Below, in pieces: positions 1 through 36,483 of a stretch of DNA of 36,483 bases. The notes under the pieces were generated by a model. The model was not told the DNA's origin and ran no database searches. It saw nothing but the letters and a program-made list of their open reading frames with translations. Origin of the DNA: a virus; the IMG/VR virus record IMGVR_UViG_3300033145_002449, positions 1 through 36,483 of that record; one strand, written 5' to 3'. Position 1 is the first letter of the stretch; the number at the start of each line of letters is the position of its first letter. The position numbers and the translations under genes are program-made.

Positions 1-38
1 CCGGCGCAAATTTTTTCAAGAGTTTTGGAGATAGGCAG

Positions 39-530
39 ATGGGCAAGAGAGGGCCAACACGAACCCCCCTTCAGATTCTCGAACAGCGAGGTTCTTGGCT
101 TGCGAAGCGCAGGAAAAACGAACCGGTACCGCCGAAAGGACCACTACCTTGTCCGAAGGACCTAAGTCCAAGAGCAAAAAAGGTTTGGAAAAAGTTGGTT
201 CCGCAGCTCAAGGCGATGGGAATCGTCGGTGCCTGCGACCGGAATGCACTCACGCGATACTGTGAGCTGTTTGCCTTGTGGCAGGAATACGCGGCATTTA
301 TCCGGGCCCACGGCCCGGTCCACAAGGTGACGAAAGACGGGCAAACTATAGGCGTTGCTGAGTGGCCACAGACCAAGGCCTTGCGGCACCTGAGTAAGCT
401 GCTCTCGGGAATCGAACGAGAGTTCGGGATGACGCCTGGTGCCCGCGCAAACCTCGCCCAAGAGCTACCGAGCGATCCTGACGAGAACCGTGGCAAGTGG
501 GAACGTATCATTAACGGATTCGAGAATTAA
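39..530 (+). CDS. terS: Terminase small subunit, P27 family
   Basis: This 163-residue protein is predicted to recognise phage DNA and hand it to the large terminase for packaging. The N-terminus starts GKRGPTRTP and is followed by a proline-rich stretch (NEPVPPKGPLPCP), then a helical region with LSPRAKKVWKKLVPQL, a D-x-x-x-L-x-x-Y-C segment (residues about 67-75) and a terminal EFGMTPGARA. This order is typical of P27-type small terminases (PF05119), and the length fits. The start has a TTGGAG ribosome site 9 bases upstream. The next gene begins 3 bases after the stop, so the two are probably co-translated. If the molecule is circular, the HNH gene at the far end lies just upstream, the usual HNH-terS-terL order. 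Confidence 0.9.
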   Translation: MGKRGPTRTPLQILEQRGSWLAKRRKNEPVPPKGPLPCPKDLSPRAKKVWKKLVPQLKAMGIVGACDRNALTRYCELFALWQEYAAFIRAHGPVHKVTKDGQTIGVAEWPQTKALRHLSKLLSGIEREFGMTPGARANLAQELPSDPDENRGKWERIINGFEN

Positions 531-532
531 AA

Positions 533-1846
533 ATGAAGATTGAATTTCGCAAGCCATCTGAACTAAAACCATATGACCAGAATCCTCGCGACAATGACGG
601 TGCTGTAGATGCCGTTGCTCGTTCGATTCAGGAGTTCGGATTCCGGCAACCCATTGTCGTTGACCCTGAAGGGCAAATCATCATCGGGCATACGCGCTGG
701 AAAGCAGCCTGGAAGTTGGGGCTAAAAACCGTGCCTGTCCACGTGGCGACAGATATGTCGCCAGCCCAAATCAAAGCTTACCGGATTGCCGACAACAAGG
801 TAGCAGAGCTGGCAACTTGGGACATGGAACTCTTGCCACTTGAACTCATGGAACTCCAAGCGATGGATGTGGACCTGAATTCGCTTGGGTTTTCGGATGA
901 GGAGCTCGCGGACTTGCTTAGCGCCGAGACCAAAACAGGCCTCGTTGATCCAGACGCAATTCCCGAATCACCAGATGAGGCAACTACGCAACCCGGTGAT
1001 TTATGGATTTTGGGCGAACATCGATTGCTATGCGGCGATGCTGGCAACTCTGAAGATGTCGATAAATTGCTTGGAGGGATATCAATCCAACTTGTCAATA
1101 CAGATCCGCCATATAATGTTAATTTAGCGCCACGGAGCAATAATGCTTTATTGGCTGGCAGTCACGGTTTACCTCATGAAATTGCCGAAAAAGTGCAGAG
1201 CATGCAAGATTATGACATTTTCAGATCAGGTATTCCAAAAATTGTAACACGAAAACTAAGAGCACGAGATCGAGTTTTAGCTAATGATTTCTGTACCGAT
1301 AACGAATTTTATAACCGTTTAATTTGTTGGTTTGGGAATATAAGTCGTGTTCTTGAGCCAGGGCGGTCATTCTATATTTGGGGCGGATATCTTAATTGGC
1401 CTAATTATTGTGCGGCTTTGGCACAAACAGGTCTTTATTTTTCCCAAGGCATTACATGGATTAAACATCATCCTGTTCTTGGTCGTACAGACATGATGAA
1501 CGATTCGGAACATTGTTGGTATGGTTGGAAAGAGGGTGCACCTCATAAATGGTTTGGCCCCAATAATATCAGCAATGTTTGGGAAGTTAAGAAAGTTAAT
1601 CCTGTTGATATGCTTCATCTCACCGAGAAGCCTGTCGAGCTTGCAGTGCGGGCCATCCAGTATTCATCGCGGGCAGGCGAGAACGTGTTGGACCTCTTCG
1701 GCGGTTCGGGCAGCACGCTCATTGCTTGCGAGCAGATGGGGCGACGGGCATATCTGATGAAACTGGACCCGCTGTACTGTGACGTCATCGTACAGCGTTG
1801 GGAGGAATTTACGGGAAAGAAGGCGGAGCGGGAGAAAGCGAAATGA
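533..1846 (+). CDS. ParB-like nuclease domain fused to DNA methyltransferase
   Basis: A two-domain protein of 437 residues. Residues 1-110 match a ParB/Srx N-terminal domain (LKPYDQNPRDND, then GHTRWKAAWKLG and the ADNKVAELATWD segment). Residues 160-430 form an N6-adenine or N4-cytosine methyltransferase: DPPY motif at residues 191-194 and the SAM-binding FGGSG at 389-393. DPPY preceding FGGSG is the beta-class order. Such fusions are common next to phage terminases and probably protect phage DNA from host restriction. The centre (about bases 1090-1620), between the two motifs and holding the presumed target recognition region, is visibly more AT-rich than both ends. The stop overlaps the next start in ATGA. 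Target sequence cannot be read from the gene. Confidence 0.88.
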   Translation: MKIEFRKPSELKPYDQNPRDNDGAVDAVARSIQEFGFRQPIVVDPEGQIIIGHTRWKAAWKLGLKTVPVHVATDMSPAQIKAYRIADNKVAELATWDMELLPLELMELQAMDVDLNSLGFSDEELADLLSAETKTGLVDPDAIPESPDEATTQPGDLWILGEHRLLCGDAGNSEDVDKLLGGISIQLVNTDPPYNVNLAPRSNNALLAGSHGLPHEIAEKVQSMQDYDIFRSGIPKIVTRKLRARDRVLANDFCTDNEFYNRLICWFGNISRVLEPGRSFYIWGGYLNWPNYCAALAQTGLYFSQGITWIKHHPVLGRTDMMNDSEHCWYGWKEGAPHKWFGPNNISNVWEVKKVNPVDMLHLTEKPVELAVRAIQYSSRAGENVLDLFGGSGSTLIACEQMGRRAYLMKLDPLYCDVIVQRWEEFTGKKAEREKAK

Positions 1847-2385
1847 TCTATCTTGCAAGTCCCTACACGCATCCTGATCCAGTTGTCCGGGAAGAGCGCT
1901 TCCGGGCGGTATGCAGGTTAGCAGCAGACATAATGCGCTGCGGCATCCACGTCTTCTCGCCTATTGCCCATTCACATCCTATCGCCAAACACGGGTTGCC
2001 GCTGGACTGGGAATTCTGGCGAGAGTATAACTTCGAATTCCTACGGAGATGCTCTGCCCTCTGGGTGCTGATGCTTGATGGCTGGCAGGAATCGGAGGGC
2101 GTACAGGCGGAAATAAAACGGGCCAGAGAACTTGGTATGCAAGTAATGTTGATACGGCCAGAGCCGATGTGCGGCTGCAATGTGGTGGACGATTGTGCGT
2201 TGAAGCACCTCCTTGCGCGGCTCAATTTCGCAATGCGGAAAGGAGAAAATGGAAGATGGTTTCTCTGCACGCCGAAAAAATTGACGAAGGCGGATAGATT
2301 TGAACTGCAAAAACTATGGCCGCAAGCGGGATGTGTGAAGTTATATGATGATCCAACTATAGTGGTCAAGGATGAAATTAAGTGA
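1843..2385 (+). CDS. DUF1937 family protein, nucleoside deoxyribosyltransferase-like
   Basis: A 180-residue protein beginning IYLASPYTHPDPVVREER and continuing with FSPIAHSHPIA, DWEFWREYNF and a GVQAEIKRARELG helix; this pattern is DUF1937, related to nucleoside 2-deoxyribosyltransferases and DUF4406. Those relatives cleave or transfer N-glycosidic bonds of nucleotides, so a role in nucleotide salvage or base modification is possible but not shown. ATG at 1843 is preferred over an in-frame start 15 codons upstream because it forms the ATGA junction with the methyltransferase and the family begins with this Met-Ile-Tyr. Residues about 110-180 are a C-terminal extension beyond the family domain, without a recognised motif. 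The 3' end overlaps the large terminase start by 4 bases. Confidence 0.8.
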   Translation: MIYLASPYTHPDPVVREERFRAVCRLAADIMRCGIHVFSPIAHSHPIAKHGLPLDWEFWREYNFEFLRRCSALWVLMLDGWQESEGVQAEIKRARELGMQVMLIRPEPMCGCNVVDDCALKHLLARLNFAMRKGENGRWFLCTPKKLTKADRFELQKLWPQAGCVKLYDDPTIVVKDEIK

Positions 2386-3986
2386 TTGATTTCGACAAGC
2401 TGCTCGTGCCCTTGTGTGGTTATGACCCGGTCGCCACTGCGGGCGACTGCTGGTTCGATCCCGAGGCCGCGCAGTTGGCGATCGACTTTTTCCACGAGCG
2501 GCTGCATCACATCGAGGGCAAATTCGCTGGCGAACCGTTCCTGCTCCAGCATTGGCAACAGTGGTTCATCGCCAATCTCTTCGGCTGGAAGCGTCCCGAC
2601 GGGACGCGGCGCTACCGCCAAGCACTTCTTTACATCCCGCGCAAGAACGGCAAGACGACGCTCACCGCCGGCATCGTCCTCTACATTCTGTTCTGCGATC
2701 ACGAACCGGGAGCGCAGATCTACAGTGCAGCAGCGGACCGTGCACAGGCGGCCCTCGTCTTCCGGCAGGCGGAGGGGATGATCCGACAGGATTCGCTCCT
2801 GCGGAAGGCGGTGCGCATCTACAAGCATTCCATAGTCCGCCACGATCGGCTTTGCGTCTACAAGCCGATCAGTGCTGAAGCCTATACGAAGTACGGGTTC
2901 AACTGCCACGTCGCGGTGATCGACGAGTTGCATGCTCAGCCAAACCGGGAGCTGGTCGACGTGATTATGACCTCAACCGGGAGCCGGGAACAACCGCTCG
3001 TGGTGATGATCACGACGGCCGATTACGAGCGCGAGAGCATCTGCAATGAGATATACAAACAGGCGAAGCAGATACGGGATGGCATCTTCGAGAACCCGGC
3101 CTTCCTGCCGCTCATCTACGAGGCGGAGAAAGACGCGGACTGGAAGGACCCGGACGTCTGGAGCGCCGTGAACCCAAATCTTGGGGTAAGCCTACGGAAG
3201 GATTACCTTGAGCGCGAATGCCAGCGTGCCCAGCAGACGCCGGCCTACGAGAACGTCTTCAAGCGCCTGCACCTCAATATGCGGACCGAGCTTGCCGAAA
3301 GGTGGCTTGACATGGACCGGTGGGAGGCCTGCGGTGGGGCGATAAATCCCGAGGACTTGCGAGGTCGCGAGTGTTATGCTGGCCTTGACCTCGGGGCGAC
3401 GAGCGATCTTACAAGTCTTTGCCTTGTCTTCCCGCGTGGTAATGAAGGCTTCGATGCCTTGTGGTGGCATTGGGTCCCGCGTAAGGTCGCGTTGTTGCGC
3501 GATAGGAAGGACCGCATACCCTATATGACTTGGGCGCAGCAAGGTTGGATCGAACTCACCGAGGGCGATGAGATCGACTATGGTTACATCCGCAAGCGCA
3601 TTAACGAGATCGGGCAACAGTATCACATCCGCGAGCTTGCCGCCGACCGGCTGTTCCAAGGCGCGCAGCTCTGCCAGGACCTTGTGGCGGATGGCTTCGA
3701 TGTGATCCCGTTCGGTCAAGGCTACTACAGCATGGCGGCCCCTACGGTGCACCTTGAGACACTCATTAACCGCGGCGAGTTCCGCCACGGGGATAACCCG
3801 GTAATGCGCTGGCAGGCGGCGAACGTGGCCGTGAAGATGGATGCAGCGGGAAACCTGAAGCCGGACAAGGCGCGCAGCTCCGACAAGATCGACGGCATCG
3901 TGGCGGCGATTATGGCCCTTGGGCGCGCGATGCAGCGCGGGCAGACGGGTTCCGTATACGAGAAACGCGGGATACAGACGATTTAG
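2382..3986 (+). CDS. terL: Terminase large subunit
   Basis: This 534-residue ATPase-nuclease pumps DNA into the prohead and cuts it. The Walker A-type motif is PRKNGKTT (residues 86-93, Lys91), the Walker B VAVIDELHA has Asp181-Glu182, and coupling-type residues MITTADYERES follow. The C-terminal RNase H-like nuclease starts with GLDLGATSDLTS (Asp336) and ends with DKIDGIVAAIMALGRA carrying late acidic residues. The length and architecture match Terminase_1 (HK97-type). The start is GTG, overlapping the previous stop as GTGA, with AAGGAT upstream. Linkage to a P27 small subunit and an HK97-type portal supports the assignment; the packaging mode (cos or headful) cannot be read from it. Confidence 0.95.
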   Translation: MIDFDKLLVPLCGYDPVATAGDCWFDPEAAQLAIDFFHERLHHIEGKFAGEPFLLQHWQQWFIANLFGWKRPDGTRRYRQALLYIPRKNGKTTLTAGIVLYILFCDHEPGAQIYSAAADRAQAALVFRQAEGMIRQDSLLRKAVRIYKHSIVRHDRLCVYKPISAEAYTKYGFNCHVAVIDELHAQPNRELVDVIMTSTGSREQPLVVMITTADYERESICNEIYKQAKQIRDGIFENPAFLPLIYEAEKDADWKDPDVWSAVNPNLGVSLRKDYLERECQRAQQTPAYENVFKRLHLNMRTELAERWLDMDRWEACGGAINPEDLRGRECYAGLDLGATSDLTSLCLVFPRGNEGFDALWWHWVPRKVALLRDRKDRIPYMTWAQQGWIELTEGDEIDYGYIRKRINEIGQQYHIRELAADRLFQGAQLCQDLVADGFDVIPFGQGYYSMAAPTVHLETLINRGEFRHGDNPVMRWQAANVAVKMDAAGNLKPDKARSSDKIDGIVAAIMALGRAMQRGQTGSVYEKRGIQTI

Positions 3987-3992
3987 GAGAAC

Positions 3993-4223
3993 ATGATGGG
4001 AACGGATGATTGGGAAGTGCGTCTTTGGGCACGGGAAAACAACGAGGAAGACAATGTGAAGGCCTTTCTCATTGAAGATGAAGAAGGCAATGAATATGCA
4101 CTCGCCCGGATAAGCTTGGGTTGCTGGCGCGTTGAGATTATCGGCAAGCCTGGAACTCTCGCCGCCCATATTGCACAGTTGTCTTCAATGCTTTATGCAT
4201 TGAGATTTCAGCCGAAAAAATGA
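3993..4223 (+). CDS. Hypothetical protein, 76 aa
   Basis: A small protein preceded by AGGAGA, located 6 bases after the large terminase. It has an acidic first half (EDNVKAFLIEDEEGNEYALARI) that looks like a short beta-sheet and a helical end. I recognise no family. The following membrane protein gene starts 16 bases downstream, so it belongs to the same operon. The reading frame is supported by its ribosome site and tight spacing rather than by homology. A second ATG one codon in (3996) is an equally good start. Confidence 0.6.
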   Translation: MMGTDDWEVRLWARENNEEDNVKAFLIEDEEGNEYALARISLGCWRVEIIGKPGTLAAHIAQLSSMLYALRFQPKK

Positions 4224-4239
4224 ATTGGAGATAAATCAG

Positions 4240-4413
4240 ATGACACGGTTGCAAGCTTATAGTTCCGTAATCGCGGTGTGGGTGACTGCAGCAGCTTGGG
4301 TATTCGCCCTGCGTGCATTCGCCGAAGCAAAATGTTGGATAGGATTTGGCGTGGTGGCTGCTGTGCCCCTCGTGATAATGTCAATCCTTGCTGCAGAATC
4401 CTTGAAGGACTGA
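4240..4413 (+). CDS. Small two-helix membrane protein
   Basis: A 57-residue protein with two hydrophobic segments (about residues 9-27 and 36-53) separated by FAEAKC, predicted to span the membrane twice with both ends on the same side. The ATG at 4240 is chosen because TTGGAG lies 8-15 bases upstream; the upstream TTG at 4225 would sit inside that ribosome site. It lies between the terminase and capsid genes, where phages often keep small accessory membrane proteins. Size and topology would also suit a holin, but genes more likely to be involved in lysis lie at 25.4-27.2 kb. No family recognised. Confidence 0.55.
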   Translation: MTRLQAYSSVIAVWVTAAAWVFALRAFAEAKCWIGFGVVAAVPLVIMSILAAESLKD

Positions 4414-4432
4414 AATAACCGCGGAGAAGTCT

Positions 4433-4627
4433 ATGGCTAGTCTAAAAGGCCTCTATACGACAGCGGAAGCAGCTGAGCTTTTGGGGATACCAGCCGATAA
4501 GCTGCGCCGGCTGATGCGTAATGACGTTATCCCGAATCGCCGGATCGGCAACCGCTGGTATATCCCTGGCACGTGGATTCACGAAATGCTTTGCGACGAC
4601 GTCTGTGCTGAAGTTACCTCCGCTTAA
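4433..4627 (+). CDS. HTH_17/excisionase-type DNA-binding protein
   Basis: A 64-residue protein with the pattern LYTTAEAAELLGI...LRRLMRNDVIPNRRIGNRWYIP: a helix-turn-helix followed by a wing with R-x-G-x-R-W-x-I-P, typical of the MerR-like HTH_17 or excisionase (xisA) DNA-binding fold. GCGGAGAAG precedes the ATG. No integrase is present in the window, so a recombination directionality role is unlikely unless the integrase lies elsewhere; a transcriptional regulator or replication/packaging accessory protein is more probable. Five 10-bp tandem repeats begin 14 bases after its stop and are the obvious candidate binding site. Confidence 0.8.
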   Translation: MASLKGLYTTAEAAELLGIPADKLRRLMRNDVIPNRRIGNRWYIPGTWIHEMLCDDVCAEVTSA

Positions 4628-4640
4628 CCCTCCAAAATTC

Positions 4641-4690
4641 ACGTTCAATTACGTTCACCTACGTGTAACTACGTTCATCTACGTCGGCAC
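4641..4690 (+). repeat. Five 10-bp tandem iterons (ACGT-phased)
   Basis: Five consecutive 10-base units start at 4641, 4651, 4661, 4671 and 4681. Each begins ACGT; three read ACGTTCA, with the last two units more degenerate. They lie in the non-coding gap after the HTH_17 gene. The spacing of about one helical turn places every ACGT on the same face of the DNA, as expected for cooperative binding by a small HTH protein. A TTGACA hexamer at 4695-4700 follows directly, but no convincing -10 box lies at the right distance. Confidence 0.75.
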
Positions 4691-4730
4691 TTCATTGACA
4701 CGCCTTGATTTTCCATCCAGACTTTAGTGT

Positions 4731-4892
4731 GTGAACGCTGTATTGAAGCTTGTTTGCGCGCTATGTGCACTTGCGGCCCTCGGTGTGGGTCTCGCGCTCT
4801 GGGTGCATCCAGGGGCCGGGCTGTTTGCTGTTGGCTTGGTACTCTGGCTTGATCTCTTTGTGGGGAGCACTGCGCGATGGCTAAGACGTTAG
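4731..4892 (+). CDS. Short two-TM membrane protein, GTG start
   Basis: An open frame of 53 residues starting GTG-AAC (NAVLKLVCALCALAALG...) encodes two hydrophobic helices separated by WVHPGAG, ending STARWLRR. Similar small double-spanning proteins are common just upstream of portal genes in HK97-type phages. It overlaps the next start by 16 bases. No good ribosome site is visible before the GTG, so the exact start is uncertain; the frame is supported by its uninterrupted hydrophobic pattern and the positive-charged C-terminus. Function unknown. Confidence 0.6.
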   Translation: MNAVLKLVCALCALAALGVGLALWVHPGAGLFAVGLVLWLDLFVGSTARWLRR

Positions 4893-5482
4893 AGACGACC
4901 CTCCAGCTCACGCTCAACGGCAATTACGTTGATAGCGACGATCTCAACTCCTCCCGCGGCAATCTCATCTGGACCCTTACCGATACCCTCGCCAATGGTT
5001 CCGGTGCCGACCAAGCGAACCTGATGTGGTACGACACGCGCACGCTTGCGGCTACGAGTGAGGATCTGGATCTCTGGGGCATCACAGACGTCTTCAACGA
5101 TACGATCTATTTCGGCCGCGTCAAGGCACTCATCATCGAGAATACGTCAGAGACAGACGATCTCTATGTCGGCGGCGCTTCGAGCAATGCATGGGCGACA
5201 TGGGTTGGAGATGCCACGGACAAGGTGAAAATCAGGCCTGGTGGTTTCATGCTACTTTGGGCGCCGGATGCGATTGCCTACAATGTCATCGCGGGTACGG
5301 GCGATAAGCTCAAGATCGATGCGGGCAGTGCGACCATCACCTACAACATCGCAATCATAGGGACGACCGGGGCCGGGACGACGACAACGTCTACGACCTC
5401 GACGACATCTACGAGCACGTCTACGACGACTACGTCATCGACCTCGACCAGCACGACAACCACGACTACGACAGCGCCATGA
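4877..5482 (+). CDS. Virion-module protein with C-terminal Thr/Ser tail
   Basis: A 201-residue protein. Residues 1-167 are predicted to be a beta-rich fold (TLQLTLNGNYVDSDDL, then RVKALIIENTSETDDLYVGG, KIRPGGFMLLWAPDAIAYNV) resembling phage structural or decoration proteins; I do not recognise a named family. Residues 168-201 are almost only Thr and Ser and end with AP. The tail matches those of five other proteins here and is a candidate site for O-glycosylation by the phage enzymes at 21957-24772. The gene overlaps the portal start by 4 bases (ATGA), so it is co-translated with the portal and likely to be a head component. GGGGAG lies 10 bases before the ATG. Confidence 0.78.
   Translation: MAKTLETTLQLTLNGNYVDSDDLNSSRGNLIWTLTDTLANGSGADQANLMWYDTRTLAATSEDLDLWGITDVFNDTIYFGRVKALIIENTSETDDLYVGGASSNAWATWVGDATDKVKIRPGGFMLLWAPDAIAYNVIAGTGDKLKIDAGSATITYNIAIIGTTGAGTTTTSTTSTTSTSTSTTTTSSTSTSTTTTTTTAP
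5378..5479 (+). repeat. Thr/Ser codon tract 1
   Basis: About 34 codons drawn almost only from ACG, ACC, ACA, TCG, TCT and AGC encode the C-terminal Thr/Ser tail of the protein before the portal. The DNA is a degenerate ACG/TCG microsatellite, which creates a long poly-Val/Asp open frame on the opposite strand that is not a gene. Confidence 0.9.
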
Positions 5483-7101
5483 TAATCGAAAGCATATTGG
5501 AACAGCGGGCGGTGAAGAAGACGGGGGCGCACCCGTCAAGCCCGGCCTATTGGATTCAGAAGCTGCTCACGGGGGCGGGCGGCGGGACCTCGACGGCGGC
5601 TGGCATCAACATCGACCATGACAACGTCCTCACGTTCAGCGCCGTCTGGAATGCGGTCAATATCATCTCCGGGGCCGTCGGCTTCTTACCGATGATCGTC
5701 TACCGCCGGCGCGAGGATGGCGGGCGCGAACGCGCACCGCAGCATCGCGTCTACCAGCTCATGCACGACCGGCCGAACCCGTATATGGACGCGCTGGTTT
5801 TCCGGGAGACACTTACCGCCCATGCCTTGACTTGGGGTAACGGCTATGCGGAGATCGAGTGGGATGGCGGGATGCGTCCGGTAGCGCTTTGGCCGCTATT
5901 GCCGGACCGGATGAAAGTGAAAGTCGATGGCAACGAGGTTATCTACCAATACACGACGAAAGACGGGAAACAGTACAGGTTGCTGCCCGAAGATGTACTA
6001 CATATCAAGGGCCTCGGGTTTGATGGGTTGAAGGGCTATTCGGTGATCCAGTATGCAGCCGAGGGCATCGCTGCAGGTATGGCTGCGGAGCGATTCGGTG
6101 CGGCCTTCTTCGGCAACGGCGCGATCCCGGGCGGTGTACTTGAGCACCCGAAAGTATTGAGTAATACGGCACGCAGGAATCTCCGCGATAGCTGGGAAGA
6201 GCGACATAAGGGACTGGATCAAGCCCATCGCGTGGCCATTCTCGAAGAAGGGATGACCTACAAGCAGATTGGCATCCCGGCGCGCGATGCGCAACTTCTG
6301 GAGACGCGGCGGTTCAGCATCTCGGACGTGGCGCGATGGTTCGATATCCCACCGCATATGCTCAAAGACCTGACTCGAAGTACCTATTCGAATATCGAGC
6401 AGCAGGGGATCGAGTTCGTCACGTGGACTCTCGCCAAATGGCTCCGGCGCTGGGAATTGGAGACGAACTGGAAGCTCTTCTCGAACCAGCAGTATGGCTA
6501 TTACTATGCCGAATTCGTCGTCGATGCTCTCTTGCGTGGCGATACGAACAGCCGCTACGAGGCCTATGCGAAGGCGATCAACAGCGGCTGGATGAAGCCG
6601 AACGAGGTCCGGCTGCGCGAGAACCTTAATCCCGATCCGGCAATCGAGGGTTTCCGCCAGCCGGTCAATATCATCACGATCGGGACCGGTGCACAGGCCC
6701 CCGCTGCGGGTGGAGACGAGAGCGAAGATGAACGCCAGCGTGCATTCGCTCGACTGCTCCGCGAGACCTGGCGCCGGATCATCACGAAAGAAGTCAAGGC
6801 ACTGCGCAAGGCTCTGAAGCGCGATTCGGATTTCCTCACCTATGTCCGGAACTTCTACGCGAAGCAGGCTGAGTATGCGACCCAGGTCCTGGAGCCGGTG
6901 CTCTCCGCCTGTTACGGTCGGCAGATAGACCCGGCCGTGGAGGTCGTGGCCTACATAACCGACGGGCTGCGGGCGATGGAAAAGTGCTTCGCCGAAGGCA
7001 ATGGGAATGCCGTGCAGGCCGCGGAGAATCTGCTTGACGAATGGGAAAACGAACGGGTCGAGAAACTCGCGACGCAGACAATGCTCCATATCAGGAGGTG
7101 A
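5479..7101 (+). CDS. Portal protein, HK97 family
   Basis: The 540-residue portal forms the dodecameric ring through which DNA enters and leaves the head. Diagnostic segments are FSAVWNAVNIISGAVGFLPM, YRRREDGGRERAPQHRVYQLMHDRPNPYM, LTWGNGYAEIEWDG, the DVLHIKGLGFDGLKGYSV stretch, and ISDVARWFDIPPHML (about residues 277-291), all typical of PF04860. Residues after about 400 are a helical C-terminal extension with a charged, coiled-coil-like crown. The ATG overlaps the preceding stop. The stop itself lies within the AGGAGGTGA ribosome site of the protease gene, so the two genes are tightly coupled. Confidence 0.95.
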   Translation: MIIESILEQRAVKKTGAHPSSPAYWIQKLLTGAGGGTSTAAGINIDHDNVLTFSAVWNAVNIISGAVGFLPMIVYRRREDGGRERAPQHRVYQLMHDRPNPYMDALVFRETLTAHALTWGNGYAEIEWDGGMRPVALWPLLPDRMKVKVDGNEVIYQYTTKDGKQYRLLPEDVLHIKGLGFDGLKGYSVIQYAAEGIAAGMAAERFGAAFFGNGAIPGGVLEHPKVLSNTARRNLRDSWEERHKGLDQAHRVAILEEGMTYKQIGIPARDAQLLETRRFSISDVARWFDIPPHMLKDLTRSTYSNIEQQGIEFVTWTLAKWLRRWELETNWKLFSNQQYGYYYAEFVVDALLRGDTNSRYEAYAKAINSGWMKPNEVRLRENLNPDPAIEGFRQPVNIITIGTGAQAPAAGGDESEDERQRAFARLLRETWRRIITKEVKALRKALKRDSDFLTYVRNFYAKQAEYATQVLEPVLSACYGRQIDPAVEVVAYITDGLRAMEKCFAEGNGNAVQAAENLLDEWENERVEKLATQTMLHIRR

Positions 7102-7107
7102 AGAAAG

Positions 7108-8325
7108 ATGCCCTATCCGAACCATCATTCCTGCCGGGTGCGAAATCCCGGCGACTTCCAGAAGGGATCGTTCGTGACGATCAAGCGCGAACACGACGGC
7201 AAACCATACAACGTGATTATGGGGCGGCTCAAGGGCGAGGATACGCTCACGGAACAGGCCTATCGCTATCCCAAGGAACATTGGACCGAGGCGGCCGCGC
7301 GGGCACATTGCAAGAGCCACGACGGCATCCTGTTCGAACCAGCGAGCGAGTCACAAAGCAGCCCTCAGGAAGACCTCGAACTGAGAGGCGCCATCCCGTA
7401 CCGGAAATATCCGCTCGCCCCGGAAGATGAGCCTTGGGATGCGGCTCGCGAGGTAGCCGCTGCGGATGTAGATGACCTGAAGCAGATGTGCGCTTGGTAC
7501 GATAGCAAGAATCCAGACGTGAAGACCTCCTATAAACTGCCTCACCATCGACAGCGCGATAAGCATACTGTGTGGCGTGCGGTGGCTGCATCAATGGCCG
7601 CGCTGCGAGGGGCCCGGGGCGGTGTCGCCATCCCGTCCGGCGATCGGGCGGGAGTCTATGCACATCTAAAGAAGCATTATGCCGAGTTCGACAAGGAGCC
7701 GCCTGAACTCAACTTCGACGCACAAGAAGAGATAGAGCGCCGGAGCCGGACTTGCGAGTTCCGGGTACAGGAGACGGAAAGCGAGACACCGGTTCTCGAG
7801 GGCTATGCGGCGCTGTTCAACGTGCCGATGCGATTGTTCCGCCATGTCGAGGTCATCGCTCCGGGCGCTTTTACGAAGACACTCGCTTCGAAACCGGATG
7901 TGCGCGCGACGGTAAACCACGATCCGAGCTTTGTCCTCGGGCGCTTGAAGGCCGGAACACTCGAACTCGAAGAGGACGCGAAGGGCTTGAAGGTCCGGAT
8001 CAAGCCGCCCGATACACAATGGGTCCGCGATCTGCTCCAGAGCATCAAGCGCGGCGACATAGATCAGATGAGCTTCGCATTCCGCACGATTCAGGACGAA
8101 TGGCAGGTGGAGGACGATCAAGACCTGCGGATATTGCGCGAGGTCTCGCTCGATGACGGGGACGTCTCGATCGTGACTTATCCGGCCTGTCCGGACACTA
8201 CCGTGGCACTGCGCTCACGCGAGCGTTGGGAAGAGAGGCAGCGGCAACAAGAAGAACGAAGCACGGAATCGGAACTTGCTCGAATGTATATGCGACTTCG
8301 CCTCGCGGAGGCGGAGGCGGAATAG
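7108..8325 (+). CDS. Prohead protease with long N-terminal extension
   Basis: The C-terminal part (residues about 213-385) is an HK97-type U35 prohead protease: EGYAALFNVP, APGAFTKTL, NHDPS with catalytic-type His271, and MSFAF with Ser322; the spacing of about 50 residues matches the family. It cleaves the capsid scaffold domain during maturation. Residues 1-210 are additional and contain two blocks: one with HSCRVRNPG, GSFVTIKRE and AHCKSHDG, and one with a DLKQMCAWYDSK...YKLPHHR...WRAVAASMAAL pattern and VYAHLKKHYAEF. Such blocks are found fused to or next to phage proteases but their role is unknown; scaffolding or delivery to the prohead is possible. A perfect AGGAGGTGA precedes the ATG. 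Total length is 405 against roughly 200 for a plain protease. Confidence 0.9.
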   Translation: MPYPNHHSCRVRNPGDFQKGSFVTIKREHDGKPYNVIMGRLKGEDTLTEQAYRYPKEHWTEAAARAHCKSHDGILFEPASESQSSPQEDLELRGAIPYRKYPLAPEDEPWDAAREVAAADVDDLKQMCAWYDSKNPDVKTSYKLPHHRQRDKHTVWRAVAASMAALRGARGGVAIPSGDRAGVYAHLKKHYAEFDKEPPELNFDAQEEIERRSRTCEFRVQETESETPVLEGYAALFNVPMRLFRHVEVIAPGAFTKTLASKPDVRATVNHDPSFVLGRLKAGTLELEEDAKGLKVRIKPPDTQWVRDLLQSIKRGDIDQMSFAFRTIQDEWQVEDDQDLRILREVSLDDGDVSIVTYPACPDTTVALRSRERWEERQRQQEERSTESELARMYMRLRLAEAEAE

Positions 8326-8440
8326 AGGCAAGAGGCGGGCCGATGTCCGCTTTTGCGCATATGCGCTATAACGAATCCGAAGATTCGAAGCGCAAAGGGG
8401 TAACTGGATGAAAACGAGGTTAACCGAAGGAGAATGAAAA

Positions 8441-9730
8441 ATGAAGAAGATGTTGGAAAAACGCGCCCAGCTTATTACACAGGCGCGCGAGATTTATTCC
8501 AAGGCCGAGAGCGAGAACCGCGAGCCGACGGCTCAGGAACGCGAGCAGTTCGATAAGTTGATGGACGCTGCAGATGCGCTGAAGAAGGATGCCGATCGGC
8601 AAGCACGGCTCGCCGAGGCTGAACGCGAGCTTGAAGCCTCGCGCGGTACACGAGTCGGCCTCGAAGATCGAGTGACGTCTGATGATCCGCCAGAGAAGAT
8701 GATGATCGAGCTTCGCAGTTCCATCGTCGGTGATCTGCGGCGGATCGAAATTCCGAGGACCGAAGCAGTGATAAAGGCCGAGGAAACCTTCTCCCGCTAT
8801 CTGCGCTATGGGTCTCGTGGCTTATCGGAAGTCGAGATCCGCGCGCTGCAGAAGGATTCGGACACGGCTGGCGGATATCTGAGCGCGCCGGAAAAGTTCC
8901 AAGCTGAGCTGATCCAGTCGCTCGACAATCAAGTCTTTATGCGCCAGATCGCCCGTGTCCTGCCGCCTCTCGGCAGCGCCGATTCACTCGGCACACCATC
9001 GCTCGACGCCGATCCGGCCGATCCGACTTGGACGGGCGAGCTGAACATCGGGTCTGAGGATTCGACGATGGCCTTGGGCAAGCGGGTGATGAAGCCATAT
9101 CCGCTGGCCAAGTACATCAAGGTCTCGAAGACTCTGCTCCGGCGCTCGGCCATTTCGGTTGACGCGATCGTCCGGGAGCGGCTCGCCTATAAGTTCGCCG
9201 TGACCGAGGAGAATGCCTTCCTCAATGGTTCGGGGGCGAACCAGCCGCTCGGTGTATTCACTGCTTCAACCGATGGTATCAGCACGTCACGGGATGTTTC
9301 AACGGGCAATACGACCACGGAGATTCGGACGGACGGCCTGAAGGAGGCTAAATATTCGCTCAAGGCTCAGTATCGGAAACGCAACTGTGCCTGGATATTC
9401 CACCGTGACGCGGTGAAACAGATCGCAAAATTGAAGGACGGCGAAGGTCGCTACATATGGCAGGCATCGCTCGTCGGTGGCGATCCAGACAGGCTTCTCG
9501 GCTATCCGGTCTATGAGTCTGAATACGCGCCGAATACCTTCACGACCGGACAATATGTCGGAATCCTGGGCGATTTCTCGTTTTACTGGATCGTCGATGC
9601 ACTGACGATGACGATCCAAGTGCTCGTCGAACTCTATGCGGGTGCGAATCAGAACGGCTACCTCGCCCGGAAGGAGACCGACGGAATGCCGGTGCTTGAG
9701 GAGGCATTCGCCCGCGTAACACTGGCGTAA
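8441..9730 (+). CDS. Major capsid protein, HK97 fold
   Basis: The 429-residue shell protein. Residues 1-75 are a charged, coiled-coil delta domain that the prohead protease would remove; the HK97 core follows from about residue 130 (DSDTAGGYLSAPEKFQAEL, then VLPPLGSADSLGTP, KRVMKPYPLAKYIKVSKTLL, AFLNGSGANQPLGVF, AWIFHRDAVKQIAKLKD, LLGYPVYESEY and GDFSFYWIVD). Position after portal and protease is canonical. GAAGGAGAATGAAAA gives a good ribosome site. The 115 bases between protease and capsid gene contain no gene. A GC-rich hairpin follows the stop. No Thr/Ser tail is present on the major capsid protein itself. Confidence 0.95.
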   Translation: MKKMLEKRAQLITQAREIYSKAESENREPTAQEREQFDKLMDAADALKKDADRQARLAEAERELEASRGTRVGLEDRVTSDDPPEKMMIELRSSIVGDLRRIEIPRTEAVIKAEETFSRYLRYGSRGLSEVEIRALQKDSDTAGGYLSAPEKFQAELIQSLDNQVFMRQIARVLPPLGSADSLGTPSLDADPADPTWTGELNIGSEDSTMALGKRVMKPYPLAKYIKVSKTLLRRSAISVDAIVRERLAYKFAVTEENAFLNGSGANQPLGVFTASTDGISTSRDVSTGNTTTEIRTDGLKEAKYSLKAQYRKRNCAWIFHRDAVKQIAKLKDGEGRYIWQASLVGGDPDRLLGYPVYESEYAPNTFTTGQYVGILGDFSFYWIVDALTMTIQVLVELYAGANQNGYLARKETDGMPVLEEAFARVTLA

Positions 9731-9740
9731 CGAAACTGAC

Positions 9741-9779
9741 GGGCGGTCGCGCAGGAGGTCGCGTTCGCGCGCACCGCCC
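9741..9779 (+). terminator. GC-rich hairpin after capsid gene
   Basis: GGGCGGTCGCGC (9741-9752) can pair with GCGCG-C-ACCGCCC (9767-9779) around a 14-base loop with a single bulge. There is no T-run afterwards, so it is more likely an mRNA-stabilising 3' hairpin or partial attenuator for the abundant capsid message than a full intrinsic terminator. Confidence 0.5.
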
Positions 9780-9814
9780 CTTACCAGAAAAACGAACGCG
9801 AAAGGAGTAACCAG

Positions 9815-10246
9815 ATGAACCTGTCGAAACACGTGAAAATCTCTGATGCTCTGGACTATGCGAGCGGGACTGCGACGCGGAATGGCGCGACGCTTGATAT
9901 GAGCGGCTGGGATGGTGTGCTGATGATCGTCAAGCACGCCACTATCGCTTCCGGTGCCTCCGGCGACATCCACGCTGAGCAGGGTAACGAGAGCGATGCC
10001 AGCGATATGACCGATCTCGCTGGTACCAAGATCGCCGTGGCCGACGATGATGACAACCAGACTTTCGTTCTGGACATCTATCGGCCCACCGATCGCTATG
10101 TCCGTGTAGTGGTGACGAAGGACGGTTCGAACGCCCAAGCGGAAACTGCACTCTACCTGCAGTACCGCGGCCGGAAGTTGCCGGTCACGGATATGGGCGC
10201 CGATGAGTACGAGCTGCACGTCTCGCCGTCCGAGGGCACAAAGTAA
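9815..10246 (+). CDS. Capsid-adjacent conserved virion protein, decoration-like
   Basis: A 143-residue beta-rich protein beginning NLSKHVKISDALDYASG, with GWDGVLMIVKHATI, VADDDDNQTFVLDIYRP and RYVRVVVTK. Proteins with this layout follow the capsid gene in many HK97-type phages and are usually unassigned; a head decoration or stabilising role is a reasonable inference from position and probable abundance. AAAGGAGTAACCAG precedes the ATG. It ends LHVSPSEGTK without a Thr/Ser tail, unlike the next gene. Confidence 0.75.
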   Translation: MNLSKHVKISDALDYASGTATRNGATLDMSGWDGVLMIVKHATIASGASGDIHAEQGNESDASDMTDLAGTKIAVADDDDNQTFVLDIYRPTDRYVRVVVTKDGSNAQAETALYLQYRGRKLPVTDMGADEYELHVSPSEGTK

Positions 10247-10275
10247 AGTTGATCCTATGCCTTAAGTGGCTACTC

Positions 10276-10290
10276 GGTGGCCGGGCCACC
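10276..10290 (+). other. Small GC hairpin in intergenic gap
   Basis: GGTGGC and GCCACC flank a 3-base loop in the 94-base gap between two virion genes; further short GC-rich pairings (GAGC/GCTC) follow. There is no T-run. It may tune expression between genes, but chance pairing in GC-rich DNA is possible. Confidence 0.3.
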
Positions 10291-10340
10291 TCGAGCGGGT
10301 GGCTCGGTCTTGCCGGGGCAACCAATAGGAGAACAGAGAA

Positions 10341-10703
10341 ATGGCCTATCAACCGAAGGTATATCGGGACCAGGGTGGAGATAGACTCGTCGTGGCCGAC
10401 GGCGGGCAGATCAAAATCGACAGTCCATCGGACGCTACGTGGCTCAATATTTCCTCGCCTGGAGCCAGTGTCGTGGAGACGGGGACGAACGAACCGGTCT
10501 GGTCGGGCAAAGTCGCACGTATCGGGATTACGATCGATGGCAGCACCTATTCCCTGATCGCGATCTCCGGGTCGCCGACGACCTCTACAACGAGCACGTC
10601 GACTACGACCTCGACCTCGACGTCAACGACGACGACCACGTCCACCTCGAGTTCGACGACTTCGACGTCTACGTCCAGCAGCACGACAACTACGGCTCCG
10701 TAA
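10341..10703 (+). CDS. Small virion protein with C-terminal Thr/Ser tail
   Basis: A 120-residue protein: residues 1-79 are a compact beta-rich domain (VYRDQGGDRLVVADGGQIKI, then ISSPGASVVETG and ARIGITIDGSTYSLI), and residues 80-120 are almost only Thr and Ser, ending TTTTAP. The globular part has the size of a phage head decoration protein or tail-spike plug, but I recognise no family. The tail has the same composition and end (AP) as those at 5378-5479 and 12454-12519. TAGGAGAACAGAGAA precedes the ATG. It is a likely substrate of the phage glycosyltransferases if those act on Thr/Ser tracts. Confidence 0.75.
   Translation: MAYQPKVYRDQGGDRLVVADGGQIKIDSPSDATWLNISSPGASVVETGTNEPVWSGKVARIGITIDGSTYSLIAISGSPTTSTTSTSTTTSTSTSTTTTTSTSSSTTSTSTSSSTTTTAP
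10578..10700 (+). repeat. Thr/Ser codon tract 2
   Basis: Forty-one codons of Thr and Ser ending Ala-Pro. The bases form a degenerate ACG/TCG/ACC repeat; this is the longest purely C-terminal tract in the window. Confidence 0.9.
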
Positions 10704-10712
10704 GGAGGCGGC

Positions 10713-10940
10713 GTGAAGATACGGATGTTGAAACGTTTGGCAGGGCCAGACGGGAACTTGGCGCCGGGCAGTATAGTCGAGTTGCCTGATGAGCAGGCAC
10801 AGATGCTCATCAATGCTGGCGCTGCTGAACGAATTGACCGCGATGAGCCGGAGACGGCGATGCTTGAGGTCGCCCCCGAGCGGATGATCAGGCCGCGGGC
10901 GCGTAAACGCCGCGGCGGCAAGAAAGGAGAAAGCATATGA
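10713..10940 (+). CDS. Small head-tail region protein
   Basis: A 75-residue protein with the pattern KIRMLKRLAGPDGNLAPGS, ELPDEQAQMLINAGAAERI, followed by a basic C-terminus (RPRARKRRGGKKG). The N-terminal half matches short proteins common between the capsid and connector genes of siphoviruses (a beta-ribbon with P-G-D/S turn and a residue near the AGAA helix); they have no firm function. The start is GTG, with TAAGGAGG ending 4 bases before it. It overlaps the next gene by 4 bases (ATGA). Confidence 0.75.
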   Translation: MKIRMLKRLAGPDGNLAPGSIVELPDEQAQMLINAGAAERIDRDEPETAMLEVAPERMIRPRARKRRGGKKGESI

Positions 10941-11308
10941 GCTACGTAGAACGCCATCGTGTCACGGTGACTACGGATGCGAGCGGCGATGGGACGGGTT
11001 ATACGCCCGTCGTGACTGGGCGCGTGCTGACGATTGTGTACACGAAGGTCGACTATGACGACGGTGTCGATTTCACGATCACGGCCGAGGCCACGGGGGA
11101 AACGATCTGGAGCGAGTCGAACGTCAACAGTTCGAAAACCGTGGCCCCGAGACAGGCGACACATGATATGTCCGGCAATGCCTCGCTCTATGCTGCCGGC
11201 GGTGAGCCTGTCGAGGACTACATCGCCCTGGCACAAGACCGCGTGAAGATAGTCGTCGCATCTGGCGGCAATACGAAATCCGGCACGTTTGACGTGGTCA
11301 TCGGGTGA
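10937..11308 (+). CDS. Conserved phage structural protein, unknown role
   Basis: A 123-residue beta-rich protein (VTVTTDASGDGTGYTPVVTG, VDFTITAEATGETIWSESNV, RVKIVVASGGNTKSGTFDVVIG). Its position between the capsid and connector genes and the overall pattern resemble a group of unassigned virion proteins in HK97-type phages. AGAAAGGAGAAAGCAT precedes the ATG. It lacks a Thr/Ser tail. A role as minor head or neck protein is inferred from position only. Confidence 0.7.
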   Translation: MSYVERHRVTVTTDASGDGTGYTPVVTGRVLTIVYTKVDYDDGVDFTITAEATGETIWSESNVNSSKTVAPRQATHDMSGNASLYAAGGEPVEDYIALAQDRVKIVVASGGNTKSGTFDVVIG

Positions 11309-11312
11309 GAGA

Positions 11313-12134
11313 ATGCTATACGAATGGGCGCTTGAGGCGACGGTTGAACCGCAAGTCGAACCGCTGAGTCTCACGGAAGCGAAGGCGCACCTGCGCGTCG
11401 AGGTGTCGACGGATGACGACCTCATCACGTCGCTCATCAAGGTGGCGCGGCAATATGCGGAGGCGGTGACCGGCAGACAGCTGAGCGTCGCGACGCTGCG
11501 GCTGACGCTGGACGAGTTTCCGAGCGAGAACGACGAGCAGATCACTCTCTTGAGACCGCCGGTGCACTATATTAGCAGCATATCATATGTGGATACCGAC
11601 GGTGTGACGCAGACGGTCGATTCGTCCGACTACCAGCTCGACCGCGCAACGGAGCCGGCACGGCTGCGCCCGGCATATGGAACGTCGTGGCCTTCAGCCC
11701 GAGACCAGATGGCGGCCGTGACGATTGACTATGTCGCCGGCTATGTGACGCAGTTTACCGTCGATGCGAGCACGGATGTTCTCACATGGTCCGGCCGAAC
11801 GCCGGTCGACGGCGAGGCGGTCGTGCTGAGCAATTCGGGCGGGACGTTGCCCGGGGGACTTGCGACGCTCACGACTTACTACGTGCGCGACGTGTCGGGA
11901 TCGACCTGCAAGCTGGCGGCCTCGAGCGGAGGTGCGGCGATCGACATCACCGACACCGGTACCGGGACACACTTCATCGGTTCGGTGCCACCGCCTATCC
12001 TCGCGGCAATGAAATTGCTCATCGGCCACCTCTACGAGAACCGCGAGGCGACGAGCGAGGCGAAGCTGACATCGGTCCCGCTTGCGGTTGCTGCATTGCT
12101 CGCGCCGTGGCGCGTGAACTGGGAGTCGATCTGA
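11313..12134 (+). CDS. Head-tail connector (gp6-like) with inserted domain
   Basis: A 273-residue adaptor. Residues 1-146 have the gp6-like connector pattern: LSLTEAKAHLRVEVSTDDDLI, LIKVARQYAEAVTGRQL, DEFPSENDE, then LDRATEPARLRPAYG and VTIDYVAGY. The final helix, PPPILAAMKLLIGHLYENRE (from about residue 225), also belongs to the family. Between them residues about 148-223 are an inserted beta domain (TVDASTDVLTWSG, GTLPGGLATLTTYYVRDVSG, ITDTGTGTHFIG) of a kind seen as repeats in phage fibre proteins, so the domain may project from the neck. ATG 11313 is preferred over an upstream in-frame start that would overlap the previous gene; a clear ribosome site is lacking. Confidence 0.85.
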   Translation: MLYEWALEATVEPQVEPLSLTEAKAHLRVEVSTDDDLITSLIKVARQYAEAVTGRQLSVATLRLTLDEFPSENDEQITLLRPPVHYISSISYVDTDGVTQTVDSSDYQLDRATEPARLRPAYGTSWPSARDQMAAVTIDYVAGYVTQFTVDASTDVLTWSGRTPVDGEAVVLSNSGGTLPGGLATLTTYYVRDVSGSTCKLAASSGGAAIDITDTGTGTHFIGSVPPPILAAMKLLIGHLYENREATSEAKLTSVPLAVAALLAPWRVNWESI

Positions 12135-12135
12135 T

Positions 12136-12522
12136 ATGCGCGGCGGAAAGTTGCGGCACAGGATCACGGTCCAGAAGAAGACGGAAAGCCGCGATTCGCA
12201 CGGCGGCGTGACGTATACTTGGACTAATGAGAACTCGCGCTGGGCCGAAGTGCAGCCGCTTGCGGGCCGGGAACTCTGGCAAGCGCGCCAGGCCCAGATG
12301 CATGCCACGTTGCGCGTGAGCATGCGCTATTATCCGGGACTGACGAGTGAGCATCGGATCATCTTCGGAAGCAGGATTCTGAACATCGAGGCAGTGACAA
12401 ATGTCGGAGAACGAAACATCGAGACGGTGGCGCTGTGTATTGATGCCGATGTCACAACCACGACCAGCACCACCACCTCAACCTCTACCAGCACGACGAC
12501 GACCACGACAACGGCACCTTGA
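12136..12522 (+). CDS. Head closure/head-tail adaptor with Thr/Ser tail
   Basis: A 128-residue protein. Residues 1-105 match the phage head-tail joining family (PF05521): GGKLRHRITVQKKTESRD, GGVTYTWTNENSRWAEVQPL, GRELWQARQAQMHATLRVS, RIIFGSRILNIEAVTNVGE. This protein closes the head and forms the docking site for the tail. Residues 107-128 are a Thr/Ser tail ending AP, not part of the normal family. The gene starts 1 base after the connector stop. The tail would place Thr/Ser whiskers at the neck. Confidence 0.87.
   Translation: MRGGKLRHRITVQKKTESRDSHGGVTYTWTNENSRWAEVQPLAGRELWQARQAQMHATLRVSMRYYPGLTSEHRIIFGSRILNIEAVTNVGERNIETVALCIDADVTTTTSTTTSTSTSTTTTTTTAP
12454..12519 (+). repeat. Thr/Ser codon tract 3
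   Basis: Twenty-two codons encode the C-terminal Thr/Ser tail of the head-tail adaptor, ending Ala-Pro. The codons are mainly ACG, ACC, ACA, AGC and TCA. Confidence 0.88.
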
Positions 12523-12542
12523 GCCGGTAGGAGGGTTCAAGC

Positions 12543-12989
12543 GTGCCAAGTGAAGCTGTCGGTTGGGGCATAGTGCTGACGGGCGACAAGGAACTGATCC
12601 GCAAAATGCAGCGACTTGCCGAAAAGACACAGAAGCGGATCGTCCAGAAAGCGATGAAGAAGGGGGCGGCGCGCGTCCGCAAGGCTGCGAAGCGACGCGT
12701 TCCGGTCGAGACCGGATTGTTGAAGAAGAGTCTTGGTTCAAAGGTTGCGCGGCGAAAACGCGACAAGGTCGTTGTCGGCATCATCGGCCCTCGGACCGGA
12801 TTCAAGAAGCAGATGCCGGACGGCTCATATCGGAATCCCGTGCGATATGCGCACCTGGTCGAACTTGGGACGAAGCGTGCCGGTGCCAAACCTTTCCTGC
12901 GCCCGGCGTTCGAGCAGGAGCGGGACGGTGCGGTCGCCGACATCCGCAAGAAGCTGTGGGAAGAGCTTCGCAAGGAGGCGAGAAAATAG
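12543..12989 (+). CDS. HK97 gp10-like tail/neck completion protein
   Basis: A 148-residue basic protein with the pattern ELIRKMQRLAEK, KKGAARVRKAAKRRVPVETG, LKKSLGSKVARRK, RYAHLVELGTKRAGAKPFLRPAFEQ, which is characteristic of HK97 gp10-like proteins (PF04883). It lies in the usual position after the head-tail adaptor and works at the head-tail junction. The start is GTG at 12543 with GTAGGAGGG upstream. In related phages the tail terminator follows directly; here about 2.2 kb of extra genes separate them. The stop is one base from the acyl carrier protein start. Confidence 0.9.
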   Translation: MPSEAVGWGIVLTGDKELIRKMQRLAEKTQKRIVQKAMKKGAARVRKAAKRRVPVETGLLKKSLGSKVARRKRDKVVVGIIGPRTGFKKQMPDGSYRNPVRYAHLVELGTKRAGAKPFLRPAFEQERDGAVADIRKKLWEELRKEARK

Positions 12990-12990
12990 A

Positions 12991-13242
12991 ATGCGGGCCG
13001 TTATCCTCGAAGCCATAGCGGCGCTGGCGCTGAAGCGCGTGACGGACGAGATGCCGATAGAGGAACTCGGTCTCGATTCGCTTGAGCTGGTGCAACTGGA
13101 GATGGAGGTGGGAGAAAGGTTGGGACGTGAGGCCGCGGCGAAGCTGAAGAAGAACATATCGATCATCGACCTCGCGCAAGTCGAGACGGTAGGTGATCTG
13201 GTGCGCGTGTATGAGGAGGCATTGGAGAAGAAAGGAGAATAA
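12991..13242 (+). CDS. Acyl carrier protein
   Basis: An 83-residue acyl carrier protein. The motif EELGLDSLELVQLEMEVGE places the phosphopantetheine-accepting Ser at residue 30 within D-S-L, preceded by MPIEELG and followed by helix II; a later segment IIDLAQVETVGDLVRVYEEAL matches helices III-IV. Length and helix order fit the AcpP family, although the loop after helix II (GREAAAKLKKN) is unusually basic. ACPs carry acyl chains on a 4'-phosphopantetheine arm added by the host enzyme. Its position within neck and tail genes, 1 base after gp10, suggests co-expression with virion proteins. It might acylate a virion component or alter host lipid synthesis; no acyltransferase or synthase is present in the window. 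AAGGAGGCG lies before the ATG. Confidence 0.85.
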   Translation: MRAVILEAIAALALKRVTDEMPIEELGLDSLELVQLEMEVGERLGREAAAKLKKNISIIDLAQVETVGDLVRVYEEALEKKGE

Positions 13243-13243
13243 G

Positions 13244-13543
13244 ATGCCGATAGCAGATAGCAAGGTAATCCAGAGGATTTGGGATGAGGCAGCGCCGAAG
13301 TTGCGCGAGTTGATGCGACTGGGCGGCGAACTTGTCGCACTGCGCCAGAAGGCGGTGGACCAGGATATTGCGACCAAGATTAAGAATTGGCCGGATGATG
13401 CAAACGGATTTCTCGTCGGAACGAAGGTCAAGCGTGCCTGGCTCACGAAACTGAATGACATCATATCCGACCTTGAAACGCTGCTGGTGAACCGAGATGC
13501 CGATCTGACTGAACAGAAAGATGCAGATGTGAGGAGGAGCTGA
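13244..13543 (+). CDS. Hypothetical helical protein
   Basis: A 99-residue, largely helical protein (VIQRIWDEAAPKLRELMRL, LVALRQKAVDQDIATKI, KVKRAWLTKLNDIISDLETLL). The ATG at 13244 is preceded by AAAGGAGAATAAG, so the longer in-frame version from 13193 is rejected. It begins one base after the ACP stop and might be co-translated with it. I recognise no family. It may be a small tail accessory or chaperone-like protein, but this is a guess from position. Confidence 0.7.
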   Translation: MPIADSKVIQRIWDEAAPKLRELMRLGGELVALRQKAVDQDIATKIKNWPDDANGFLVGTKVKRAWLTKLNDIISDLETLLVNRDADLTEQKDADVRRS

Positions 13544-13544
13544 T

Positions 13545-14069
13545 ATGGCTACAGCTACTGTTATTCTGCCAATTGGTGCTGCTACATTGCCCGATGATTC
13601 GACCGGGAACAAAGCAGCAGCATTGCAACGGAAGAAATCTTCTGCTGCCGCACCAAGTCCACATTGGTTTGAGGCATTGTTTGATGATACGACTGAAGAG
13701 GCGATCTTGTTTAGTTTTGTTGTGCCAACCAATTATGCGAGTTCGCCTGTATTGAAGCTGTTCTACAAAATGGCATCAGCCACGAGTGGAACGGTAGAAT
13801 TTGAAGCACGAGTGATGTGTGTTTCGGATGGTGACGCACAAGATGTAGATGCTGATGCGTTTGATACTGCCAATTCGGGTAGCGCCACAGTACCTGCCAC
13901 TGCTGGTTACATAGATGAGATCTCGATTACGTTGACGAATGCGGATGGGATGGCTGCTGGCGATTTCTGCGTGATTGAACTTCGCCGTGATGCCGATGAC
14001 GCGACAAACGATACGGCAACTGGCGACGCAGAAGTAGTGGGCGCAAGATTTGAGTATACTACTACGTAA
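13545..14069 (+). CDS. Predicted beta-sandwich virion accessory protein
   Basis: A 174-residue protein, beta-rich, with segments ATVILPIGAATLPDDSTGN, FSFVVPTNYASSPVLKLFYK, EFEARVMCVSDGDA, ATAGYIDEISITLTNADGM, DFCVIELRRDADD. The arrangement resembles jelly-roll or carbohydrate-binding-like domains found in phage fibre and adhesion proteins. The DNA is more AT-rich than the surrounding head and tail genes, consistent with recent acquisition together with the LamG domain that follows. GAGGAGGAGCTGAT precedes the ATG. A surface-exposed binding role is inferred, not shown. Confidence 0.65.
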   Translation: MATATVILPIGAATLPDDSTGNKAAALQRKKSSAAAPSPHWFEALFDDTTEEAILFSFVVPTNYASSPVLKLFYKMASATSGTVEFEARVMCVSDGDAQDVDADAFDTANSGSATVPATAGYIDEISITLTNADGMAAGDFCVIELRRDADDATNDTATGDAEVVGARFEYTTT

Positions 14070-14078
14070 ACAAGAGAA

Positions 14079-15575
14079 ATGGCAATAGAATTTGATCCAG
14101 CAAGCTCACAATATATAGCGCTGCCGGCTACAGACGTCGCACACAATTGGACGGCAATGACACTAAGCGTATGGTTCCGTACTACAAATTCCACCGATTT
14201 AATTATGATTTATGCCGAAGGGCTTACAACTAATACAACGCCTCTCTTTCTGCTTTATGTTAATTTGGGGAAAATTTGCTATAGGCGAAGAGATGCTGGA
14301 GATACTGCAGAAGTTGCGGGGACAACAGATGTGGCCGATGGCGATTGGCATCACGTCTTCTGGATCAAGCTCGATATCAATAACTTTGAACTTTATTTAG
14401 ATGGCTCCGACACGCCGGAAAGTAGCAACAGTTCAGCGGACACATCCAGTTATTCCCCCGACACTCAAAATATAGGCGTGCTCGAACGCTCAACATTGTC
14501 GAACTATTTCGATGGTGAGATTGCTGGATTGGCACTTTGGAACGCCACGTTCGGCGCGAAAGAACGGGCACTTCTTTATCACGGTGGAAATCCGCGCTGG
14601 GATATTCCGCTGATGATTAGCCCAGCAAATCTGAAGATTTACGTTCCATTAGACGATTTTTCTGACGGCGTTACGGCATCTGGGGCTAATACAATAATTG
14701 ATAGGAGCGGCAATGGGAATCACGGAACACCGACTAATTCTCCGATTGGACGGGCAACGACGATTCTTTCTTACCCCGCATCGCCGATATACGTGCACGC
14801 TGAGGCGGCGGCCACTACAACGACGACTTCAAGCTCAACGAGCACCAGTACGACGACCAGCAGCTCAAGCACAACGACTACCAGTGGGTCGACGTCAACC
14901 AGCACGACATCGAGTAGTTCTTCGACGACGACAAGTAGTTCAAGTTCGACGAGTACAAGCTCAAGCAGCTCTTCAACAACTACGAGCGGGTCGACTTCCA
15001 CGAGTTCAACGACGACCAGTTCGAGCTCGAGCACGACCACGAGTGGGTCTACGAGTACGTCGACGACCAGCACGTCTACGACGACTACGACGCCGGGGCC
15101 GACAACTTCGACATCAACGAGTACATCGACTTCGACCACGACATCGACGCCGTCGCCGAGCTACCTCGAACCGGCGCTCTATTACGATCTGACGAATACG
15201 GCGGCGATCAGTACAATCATCGGGACGAGGGCCTATCCGGTCTATGCGCCGCAGGGCGCGCAGTTGCCGCGGATTACGTACAGTATCATCGCCAATACGC
15301 ACGAGCGGCATATTGCAGGCGGGACGGACCTGGCCCACCCGACTGTGCGGATCGAATGTTGGGCCGCCAGCCACCTCGAGGCAAAGGACCTTGCGAAGGC
15401 GGTCCGCCAGCGGCTCGACAACTTCACGGGTACACTTGGCGGAGGCACGACGACCGTGTCGGTCGACATCTGTTTCTTGCGGAGCGAGACTGATGAGTTC
15501 GTCCCGGAGGAGGAGGCAACGGGACGCGCGGTCTACAAGCGGACGCTCGACTTCGAGATATGGTACAGGGAGTAG
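14079..15575 (+). CDS. LamG domain - Thr/Ser linker - tail terminator fusion
   Basis: A 498-residue three-part protein. Residues 1-240 form a LamG/concanavalin-like domain (IEFDPASSQYIALP, MTLSVWFRTTN, DGDWHHVFWIKLD, FELYLDGSD, FDGEIAGLALWNATF), a fold that often binds sugars. Residues 246-361 are 116 residues of Thr and Ser with a few Gly and Pro. Residues 362-498 are a tail terminator (DUF3168-like) domain that is clearly similar to the complete terminator encoded by the next gene (ALYYDLTNT, YPVYAPQGAQLPRITY, GGTDLAH, DNFTGTLGG, DEFVPEEEATGRAVYKRTLDFEIWYRE). No start codon is close to the boundary, so a free terminator from this gene is unlikely. If built into the neck hexamer, it would display lectin-like arms. 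DNA is AT-rich in the LamG part and GC-rich in the terminator part. Confidence 0.85.
   Translation: MAIEFDPASSQYIALPATDVAHNWTAMTLSVWFRTTNSTDLIMIYAEGLTTNTTPLFLLYVNLGKICYRRRDAGDTAEVAGTTDVADGDWHHVFWIKLDINNFELYLDGSDTPESSNSSADTSSYSPDTQNIGVLERSTLSNYFDGEIAGLALWNATFGAKERALLYHGGNPRWDIPLMISPANLKIYVPLDDFSDGVTASGANTIIDRSGNGNHGTPTNSPIGRATTILSYPASPIYVHAEAAATTTTTSSSTSTSTTTSSSSTTTTSGSTSTSTTSSSSSTTTSSSSSTSTSSSSSSTTTSGSTSTSSTTTSSSSSTTTSGSTSTSTTSTSTTTTTPGPTTSTSTSTSTSTTTSTPSPSYLEPALYYDLTNTAAISTIIGTRAYPVYAPQGAQLPRITYSIIANTHERHIAGGTDLAHPTVRIECWAASHLEAKDLAKAVRQRLDNFTGTLGGGTTTVSVDICFLRSETDEFVPEEEATGRAVYKRTLDFEIWYRE
14814..15161 (+). repeat. Thr/Ser codon tract 4 (longest, internal)
   Basis: A 116-codon tract of Thr/Ser with regularly spaced Gly, including several near-copies of a block containing SGSTST. 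It links a LamG domain to a tail terminator. Imperfect internal repetition implies growth by slippage or unequal exchange. Confidence 0.92.
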
Positions 15576-15578
15576 CGA

Positions 15579-15989
15579 ATGGAAGCAGCACTCTATTACG
15601 ACCTCGTGAATACGGCCTTGATCAGCGCGATCGTCGATAGCCGCGTCTACCCGATCATCGCCGAACAAGGTGCGCAACTTCCCTACATCACCTATCAGCT
15701 CATCTTCGCTGGCTATGAGCGCCATACAGGCGGCGGCACGGACCTCGCGCGGGCCGTCATCCAGATCGACTGCTGGGCGGAGACGCATAAGGAGGTGCGG
15801 GACCTCGCCGTGGCGGTACAGAATCGCTATGACAATTTCACAGGTACGCTCGGTGGAGACGGCAATACAGCAGAGATAGACAGCTGTTTCCTGAAGGACG
15901 ACCGAGACGAATTCGTCCCCGCGCGTGAGGCGACGGGACGAGGCATATATAGACGCAGTCTGGACCTTGAATTCTGGTATCGAGAATGA
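15579..15989 (+). CDS. Tail terminator/tail completion protein (DUF3168-like)
   Basis: A 136-residue protein starting MEAALYYDLVNTALISAIVDS with YPIIAEQGAQLPYITYQ, RAVIQIDCWAETH, DLAVAVQNRYDNFTGTLGG and a C-terminal RRSLDLEFWYRE; this matches the DUF3168/HK97 gp11-like tail completion family. It caps the finished tail tube and docks to the head. It lies just before the tail tube genes as expected. It is a tandem duplicate of the C-terminal domain of the preceding gene, perhaps 60% identical by eye, and lacks the LamG and Thr/Ser parts. The ATG lies 3 bases after the previous stop. Confidence 0.88.
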   Translation: MEAALYYDLVNTALISAIVDSRVYPIIAEQGAQLPYITYQLIFAGYERHTGGGTDLARAVIQIDCWAETHKEVRDLAVAVQNRYDNFTGTLGGDGNTAEIDSCFLKDDRDEFVPAREATGRGIYRRSLDLEFWYRE

Positions 15990-16003
15990 AAAGGAGATGA
16001 GAA

Positions 16004-16396
16004 ATGGCATCCCCATCAGTCGACATTGCAACGGGCATCACGATCACGTTCGGCACGAGTGAATTCACGGCCGAGATACTCGATGTCACGCCGCCGGGTA
16101 TGTCGCGCGAGGCGATCGAGACGACCCATCAAGGGACGACGGGACAGAAGACGTTTATGCCCGCCGATCTCTACGATTCGGGGGAACTCGGCTTCGATAT
16201 TCACTTCAATCCGGACACCAGCCCGCCGATTGGAAGTGCGGCCGAGACCATCACGATCACGTTCCCGAGCGGCGCGACTTGGGCGTTCACCGGGTTCATG
16301 ACCGGTTACGCGCCAAGTGCACCGCTGGAGGACAAGATGACGGCCTCGGTCACCGTCAAAGTCACCGGCGCGATCACGATCACACCAGCATCGTAA
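16004..16396 (+). CDS. Major tail tube protein, plain copy
   Basis: A 130-residue protein (ASPSVDIATGITITFGTSEF, TAEILDVTPPGMSREAIETT, GELGFDIHFNPDTSPP, AETITITFPSGATWAFTGF, GYAPSAPLEDKMTASVTVKVTGAI) resembling small siphovirus tail tube subunits, which stack as hexameric rings. The position between tail terminator and tail chaperone genes is canonical. It is about 82% identical over 127 residues to the product of the next gene, which has an extra Thr/Ser tail; this copy ends TITPAS. AAAGGAGATGAGAA is a strong ribosome site, as expected for an abundant protein. Confidence 0.88.
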   Translation: MASPSVDIATGITITFGTSEFTAEILDVTPPGMSREAIETTHQGTTGQKTFMPADLYDSGELGFDIHFNPDTSPPIGSAAETITITFPSGATWAFTGFMTGYAPSAPLEDKMTASVTVKVTGAITITPAS

Positions 16397-16408
16397 GGAG
16401 AGAAAACT

Positions 16409-16840
16409 ATGGCATCGCCAAATGTTGATATCGGCACAGGGATTACGATCACGTTCGAGACGAGCGGGTTCACCGCTCAGATTCTCGACGTCACACCACC
16501 TGGAATGTCGCGGGAATCGATCGATGTTACGCATCAGGGAACCACCGGGCAGAAGATATTCACACCGGGTGATTTGTACGATCCGGGAGAATTGAGCTTC
16601 GATATCCATTTCAACCCGGACACGACACCGCCGGTCGGCTCGGCTGCGGAAACGATCACGATCCGCTATCCGTCCGGGTCGACGTGGCAGTTCACCGGTT
16701 TCTGTACCGGTTATGCCCCGAGTGCGCCGTTGGAGGACAAGATGACCGGCACCGTGACCGTGAAGGTGACCGGCGCCATCACGATAGCGACGAGCACGAC
16801 GACATCGACGACGACCACGACCACGACAACACCGCCGTAA
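16409..16840 (+). CDS. Tail tube protein paralogue with Thr/Ser tail
   Basis: A 143-residue tandem duplicate of the preceding tube gene (about 23 differences over 127 aligned residues). It ends with residues 128-143, a Thr/Ser tail terminating in PP. Conserved tube segments are ILDVTPPGMSRESIDVTHQG, GELSFDIHFNPDT and GYAPSAPLEDKMTGTVTVKV. The duplication suggests a tail tube composed of plain and tailed subunits, comparable in principle to tails in which only some subunits carry a C-terminal decoration domain. TAAGGAGAGAAAACT precedes the ATG. Which copy dominates cannot be told from the sequence. Confidence 0.88.
   Translation: MASPNVDIGTGITITFETSGFTAQILDVTPPGMSRESIDVTHQGTTGQKIFTPGDLYDPGELSFDIHFNPDTTPPVGSAAETITIRYPSGSTWQFTGFCTGYAPSAPLEDKMTGTVTVKVTGAITIATSTTTSTTTTTTTTPP
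16790..16837 (+). repeat. Thr/Ser codon tract 5
   Basis: Sixteen codons of the second tube gene, nearly all Thr, ending Pro-Pro. It is the shortest of the six tracts. Confidence 0.85.
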
Positions 16841-16854
16841 TAGAAAGGAACTAT

Positions 16855-17259
16855 ATGGCACTCAGTAAAGAAGAGATTTTCAACATCAAGGACATTGAGA
16901 TTCGTGAAGTCTATGTTCCCGAATGGAACGGTACCGTCTATATCCGCACGATGTCGGGTGTGGACCGCGACCGGTTCGACGAGAGTCTGCAGTCCGCCAC
17001 GCGCAAGGACGGGACGGTGGATATCCGCACATTGCGGGCTCGGCTCCTGGCGCTCTGTATCTGTGATGCTTCCGGCAGCCCGCTGTTCAGCCTGGCCGAC
17101 GTTGAGAAACTGAACCAGAAATCGTCGAAGGCACTGATGCGACTCTTCGCCGTCGCGCAGGACTTGAACGGGTTAACCGAGGAGGCAATTCAGGAGCTGT
17201 TGGGAAACTCCGAAGGCGACCGGAGCGCCGCTTCTGGTTCAAGCTCGCCCGGGAGCTGA
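16855..17259 (+). CDS. Tail assembly chaperone, G-type
   Basis: A 134-residue protein (SKEEIFNIKDIEIREVYVPE, VYIRTMSGVDRDRFDESL, TLRARLLALCICDASG, KSSKALMRLFAVAQDLNGL) matching siphovirus tail assembly chaperones that coat the tape measure before tube polymerisation. Position between tube and tape measure genes is canonical. The frame ends in SAASGSSSPGS. A GGGAAAC heptamer at 17202-17208, in the G-GGA-AAC register, would move some ribosomes into the -1 frame and make a longer GT product. ATG 16855 is preceded by AAAGGAAC; the in-frame upstream extension to 16684 runs through the tube gene and is rejected. Confidence 0.88.
   Translation: MALSKEEIFNIKDIEIREVYVPEWNGTVYIRTMSGVDRDRFDESLQSATRKDGTVDIRTLRARLLALCICDASGSPLFSLADVEKLNQKSSKALMRLFAVAQDLNGLTEEAIQELLGNSEGDRSAASGSSSPGS
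17202..17208 (+). promoter_or_regulatory. -1 ribosomal frameshift site GGGAAAC
   Basis: The heptamer lies in the reading frame of the G chaperone as G GGA AAC, the X XXY YYZ pattern for tandem -1 slippage, close to the GGGAAAG used by phage lambda G/GT. A shift here joins residue 118 of G to a -1 frame that reads on through FWFKLARELRCTVAELQRR into the T domain without a stop before 17552. Confidence 0.85.
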
Positions 17260-17552
17260 GGTGCACGGTCGCCGAACTGCAGCGCCGGATGAGCTCGCGC
17301 GAGTTCGCCGAATGGGTAGCCTACGATCGGATCAACCCAATCGGGCCAGAGCGGGCAGATTGGCGTGCAGCTCTGATCGCGTGGATGATCGCCTGTGCCT
17401 TTCGCGGCAAGGGGCGGCCACCGGCAATCAAGGACTTTATGCCAGAGTGGGACGTGCAGCCGAAGACAGCAAAAGAGATAGAGCTGCTGCTTACCGACTA
17501 TGCGAAGAAACATAACGAGGCAGTGAAACACAAGCAGAAGAGAGGCAGATAG
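17208..17552 (+). CDS. Tail chaperone T domain, made as GT by -1 frameshift
   Basis: This open frame is the T part of a GT fusion. It begins after the slippery site and reads LRRRPERRFWFKLARELR, then CTVAELQRRMSSREFAEWVA, YDRINPIGPERADWRAALIA and KGRPPAIKDFMPEWD, a pattern common to downstream tail chaperone segments. The conserved part starts before the first ATG of this frame (17289), supporting translation by frameshifting instead of an independent start. The predicted fusion has 118 residues from G and 114 from this frame, 232 in total. Its stop abuts the tape measure ATG. T binds tube subunits while G coats the tape measure in the lambda model. Confidence 0.85.
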   Translation, partial: LRRRPERRFWFKLARELRCTVAELQRRMSSREFAEWVAYDRINPIGPERADWRAALIAWMIACAFRGKGRPPAIKDFMPEWDVQPKTAKEIELLLTDYAKKHNEAVKHKQKRGR

Positions 17553-19433
17553 ATGGCAACGACGATCGGCAAATTGGCCGTAATCCTGTCGACTGACACG
17601 AGGGCGTTCGTAAGTGGACTGACGAAGGCCCAGAAGCGGATCAAGAAGTTCCGGGCGAACCTCGCTGCAGTCGGCAAGCAGATGATGACGGTCGGCACGG
17701 CTGTGTTGGCGCCGATGGGATTGGCCATAAAGCAGTTCGTTTCGCTGGGTGATGAACTCTCGAAATTGTCGAAGCGTACCGGCTTCAGTGTCGAGAGCCT
17801 CTCTCTTTATCGGCAAGCGCTTGAGCTGAGCGATGCAAGCATGCAGGACTTCGCCAAGGCCGTCCGCATGATGAACAACGTAATGCTCGATGCGGAACGC
17901 GGGTTGTCGACTGCGCGCTATGTCCTTGAGGACCTTGGCATTTCGCTCCAACAGCTCCAAGGTCTTAGGCCAGAGGAAAGGTTCCTTTTGGTAGTTGATG
18001 CGCTCAGCAAAGTCGAGGATATGGGACGACGGAGCGCTCTGGCGATGGATATATTCGGCCGCAGCGGCACACAACTATTGCCATTTCTGGAACAGGGAGC
18101 AGAAAGCATAAAAAATTTGCTGGCACACCTAAAGCGGATGGGCTACGAAATCGGAACGACTGATGCGGAGGCTGCCGTAAAACTTAAGGACACCATGACG
18201 GAATTGTGGTGGGGAATCAAGCGTGTTGCCTTTGAAATTGGCGCCTCGCTTGCACCTAAAACGCAGGACCTCGTGGCACATATTCGCTTGACCATCGTGC
18301 GAACACTCCTGTGGATCAAAAACAATCGGAAGCTTATCGCACAGAAGCTTGTTCTTATCGCGAAGATTGCCAGCTGGACCGTCGGCCTCGGTGCGGCCGC
18401 TATAGCGGTAAACGTTCTGTTGGGCGCTGTTGGAAAGCTGATCGGCGCAGTCAAGGTGTTGATCGGGGTTTTCACAACCCTGAAAACTGTTTCGGTGGCA
18501 CTTGCCGCCACTGGATTCGGGGCAATAGTCCTCGGTATCGGCACGGTTGCCGCGGCGGTCAATGGCCTGAAACCGCGGTTAACACACCAGCAACAACTTC
18601 TGCGCGGAACTTCCAATGATGCCTATGAGGCGGCCAAGGCTATGAAGGCCTTCACGGCGACGATTACCGAACTGAACGAAGTGCAGCGCCAGATGATGAT
18701 TTTGCAACTTGAAGAAGTCGTCGCCGAGACGAAGAAAAATATCGAGACGATGCAGGAGGAACTTGAAAAACTCAGCAACATTCCACGTCGTCTGGGAGCC
18801 GAATGGTTCGGTGGTTACTGGGGATCGCTGCAGGAGATGAATGACCGGACGAAGGAACTGCTGAAACAGCGCGAGATTCTCGCAGAGACAGAAAAGCGCC
18901 TGGAGAGACTCCGCGAGATTGCTGCTGCACCTCCTGTACCGGAGCTTGAGGCGATTGCCGATGTGGCAAAGGAAGAGCAGCAGTGGCTCGATAGAATTCA
19001 GCGACAGCGCATTGACATGATTGAAGACGAGTTTGCACGCCGGCGCACACTATTGCAATATGAGTGGGCCAAGCAGCGACAAGAGTTGGCGGAAATGAAG
19101 GCGCCGGAACGACTGAAAGCTCTCGTGGATACATATTTCCGGGAAGGCCTCGAGGCAATTACACGAGAGCAGCAAAAGGCGATGCAAGAAATCCAGGAAA
19201 CACAGCAGAGCTTCCTGCGGGATTTTGGCGTTACTCCTGCGGGCGCAATCGAATGGGGTACGCCGCAAGCCTACAGTGCACAGCTCGCCCCATACTGGCG
19301 GGCAATGGAACTGGCGACGAAGGAACAACTTAGGCGAACGGCCGAGATAGAACGGCACGCGGCCTCAGCCGCGACGAGTCTGCGGAAGATAGAAGCACAA
19401 TCGGCACCTCTGGCACCGGTAAGGGTGGGGTAG
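17553..19433 (+). CDS. Tape measure protein
   Basis: A 626-residue protein with the typical start of tape measures (GKLAVILSTDTRAFVSGLTKAQKRIKKFRANLAAVGKQM in segments), followed by a MAEWLK-like region SLYRQALELSDASMQDFAKAVRMMNN, a hydrophobic block at residues about 270-335 (WTVGLGAAAIAVNVLLGAVG and AATGFGAIVLGIGTVAAAV), and long coiled-coil stretches (about 385-460 and 470-570). It sets tail length; at the usual 1.5 angstrom per residue this predicts a tail near 90-95 nm. No peptidoglycan hydrolase domain is visible. The ATG follows the GT stop directly. The middle of the gene (about 18060-18350) is slightly more AT-rich. Confidence 0.93.
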   Translation: MATTIGKLAVILSTDTRAFVSGLTKAQKRIKKFRANLAAVGKQMMTVGTAVLAPMGLAIKQFVSLGDELSKLSKRTGFSVESLSLYRQALELSDASMQDFAKAVRMMNNVMLDAERGLSTARYVLEDLGISLQQLQGLRPEERFLLVVDALSKVEDMGRRSALAMDIFGRSGTQLLPFLEQGAESIKNLLAHLKRMGYEIGTTDAEAAVKLKDTMTELWWGIKRVAFEIGASLAPKTQDLVAHIRLTIVRTLLWIKNNRKLIAQKLVLIAKIASWTVGLGAAAIAVNVLLGAVGKLIGAVKVLIGVFTTLKTVSVALAATGFGAIVLGIGTVAAAVNGLKPRLTHQQQLLRGTSNDAYEAAKAMKAFTATITELNEVQRQMMILQLEEVVAETKKNIETMQEELEKLSNIPRRLGAEWFGGYWGSLQEMNDRTKELLKQREILAETEKRLERLREIAAAPPVPELEAIADVAKEEQQWLDRIQRQRIDMIEDEFARRRTLLQYEWAKQRQELAEMKAPERLKALVDTYFREGLEAITREQQKAMQEIQETQQSFLRDFGVTPAGAIEWGTPQAYSAQLAPYWRAMELATKEQLRRTAEIERHAASAATSLRKIEAQSAPLAPVRVG

Positions 19434-19437
19434 TGAT

Positions 19438-20325
19438 ATGGCTGTAGTCGACGTAGTCGAACTTCCTGAAGGCTCTTCATACCGCGATGCGGATGAGCAC
19501 CGCATCGAGCGCGTGTTCCGCGTCCAGATGTCTGACCCGACCGATAGCCCGTACTTGGCCGAGACGGCCACGGGCATTCCCTCAATCGGCGATCCGCATC
19601 CGCTCATATCGAGCCGGAAGGTGCGCAGTATCAGGGTTGAGCAGGAATCAAACAGAATCTTCCATCGTGTCACGGTCACGTATGCGACGCCAGTCTACTC
19701 CGACCATCTCGAACCGGGCGGCGTGCAGGACAATCCGCTGCTCGATCCGATACAGGTCGATTGGGGTTACTGGAGCCGGGAAAAGGTGATTGATGTCGAC
19801 AATACTGGCAGTCCGGTTGTGAATACTGTGGGCGATCCGTTCGATCCGCCATACACGGACGAAGTCCACGACCTCACAGTGCAGATCATCCGCAACGAAT
19901 CTTCGTTCAATCCGATCCGAGCGAATGAATATGTTGATGCGGTCAATAGTGACTATTGCACAATCGCCGGCCTTGCCGTTTCGCCGCGGCAGGCCCTCTG
20001 CCTCGAATATTCGGCCCGATCGGCCTATCGGAACACGGTTTCCTATTGGGTCGTGACCTATCGCTTCGCCTTCAAGTCCGACGGTTGGGATGTGGCGCTC
20101 GCGAACCGCGGTATTTCGTGTCTCATCAATATCGGCGGGACATACTACAAGGTCAGGTGTACGGAATTGGATCCGGAATATGGCACTATACCGGCCACTG
20201 AACCGCAATGGCTCAATCCAGACGGGACGCAAGACACAAGCGTTTCGGGGGCAAGATATTATGTGATCTACCGGCTGCGCCCTGAACTGCCGTTCGGGCG
20301 GCTGAATCTGGCTGCCTCGAAATAA
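19438..20325 (+). CDS. Tail protein downstream of tape measure
   Basis: A 295-residue beta-rich protein. It has an N-terminal half with SRKVRSIRVEQESNRIFHRV and a C-terminal half with VQIIRNESSFNPIRANEYVD, VNSDYCTIAGLAVSPRQALC, YWVVTYRFAFKSDGWDVALA and RYYVIYRLRPELPFG. Proteins with this pattern follow tape measures in many siphoviruses and are generally unassigned; tail-tip or distal-tail function is inferred from position. A GTAGTGATATG junction gives a start 4 bases after the tape measure stop. No Thr/Ser tract. Confidence 0.75.
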   Translation: MAVVDVVELPEGSSYRDADEHRIERVFRVQMSDPTDSPYLAETATGIPSIGDPHPLISSRKVRSIRVEQESNRIFHRVTVTYATPVYSDHLEPGGVQDNPLLDPIQVDWGYWSREKVIDVDNTGSPVVNTVGDPFDPPYTDEVHDLTVQIIRNESSFNPIRANEYVDAVNSDYCTIAGLAVSPRQALCLEYSARSAYRNTVSYWVVTYRFAFKSDGWDVALANRGISCLINIGGTYYKVRCTELDPEYGTIPATEPQWLNPDGTQDTSVSGARYYVIYRLRPELPFGRLNLAASK

Positions 20326-20341
20326 TCGGAAAGGAATCGTT

Positions 20342-21964
20342 GTGCCAGAACCTTTCTATGGATTCACGCGCAAGGATGCACGGCGGGCTGCGCGGGCGAT
20401 CCGGAAAACGGAGCAGATTGCGCAGCAGCTTTCGAAACAGACGAAGCGACGCCTGTACAGACCGCCGCTGCGCGACCTCGTGCCGATCTACAATGCATCA
20501 GGGTGGTCTATTCCGCCGGGGGGTGTGGCCGAGATAACGGGATGGAATTCAACTTATCGGGCCTTCGAGGTCGATCTGCCTTCGGGTGACAACGTCAAGC
20601 ATATCGTCATCTCTCCCGGTCTTATCCGAAATGGACAACAATCTTTCGCTTGGCGCGAGCGTGTCCACCGCGTGCTCTGTTCCGATTATGCATCACAGCA
20701 ATTCGGTTATCGTGTAGGTACAGCAGAGAATAGTTGGTTTGCGAAATTCAATCCTGAAGGACCTCTTGTCGTTCTCGGGCAAGTACCCGCCAGCGAGCAA
20801 TATTACGGTTATCCACCCGGTGTCGGCCTCATACGCGTTGCTTTCCTTTATCCTGACGAGCCGGTGTTTCTCGAAGCTCAAGTTGATATGATTGAAGACA
20901 GTACATTCTATGAGGCGAAATATCTGGATGTATGGGGGAATACCGGAGATAGTGTACAGGTAATCCGGCCCTACGGTGTCTGGATTGAAAGCGGTGCGGT
21001 CGGGTTCATAGGCCGTGATGCTTTTGGTAACTTGATGTTCATCCCAATGAAGGAGCCGGTTGAGCCAAAGACGGTCAACGATCTCAGCGCGAGCGGTGAT
21101 TCTTGGACTTGGCAACCGAGCTATGGAGCAGATAATGTCGGGGTCCGTGTTTCTATTCGCGGCGATCTGAAGTGGACATTGACGTTTGACCACTGGGGTC
21201 GACTACAAAACGTAAATGCAAGTCCGATTTCAACTTCAACAACTTCTTCGACTTCGACGACGACCTCAACGCCGCCTTATACGTCGACGACAACTTCAAC
21301 GACGAGTACATCAACATCAAGCACATCAACGTCAAGTTCGAGCTCGAGCACGACCAGTTCTTCGACTTCGACGAGTACGACCACGCCGCCAGGCGGAGCG
21401 ACTACGATCTTCTGGGACGATTTCGAAGATGATACACTCGGTAATGCACCTGGAGCACCACCGATAGGTGATAGCTGGACGGTGGTTGCAGGGACGCCGA
21501 CGGTCGAGAGCTACTTGTCGTCCCAGCGACTGCGGTTCGGCGAACCGACGGCAGGTGCGACCGAGACGATCCGTGGAGCGTTCACGGCTACGGCTGACTG
21601 CACGTACCAGGCCGACTTCGTCGCTACGAATACGAACGACAACCACTTCTTCAGGCCCGGGCATTCGGGCTTTGCCATATCGACGATTGCAGAGGTTCGG
21701 TTCGACGATGACGGCTATATCTACGCGAAGGACGGAACGGACGATGTACAGCTCCAGACCTACAATGCCGGAACCGTCTATACCGTGAAGCTCGTGCTCG
21801 ATAATACGAACTATACGTATGACGTCTACATCAATGGCGTTCTCAAGGCATCGGCAATCGACTTCGTCCAGAACGCAGCAACGACCGACCGGATAACGAT
21901 AACCGGCATTACATTGACGGATCAGTACGGCTACTGGGACAACGTGAGGGTGACATATGACTGA
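20342..21964 (+). CDS. Tail-tip/fibre protein with Thr/Ser linker and LamG-like end
   Basis: A 540-residue protein with three parts. Residues 1-295 begin PEPFYGFTRKDARRAARAIRK and include PPLRDLVPIYNASGWSIPPGGV, GLIRVAFLYPDEPVFLEAQV and TVNDLSASGDSWTW; this probably joins the tail tip. Residues 297-350 are a Thr/Ser linker interrupted by TPPYT and ending TTTPP. Residues 352-540 are a LamG/concanavalin-like domain (TIFWDDFEDDTLGN, SWTVVAGTPTV, GYIYAKDGTDDVQLQTYNAG, YTVKLVLDNTNYTYDVYING, YGYWDNVRV). It is the most likely receptor-binding protein seen. The start is GTG with AAAGGAATC upstream. The stop overlaps the glycosyltransferase start by 8 bases, so enzyme and possible substrate are translationally coupled. 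Confidence 0.8.
   Translation: MPEPFYGFTRKDARRAARAIRKTEQIAQQLSKQTKRRLYRPPLRDLVPIYNASGWSIPPGGVAEITGWNSTYRAFEVDLPSGDNVKHIVISPGLIRNGQQSFAWRERVHRVLCSDYASQQFGYRVGTAENSWFAKFNPEGPLVVLGQVPASEQYYGYPPGVGLIRVAFLYPDEPVFLEAQVDMIEDSTFYEAKYLDVWGNTGDSVQVIRPYGVWIESGAVGFIGRDAFGNLMFIPMKEPVEPKTVNDLSASGDSWTWQPSYGADNVGVRVSIRGDLKWTLTFDHWGRLQNVNASPISTSTTSSTSTTTSTPPYTSTTTSTTSTSTSSTSTSSSSSSTTSSSTSTSTTTPPGGATTIFWDDFEDDTLGNAPGAPPIGDSWTVVAGTPTVESYLSSQRLRFGEPTAGATETIRGAFTATADCTYQADFVATNTNDNHFFRPGHSGFAISTIAEVRFDDDGYIYAKDGTDDVQLQTYNAGTVYTVKLVLDNTNYTYDVYINGVLKASAIDFVQNAATTDRITITGITLTDQYGYWDNVRVTYD
21230..21391 (+). repeat. Thr/Ser codon tract 6 (internal linker)
   Basis: Fifty-four codons encoding a Thr/Ser linker between the N-terminal tail-tip part and the C-terminal LamG-like domain. 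It contains a poly-Ser run and a TPPYT break and ends TTTPP. Confidence 0.9.
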
Positions 21965-23867
21965 ACCTTTCATCTCCATCTGCATCGCATCGCGCCAGGA
22001 AGGTCCGGAAGTGCGTGCCACGGTAGAAGATGTCCTTGCCTCGGCCGCCGGGCCTATAGAGGTGATTGTGTGTGATGATGCCTCGACCGATGGCTCTTGT
22101 GACGGCCTCGACAAACTCGAGAATGTGACGCTATTGCAGAACGACAAGCCGCGAGGTGCAGGCTGGTCGATGAACCGGGCGATGCAGGCAGCCAAGGGTG
22201 ACGTGCTTTTCAAGATCGACGCGCATATGCGGTTCGAGCGTGGAATGCTACATGGACTCGCAAGATATGCATTGGAGCACAATTGCATTGTCTGCGGGAC
22301 GGTGAAGGGCTTGGGCGAAGGAAAGCTACGCGGTGGTGCGGTGATACACTTCGCCGACTGGGCCTTCCGGGACCACGAGATAGGGCTGAACTGGCGCCCG
22401 CCTCCCGAGGGGGATCGACCAGAAAGACGCCTTGCACTGATGGGTGCATGCTACGGGTTCCCGCGCAAGATCTGGAATCTGATGGGCGAATATCCGTCGA
22501 CGGCCGGTATTTGGGGTGCCGAGGAGCAGGCCATATCGGCCTGGGCCTGGCTGCATGATGTGCCGATATACGTCGTCCCGGGATGGGAAGCGCAACACCT
22601 ATACCGGTACAAGCAGCCAATACCGTGGGGGGGCCCGCCGATTTCCGATCGGTCGCTCAATATCCTGGTCAATATGCTGCGGCTCTTTGATTGGGAGACG
22701 TACAAGGGCGTCTGGCGTGATCCGAGCCTGCATCTCTTGGCGCCGGAGCACCAGATGGCACTGAAACTCTACGAGGCCGATGAGCAAGTGAAACCGCACG
22801 TCTGGAAGCGCGGTCGTAAGAAGACCGATGCGGAGTTCTTCCGGGATGTGATGCATATGCCGGCGATTGTGACGAACCGAGGTGCGGTTAAGCGGCTGCG
22901 GCCCATCTCCGTGATCGTGGCGGCCCGGAATGAAGGTCCCGAAGTCCTCAAGACCGTCTGCTCGTTCATCAACCAGGGACAGAGTCGATTCGAAATAATC
23001 GTCGTAGACGATGCCTCGACGGACGGCAGCATCCCACCTGACTTCCCGGACCAGGTCAAGAAGCACGTGAAATCCTGGTGGCGCGAGGACATCCACAAGC
23101 GGATCAAGGTCATTCGCCACGACGTGCCGCAGGGTTCCTCGCGTTCGAGGGCTGAGGCGATCCGTATTGCACGCGGCGAGATAATCTCCGTCTGGGACGG
23201 GCACCAGCGAATGAATACGTGGCTCGGTATTGAGAAGCTCGCTACAACGGCACAGGAACGCGGCGGGATCGTGGTGCCGGCCGTCCGGAACCTCGGTAAT
23301 CCGATCGACGGCAAGCATACGTGCGGGGCGCGGTTCCAGCTCAAGGGTGAGCCGTGGGGCATCCTGAACAAGCATCTCGAAAAGAGACCCGAAGAAATGC
23401 CGCCGCATGACAGTGATTTCGAGAATCACGATGCGATCGAACGGCGCGTCGCTGTCATCGGCTGCGGCTATACACTCACGCGCGAGACGCTCGAGGCGCT
23501 TGGTGGTTGGCCGGAATTGCCCGGTGTATGGGCTTATCAGGAACAGTGGCTCGGGTTCCGGGCCTATTTCCTCGGCATCCCGTGCTGGGTGCGCTGCGAT
23601 GTCCGAACCGAGCATAAGTTCAAGAAGGAGTTCAACTACCGCTGCACGCGCCAGGATTCACATGGGAACGGGCATTACGTCATAGCGATCCACTTCCCGG
23701 AGACATATGAAGGATTCTGGCGGGCTCGGCTGCCGAAGGATGTCTTCGTGCCCGATTATCGGGCCGAACGCGAGCGCTGGCTTCGGTTCCCGCGCATCAA
23801 GACTGAGCAGGACTTTTTCCGTGAATGTCTGGAGATAGACGAATGGCCGCCCCCCGTGGCAGTATAA
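21957..23867 (+). CDS. Tandem GT-A glycosyltransferase, GT27/GT2-like
   Basis: A 636-residue protein with two glycosyltransferase domains. Domain A (1-260): ISICIASRQEGPEVRATVED, CDDASTDGS, KIDAHMRF with Asp88-x-His90, and WGAEEQAISAWAWLHDVPI (Trp186) followed by His in EAQHLY. Domain B (315-620): ISVIVAARNEGPEVLKTVC, VDDASTDGS, VWDGHQRM with Asp414-x-His416, and WAYQEQWLGFRAYFLGIPC (Trp525) followed by RTEHKF. The DXH metal motif plus a WG-E-type motif are features of GT27 polypeptide GalNAc-transferases; ordinary GT2 enzymes usually have DXD. No membrane segment is present, so it should act in the cytosol. The natural targets could be the Thr/Ser tracts in the virion proteins. Donor sugar unknown; modification of DNA or host glycans is an alternative. 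Confidence 0.88.
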   Translation: MTEPFISICIASRQEGPEVRATVEDVLASAAGPIEVIVCDDASTDGSCDGLDKLENVTLLQNDKPRGAGWSMNRAMQAAKGDVLFKIDAHMRFERGMLHGLARYALEHNCIVCGTVKGLGEGKLRGGAVIHFADWAFRDHEIGLNWRPPPEGDRPERRLALMGACYGFPRKIWNLMGEYPSTAGIWGAEEQAISAWAWLHDVPIYVVPGWEAQHLYRYKQPIPWGGPPISDRSLNILVNMLRLFDWETYKGVWRDPSLHLLAPEHQMALKLYEADEQVKPHVWKRGRKKTDAEFFRDVMHMPAIVTNRGAVKRLRPISVIVAARNEGPEVLKTVCSFINQGQSRFEIIVVDDASTDGSIPPDFPDQVKKHVKSWWREDIHKRIKVIRHDVPQGSSRSRAEAIRIARGEIISVWDGHQRMNTWLGIEKLATTAQERGGIVVPAVRNLGNPIDGKHTCGARFQLKGEPWGILNKHLEKRPEEMPPHDSDFENHDAIERRVAVIGCGYTLTRETLEALGGWPELPGVWAYQEQWLGFRAYFLGIPCWVRCDVRTEHKFKKEFNYRCTRQDSHGNGHYVIAIHFPETYEGFWRARLPKDVFVPDYRAERERWLRFPRIKTEQDFFRECLEIDEWPPPVAV

Positions 23868-24772
23868 TCATCGTGGCATTCAACGAGGCCGAGAAGGGCT
23901 GGCTCGCCTCTTCGCTGGAGAGCGTCCTCGCCGCTGCGAATAGTGATGAGGTGATATTCGTCGATGACGCCTCGACGGATGATACGCCGCGGGTTCTCGC
24001 GCGCTTCCCGGAGGTCCGGTACCTGCGCCTCGAGAAACGCATCGGCACGGCACCGGCACGAAACCGAGGGGCGGCGATCGCCAAAGGCCAAGCCTTCTGC
24101 TTCCTTGATGCCCACGTGTGGCCGCGGGCGGATTGCTTCGACCTACTGTTCGGGCGCGTCCTCGAAACACGTGTGCCGATCATCGCTACACCGGCTATCG
24201 GCAATTCGGACTGGCGGAACGGCATCCCGAACATCGGAGGGCGATATCGCTGGAACTTCGGTTCGTGTTTGGCTTGGTCCTGCGCCCGCAATTGGTTCTA
24301 TCTCGGCATATATCGGAACAAGTCGCGGGGCAGGAACGAAGCCGTGCGCAATGCCGCCCACGGTTGTGGCTTGACGCTCACGCGGCGGACGTTTGAGATG
24401 ATCCGCGGCTGGGTGAATATGCCGGGATTCTGGGGCGGAAACGATGCGGCGATATCCGTGAAGGCCTGGCTCTGCGATGTGCCGATCGTGGCGCAGTTTT
24501 ATGCCCGCCTCATCCACAGCGAGAAGCCGACCACCTGGCATCACGCGCCGCTCAGGATGCAGGGGATGACGCGCATCTACGGTGCCCGGGCCCTATTCGA
24601 CGATGACATCTTTGAGGGTTTCTGGCTGCCGCGATTCCGGCAGCGGTACCGGTGGAGAGCGGGCTGGGATGAGCTGCTCGAACGCGGGCGGGCGGAACAG
24701 CGCGAGTTTGCACCTGCGAGGAAAAGGGACCAGTGGGAGTTCATTGAGAAATTCGTGGGAGATGTGAAATGA
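23843..24772 (+). CDS. Third GT-A glycosyltransferase, DXH type
   Basis: A 309-residue single-domain enzyme: SIIIVAFNEAEKGWLASSLE, FVDDASTDDTPRVL, RNRGAAIAKGQAF-CFLDAHVWP in two steps with Asp89-x-His91, and GFWGGNDAAISVKAWLCDVP (Trp197) followed by ARLIHSEK. The arrangement R-G-A...F-L-D-A-H...W-G-G-x-D...H is very close to GT27 polypeptide GalNAc-transferases. It is a diverged paralogue of both domains in the preceding gene. The ATG at 23843 is chosen because GGAG lies 8 bases upstream; it overlaps the previous gene by 25 bases. Possibly it starts the glycan while the two-domain enzyme extends it, or the reverse; order cannot be deduced. Confidence 0.88.
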   Translation: MAAPRGSIIIVAFNEAEKGWLASSLESVLAAANSDEVIFVDDASTDDTPRVLARFPEVRYLRLEKRIGTAPARNRGAAIAKGQAFCFLDAHVWPRADCFDLLFGRVLETRVPIIATPAIGNSDWRNGIPNIGGRYRWNFGSCLAWSCARNWFYLGIYRNKSRGRNEAVRNAAHGCGLTLTRRTFEMIRGWVNMPGFWGGNDAAISVKAWLCDVPIVAQFYARLIHSEKPTTWHHAPLRMQGMTRIYGARALFDDDIFEGFWLPRFRQRYRWRAGWDELLERGRAEQREFAPARKRDQWEFIEKFVGDVK

Positions 24773-25404
24773 CGGGACGCGAGATCGCCGAGGCACGCTG
24801 GCAGCGCGCGGAGGCCGAAGGTATCCACATCCGTCAGGGCAAGGAAGAGTTCATCGAGGCCTGCGGGCGGATAATGGCGGACGGACGAAAGCTGGACAAT
24901 CTGCTCGAGATCGGATCGCTTTGTGGTGGAAGCGCATTCGTTCTGGCAGGCTTGTTGTCGGAAGGGAGTAAGATAATCTTAATTGATGTATGTGATCGCG
25001 GCCAGAAAGTGGTAAAGGCACTCGATAAGACAATTGGCTTGTTATGCGAAGAAGGCTTTGATGTCAGGCTGCTCCGGGGTTTCTCACAACAGCCCGAAAT
25101 TATGATAAGGACCAGAAAGGAGCTTAGTGATGGCCGCGTCGGCATATGTCATATTGACGGCTGCCACTCCACGCACGTGGTGCTACAAGACTGGAAAGAG
25201 TATGGTTCTGTATATGTCGCAGCGGGTGGCTGGTGCGTCTTTCACGATGTCGTTGCACCTGGCGGGGTTCGGGTGGCATGGGAGACTATTCTGGCTGATG
25301 CTGATGTGGGGAAAACGTGGCAGGCACAAGTGGTTGGAGGTGAGAGCTGGTCGCGGGCTAATTTCTGGGCAACTGGGATAGGGCTTCTGCACAGGATGGA
25401 ATGA
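24769..25404 (+). CDS. SAM-dependent methyltransferase, sugar O-methyltransferase-like
   Basis: A 211-residue class I methyltransferase: SAM-binding LLEIGSLCGGSAFVLAG (Glu47, Gly49), IILIDVCDRG, then HIDGCHSTHVVLQDWKEYGS with Asp130 and His133, and GGWCVFHDVVAPGGVRVAW. This H-I-D-G-x-H...D...G-G...H-D-V arrangement belongs to the Methyltransf_24/CmcI/macrocin O-methyltransferase group, often acting on sugars with a divalent metal. Coupling by ATGA to the glycosyltransferase gene suggests that it caps or modifies the transferred sugar. The middle of the gene (about 24960-25260) is AT-richer than its ends. Methylation of a protein or small molecule is not excluded. Confidence 0.82.
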   Translation: MTGREIAEARWQRAEAEGIHIRQGKEEFIEACGRIMADGRKLDNLLEIGSLCGGSAFVLAGLLSEGSKIILIDVCDRGQKVVKALDKTIGLLCEEGFDVRLLRGFSQQPEIMIRTRKELSDGRVGICHIDGCHSTHVVLQDWKEYGSVYVAAGGWCVFHDVVAPGGVRVAWETILADADVGKTWQAQVVGGESWSRANFWATGIGLLHRME

Positions 25405-25685
25405 TGACGGAGAAGGACACACAGTACATAAGGCAGCGCATTGATGAACTGTTCGAAGGTCTCTCGGAGACAAGGACACTCGTAGCCTCCATTGATGGCA
25501 AGCTTGAGGGGCTGGTTGAAGGACTCGGGCGCGTGCGGCATGCTCAGAACGACCACGAGTCGCGCCTTAGGACCATAGAGCTGCGCTGCGCGAAGAGGCA
25601 GAGTATCTTCCAGGTACTCTCGGCCGCCATCGGGGCCGCTGCAAGTGCGGCGGTCTATTTTCTGTTCGGCTGGCTCCGCAAGTGA
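25401..25685 (+). CDS. Coiled-coil protein with C-terminal membrane anchor, XhlA-like
   Basis: A 94-residue protein: residues 1-65 are a helical charged region with heptad-like spacing (YIRQRIDELFEGLSETRTLV, LEGLVEGLGRVRHAQNDHES, RLRTIELR), and residues 70-90 a membrane helix (FQVLSAAIGAAASAAVYFLF) ending WLRK. The layout resembles XhlA-like haemolysin/holin-associated proteins that help phage lysis. It overlaps the methyltransferase in ATGATGA and starts the group of small membrane proteins at 25.4-27.2 kb. Lysis function is inferred from position and architecture. Confidence 0.68.
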   Translation: MMTEKDTQYIRQRIDELFEGLSETRTLVASIDGKLEGLVEGLGRVRHAQNDHESRLRTIELRCAKRQSIFQVLSAAIGAAASAAVYFLFGWLRK

Positions 25686-25702
25686 GCCTGGAGGGAATTG
25701 AT

Positions 25703-26062
25703 ATGGAAAAGTTCTGGAGCCGATTCAGTCGCGCGAGTGTACGGTGGCTGTTGCTGCGCAGCCTCTTTCGGATCGTGCGGTATACGAACAGCATTGCACG
25801 GCAGCATCACATCAAGCTGCATACGCCCGAAACGTTCTGGGACTTGCTGCCGGCGGAGATATCACGGCAGGAATTCATCGAGCGATTCTGCGAGCTGAAG
25901 GTCGGGCGGAATCCCGAGGAAGCCCGCGTCTTCCTCGACGGCGTGAAGCGCATAATGTTCGGCGTGATGGAATGCTTCGCGGGGCTGCACAACGTGGAAT
26001 GCAGCCTCTGTAACGGTGTCTGCAACCACGCGGCCTTCCACAAGATGAAGGAGGACGAATAA
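25703..26062 (+). CDS. Hypothetical protein with C-terminal Cys/His cluster
   Basis: A 119-residue helical protein starting MEKFWSRFSRASVRWLLLRS and ending in a Cys/His-rich segment, ECFAGLHNVECSLCNGVCNH, that could bind metal. The ATG at 25703 is chosen over the GTG at 25682 because GGAGGG lies 7 bases upstream. I recognise no family. It lies between small membrane proteins in a likely lysis or host-interaction region. Four Cys and two His fit a zinc or iron-sulphur site, but no known pattern matches. Confidence 0.65.
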   Translation: MEKFWSRFSRASVRWLLLRSLFRIVRYTNSIARQHHIKLHTPETFWDLLPAEISRQEFIERFCELKVGRNPEEARVFLDGVKRIMFGVMECFAGLHNVECSLCNGVCNHAAFHKMKEDE

Positions 26063-26063
26063 G

Positions 26064-26336
26064 ATGTTCCTCGAAATCCCCGGTCCGCTCTGGAAGCGGA
26101 TATTCGATGCGATCTGGAAGTTCCTTACCGGCAACGTCTTCTTTGCTGGCGACCATAACCGCGTCGTAAACGTCTACATCAATACGGACGAGATTACGGT
26201 CGTGACCGGCCGCAACCTGGAAGACGATTCGGTCCCCGATAGTGCCCGCGACAAGCTTGTCCGGGCCGTTGCAAAGGCCGTCGTGCGGCAGCTCGACAAG
26301 CATAATTTTTCCGTTCCTGCAAGGAGGCGAAGATGA
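26064..26336 (+). CDS. Hypothetical protein, 90 aa
   Basis: The protein starts MFLEIPGPLWKRIFDAIWKF, an aromatic amphipathic helix, followed by a beta-rich segment (RVVNVYINTDEITVVTGRN) and a helical basic end (AKAVVRQLDKHNF, PARRRR). No family is recognised. The N-terminal helix might associate with membranes. It starts 1 base after the preceding stop and overlaps the lipoprotein gene by 4 bases. Confidence 0.6.
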   Translation: MFLEIPGPLWKRIFDAIWKFLTGNVFFAGDHNRVVNVYINTDEITVVTGRNLEDDSVPDSARDKLVRAVAKAVVRQLDKHNFSVPARRRR

Positions 26337-26653
26337 AAGAGATGATGATTCTTGGAACCGTTCTTTTGTGCCTTGTGCTCGCAACCGGCTGTGCTACGGT
26401 CAGGAAATCGCACGAATGGGCGAAGAAGGCCGCGCTTGAACTCGAACGAGCGGGGCAATGGGAAGGACGCGTTATCGATCAGCTCGTGGCCGACTCGGCG
26501 ACGCTCGCCGAGATAGCACCGGACCGCGTCCAGACGCCGGCGGAGGACCGCGAGCAGATCGCCGAAGTACACAAACTTGCCCTCGAAGTCGTCCGCTTCC
26601 TCAACTGGGCTCTCGGCAACTATCCCGAATTCTCGTTCGAGGAGGCGAAATAG
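26333..26653 (+). CDS. Predicted lipoprotein
   Basis: A 106-residue protein with a lipoprotein signal: MKEMMILGTVLLCLVLATGC has a short n-region, a hydrophobic core and lipobox L-A-T-G-C with Cys20 as the lipidated residue. The mature part is helical and charged. Small phage lipoproteins next to membrane proteins are often outer-membrane spanins (Rz1-type) or superinfection-exclusion proteins. The mature part is longer and less proline-rich than most Rz1 proteins, so the spanin assignment is tentative; it would imply a Gram-negative host. AGGAGGCGAAG precedes the ATG. Confidence 0.75.
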   Translation: MKEMMILGTVLLCLVLATGCATVRKSHEWAKKAALELERAGQWEGRVIDQLVADSATLAEIAPDRVQTPAEDREQIAEVHKLALEVVRFLNWALGNYPEFSFEEAK

Positions 26654-26659
26654 AAGAAA

Positions 26660-26920
26660 ATGAGTGGAATCGACTGGCTGCGGCTCTTGGCGCCGCTCGT
26701 GAGTGTCGGCATAGCCTGGCTTGCACGCTGGCTGCAGAAGCGGCTTGATCGGGCTGTGGCGGAGGATGGCATCCGGGAGGCGGTAAAAGTCCATGGCAAA
26801 TTGAGACAGGCCATCACCGAGGCCGAGATAGACGAGGTACGGCGGATGTCGGCTGAGGAAATGACGCGCGAAATACAGAAGTTTGTCGACGAACTGAAGG
26901 AGTTGAAAGATGATATTTGA
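26660..26920 (+). CDS. Single-pass membrane protein, holin/spanin-like
   Basis: An 86-residue protein with an N-terminal membrane helix (LRLLAPLVSVGIAWLARWLQ) and a charged helical remainder (GKLRQAITEAEIDEVRRMSA, MTREIQKFVDELKELKD). The N-in or N-out arrangement with a long coiled-coil-like tail would fit an inner-membrane spanin or a one-helix holin. It lies directly after the lipoprotein gene, as do some spanin pairs, and overlaps the next gene by 11 bases. Assignment is by architecture only. Confidence 0.62.
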   Translation: MSGIDWLRLLAPLVSVGIAWLARWLQKRLDRAVAEDGIREAVKVHGKLRQAITEAEIDEVRRMSAEEMTREIQKFVDELKELKDDI

Positions 26921-27179
26921 GCTGGTCTGGTTCGGGGTGTGTTTCGCCTTGTTACTGGCCGCGCTGGTGGTGAGGCGGCGCTGGCGGCGTGTGGCGAAAG
27001 CAATCGCCTATGGCGTGGAATACGCGAACCGGAAAGAAGTAAAGGAGTGCATCAAGCTCATCATCCAGCGTGATCCGAAGGCAGCGAAGATGCTGCATCG
27101 GCTCATTAAGGAGGAAATCGAGCCGGAAGTGAAGCGATTCGATGAGCGGCTCGGGAGCAAGATACTGGAAGACGATTGA
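26910..27179 (+). CDS. Single-pass membrane protein, last gene of late operon
   Basis: An 89-residue protein with an N-terminal membrane helix (FELVWFGVCFALLLAALVV) followed by arginine-rich VRRRWRRVAKAI and a charged helical tail. By the positive-inside rule the C-terminal part should be cytosolic. Together with the two preceding membrane genes it is a candidate holin or antiholin. AAGGAGTTGAAAG before the ATG is a good ribosome site. The transcript probably ends at the structured terminator 7 bases downstream. Confidence 0.62.
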   Translation: MIFELVWFGVCFALLLAALVVRRRWRRVAKAIAYGVEYANRKEVKECIKLIIQRDPKAAKMLHRLIKEEIEPEVKRFDERLGSKILEDD

Positions 27180-27185
27180 TATAAG

Positions 27186-27292
27186 AAAAGGGGCGGCATC
27201 CTTTTTCGGTTCTTCCCGCCGTCCGGCGGACCACTTCTTTCTCCTGTTCCGAGTGGCGCACCCTCCCCCTCTCCTTGCCGCCCCTTTTTTTT
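27186..27292 (+). terminator. Long-stem terminator with large structured loop
   Basis: AAAAGGGGCGGCA (27186-27198) pairs perfectly over 13 bases with TGCCGCCCCTTTT (27276-27288), followed by more T (8 in all to 27292). The 77-base loop contains its own hairpin CCGCC/GGCGG (27216-27229). It closes the late operon after the last membrane gene. The long loop is unusual for an intrinsic terminator, so this may also be a stable small RNA. Confidence 0.75.
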
Positions 27293-27561
27293 CCGGTGAT
27301 TCGCGATGCTACGCGGAATGTAGCAGGAACAGGGCAGAAAAAAGGCCAGCCCGCGATGCCTTCGGCTTTGCCTCCAGGTCACCGCCTGACTGGCCGAACA
27401 GGTAAGAGATGTATACTTCATGTGTACTATACCCCGCCAATTACCGGAATGTCAAGTCTTTCTCCGATTTTTTTTTCAGAAATCTCGCCGATTTGACGTA
27501 AGTCTTTATGTCCCCAAGAGAAAAAACCTTCAAGAAATTTCAAAAAAACAGGAAAAAATTC
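27293..27561 (+). other. Non-coding region between late and early genes
   Basis: I see no credible gene here. It has an inverted repeat GGCCAG (27344-27349) / CTGGCC (27390-27395), a symmetrical AT-rich element around 27411-27432 beginning GTATA and ending TATAC, and two nested direct repeats: AAGTCTTT at 27454 and 27500, enclosing CCGATTT at 27464 and 27488. The second half is AT-rich with T9 and A-rich runs and leads into the early promoter. It is a plausible regulatory region or binding site cluster. Confidence 0.5.
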
Positions 27562-27589
27562 TTGACAAATGCATAGGCGGATATATAAT
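27562..27589 (+). promoter_or_regulatory. Strong sigma70-type early promoter
   Basis: TTGACA (27562-27567) and TATAAT (27584-27589), both perfect consensus, are separated by 16 bases and preceded by an A-rich UP-like stretch. Transcription should begin near 27596. It drives the early genes beginning at 27628. Confidence 0.88.
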
Positions 27590-27627
27590 ATGGGTGTAGG
27601 ATGGAGATAGAAGAAAGGAGGAGAAAG

Positions 27628-27846
27628 ATGAGAGTGACAAAACTAACCGACTACGACATAGAGGTATCAGGTCTGGATGCGGAGAACTGGATTCTCCTGA
27701 AGTGGGGTGACGAGGAGAATCCGAATCTCGACGGACTTGATGCCCGTGACATCGAGATGGAAAACGTGGTAGCCATCCCGAAGTCCCAAATGGAGCAGGT
27801 CCTGCAGCAGAACCCTGACTGCAGAATTTCAAGACTTTTGAGGTAG
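27628..27846 (+). CDS. Early small protein, 72 aa
   Basis: The first gene after the strong early promoter. It encodes an acidic 72-residue protein (VTKLTDYDIEVSGLDAENWI, WGDEENPNLDGLDARDIEME, then a more helical end). I choose ATG 27628 because AAAGGAGG lies 7 bases upstream; the ATG at 27601 in the same frame would leave essentially no leader from this promoter. First-expressed small phage proteins often inactivate host functions, but no family is recognised. Confidence 0.72.
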   Translation: MRVTKLTDYDIEVSGLDAENWILLKWGDEENPNLDGLDARDIEMENVVAIPKSQMEQVLQQNPDCRISRLLR

Positions 27847-27862
27847 GGAAAGGAGGAGAAAG

Positions 27863-28057
27863 ATGAAAGCAGCAATCTGGAGAAACGGCGACCTGCAGGA
27901 ACCGTTCGAAGACCTCCCCGAGGACGCGACCGTCGTCGCGACCGAAGACGGGTATGTGTACGTGGACGACACCTCGAACGATCCGATTGAGCGCTTTGAC
28001 CCCGCAGACTTCGAGGCGCACTGGGTTTCCGGCGCCCGCGAGGTCCGCGAGCTGTGA
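27863..28057 (+). CDS. Early acidic small protein, 64 aa
   Basis: A strongly acidic 64-residue protein (roughly 19 Asp/Glu against 5 Lys/Arg) with pattern WRNGDLQEPFEDLPEDATVV and VYVDDTSNDPIERFDPADFE. Its ribosome region, GGAAAGGAGGAGAAAG, is identical to that of the preceding gene, indicating duplication of the control element or strong selection for high translation. The charge distribution would suit a DNA mimic or a protein-binding inhibitor of a host enzyme; this is an inference only. Confidence 0.7.
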   Translation: MKAAIWRNGDLQEPFEDLPEDATVVATEDGYVYVDDTSNDPIERFDPADFEAHWVSGAREVREL

Positions 28058-28072
28058 GGCCCCTTCCTCCGC

Positions 28073-28088
28073 CCCCGCTCCGGCGGGG
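28073..28088 (+). other. GC hairpin after early genes
   Basis: CCCCGC and GCGGGG flank the tetraloop TCCG. It lies 16 bases after a stop and has no T-run, so it might attenuate or protect the early transcript rather than end it fully. Confidence 0.4.
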
Positions 28089-28125
28089 CCGGGGATAAGT
28101 GGCTTGCAGGAAGACGAGGAGAGCA

Positions 28126-28416
28126 ATGTACAGAACCACAAACGTAATCGAAATAAAAACAGTTGGGGGCATTTTGCCTCGGCGAATCATTGTCGAGCTA
28201 GAAGCCAACCTGACCAAGTGGATGTATATGTCTCCGGCTGGGCCACCAGTTCGAGGCTGCTGTGAGCCTCTCGAGCTAGCGCTACAGCCGGTTAGAATCA
28301 AAGCAATCCGTAACTTCCTCATAATTGAAGTCGAGGAAACCAATTTTGCCAAGCTCTACCAGAGCTTGGGCATACATAAGGCATTACTCAGAGACACGCG
28401 AAAAAGAGAAGATTGA
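28126..28416 (+). CDS. Hypothetical protein, 96 aa
   Basis: A beta-rich 96-residue protein (TTNVIEIKTVGGILPRRIIV, KWMYMSPAGPPVRGCCEPLE, IRNFLIIEVEETNFAKLYQS). GACGAGGAG before ATG 28126 decides the start over a GTG 27 bases upstream. The DNA is more AT-rich than its neighbours. No family recognised; it is part of the early operon. Confidence 0.62.
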   Translation: MYRTTNVIEIKTVGGILPRRIIVELEANLTKWMYMSPAGPPVRGCCEPLELALQPVRIKAIRNFLIIEVEETNFAKLYQSLGIHKALLRDTRKRED

Positions 28417-28449
28417 ATTGCTTGCCCGGTGGAGGGAGCTGAGGAAACA

Positions 28450-28671
28450 ATGAACGACGAACACATCAAAGCCCGGCTTCGCCGGCTGACGAGGCTCATC
28501 CGCCGGGATAAGCGCCGAAAGCGGGAACACCTGGTTCGGCATATCCTGACCGGTGACCATTTTGAACTCGTAATGGCTAACCGGGCAGTGGACGATCTAC
28601 AAAGGCATAAGCAGGAACGGCGAGATCTGCTTGCCTACCTAAAGGAACTGGAGAAAATGGAGGAAAGATGA
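28450..28671 (+). CDS. Basic helical protein, 73 aa
   Basis: A 73-residue, strongly basic helical protein (HIKARLRRLTRLIRRDKRRK, LVRHILTGDHFELVMANRAV, DLLAYLKELEKMEER). It overlaps the following HTH gene in ATGA. The charge suggests nucleic-acid or protein binding. The ATG at 28450 follows GAGG at a suitable distance; the GTG upstream gives a longer, less likely form. Function unknown. Confidence 0.6.
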   Translation: MNDEHIKARLRRLTRLIRRDKRRKREHLVRHILTGDHFELVMANRAVDDLQRHKQERRDLLAYLKELEKMEER

Positions 28672-28865
28672 AGACAATAGGTACGCGCATCCGTGAGAAA
28701 CGACAGGAACTTGGCTGGACGCAGGAGGAGGCGGCGCGCTGGTTCGAGGTCTCACATTGTACCGTCTCACGGTGGGAAACGGATAAGCAGAAACCGACGA
28801 AACACCTGCGGTCCCGTATCGAGACCTTCCTGCGATTTGCGCCCGGAATGCCGCCACCACAATAG
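28668..28865 (+). CDS. XRE-family HTH regulator
   Basis: A 65-residue Cro/C1-type DNA-binding protein: IGTRIREKRQELGWTQEEAA, then RWFEVSHCTVSRWETDKQKP, with recognition helix around residues 29-38. No C-terminal multimerisation or cleavage domain is present, so it resembles a Cro-like or accessory repressor. The overlap with the previous gene means co-translation. A 21-base palindrome overlaps its stop codon and is a candidate operator for it or the next HTH protein. Confidence 0.85.
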   Translation: MKTIGTRIREKRQELGWTQEEAARWFEVSHCTVSRWETDKQKPTKHLRSRIETFLRFAPGMPPPQ

Positions 28866-28885
28866 GGTGTGAATTTTTCACACCC
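28865..28885 (+). promoter_or_regulatory. 21-bp palindrome, candidate operator
   Basis: GGGTGTGAA and TTCACACCC form a perfect 9-bp inverted repeat around TTT. Lack of a following T-run argues against an intrinsic terminator; the position between two HTH genes, upstream of the 28974 promoter, favours an operator. Both roles are possible. Confidence 0.6.
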
Positions 28886-28973
28886 CCCTGTGAAGACCAT
28901 CGAATGCGGCGCCCGCAAATCCTATTCTCTCGTAGACTTGCAGAGAAAATGCAGGCTTTTTCGATTTTTTTCC

Positions 28974-29001
28974 TTGACTTTCTGGAATCCGGAGCTATAG
29001 T
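28974..29001 (+). promoter_or_regulatory. Sigma70-type promoter for leaderless HTH gene
   Basis: TTGACT (28974-28979) and TATAGT (28996-29001) lie 16 bases apart. The start codon at 29011 is only 9 bases after the -10 box, so the transcript should begin within a few bases of the ATG and be nearly leaderless. Confidence 0.78.
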
Positions 29002-29010
29002 ACAGGCGAA

Positions 29011-29253
29011 ATGAAACTACGTGAACTCATCAAACCGAAACTCATCGAGAAGAAATGGCGGCGGGAAGACCTCGCCCGGGCCCTCGGGATGAACCGGTGG
29101 ATCGTCGACTATTTCCTCGACAGAGACGTCCACCGGATCAAGAACTACCGCTTCCTCGGAGAATTGGCCGAGCTTCTTGGCATTGACCCTGTCGTTTTCT
29201 GCAATTCTGGAGGAGGATCTGATGATGAAACCGAAGACGAAATGCCAGCATAA
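29011..29253 (+). CDS. HTH regulator, probably leaderless mRNA
   Basis: An 80-residue protein with a small HTH domain (LIKPKLIEKKWRREDLARAL, GMNRWIVDYFLDRDVHRIKN, FLGELAELLGIDPVVF) and an acidic C-terminus (GGGSDDETEDEMPA). The XRE-like fold and position after a promoter suggest a repressor or activator. There is no ribosome site within the likely transcript, as in leaderless phage repressors such as lambda cI from PRM. The non-coding stretch upstream (28866-29010) contains the palindrome and promoter. Confidence 0.78.
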   Translation: MKLRELIKPKLIEKKWRREDLARALGMNRWIVDYFLDRDVHRIKNYRFLGELAELLGIDPVVFCNSGGGSDDETEDEMPA

Positions 29254-29404
29254 TGGCGAGAGACCGAATGTGCTCCTGGCGATCTACTCGCAGGGACCGT
29301 TCACAGTGGCAACATTCGGGTGCCGGAACTGTAGGAAAGTATACCGGAGGCGGCTATTGACCTGTGATCTTGAGGCCGCGATCCAAGCCGTCAAAGAATT
29401 GTAG
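29222..29404 (+). CDS. Small Cys-containing protein, possible zinc site
   Basis: A 60-residue protein (MMKPKTKCQHNGERPNVLLA, TFGCRNCRKVYRRRLLTCDL). C-x-x-C around residues 32-35 with an N-terminal Cys-x-His could bind zinc. AGGAGG ends 5 bases before ATG 29222, which overlaps the previous gene in another frame; the longer in-frame form from 29177 is rejected. No family known. It may be an early regulator. Confidence 0.6.
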   Translation: MMKPKTKCQHNGERPNVLLAIYSQGPFTVATFGCRNCRKVYRRRLLTCDLEAAIQAVKEL

Positions 29405-29413
29405 GAGAAGGTT

Positions 29414-29659
29414 ATGCCAAAGAAAAAGAAACCGTATGTCGAACTTGAACTCCGCTGCCCGTATTGTGGCGCACTGAGCGAAGTGAAGGTCTGGCGACAT
29501 CGGGTCAACGAACCTATACCGCCAGAATGGGAATGGGAACAGGAAGTGCAACTGGTATTACCGGGAATGGATGTTCATGCAGAAGGAGGAGAAGCCGATG
29601 CGCAAGATAGCGAGGATCAAGGGCCTGTCGGAGATACGCCGCTTGCCGAGGCTAGGTAA
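29414..29659 (+). CDS. Small zinc-finger-like protein
   Basis: An 81-residue protein starting PKKKKPYVELELRCPYCGAL with C-P-Y-C and a charged acidic end (HAEGGEADAQDSEDQGP). Only one CxxC pair is visible, so any metal site would need dimerisation. GTAGGAGAAGGTT precedes the ATG. Its last 62 bases overlap the next gene, whose ribosome site lies inside it. Function unknown. Confidence 0.62.
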   Translation: MPKKKKPYVELELRCPYCGALSEVKVWRHRVNEPIPPEWEWEQEVQLVLPGMDVHAEGGEADAQDSEDQGPVGDTPLAEAR

Positions 29660-30446
29660 GATACGCCTCGGCGTGAAAGACACGTCGAAGAAGACGAATC
29701 GCGAGTATCCGAAAGAGGTCGACTACTTCGTCCTGACCGATGCGCCCGGAGTCGCCGAGGTTTACGGTGAGACGCCGAAGAGCCTCGACGTCGTGATCCC
29801 GGTCGAGGACGAGACGGTCTTCTTCCCGCAGGCCTACAAGTGCTACGGCAGTGAACGGGGATTGAAGTGCAAGGGAGATGGCGAGGACTGCCTCCGGCTC
29901 GACGAGAAGAGGGGAGAGTTCGTCGAGGGCGAATGTATTCCCGAAGGCTGTTCGTGGTTTCTCGAAGGAAAGTGCCGGAAGGTCGGCACCTTGTTCGTGA
30001 TGCTGCCGAAGGTCTCAATGGCCGGGGTCTACCAGATCGACACATCGAGCTTTCACAGCATAGTCGACCTCAACTCCAACATCGACTATATCCGCTCGAT
30101 TTGCAAGCGCATTTCGATGCTCGTCCATCCCGTGACCTGGGAACCGCTTCTCGTTCTGAAACGGGTCCCGCGCGAGACTCATGGTTCGGGACGAAAGGAA
30201 ATCCACTGGACGCTCCAGCTCGAACTGAAACTCGGCCTCGATGACTACAAGGCCCTCGTCCGCACCAAGCTCCCACCGGCAGCTCCCATCGGTGCAATCG
30301 ATGCCCCGAAGGACGAGATGCCCGAGGACCTCTATCCGGCCTCGAACTTCAGGCAGGAAACGGAAGCGCGTTCGGAACCGATCGAACCCGAGGGCGACGA
30401 GCTGCCGGACGAAGAGCAGCCCGACCTGGGTGCGCCGTTGTTCTGA
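29598..30446 (+). CDS. Conserved phage Cys-rich recombination-module protein
   Basis: A 282-residue protein with LSEIRRLPRLGKIRLGVKDT, KEVDYFVLTDAPGVAEVYGE, then a Cys-rich central region (CYGSERGLKCKGDGEDCLRL, ECIPEGCSWFLEGKCRKVG) and an acidic C-terminal end like that of ssDNA-binding proteins (PEGDELPDEEQPDLGAPLF). It matches a family often annotated vaguely as hydrolase or metal-binding, related to phage recombination directionality factors. Its position before an exonuclease and an SbcC-like ATPase favours a role in DNA recombination or single-strand handling. AAGGAGGA before 29598 fixes the start. Function is not established. Confidence 0.75.
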   Translation: MRKIARIKGLSEIRRLPRLGKIRLGVKDTSKKTNREYPKEVDYFVLTDAPGVAEVYGETPKSLDVVIPVEDETVFFPQAYKCYGSERGLKCKGDGEDCLRLDEKRGEFVEGECIPEGCSWFLEGKCRKVGTLFVMLPKVSMAGVYQIDTSSFHSIVDLNSNIDYIRSICKRISMLVHPVTWEPLLVLKRVPRETHGSGRKEIHWTLQLELKLGLDDYKALVRTKLPPAAPIGAIDAPKDEMPEDLYPASNFRQETEARSEPIEPEGDELPDEEQPDLGAPLF

Positions 30447-30461
30447 AGAAGGGAAAAAGAA

Positions 30462-30593
30462 ATGCGAGATTGGCGGGACATATTGGATGCAGCGATGGAA
30501 TTCACGGTCGACTTCATAGGGATTCTCTTCTTTGTCGCATTCTGGGCCATGATTCTCGGTGGGATATATCTTCTGATTCGATGGGCATTCTGA
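30462..30593 (+). CDS. Very small single-pass membrane protein
   Basis: A 43-residue reading frame: MRDWRDILDAAMEFTVDFIG followed by a membrane helix (ILFFVAFWAMILGGIYLLI) and a short RWAF end. AAGGGAAAAAGAA provides a ribosome site and the frame fills the gap between two genes. No homologue is recognised. Codon pattern and spacing suggest a real gene. Confidence 0.58.
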   Translation: MRDWRDILDAAMEFTVDFIGILFFVAFWAMILGGIYLLIRWAF

Positions 30594-30609
30594 AAAAAGG
30601 AGGGAGGAG

Positions 30610-31710
30610 ATGTCTAAGGGAACCGTCCGCCAGACGCATCTGAACTACTACCGCCTCTGCCCGCGGCTCTACAAGTGTGCTGTCGATGCTGGCGACATCT
30701 ACGCTGGCGAGGAGGCGCAGGAAGGAAAACTGTTCCACGACCTCGCGGCACAGTATGCCCGGCACTGCATGGAGACCGGGCAGCCGACGGACGTCTCTTG
30801 GGCGACCGAACTGGCCCGGCGGTCGCTTGCCTTGCTCGGAAGGCCATCTCAAATCTCCTCCTTCACGGAACTGTGGGAGGCCTTTGTCGCCTCCCACAGC
30901 TTCCCGTACCAGGTGATGCACGTTGAGATTGAACTGGCTGACGAACGAGTGACGGGCAAGCCGGATTTGGTCTGGCGGGATGAGTTCGGCTGGCATATCG
31001 TCGACTACAAGACCCACCATCGCATCCCGCCCGCCTCCAACGATCAGCACACTTTCCAGCTCGCCCTCTATGCCCACCTTGCATCGAGCGCGTATGGATT
31101 CGACGAATGCGAGATTGTGATCGACTACGTCCGTTACAATTTCCAGAGGCGGCGATATCTTGACCAAGCGGACCTCGACGAGGTGAAGACGGAACTTGAC
31201 GGATTGCTCGAGGCGATCGAATCCAATCCGGAGTGTAAGCCCTGGCCCGGCAGCCATTGCTCGTGGTGCCCGTTCTACGACGACTGTCCCGAGACGAAGG
31301 TCTTCCCGGACCGGGCGATCCGGACCGAAGAGGAAGCCATAGAGGCCGCGCGGAGCTACCGGACGCTCAAGCGCAGGGTCTCCGACCTCGAGTCGAGGCT
31401 CAAGGGCTGGTGTGATCTGTTCGGGCCGCTCGAGGTCGATGACGAGGTCCTCGGGTTCCGACCGCGGGAACGAACCAGGATCGTCGAGACCGAGAAGCTC
31501 GTCACCTGCCTGCTCGAGCGCGGCTTGCCGCGGGAAGTCGTCTGGGACCAGCTTTCGCTCAGCAACACGGCGCTTGCACGGTGCCTGAAGCACCCGGTCC
31601 TCGCACCGAGGCGAAAGGAGATAGAGGCCGAGATACAAGGGTTCCTGGTGCGGGAAGCCGGGACTGTTTTCGGGTTCAAGAGGAAAAAGGAGGGGGAGAA
31701 TGCGAGTTGA
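30610..31710 (+). CDS. PD-(D/E)XK nuclease with Fe-S type Cys cluster
   Basis: A 366-residue RecB/Cas4-like exonuclease. The active site is GKPDLVW (Asp119) and HIVDYKTH (Asp132, Lys134), after an earlier conserved His/Glu region. Four Cys residues, C17 (YRLCPRLY), C217, C220 and C226 (CSWCPFYDDC), have the one-plus-three arrangement of Cas4 and AddB iron-sulphur nucleases. Residues 240-366 form an additional helical domain. It probably resects double-stranded ends for phage recombination, with the SbcC-like ATPase whose gene overlaps its 3' end by 11 bases. AAGGAGGGAGGAG before the ATG is strong. Confidence 0.88.
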   Translation: MSKGTVRQTHLNYYRLCPRLYKCAVDAGDIYAGEEAQEGKLFHDLAAQYARHCMETGQPTDVSWATELARRSLALLGRPSQISSFTELWEAFVASHSFPYQVMHVEIELADERVTGKPDLVWRDEFGWHIVDYKTHHRIPPASNDQHTFQLALYAHLASSAYGFDECEIVIDYVRYNFQRRRYLDQADLDEVKTELDGLLEAIESNPECKPWPGSHCSWCPFYDDCPETKVFPDRAIRTEEEAIEAARSYRTLKRRVSDLESRLKGWCDLFGPLEVDDEVLGFRPRERTRIVETEKLVTCLLERGLPREVVWDQLSLSNTALARCLKHPVLAPRRKEIEAEIQGFLVREAGTVFGFKRKKEGENAS

Positions 31711-33550
31711 ACGACTGAAACTCAAGAATTTCACGTGTTTCGAAGACGAGGAAATAGTCTTCTCGAAGCCGGTGTCTGTCTTCCTCGGGCCAAACGGTTC
31801 GGGAAAAACGTCGATACGCGATGCGATCCAGTTTATACTGACGGGACAGGCCCGCTATAGGCTGAAAAAGAATGCTGAAAAACTCGTGAGGTCGGGGGCG
31901 GAGAAAATGGCAATTGAGATGTCAATAGGCGGCACGACAATAAGGAGGTCCCCGACCTCATGCACGCATACGAAGAAGGATATCGAAGCGCTCGTGGGAT
32001 GCGAAGAGACGGTTCTCGGGGCCGCTCTCGAGGTGGAAACCTTCCTTCATCTCGACCGGGACGAACGCAAGAAGCTGCTCTACCGGCTGCTCGGGATCGA
32101 GCTGGACCGGGACTCCATCCTGGCGATCCTCAAGGCGGAAGGCATCCCGGAACTGTACATTGCCGAACTTGTTCAACAGGAGGACCTCTCGCCGAAGGCA
32201 CTGGAGGCCTACGCAGTGGCACAGCGCCGCGCGGACAAGCGGCTTGCACAAAACGATATGGACTTCGATCCCGAGGCAACGGTTACGACAGCGGGAGGAC
32301 CGAAGCGGATCAAGGACCTCGACCCGGACAAGTTGTCGCGCGCCCTCGAAAAGCTCGCAGCCGAGCACCAGGACTATGTCGAGCAGCTCGGGCTGCTGAA
32401 GCTGGGCAACATCGAGGAATTGAAGACACGGCGGGCTGAGGTTGAGGCGGAGCTTGCCCGGCTGCGCGAAGAGAGAAAGAGGATTACGGACAGTGCCGCG
32501 CGAACCGCAGTGAACAGAAAGGCGCTTGAGAAAGCCAAGCGGACCGTCGCAGCCAAGCGGGAAGCCCTGGAGCGCATACAGAAGGTCTGTGACCGACTGC
32601 TTGCGAAGATGGAAGCGCTCGACGGGTGGAAGCGGGGCAAGTGTCCGTACATCGCCGACATCGAATGTCCCATCACGGACGAGCAGGTCCAGGCGACCGC
32701 CAAAGGTTACCTGGCGGAAAGCCAGAAGATCGAGCCGATGCTTGAGAAGGCCAAGCGCGAGTACAAGGAGGCGGAGACTGCACTTCGCCAGGCCGAAGCG
32801 GCTTGCTTGGGCGATGCCCGCGACACGGAGGGCGCTATAATCGATGCAAAAATAGACAGCCTCGAGGCGGAGCGGGAACATCTCGCAGAGGCGATCGGCA
32901 AGACGGGAAACCTTGGATCGTTCGAGGAGCTTTCCGCGAAGATAGAAGAGCTGAACAAGCGCATCGAACAGGGGCGCGAAATCATCGGTCAGGTCCAGGC
33001 CTGGCGGCGACAACGAGAAGAATACGAAAGGGCGGTAAAGCAGAAACAAACGGCCCTTGAAGGTGCGGAAGTCTGGGATCGGATCGCCAGGATATTTGCA
33101 CCGGACGGCATCATTGGCCGCAAAGTCGCCGAAGGGCTGAAACCTGTTCGCGAGCGCCTGCGGGCACAGAAGCTCCTGCAGAACGTCGAGATAGGTGATG
33201 ATATGAGGCTGTCGGTGGGCGGCATCGACGAAGTGGCTCTGTCGCGATCCGAACGGTTCCGCCTCGGACTCGTCGTCTCGGATGCCCTGATCCGGCTTTC
33301 GGGATTGCGGTTCCTGGTCGTCGACGAGCTGAATATGCTCGACGAACACTGTCGCGGGCAGGCAATAGGCTGGTTGCTCCAGCTTGCGCATTCGGGAGAT
33401 TATGACCAGATCATTGTCCTTGCCGTACCGCAGGGGCCCTTACCGGCACGATTACCAAGCGAAATGGAAGTCTTCCTCCTTGAGCGCGGCAAGGTTTGTT
33501 GTGAATGCCAAATAGATAATTTGGGTTATACCCAAGAAAAGATAAAGTAG
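31700..33550 (+). CDS. SMC/SbcC/RecF-type ATPase
   Basis: A 616-residue ABC-type ATPase: RLKLKNFTCFEDEEIVFSKP, Walker A GPNGSGKTS (residues 30-38, Lys36), long coiled coils with a central hinge (KRGKCPYIADIECPITDEQ, Cys315 and Cys323), and the C-terminal Walker B FLVVDELNMLDEH (Asp542-Glu543). The two Cys are seven residues apart, so it is not a standard CxxC zinc hook. Such proteins (T4 gp46, SbcC) work with a nuclease in end processing; here the partner would be the Cas4-like nuclease encoded just upstream. Length is short compared with cellular SbcC (about 1000 residues). Confidence 0.87.
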   Translation: MRVERLKLKNFTCFEDEEIVFSKPVSVFLGPNGSGKTSIRDAIQFILTGQARYRLKKNAEKLVRSGAEKMAIEMSIGGTTIRRSPTSCTHTKKDIEALVGCEETVLGAALEVETFLHLDRDERKKLLYRLLGIELDRDSILAILKAEGIPELYIAELVQQEDLSPKALEAYAVAQRRADKRLAQNDMDFDPEATVTTAGGPKRIKDLDPDKLSRALEKLAAEHQDYVEQLGLLKLGNIEELKTRRAEVEAELARLREERKRITDSAARTAVNRKALEKAKRTVAAKREALERIQKVCDRLLAKMEALDGWKRGKCPYIADIECPITDEQVQATAKGYLAESQKIEPMLEKAKREYKEAETALRQAEAACLGDARDTEGAIIDAKIDSLEAEREHLAEAIGKTGNLGSFEELSAKIEELNKRIEQGREIIGQVQAWRRQREEYERAVKQKQTALEGAEVWDRIARIFAPDGIIGRKVAEGLKPVRERLRAQKLLQNVEIGDDMRLSVGGIDEVALSRSERFRLGLVVSDALIRLSGLRFLVVDELNMLDEHCRGQAIGWLLQLAHSGDYDQIIVLAVPQGPLPARLPSEMEVFLLERGKVCCECQIDNLGYTQEKIK

Positions 33551-33568
33551 GCTGCATAAGGGAACCAT

Positions 33569-34534
33569 ATGGCGAAGACACACAAGCCAGCATATCTGCA
33601 GATATACCCGCGTGACGTTCTCGCCGACGAGAAGCTCAAGCAACTCTCTGATGAGGACCTTGGGCGCTGGTTCAAAATGCTCTGCCAGGCCGCGATTTCG
33701 CCCGAGCCGGGCCGACTCGTAATCACGAAAGGGAAGCGCCCAAATTGGAGTCAACTCTCAAAAACTCTCAATATCTCTATCGAAACTCTTAAAAACACTG
33801 TCAAAACTCTCGTCGAACTCGGCCTTCTCTCTCGGTCCAACGGTGGCGTACTCTTCTACCCTAATTTCCGTAACTTCTTGACACGTTGGGAGAAAGGGAA
33901 ATCGAAGGTTGCAGAAAAAGTGCAGCGAAATTGCAGAAAAAGTGCAGCTCCTTCATCTTCATCTTCATCTTCATCTTCATCTTCATCCTCCTCCCTACCC
34001 CCCTCCAGGGGGAATGAGGAGGAGGAGGAAATTCAAAACCCCGAAAAGACAGGGTCGCCTGACGGCGACTACAGGCATGCGCGGCGGTTCTACAAGGCGA
34101 CAGGACAGAAACCGGAGGAGGTGAGCGAGACGAAACTACAGGCGGGCCAGAGAGAAATTGAGCGGTTCATTGCGAGTTATTCCGAGGAACAGTTTGAGAT
34201 CTGCTGCTGGTGGATCGCACAGAGCCAAGCGAAGAAGTTCTTCTCGCCGAAGGTGCTGTGGGAGATCAAGGGTCAGGCGTTGCGCGACTGGCGCAAGGCG
34301 GGGAAGGAGAAGAAACAGGAAGGAGTGAGGCCGATGAAACCGGACGAGACAAGGCGAGAGCTGGCGAAACAGATCGAAACCTGTCCCGATTGCGGGACGA
34401 AGTTCGAGCGGATGGGCGATGAGCCGTTCGTCTGCCCGGAGTGCGGCATCACCGGGCGAGAAATCTGGCAGCGGACCGTGGACAGGATCACGAAGGGGAT
34501 TGCGGTCGGGAAAAAAGAGGAGGAGCTGTTCTGA
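33569..34534 (+). CDS. Replication initiator-like protein, wHTH plus zinc ribbon
   Basis: A 321-residue protein. Residues 1-110 are a winged helix DNA-binding domain (AYLQIYPRDVLADEKLKQLS, LGRWFKMLCQAA, TLVELGLLSRSNGGVLFYPN) like phage replisome organisers. Residues about 130-145 are a poly-Ser run encoded by CTTCAT hexamers, then an acidic patch. The C-terminal part ends in a zinc ribbon (CPDCGTKFERMGDEPFVCPECG). No helicase or polymerase is encoded in the window, so it probably loads host replication proteins. The centre of the gene holds phased DNA repeats that look like an origin, as in lambda O. AAGGGAACC precedes the ATG. Confidence 0.8.
   Translation: MAKTHKPAYLQIYPRDVLADEKLKQLSDEDLGRWFKMLCQAAISPEPGRLVITKGKRPNWSQLSKTLNISIETLKNTVKTLVELGLLSRSNGGVLFYPNFRNFLTRWEKGKSKVAEKVQRNCRKSAAPSSSSSSSSSSSSSSLPPSRGNEEEEEIQNPEKTGSPDGDYRHARRFYKATGQKPEEVSETKLQAGQREIERFIASYSEEQFEICCWWIAQSQAKKFFSPKVLWEIKGQALRDWRKAGKEKKQEGVRPMKPDETRRELAKQIETCPDCGTKFERMGDEPFVCPECGITGREIWQRTVDRITKGIAVGKKEEELF
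33753..33821 (+). repeat. Phased AACTCT repeats in initiator gene
   Basis: AACTCT or a one- or two-base variant begins at 33753, 33763, 33773, 33784, 33794, 33805 and 33816, an average step of 10.5 bases. The segment encodes a Leu/Thr-rich helix whose own 3.5-residue period would give the same spacing, so protein constraint may explain part of it. Confidence 0.55.
33909..34030 (+). repeat. Candidate replication origin: TGCAG iterons, CTTCAT repeats, hairpin
   Basis: A 17-base unit (TTGCAGAAAAAGTGCAG) occurs at 33909-33925 and again at 33931-33947. TGCAG recurs at 33910, 33921, 33932 and 33943, every 11 bases. The two copies are read in different frames, so the conservation is at DNA level. 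Six CTTCAT hexamers follow (33951-33986), then a pyrimidine-rich arm and purine-rich arm (CCTCCTCC ... GGAGGAGG, about 33987-34030) able to form a hairpin. Iterons plus an asymmetric strand inside an initiator gene resemble lambda-type origins. Confidence 0.65.
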
Positions 34535-35046
34535 TGAAGATTCTGGCAATCGACACGGGGACAAGAACAGGATGGGCCTATCGGACCGATGTAGGCAGGA
34601 TAGAGTTCGGGCGCGAGGACTTCTCGCTGTCTCGGGGTGAAAGCCCCGGGATGCGATACCTGCGCTTCGGGGTCTGGCTGCGGGAGATCGTGGCGGCGGT
34701 GAGGCCCCGGCTCATCGTCTACGAACAGATACATCAGCGCGGCGGAGCGCCGACGGAGGTAGCGGCGGGGTTCGTGACGAGGATACAGGAGCATTGCGCC
34801 GTCTCGGGTATAGAACATGCAGCGGTCCATTCCGGCAGCCTGAAAAAGTTCGCGACGGGCCATGGACAGGCTTCGAAGGAGAAGATGATCGAAGCGGCGG
34901 AACTGATATATATCCGGGACTGCGGTCCGGCTTGTTGCCCGAAAATATCGCATGATGAAGCTGATGCGATCCACCTCCTGCTATATGCGGAAAGAAAGCT
35001 GTGCGGCTTGGCCAGCGGAACCGTAGAATATGAGAGGACGAAATGA
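34534..35046 (+). CDS. RuvC-like Holliday junction resolvase
   Basis: A 170-residue RNase H-fold nuclease: KILAIDTGTRTGWAY with Asp7, LIVYEQIHQRGG with Glu64, and SHDEADAIHLLLY with Asp141 and Asp144, the four acidic positions of RuvC-like resolvases; the length matches RuvC. It should cut branched DNA before packaging and complete recombination begun by the nuclease/ATPase pair. The ATG at 34534 overlaps the previous stop (TGATG), and a longer in-frame form is rejected. Confidence 0.85.
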   Translation: MKILAIDTGTRTGWAYRTDVGRIEFGREDFSLSRGESPGMRYLRFGVWLREIVAAVRPRLIVYEQIHQRGGAPTEVAAGFVTRIQEHCAVSGIEHAAVHSGSLKKFATGHGQASKEKMIEAAELIYIRDCGPACCPKISHDEADAIHLLLYAERKLCGLASGTVEYERTK

Positions 35047-35234
35047 TGGCAAAGAAAAAGTATCCGAGGATTGAGGTTTTTGAGCGGGCTGACGGAATGT
35101 GGGATATATTGCTGCGGCGAACCTGTAAGGATAGCGAATTGATGTTTCGATTCTGGTTGAACCGCCGCGCGGCTCTCCGCTATGCCCGCAAATGGGGCAA
35201 GGCAACCGGCTGGCCAGTGGAGGTGGTGGAGTGA
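35043..35234 (+). CDS. Hypothetical protein, 63 aa
   Basis: A 63-residue basic protein (AKKKYPRIEVFERADGMWDI, RRTCKDSELMFRFWLNRRAA, KWGKATGWPVEVVE) with predicted beta-beta-alpha character. It begins in the ATGATG that overlaps the resolvase stop and ends in GTGA shared with the next start. No family recognised; the strictly overlapping ends support it as a real gene. Confidence 0.65.
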   Translation: MMAKKKYPRIEVFERADGMWDILLRRTCKDSELMFRFWLNRRAALRYARKWGKATGWPVEVVE

Positions 35235-35401
35235 AAATCATCACCAGCCGCACTTGCCCGAAGTGCGAAGAGCTGAAGGCTGAGCTGCGGGCCAAGGGAA
35301 TTGAGTTCGAGGAGCTTGATATAGACAGCCCGGAAGGGCTGATGTGGTATAGCTATTACGACGCTTCTGAGTTGCCGTTTGTTGTGCCGGAGGAGAAGTG
35401 A
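35231..35401 (+). CDS. Short glutaredoxin/thioredoxin-like protein
   Basis: A 56-residue thioredoxin-fold protein: KIITSRTCPKCEELKAELRA has the redox motif C-P-K-C at residues 9-12, followed by KGIEFEELDIDSPEG and a cis-proline region ELPFVV. It is shorter than normal glutaredoxins (about 80 residues), ending after the third strand. The start is GTG overlapping the previous stop. It might supply electrons to host ribonucleotide reductase; no reductase gene is present here. Confidence 0.78.
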   Translation: MKIITSRTCPKCEELKAELRAKGIEFEELDIDSPEGLMWYSYYDASELPFVVPEEK

Positions 35402-35435
35402 AAGTGGAAGAGGTCGAAAGACTAAGGAGAAACAA

Positions 35436-35735
35436 GTGAAATGCTGGAAGTGTAATGGAAGAGGATGGATTGAAAGAGGCGATCCCTCGGGAGTACCACA
35501 AAGGGCCTCTTGTCCTGAATGCCACGGTCACGCGCTTGGGACGATTGTGCCGACGAACGAAAAACTGTTTCAACTTTGGTTGGCTTCGTTGATAGCTGGT
35601 AGTGTCGCCGCTTCGTATAACCCAGAGATAACTTCACATGGTGAGTTCGTGGAATTTGCTTTTCGGGCCGCGAATGATTTCTATGACGAGATGCTTAAAA
35701 AATTAGGTTGGACGGAAAAGGAGAAGCAGGAATGA
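35436..35735 (+). CDS. DnaJ-type zinc-finger protein
   Basis: A 99-residue protein whose first 35 residues contain CWKCNGRGW and CPECHG, the paired CxxCxGxG-like motifs of DnaJ zinc fingers; the remainder is helical (LFQLWLASLIAGSVAASYNP, FVEFAFRAANDFYDEMLKKL). The GTG at 35436 is preferred because AAGGAGA lies 6 bases upstream and it starts directly before the first Cys pair. The DNA is slightly AT-rich. The following gene overlaps by 4 bases. Function unknown. Confidence 0.7.
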   Translation: MKCWKCNGRGWIERGDPSGVPQRASCPECHGHALGTIVPTNEKLFQLWLASLIAGSVAASYNPEITSHGEFVEFAFRAANDFYDEMLKKLGWTEKEKQE

Positions 35736-35980
35736 GGCGAGAAGGAGATAGGGTGATCTTCGACTCCGAAGAACAGCAGGAAGAGTTCGAGAGGCGGATT
35801 CAACGTGGTGAAATAGGAGCCAAACTTCTTGAGCAGATCGTGGATGCCATCACCGGCGCCCGGATGGATGCGACTCGGTGCTGGGCCGAGGTTGAACGAC
35901 AAATCAATCTTGGACCCGACGAAGTATTAACGTATGATTGGCGCAAGCGTGAACTGCAAGTCAGACAGCGCGGAACGTAA
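35732..35980 (+). CDS. Hypothetical protein, 82 aa
   Basis: An 82-residue charged helical protein (RREGDRVIFDSEEQQEEFER, GEIGAKLLEQIVDAITGARM, CWAEVERQINLGPDEVLTYD). AAAAGGAGAAGCAGG lies just before ATG 35732, which overlaps the previous stop. No family recognised. It is the last gene before the HNH endonuclease. Confidence 0.62.
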   Translation: MRREGDRVIFDSEEQQEEFERRIQRGEIGAKLLEQIVDAITGARMDATRCWAEVERQINLGPDEVLTYDWRKRELQVRQRGT

Positions 35981-35981
35981 A

Positions 35982-36317
35982 ATGCCCAAAAAGCTTCGGA
36001 CCCACACACAACGGTTGCGAAAGAAACCGCGGCGAATCGACAATCGACCTTCGGCTGGCCGGCGAGGCTATGGGCGCCGGTGGCACGAGCGAATACGTGC
36101 GAATCAATTGGTGCGGGAACCGCTATGCCGGGAATGTGCAAAGCATGGGATAGTGAGGGCGGCGGAAGAAGTAGATCATATCATCCCGCTACGGAAAGGT
36201 GGGACGAATGAGGCCTCCAACCTGCAGAGCCTATGTAAGCTTTGTCATCTGAAGAAGACGGGAAAGGAGAAATCGAAATGGACATCAAAAGAAAATGCGA
36301 GCAATGGGATGAACTGA
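35982..36317 (+). CDS. HNH endonuclease
   Basis: A 111-residue nuclease: a basic N-terminus (RTHTQRLRKKPRRIDNR) and an HNH fold with CRECAKHGIVRAAEEVDHII (first Cys pair, then D-H), GTNEASNLQSLCKLCHLKK (Asn and second Cys pair). HNH proteins of this size next to the terminase help packaging or DNA cleavage in HK97-type phages. If the genome is circular, terS begins about 200 bases downstream. ATG 35982 is preferred to the upstream in-frame start at 35934. Confidence 0.9.
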   Translation: MPKKLRTHTQRLRKKPRRIDNRPSAGRRGYGRRWHERIRANQLVREPLCRECAKHGIVRAAEEVDHIIPLRKGGTNEASNLQSLCKLCHLKKTGKEKSKWTSKENASNGMN

Positions 36318-36442
36318 GAGAACGGATCGGGGAGCCGTGGACGACAATCATCGCAGCGATAGCGACATTGCTGTATCTTGGGCTGTTTGTCGGGGGGATT
36401 GTCTTGTTCGTCCTGGCGGTCAAGCTTATAATATCAGCATAA
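36278..36442 (+). CDS. Small membrane protein overlapping HNH end
   Basis: A 54-residue protein: MDIKRKCEQWDELRERIGEP, then a hydrophobic segment (TTIIAAIATLLYLGLFVGGI, VLFVLAVKLIISA) long enough for one or two membrane helices. AAAGGAGA lies 8 bases before ATG 36278. It overlaps the end of the HNH gene by 40 bases in another frame. No family recognised. Confidence 0.6.
   Translation: MDIKRKCEQWDELRERIGEPWTTIIAAIATLLYLGLFVGGIVLFVLAVKLIISA
36404..36432 (+). promoter_or_regulatory. Possible promoter before terminase operon
   Basis: TTGTTC (36404-36409) and a perfect TATAAT (36427-36432) are 17 bases apart. It would fire toward the window end and, if the genome closes, into the small terminase and late genes. 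The -35 box matches only half of consensus. The direct repeat ATAGGCC occurs just downstream at 36446 and 36471. Confidence 0.4.
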
Positions 36443-36483
36443 GGGATAGGCCTGAAAATCATACGGGCATATAGGCCGGAGAC

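What the first reader, a model, noticed from the sequence alone, without database searches (positions are those of the whole stretch)
14079..15989. Duplicated tail terminator, one copy fused to LamG through a 116-residue Thr/Ser linker
The second half of one gene and all of the next are clear paralogues of one tail-completion fold. The fused copy would present six lectin-like arms at the head-tail junction if assembled into the ring; the plain copy could mix with it. A tail terminator carrying an adhesion domain through a mucin-like tether is an unusual architecture.
Basis: seen in the sequence. Interest (0 to 1): 0.82.

Follow-up and report, generated by a model that had tools for sequence, protein, structure and literature searches.

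The report
Phage neck ring fused to lectin
An uncultured tailed phage carries two copies of the protein ring that caps its tail, one of them fused through a long Thr/Ser-rich, probably sugar-coated stalk to a lectin-like domain; this would give the virus flexible sticky arms at its neck, a combination not found in any relative examined.

Summary
ORF 14079-15575 is one open frame: LamG fold, a 121-residue tract with 108 Thr/Ser, then a tail terminator. The next gene (15579-15989) is a second terminator, 60% identical. Both copies are old (synonymous sites saturated) and under purifying selection. The fused copy has no start codon of its own, so it can only be made as the fusion. AlphaFold plus a PDB fold search gives the gene-transfer-agent terminator (Z 15.4), and the LamG part a laminin-G/pentraxin sandwich. 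Relatives have one unfused terminator. The LamG and the gene before it are a mobile two-gene cassette seen in 28 other loci. Five more proteins of this phage carry Thr/Ser tracts: C-terminal tails on the stopper, one of two tail-tube copies and two small proteins, and a linker in a tail-tip protein. The phage encodes three glycosyltransferase domains whose best solved relatives are polypeptide GalNAc-transferases, with their DxH motif, plus a sugar-methyltransferase-like gene. Best reading: an O-glycosylated tether displays the lectin at the neck, beside plain terminators. Ring incorporation and glycosylation are inferred, not shown. New variant of a known kind.

The parts
14079..15575 (+). 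Fusion gene: LamG - Thr/Ser linker - tail terminator (copy A), 498 aa
14079..14801 (+). LamG (ConA-like) domain, N-terminal
14802..15164 (+). Thr/Ser linker, 108 of 121 residues T or S, all ten Thr/Ser codons used
15165..15575 (+). Terminator domain copy A, no start codon of its own
15579..15989 (+). Plain tail terminator, copy B (136 aa), with AGGGAG upstream
13545..14069 (+). orfX: first gene of the mobile orfX-LamG pair; homologous to the C-terminal domain of a 758-aa protein in L186
12136..12522 (+). Head closure/stopper Hc1 with C-terminal Thr/Ser tail ending TTTTTTTAP
12543..12989 (+). Neck1/HK97-gp10-like neck protein
16004..16396 (+). Tail tube protein copy 1, no tail
16409..16840 (+). 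Tail tube protein copy 2, C-terminal Thr/Ser tail ending TTTTPP
4877..5482 (+). Small protein before the portal gene (phrog_22694, unknown function) with C-terminal Thr/Ser tail ending TTTTTTTAP
10341..10703 (+). Small protein after the capsid gene, C-terminal Thr/Ser tail; two longer relatives score weakly for beta-helix there
20342..21964 (+). Tail-tip region protein with an internal Thr/Ser linker before a Sialidase-like CBM domain
21957..23867 (+). Glycosyltransferase with two GT2 domains (DAH and DGH motifs); nearest solved relatives are polypeptide GalNAc-transferases
23825..24772 (+). Glycosyltransferase, one GT2 domain, DAH and WGGND motifs; nearest solved relatives polypeptide GalNAc-transferases (E 1.6e-15)
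24769..25404 (+). Methyltransferase (Methyltransf_24; RMNT_CmcI over its cut-off)

Best explanation
The gene makes a modified tail terminator that hangs a LamG lectin-like domain from the head-tail junction on a long, stiffened Thr/Ser stalk. Steps: (1) an ancestral terminator gene was duplicated; (2) a mobile orfX-LamG cassette landed between the neck gene and the terminators, and its LamG gene became fused through a Thr/Ser tract to the N-terminus of the upstream copy; (3) the fused subunit enters the terminator ring, most likely in a minority of positions, while plain copy B fills the rest, as may happen for the duplicated tail-tube protein; (4) the phage's own pp-GalNAc-transferase-like enzymes O-glycosylate this linker and the Thr/Ser tails on the other proteins, keeping the stalk extended and coating the virion surface; (5) the LamG domain binds a surface glycan or other ligand and aids loose, reversible attachment. 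Shown by sequence and modelling: the fusion, both folds, the duplication and its age, the cassette, the tracts and the enzymes with their motifs. Inferred: ring incorporation, mixed rings, glycosylation, adhesion.
For: One open frame; copy A can only be translated as part of the fusion. Ter A/B: dS saturated, dN 0.34; tail tube 1/2: dS 2.0, dN 0.15, so the copies are old and constrained. AF2 of copy A: pLDDT 92, best PDB match the RcGTA terminator 6tba_4A, Z 15.4, rmsd 2.6, 129 residues aligned; in RcGTA terminator helices 1 and 2 are N-terminal and helix 1 contacts the stopper (PMC7296036). LamG fold. Second case: the L175 terminator (tail tube 52% identical) also runs in frame behind a repetitive N-terminal extension. 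orfX-LamG pair in 28 other loci, LamG unfused to a terminator there; GC falls to 0.45-0.49 across orfX-LamG against about 0.6 around it. Six Thr/Ser tracts, one on only one of two tail-tube copies. GT2 domains match polypeptide GalNAc-transferases, DxH and WGGND/WGAEE motifs. Unrelated phages with such tails on head or decoration proteins (L136, L167), and L106, encode GTs of this DxH/GGEN-GGEH kind. Capsid and tail-tube C-termini are glycosylated in mycobacteriophages (PMC12619734).
Against: No proteomics or images. T5: an N-terminal tag leaves its terminator monomeric (PMC11784142). The GTs might act on host glycans; PHROGs gives a weak GtrB-like match. The LamG model is moderate (pLDDT 66). 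More than 40 other contigs with Thr-tract proteins have no PF00535 hit, so the tails do not always go with such enzymes, and the GT link was seen post hoc. No close relative with the same fusion was found, so its conservation is untested.
Confidence: 0.5

Rival explanations
1. Copy B alone forms the terminator ring. Copy A has been co-opted as a neck decoration or adhesin anchor that docks on, rather than in, the ring.
For: An N-terminal tag blocks assembly of the T5 terminator. Copy B is the standard-length gene with a good ribosome site. Non-ring proteins decorate the terminator in phage 812.
Against: Copy A keeps the full fold and, by alignment, most conserved positions. An N-terminally extended terminator occurs in L175 as apparently the only copy.
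Confidence: 0.25
2. The fusion is made and then cleaved in the linker, giving a free LamG protein and an ordinary terminator A; the tract is a processing site rather than a tether.
For: In 28 other loci the LamG gene is not fused to a terminator, so a LamG protein free of the terminator is the usual state; an unmodified Thr/Ser tract would be open to proteases (inference).
Against: Thr/Ser tracts of the same make sit as plain C-terminal tails on other proteins, where cleavage would release nothing; no protease for it was identified.
Confidence: 0.12
3. Assembly error, or recent loss of a stop codon between two genes, so that the normal state is a separate LamG-Thr/Ser protein followed by a separate terminator.
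For: Only one sequence is available; the linker contains TTTTTPGP, resembling the TTTTTAP/TPP ends of the C-terminal tails; relatives have separate genes.
Against: Copy A lacks any nearby start codon, which a free gene would need; the frame is open through 121 low-complexity codons; saturated dS with low dN shows copy A has long been maintained.
Confidence: 0.07
4. The glycosyltransferases modify the host envelope (receptor masking, superinfection exclusion), and the Thr/Ser tracts are bare flexible spacers.
For: GtrB-like PHROG match; many contigs with Thr-tract proteins lack PF00535.
Against: All three GT2 domains have polypeptide-GalNAc-transferases as nearest solved relatives, with the DxH motif; six Thr/Ser tracts in one genome with the enzymes directly behind the tail genes.
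Confidence: 0.3

Closest known systems
Tail terminators of the gpU/gp17 fold (lambda gpU, RcGTA Rcc01690, T5 p142; PF11367)
   Same: Sequence profile, predicted fold, and position between the neck gene and the tail tube gene
   Different: Duplicated; one copy carries a LamG domain and a 121-residue Thr/Ser linker on its N-terminus. Known extended terminators carry, for example, sheath-binding domains
Virion O-glycosylation of mycobacteriophages (Freeman 2023, cited in PMC12619734; Che8 genes read here)
   Same: Phage-encoded glycosyltransferases; tail-tube C-terminus as a likely acceptor
   Different: Che8 capsid and tail-tube proteins end in short ...NKTGS and ...YSDGS, without Thr/Ser tracts, and Che8 gp108 and gp109 lack the DxH motif (DDDD and ESD instead); here long tracts on the stopper, terminator, tail tube and other proteins, with DxH enzymes
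Lactococcal neck passage structures
   Same: Neck-located proteins, some with carbohydrate-binding domains, shuffled between phages (PMC10684548)
   Different: There a separate neck protein; here the lectin-like domain is fused to a terminator
orfX-LamG adhesion cassette of many uncultured phages
   Same: Homologous orfX and LamG genes in the same order
   Different: Elsewhere the LamG gene is not fused to a terminator

Membership tests
Tail terminator (PF11367) | Profile score over the curated cut-off | tested here: met
   45.3 and 41.4 bits against 24.5
Tail terminator (PF11367) | gpU/gp17 fold | tested here: met
   AF2 pLDDT 92; Z 15.4 to RcGTA terminator, 11.7 to lambda gpU
Tail terminator (PF11367) | Gene between neck and tail tube genes | tested here: met
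   Hc1, Neck1, inserted cassette, Ter A, Ter B, tail tube
Tail terminator (PF11367) | Hexameric ring capping the tail | not testable with these tools
   No multimer prediction available
Laminin G / ConA-like domain | Profile score over the curated cut-off | tested here: inconclusive
   Window 22.1 bits, cut-off 22.9; relatives pass PF13385, 91.5 bits in L186
Laminin G / ConA-like domain | Jelly-roll sandwich fold | tested here: met
   Foldseek E about 1e-9 to 1e-8 to PAPP-A, perlecan LG3, PTX3 and neurexin domains
Laminin G / ConA-like domain | Glycan or other ligand binding | not testable with these tools
   No assay
Phage virion O-glycosylation (mycobacteriophage kind) | Phage-encoded glycosyltransferases | tested here: met
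   PF00535 three times over cut-off
Phage virion O-glycosylation (mycobacteriophage kind) | Hydroxyl acceptor residues at the tail tube C-terminus | tested here: met
   Tail tube copy 2 ends in a 17-residue stretch with 14 Thr/Ser
Phage virion O-glycosylation (mycobacteriophage kind) | Acceptor at the capsid protein C-terminus | tested here: not met
   Window major capsid protein ends ...EEAFARVTLA, no tail
Phage virion O-glycosylation (mycobacteriophage kind) | Glycan found on the virion protein | not testable with these tools
   Needs mass spectrometry
Polypeptide GalNAc-transferase (GT27) | DxH metal/nucleotide motif | tested here: met
   DAH, DGH, DAH in the three domains; aligned to DAH of 6s22
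Polypeptide GalNAc-transferase (GT27) | WGGEN acceptor-site motif | tested here: inconclusive
   WGGND, WGAEE, WAYQE
Polypeptide GalNAc-transferase (GT27) | C-terminal ricin-type lectin domain | tested here: not met
   Pfam finds only GT2 domains; so not filed as GT27, only as resembling it

The most novel reading that the evidence does not exclude
The phage runs its own mucin-type O-glycosylation: dedicated pp-GalNAc-transferase-like enzymes glycosylate Thr/Ser tracts on six proteins, and one glycosylated tract serves as a rigid tether that projects a lectin from a mixed terminator ring at the neck. Thr/Ser tails with DxH glycosyltransferases in unrelated phages (L106, L136, L167) would make this a recurring, unrecognised way of coating virions.
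Probability: 0.35. Interest if true: 0.85.

Novelty: new variant of a known kind. Interest (0 to 1): 0.64.

Why it matters
If right, it adds the tail terminator to the parts of a virion that can carry adhesion domains, suggests that duplication lets an essential ring protein accept a bulky arm, and points to phage mucin-like tracts paired with pp-GalNAc-transferase-like enzymes as a testable general system. Such enzymes could also be useful, easily expressed tools for O-glycosylating peptides.

Tried and rejected
(1) Assembly or frameshift artefact: not favoured, since copy A has no start codon of its own and both copies show long purifying selection. (2) Microsatellite slippage: rejected, all ten Thr/Ser codons used. 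Most tracts share no longer exact DNA than codon shuffles; linker/4877-tail (21 nt, null max 19) and linker/tip-linker (22 nt, null max 16) do. (3) Terminator fusions elsewhere: of 45 terminator ORFs in fetched loci only the window and L175 have more than 30 residues before the domain. In a PF11367 survey of 398 and 294 genomes (two phyla) ten with unusually long open frames were read: in nine a start codon lies near the domain edge and the upstream frame looks like a GC-rich shadow frame, and the tenth (L265) is a sub-cut-off match inside an unrelated-looking protein. (4) Close relatives with the same fusion: none in viral or genome contigs. (6) A combined full-length alignment A3 misaligned LamG rows, so the domains were modelled apart. 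(7) Che8 as a template: its enzymes and acceptors differ.

Full report
What was checked. The window is a 36.5 kb virus record. ORF 14079-15575 is continuous. Profiles place a tail terminator at its C-terminal end and in the next gene; the two are 60% identical over 136 residues. The N-terminal 240 residues are a LamG domain: weak by Pfam on their own, clear through relatives and by fold. Between them lie 121 codons of which 108 are Thr or Ser, using all ten codons.

The fusion is real as a gene. There is no ATG, GTG or TTG between 14793 and 15264, which already lies inside the terminator domain, and the position of the old start Met is Leu CTC. Copy A therefore can only be made as the fusion. 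Synonymous differences between the copies are saturated (pS 0.77) while dN is 0.34, so both have been kept for long. The plain copy follows directly with an AGGGAG ribosome site.

Fold and place. The AF2 model of copy A (pLDDT 92) matches solved terminators, best the gene-transfer-agent one (Z 15.4). There the two N-terminal helices sit at the stopper side (PMC7296036), and in phage 812 the helices surround the channel sheets on the outside (PMC12886913). An N-terminal arm would thus leave near the stopper-terminator joint. The counter-evidence is T5, where the N-terminus helps bind the neighbour and an N-terminal tag gives monomers (PMC11784142); this is the main reason to expect few fused subunits per ring, with copy B as the rest.

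Relatives. In loci found through the capsid and tail-tube proteins, the genes run Hc1, Neck1, terminator, tail tube, with one terminator. Only L175 has a comparable extension: a repetitive segment read in frame into the terminator, with a GTG 8 codons before the domain. The capsid relatives carry no Thr/Ser tracts of this kind.

The cassette. The gene before the fusion, orfX, and the LamG part have homologues in the same order in 28 other loci (some near-identical), where LamG is not fused to a terminator. In L186 orfX is the C-terminal domain of a 758-aa protein and LamG the next gene, ending close to where the window's LamG passes into the linker. GC drops to 0.45-0.49 over these two genes. 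So an adhesion-type cassette was acquired and joined to a terminator copy.

The wider pattern. Thr/Ser tails also end Hc1, tail tube copy 2 and proteins 4877-5482 and 10341-10703, and a Thr/Ser linker precedes a CBM-like domain in 20342-21964. A pattern search for TTTTTT(A/P)P-stop in IMG/VR found such tails in unrelated phages, and in those contigs tails sit on a major head protein (L167, L114), major tail protein (L127, L157) and head decoration protein (L136).

The enzymes. Behind the tail genes lie three GT2 domains in two genes and a methyltransferase with RMNT_CmcI similarity. Their nearest solved relatives are polypeptide GalNAc-transferases, with DxH and WGGEN-like motifs aligned. They lack the ricin domain and are not filed as that family. 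L106, L136 and L167 encode DxH GTs with GGEN or GGEH, whereas most other Thr-tract contigs with a GT have a DDDD type and many have none. This supports, but does not prove, that the tails are acceptors. Mycobacteriophage capsid and tail-tube C-termini are glycosylated (PMC12619734); Che8, read here, has short acceptor ends, and its gp108 and gp109 lack the DxH motif.

Verdict. The idea of lectin-bearing terminators is plausible and now better placed: one of six possible O-glycosylation tracts, a mobile LamG cassette, and a duplicated ring protein. What is shown is sequence, fold, duplication and motif; incorporation, glycosylation and adhesion are inferred.

Noticed in passing
L167:9195-10565, L114:5051-6376, L095:667-2010, L127:5457-6029, L157:3319-3882, L136:7811-8317: C-terminal Thr/Ser tails, mostly ending TTTTTAP, on capsid, tail-tube and decoration proteins of phages unrelated to the window; in L127 and L157 on proteins of phrog_807, described as major tail protein with Ig-like domain.
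   Followed up: partly
window 12988-13242: Small gene for an acyl-carrier-protein-like protein (PF00550) between the neck gene and the cassette.
   Followed up: no
window 16004-16840: Tail tube gene duplicated (82% identity); only the second copy has a Thr/Ser tail, suggesting a mixed tube.
   Followed up: partly
L013:10589-11605, L027:5902-6891: Relatives of window protein 10341-10703 are longer; their C-terminal parts score weakly for beta-helix where the window has a Thr/Ser tail.
   Followed up: partly
L175:5002-5952: Terminator with an N-terminal extension of degenerate SGEAFGTATV-like repeats; no Pfam family, no other copy in the fetched loci.
   Followed up: partly
window 33941-34006: Poly-serine run (about 14 Ser) inside the protein of ORF 33569-34534; composed differently from the Thr/Ser tracts.
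   Followed up: no
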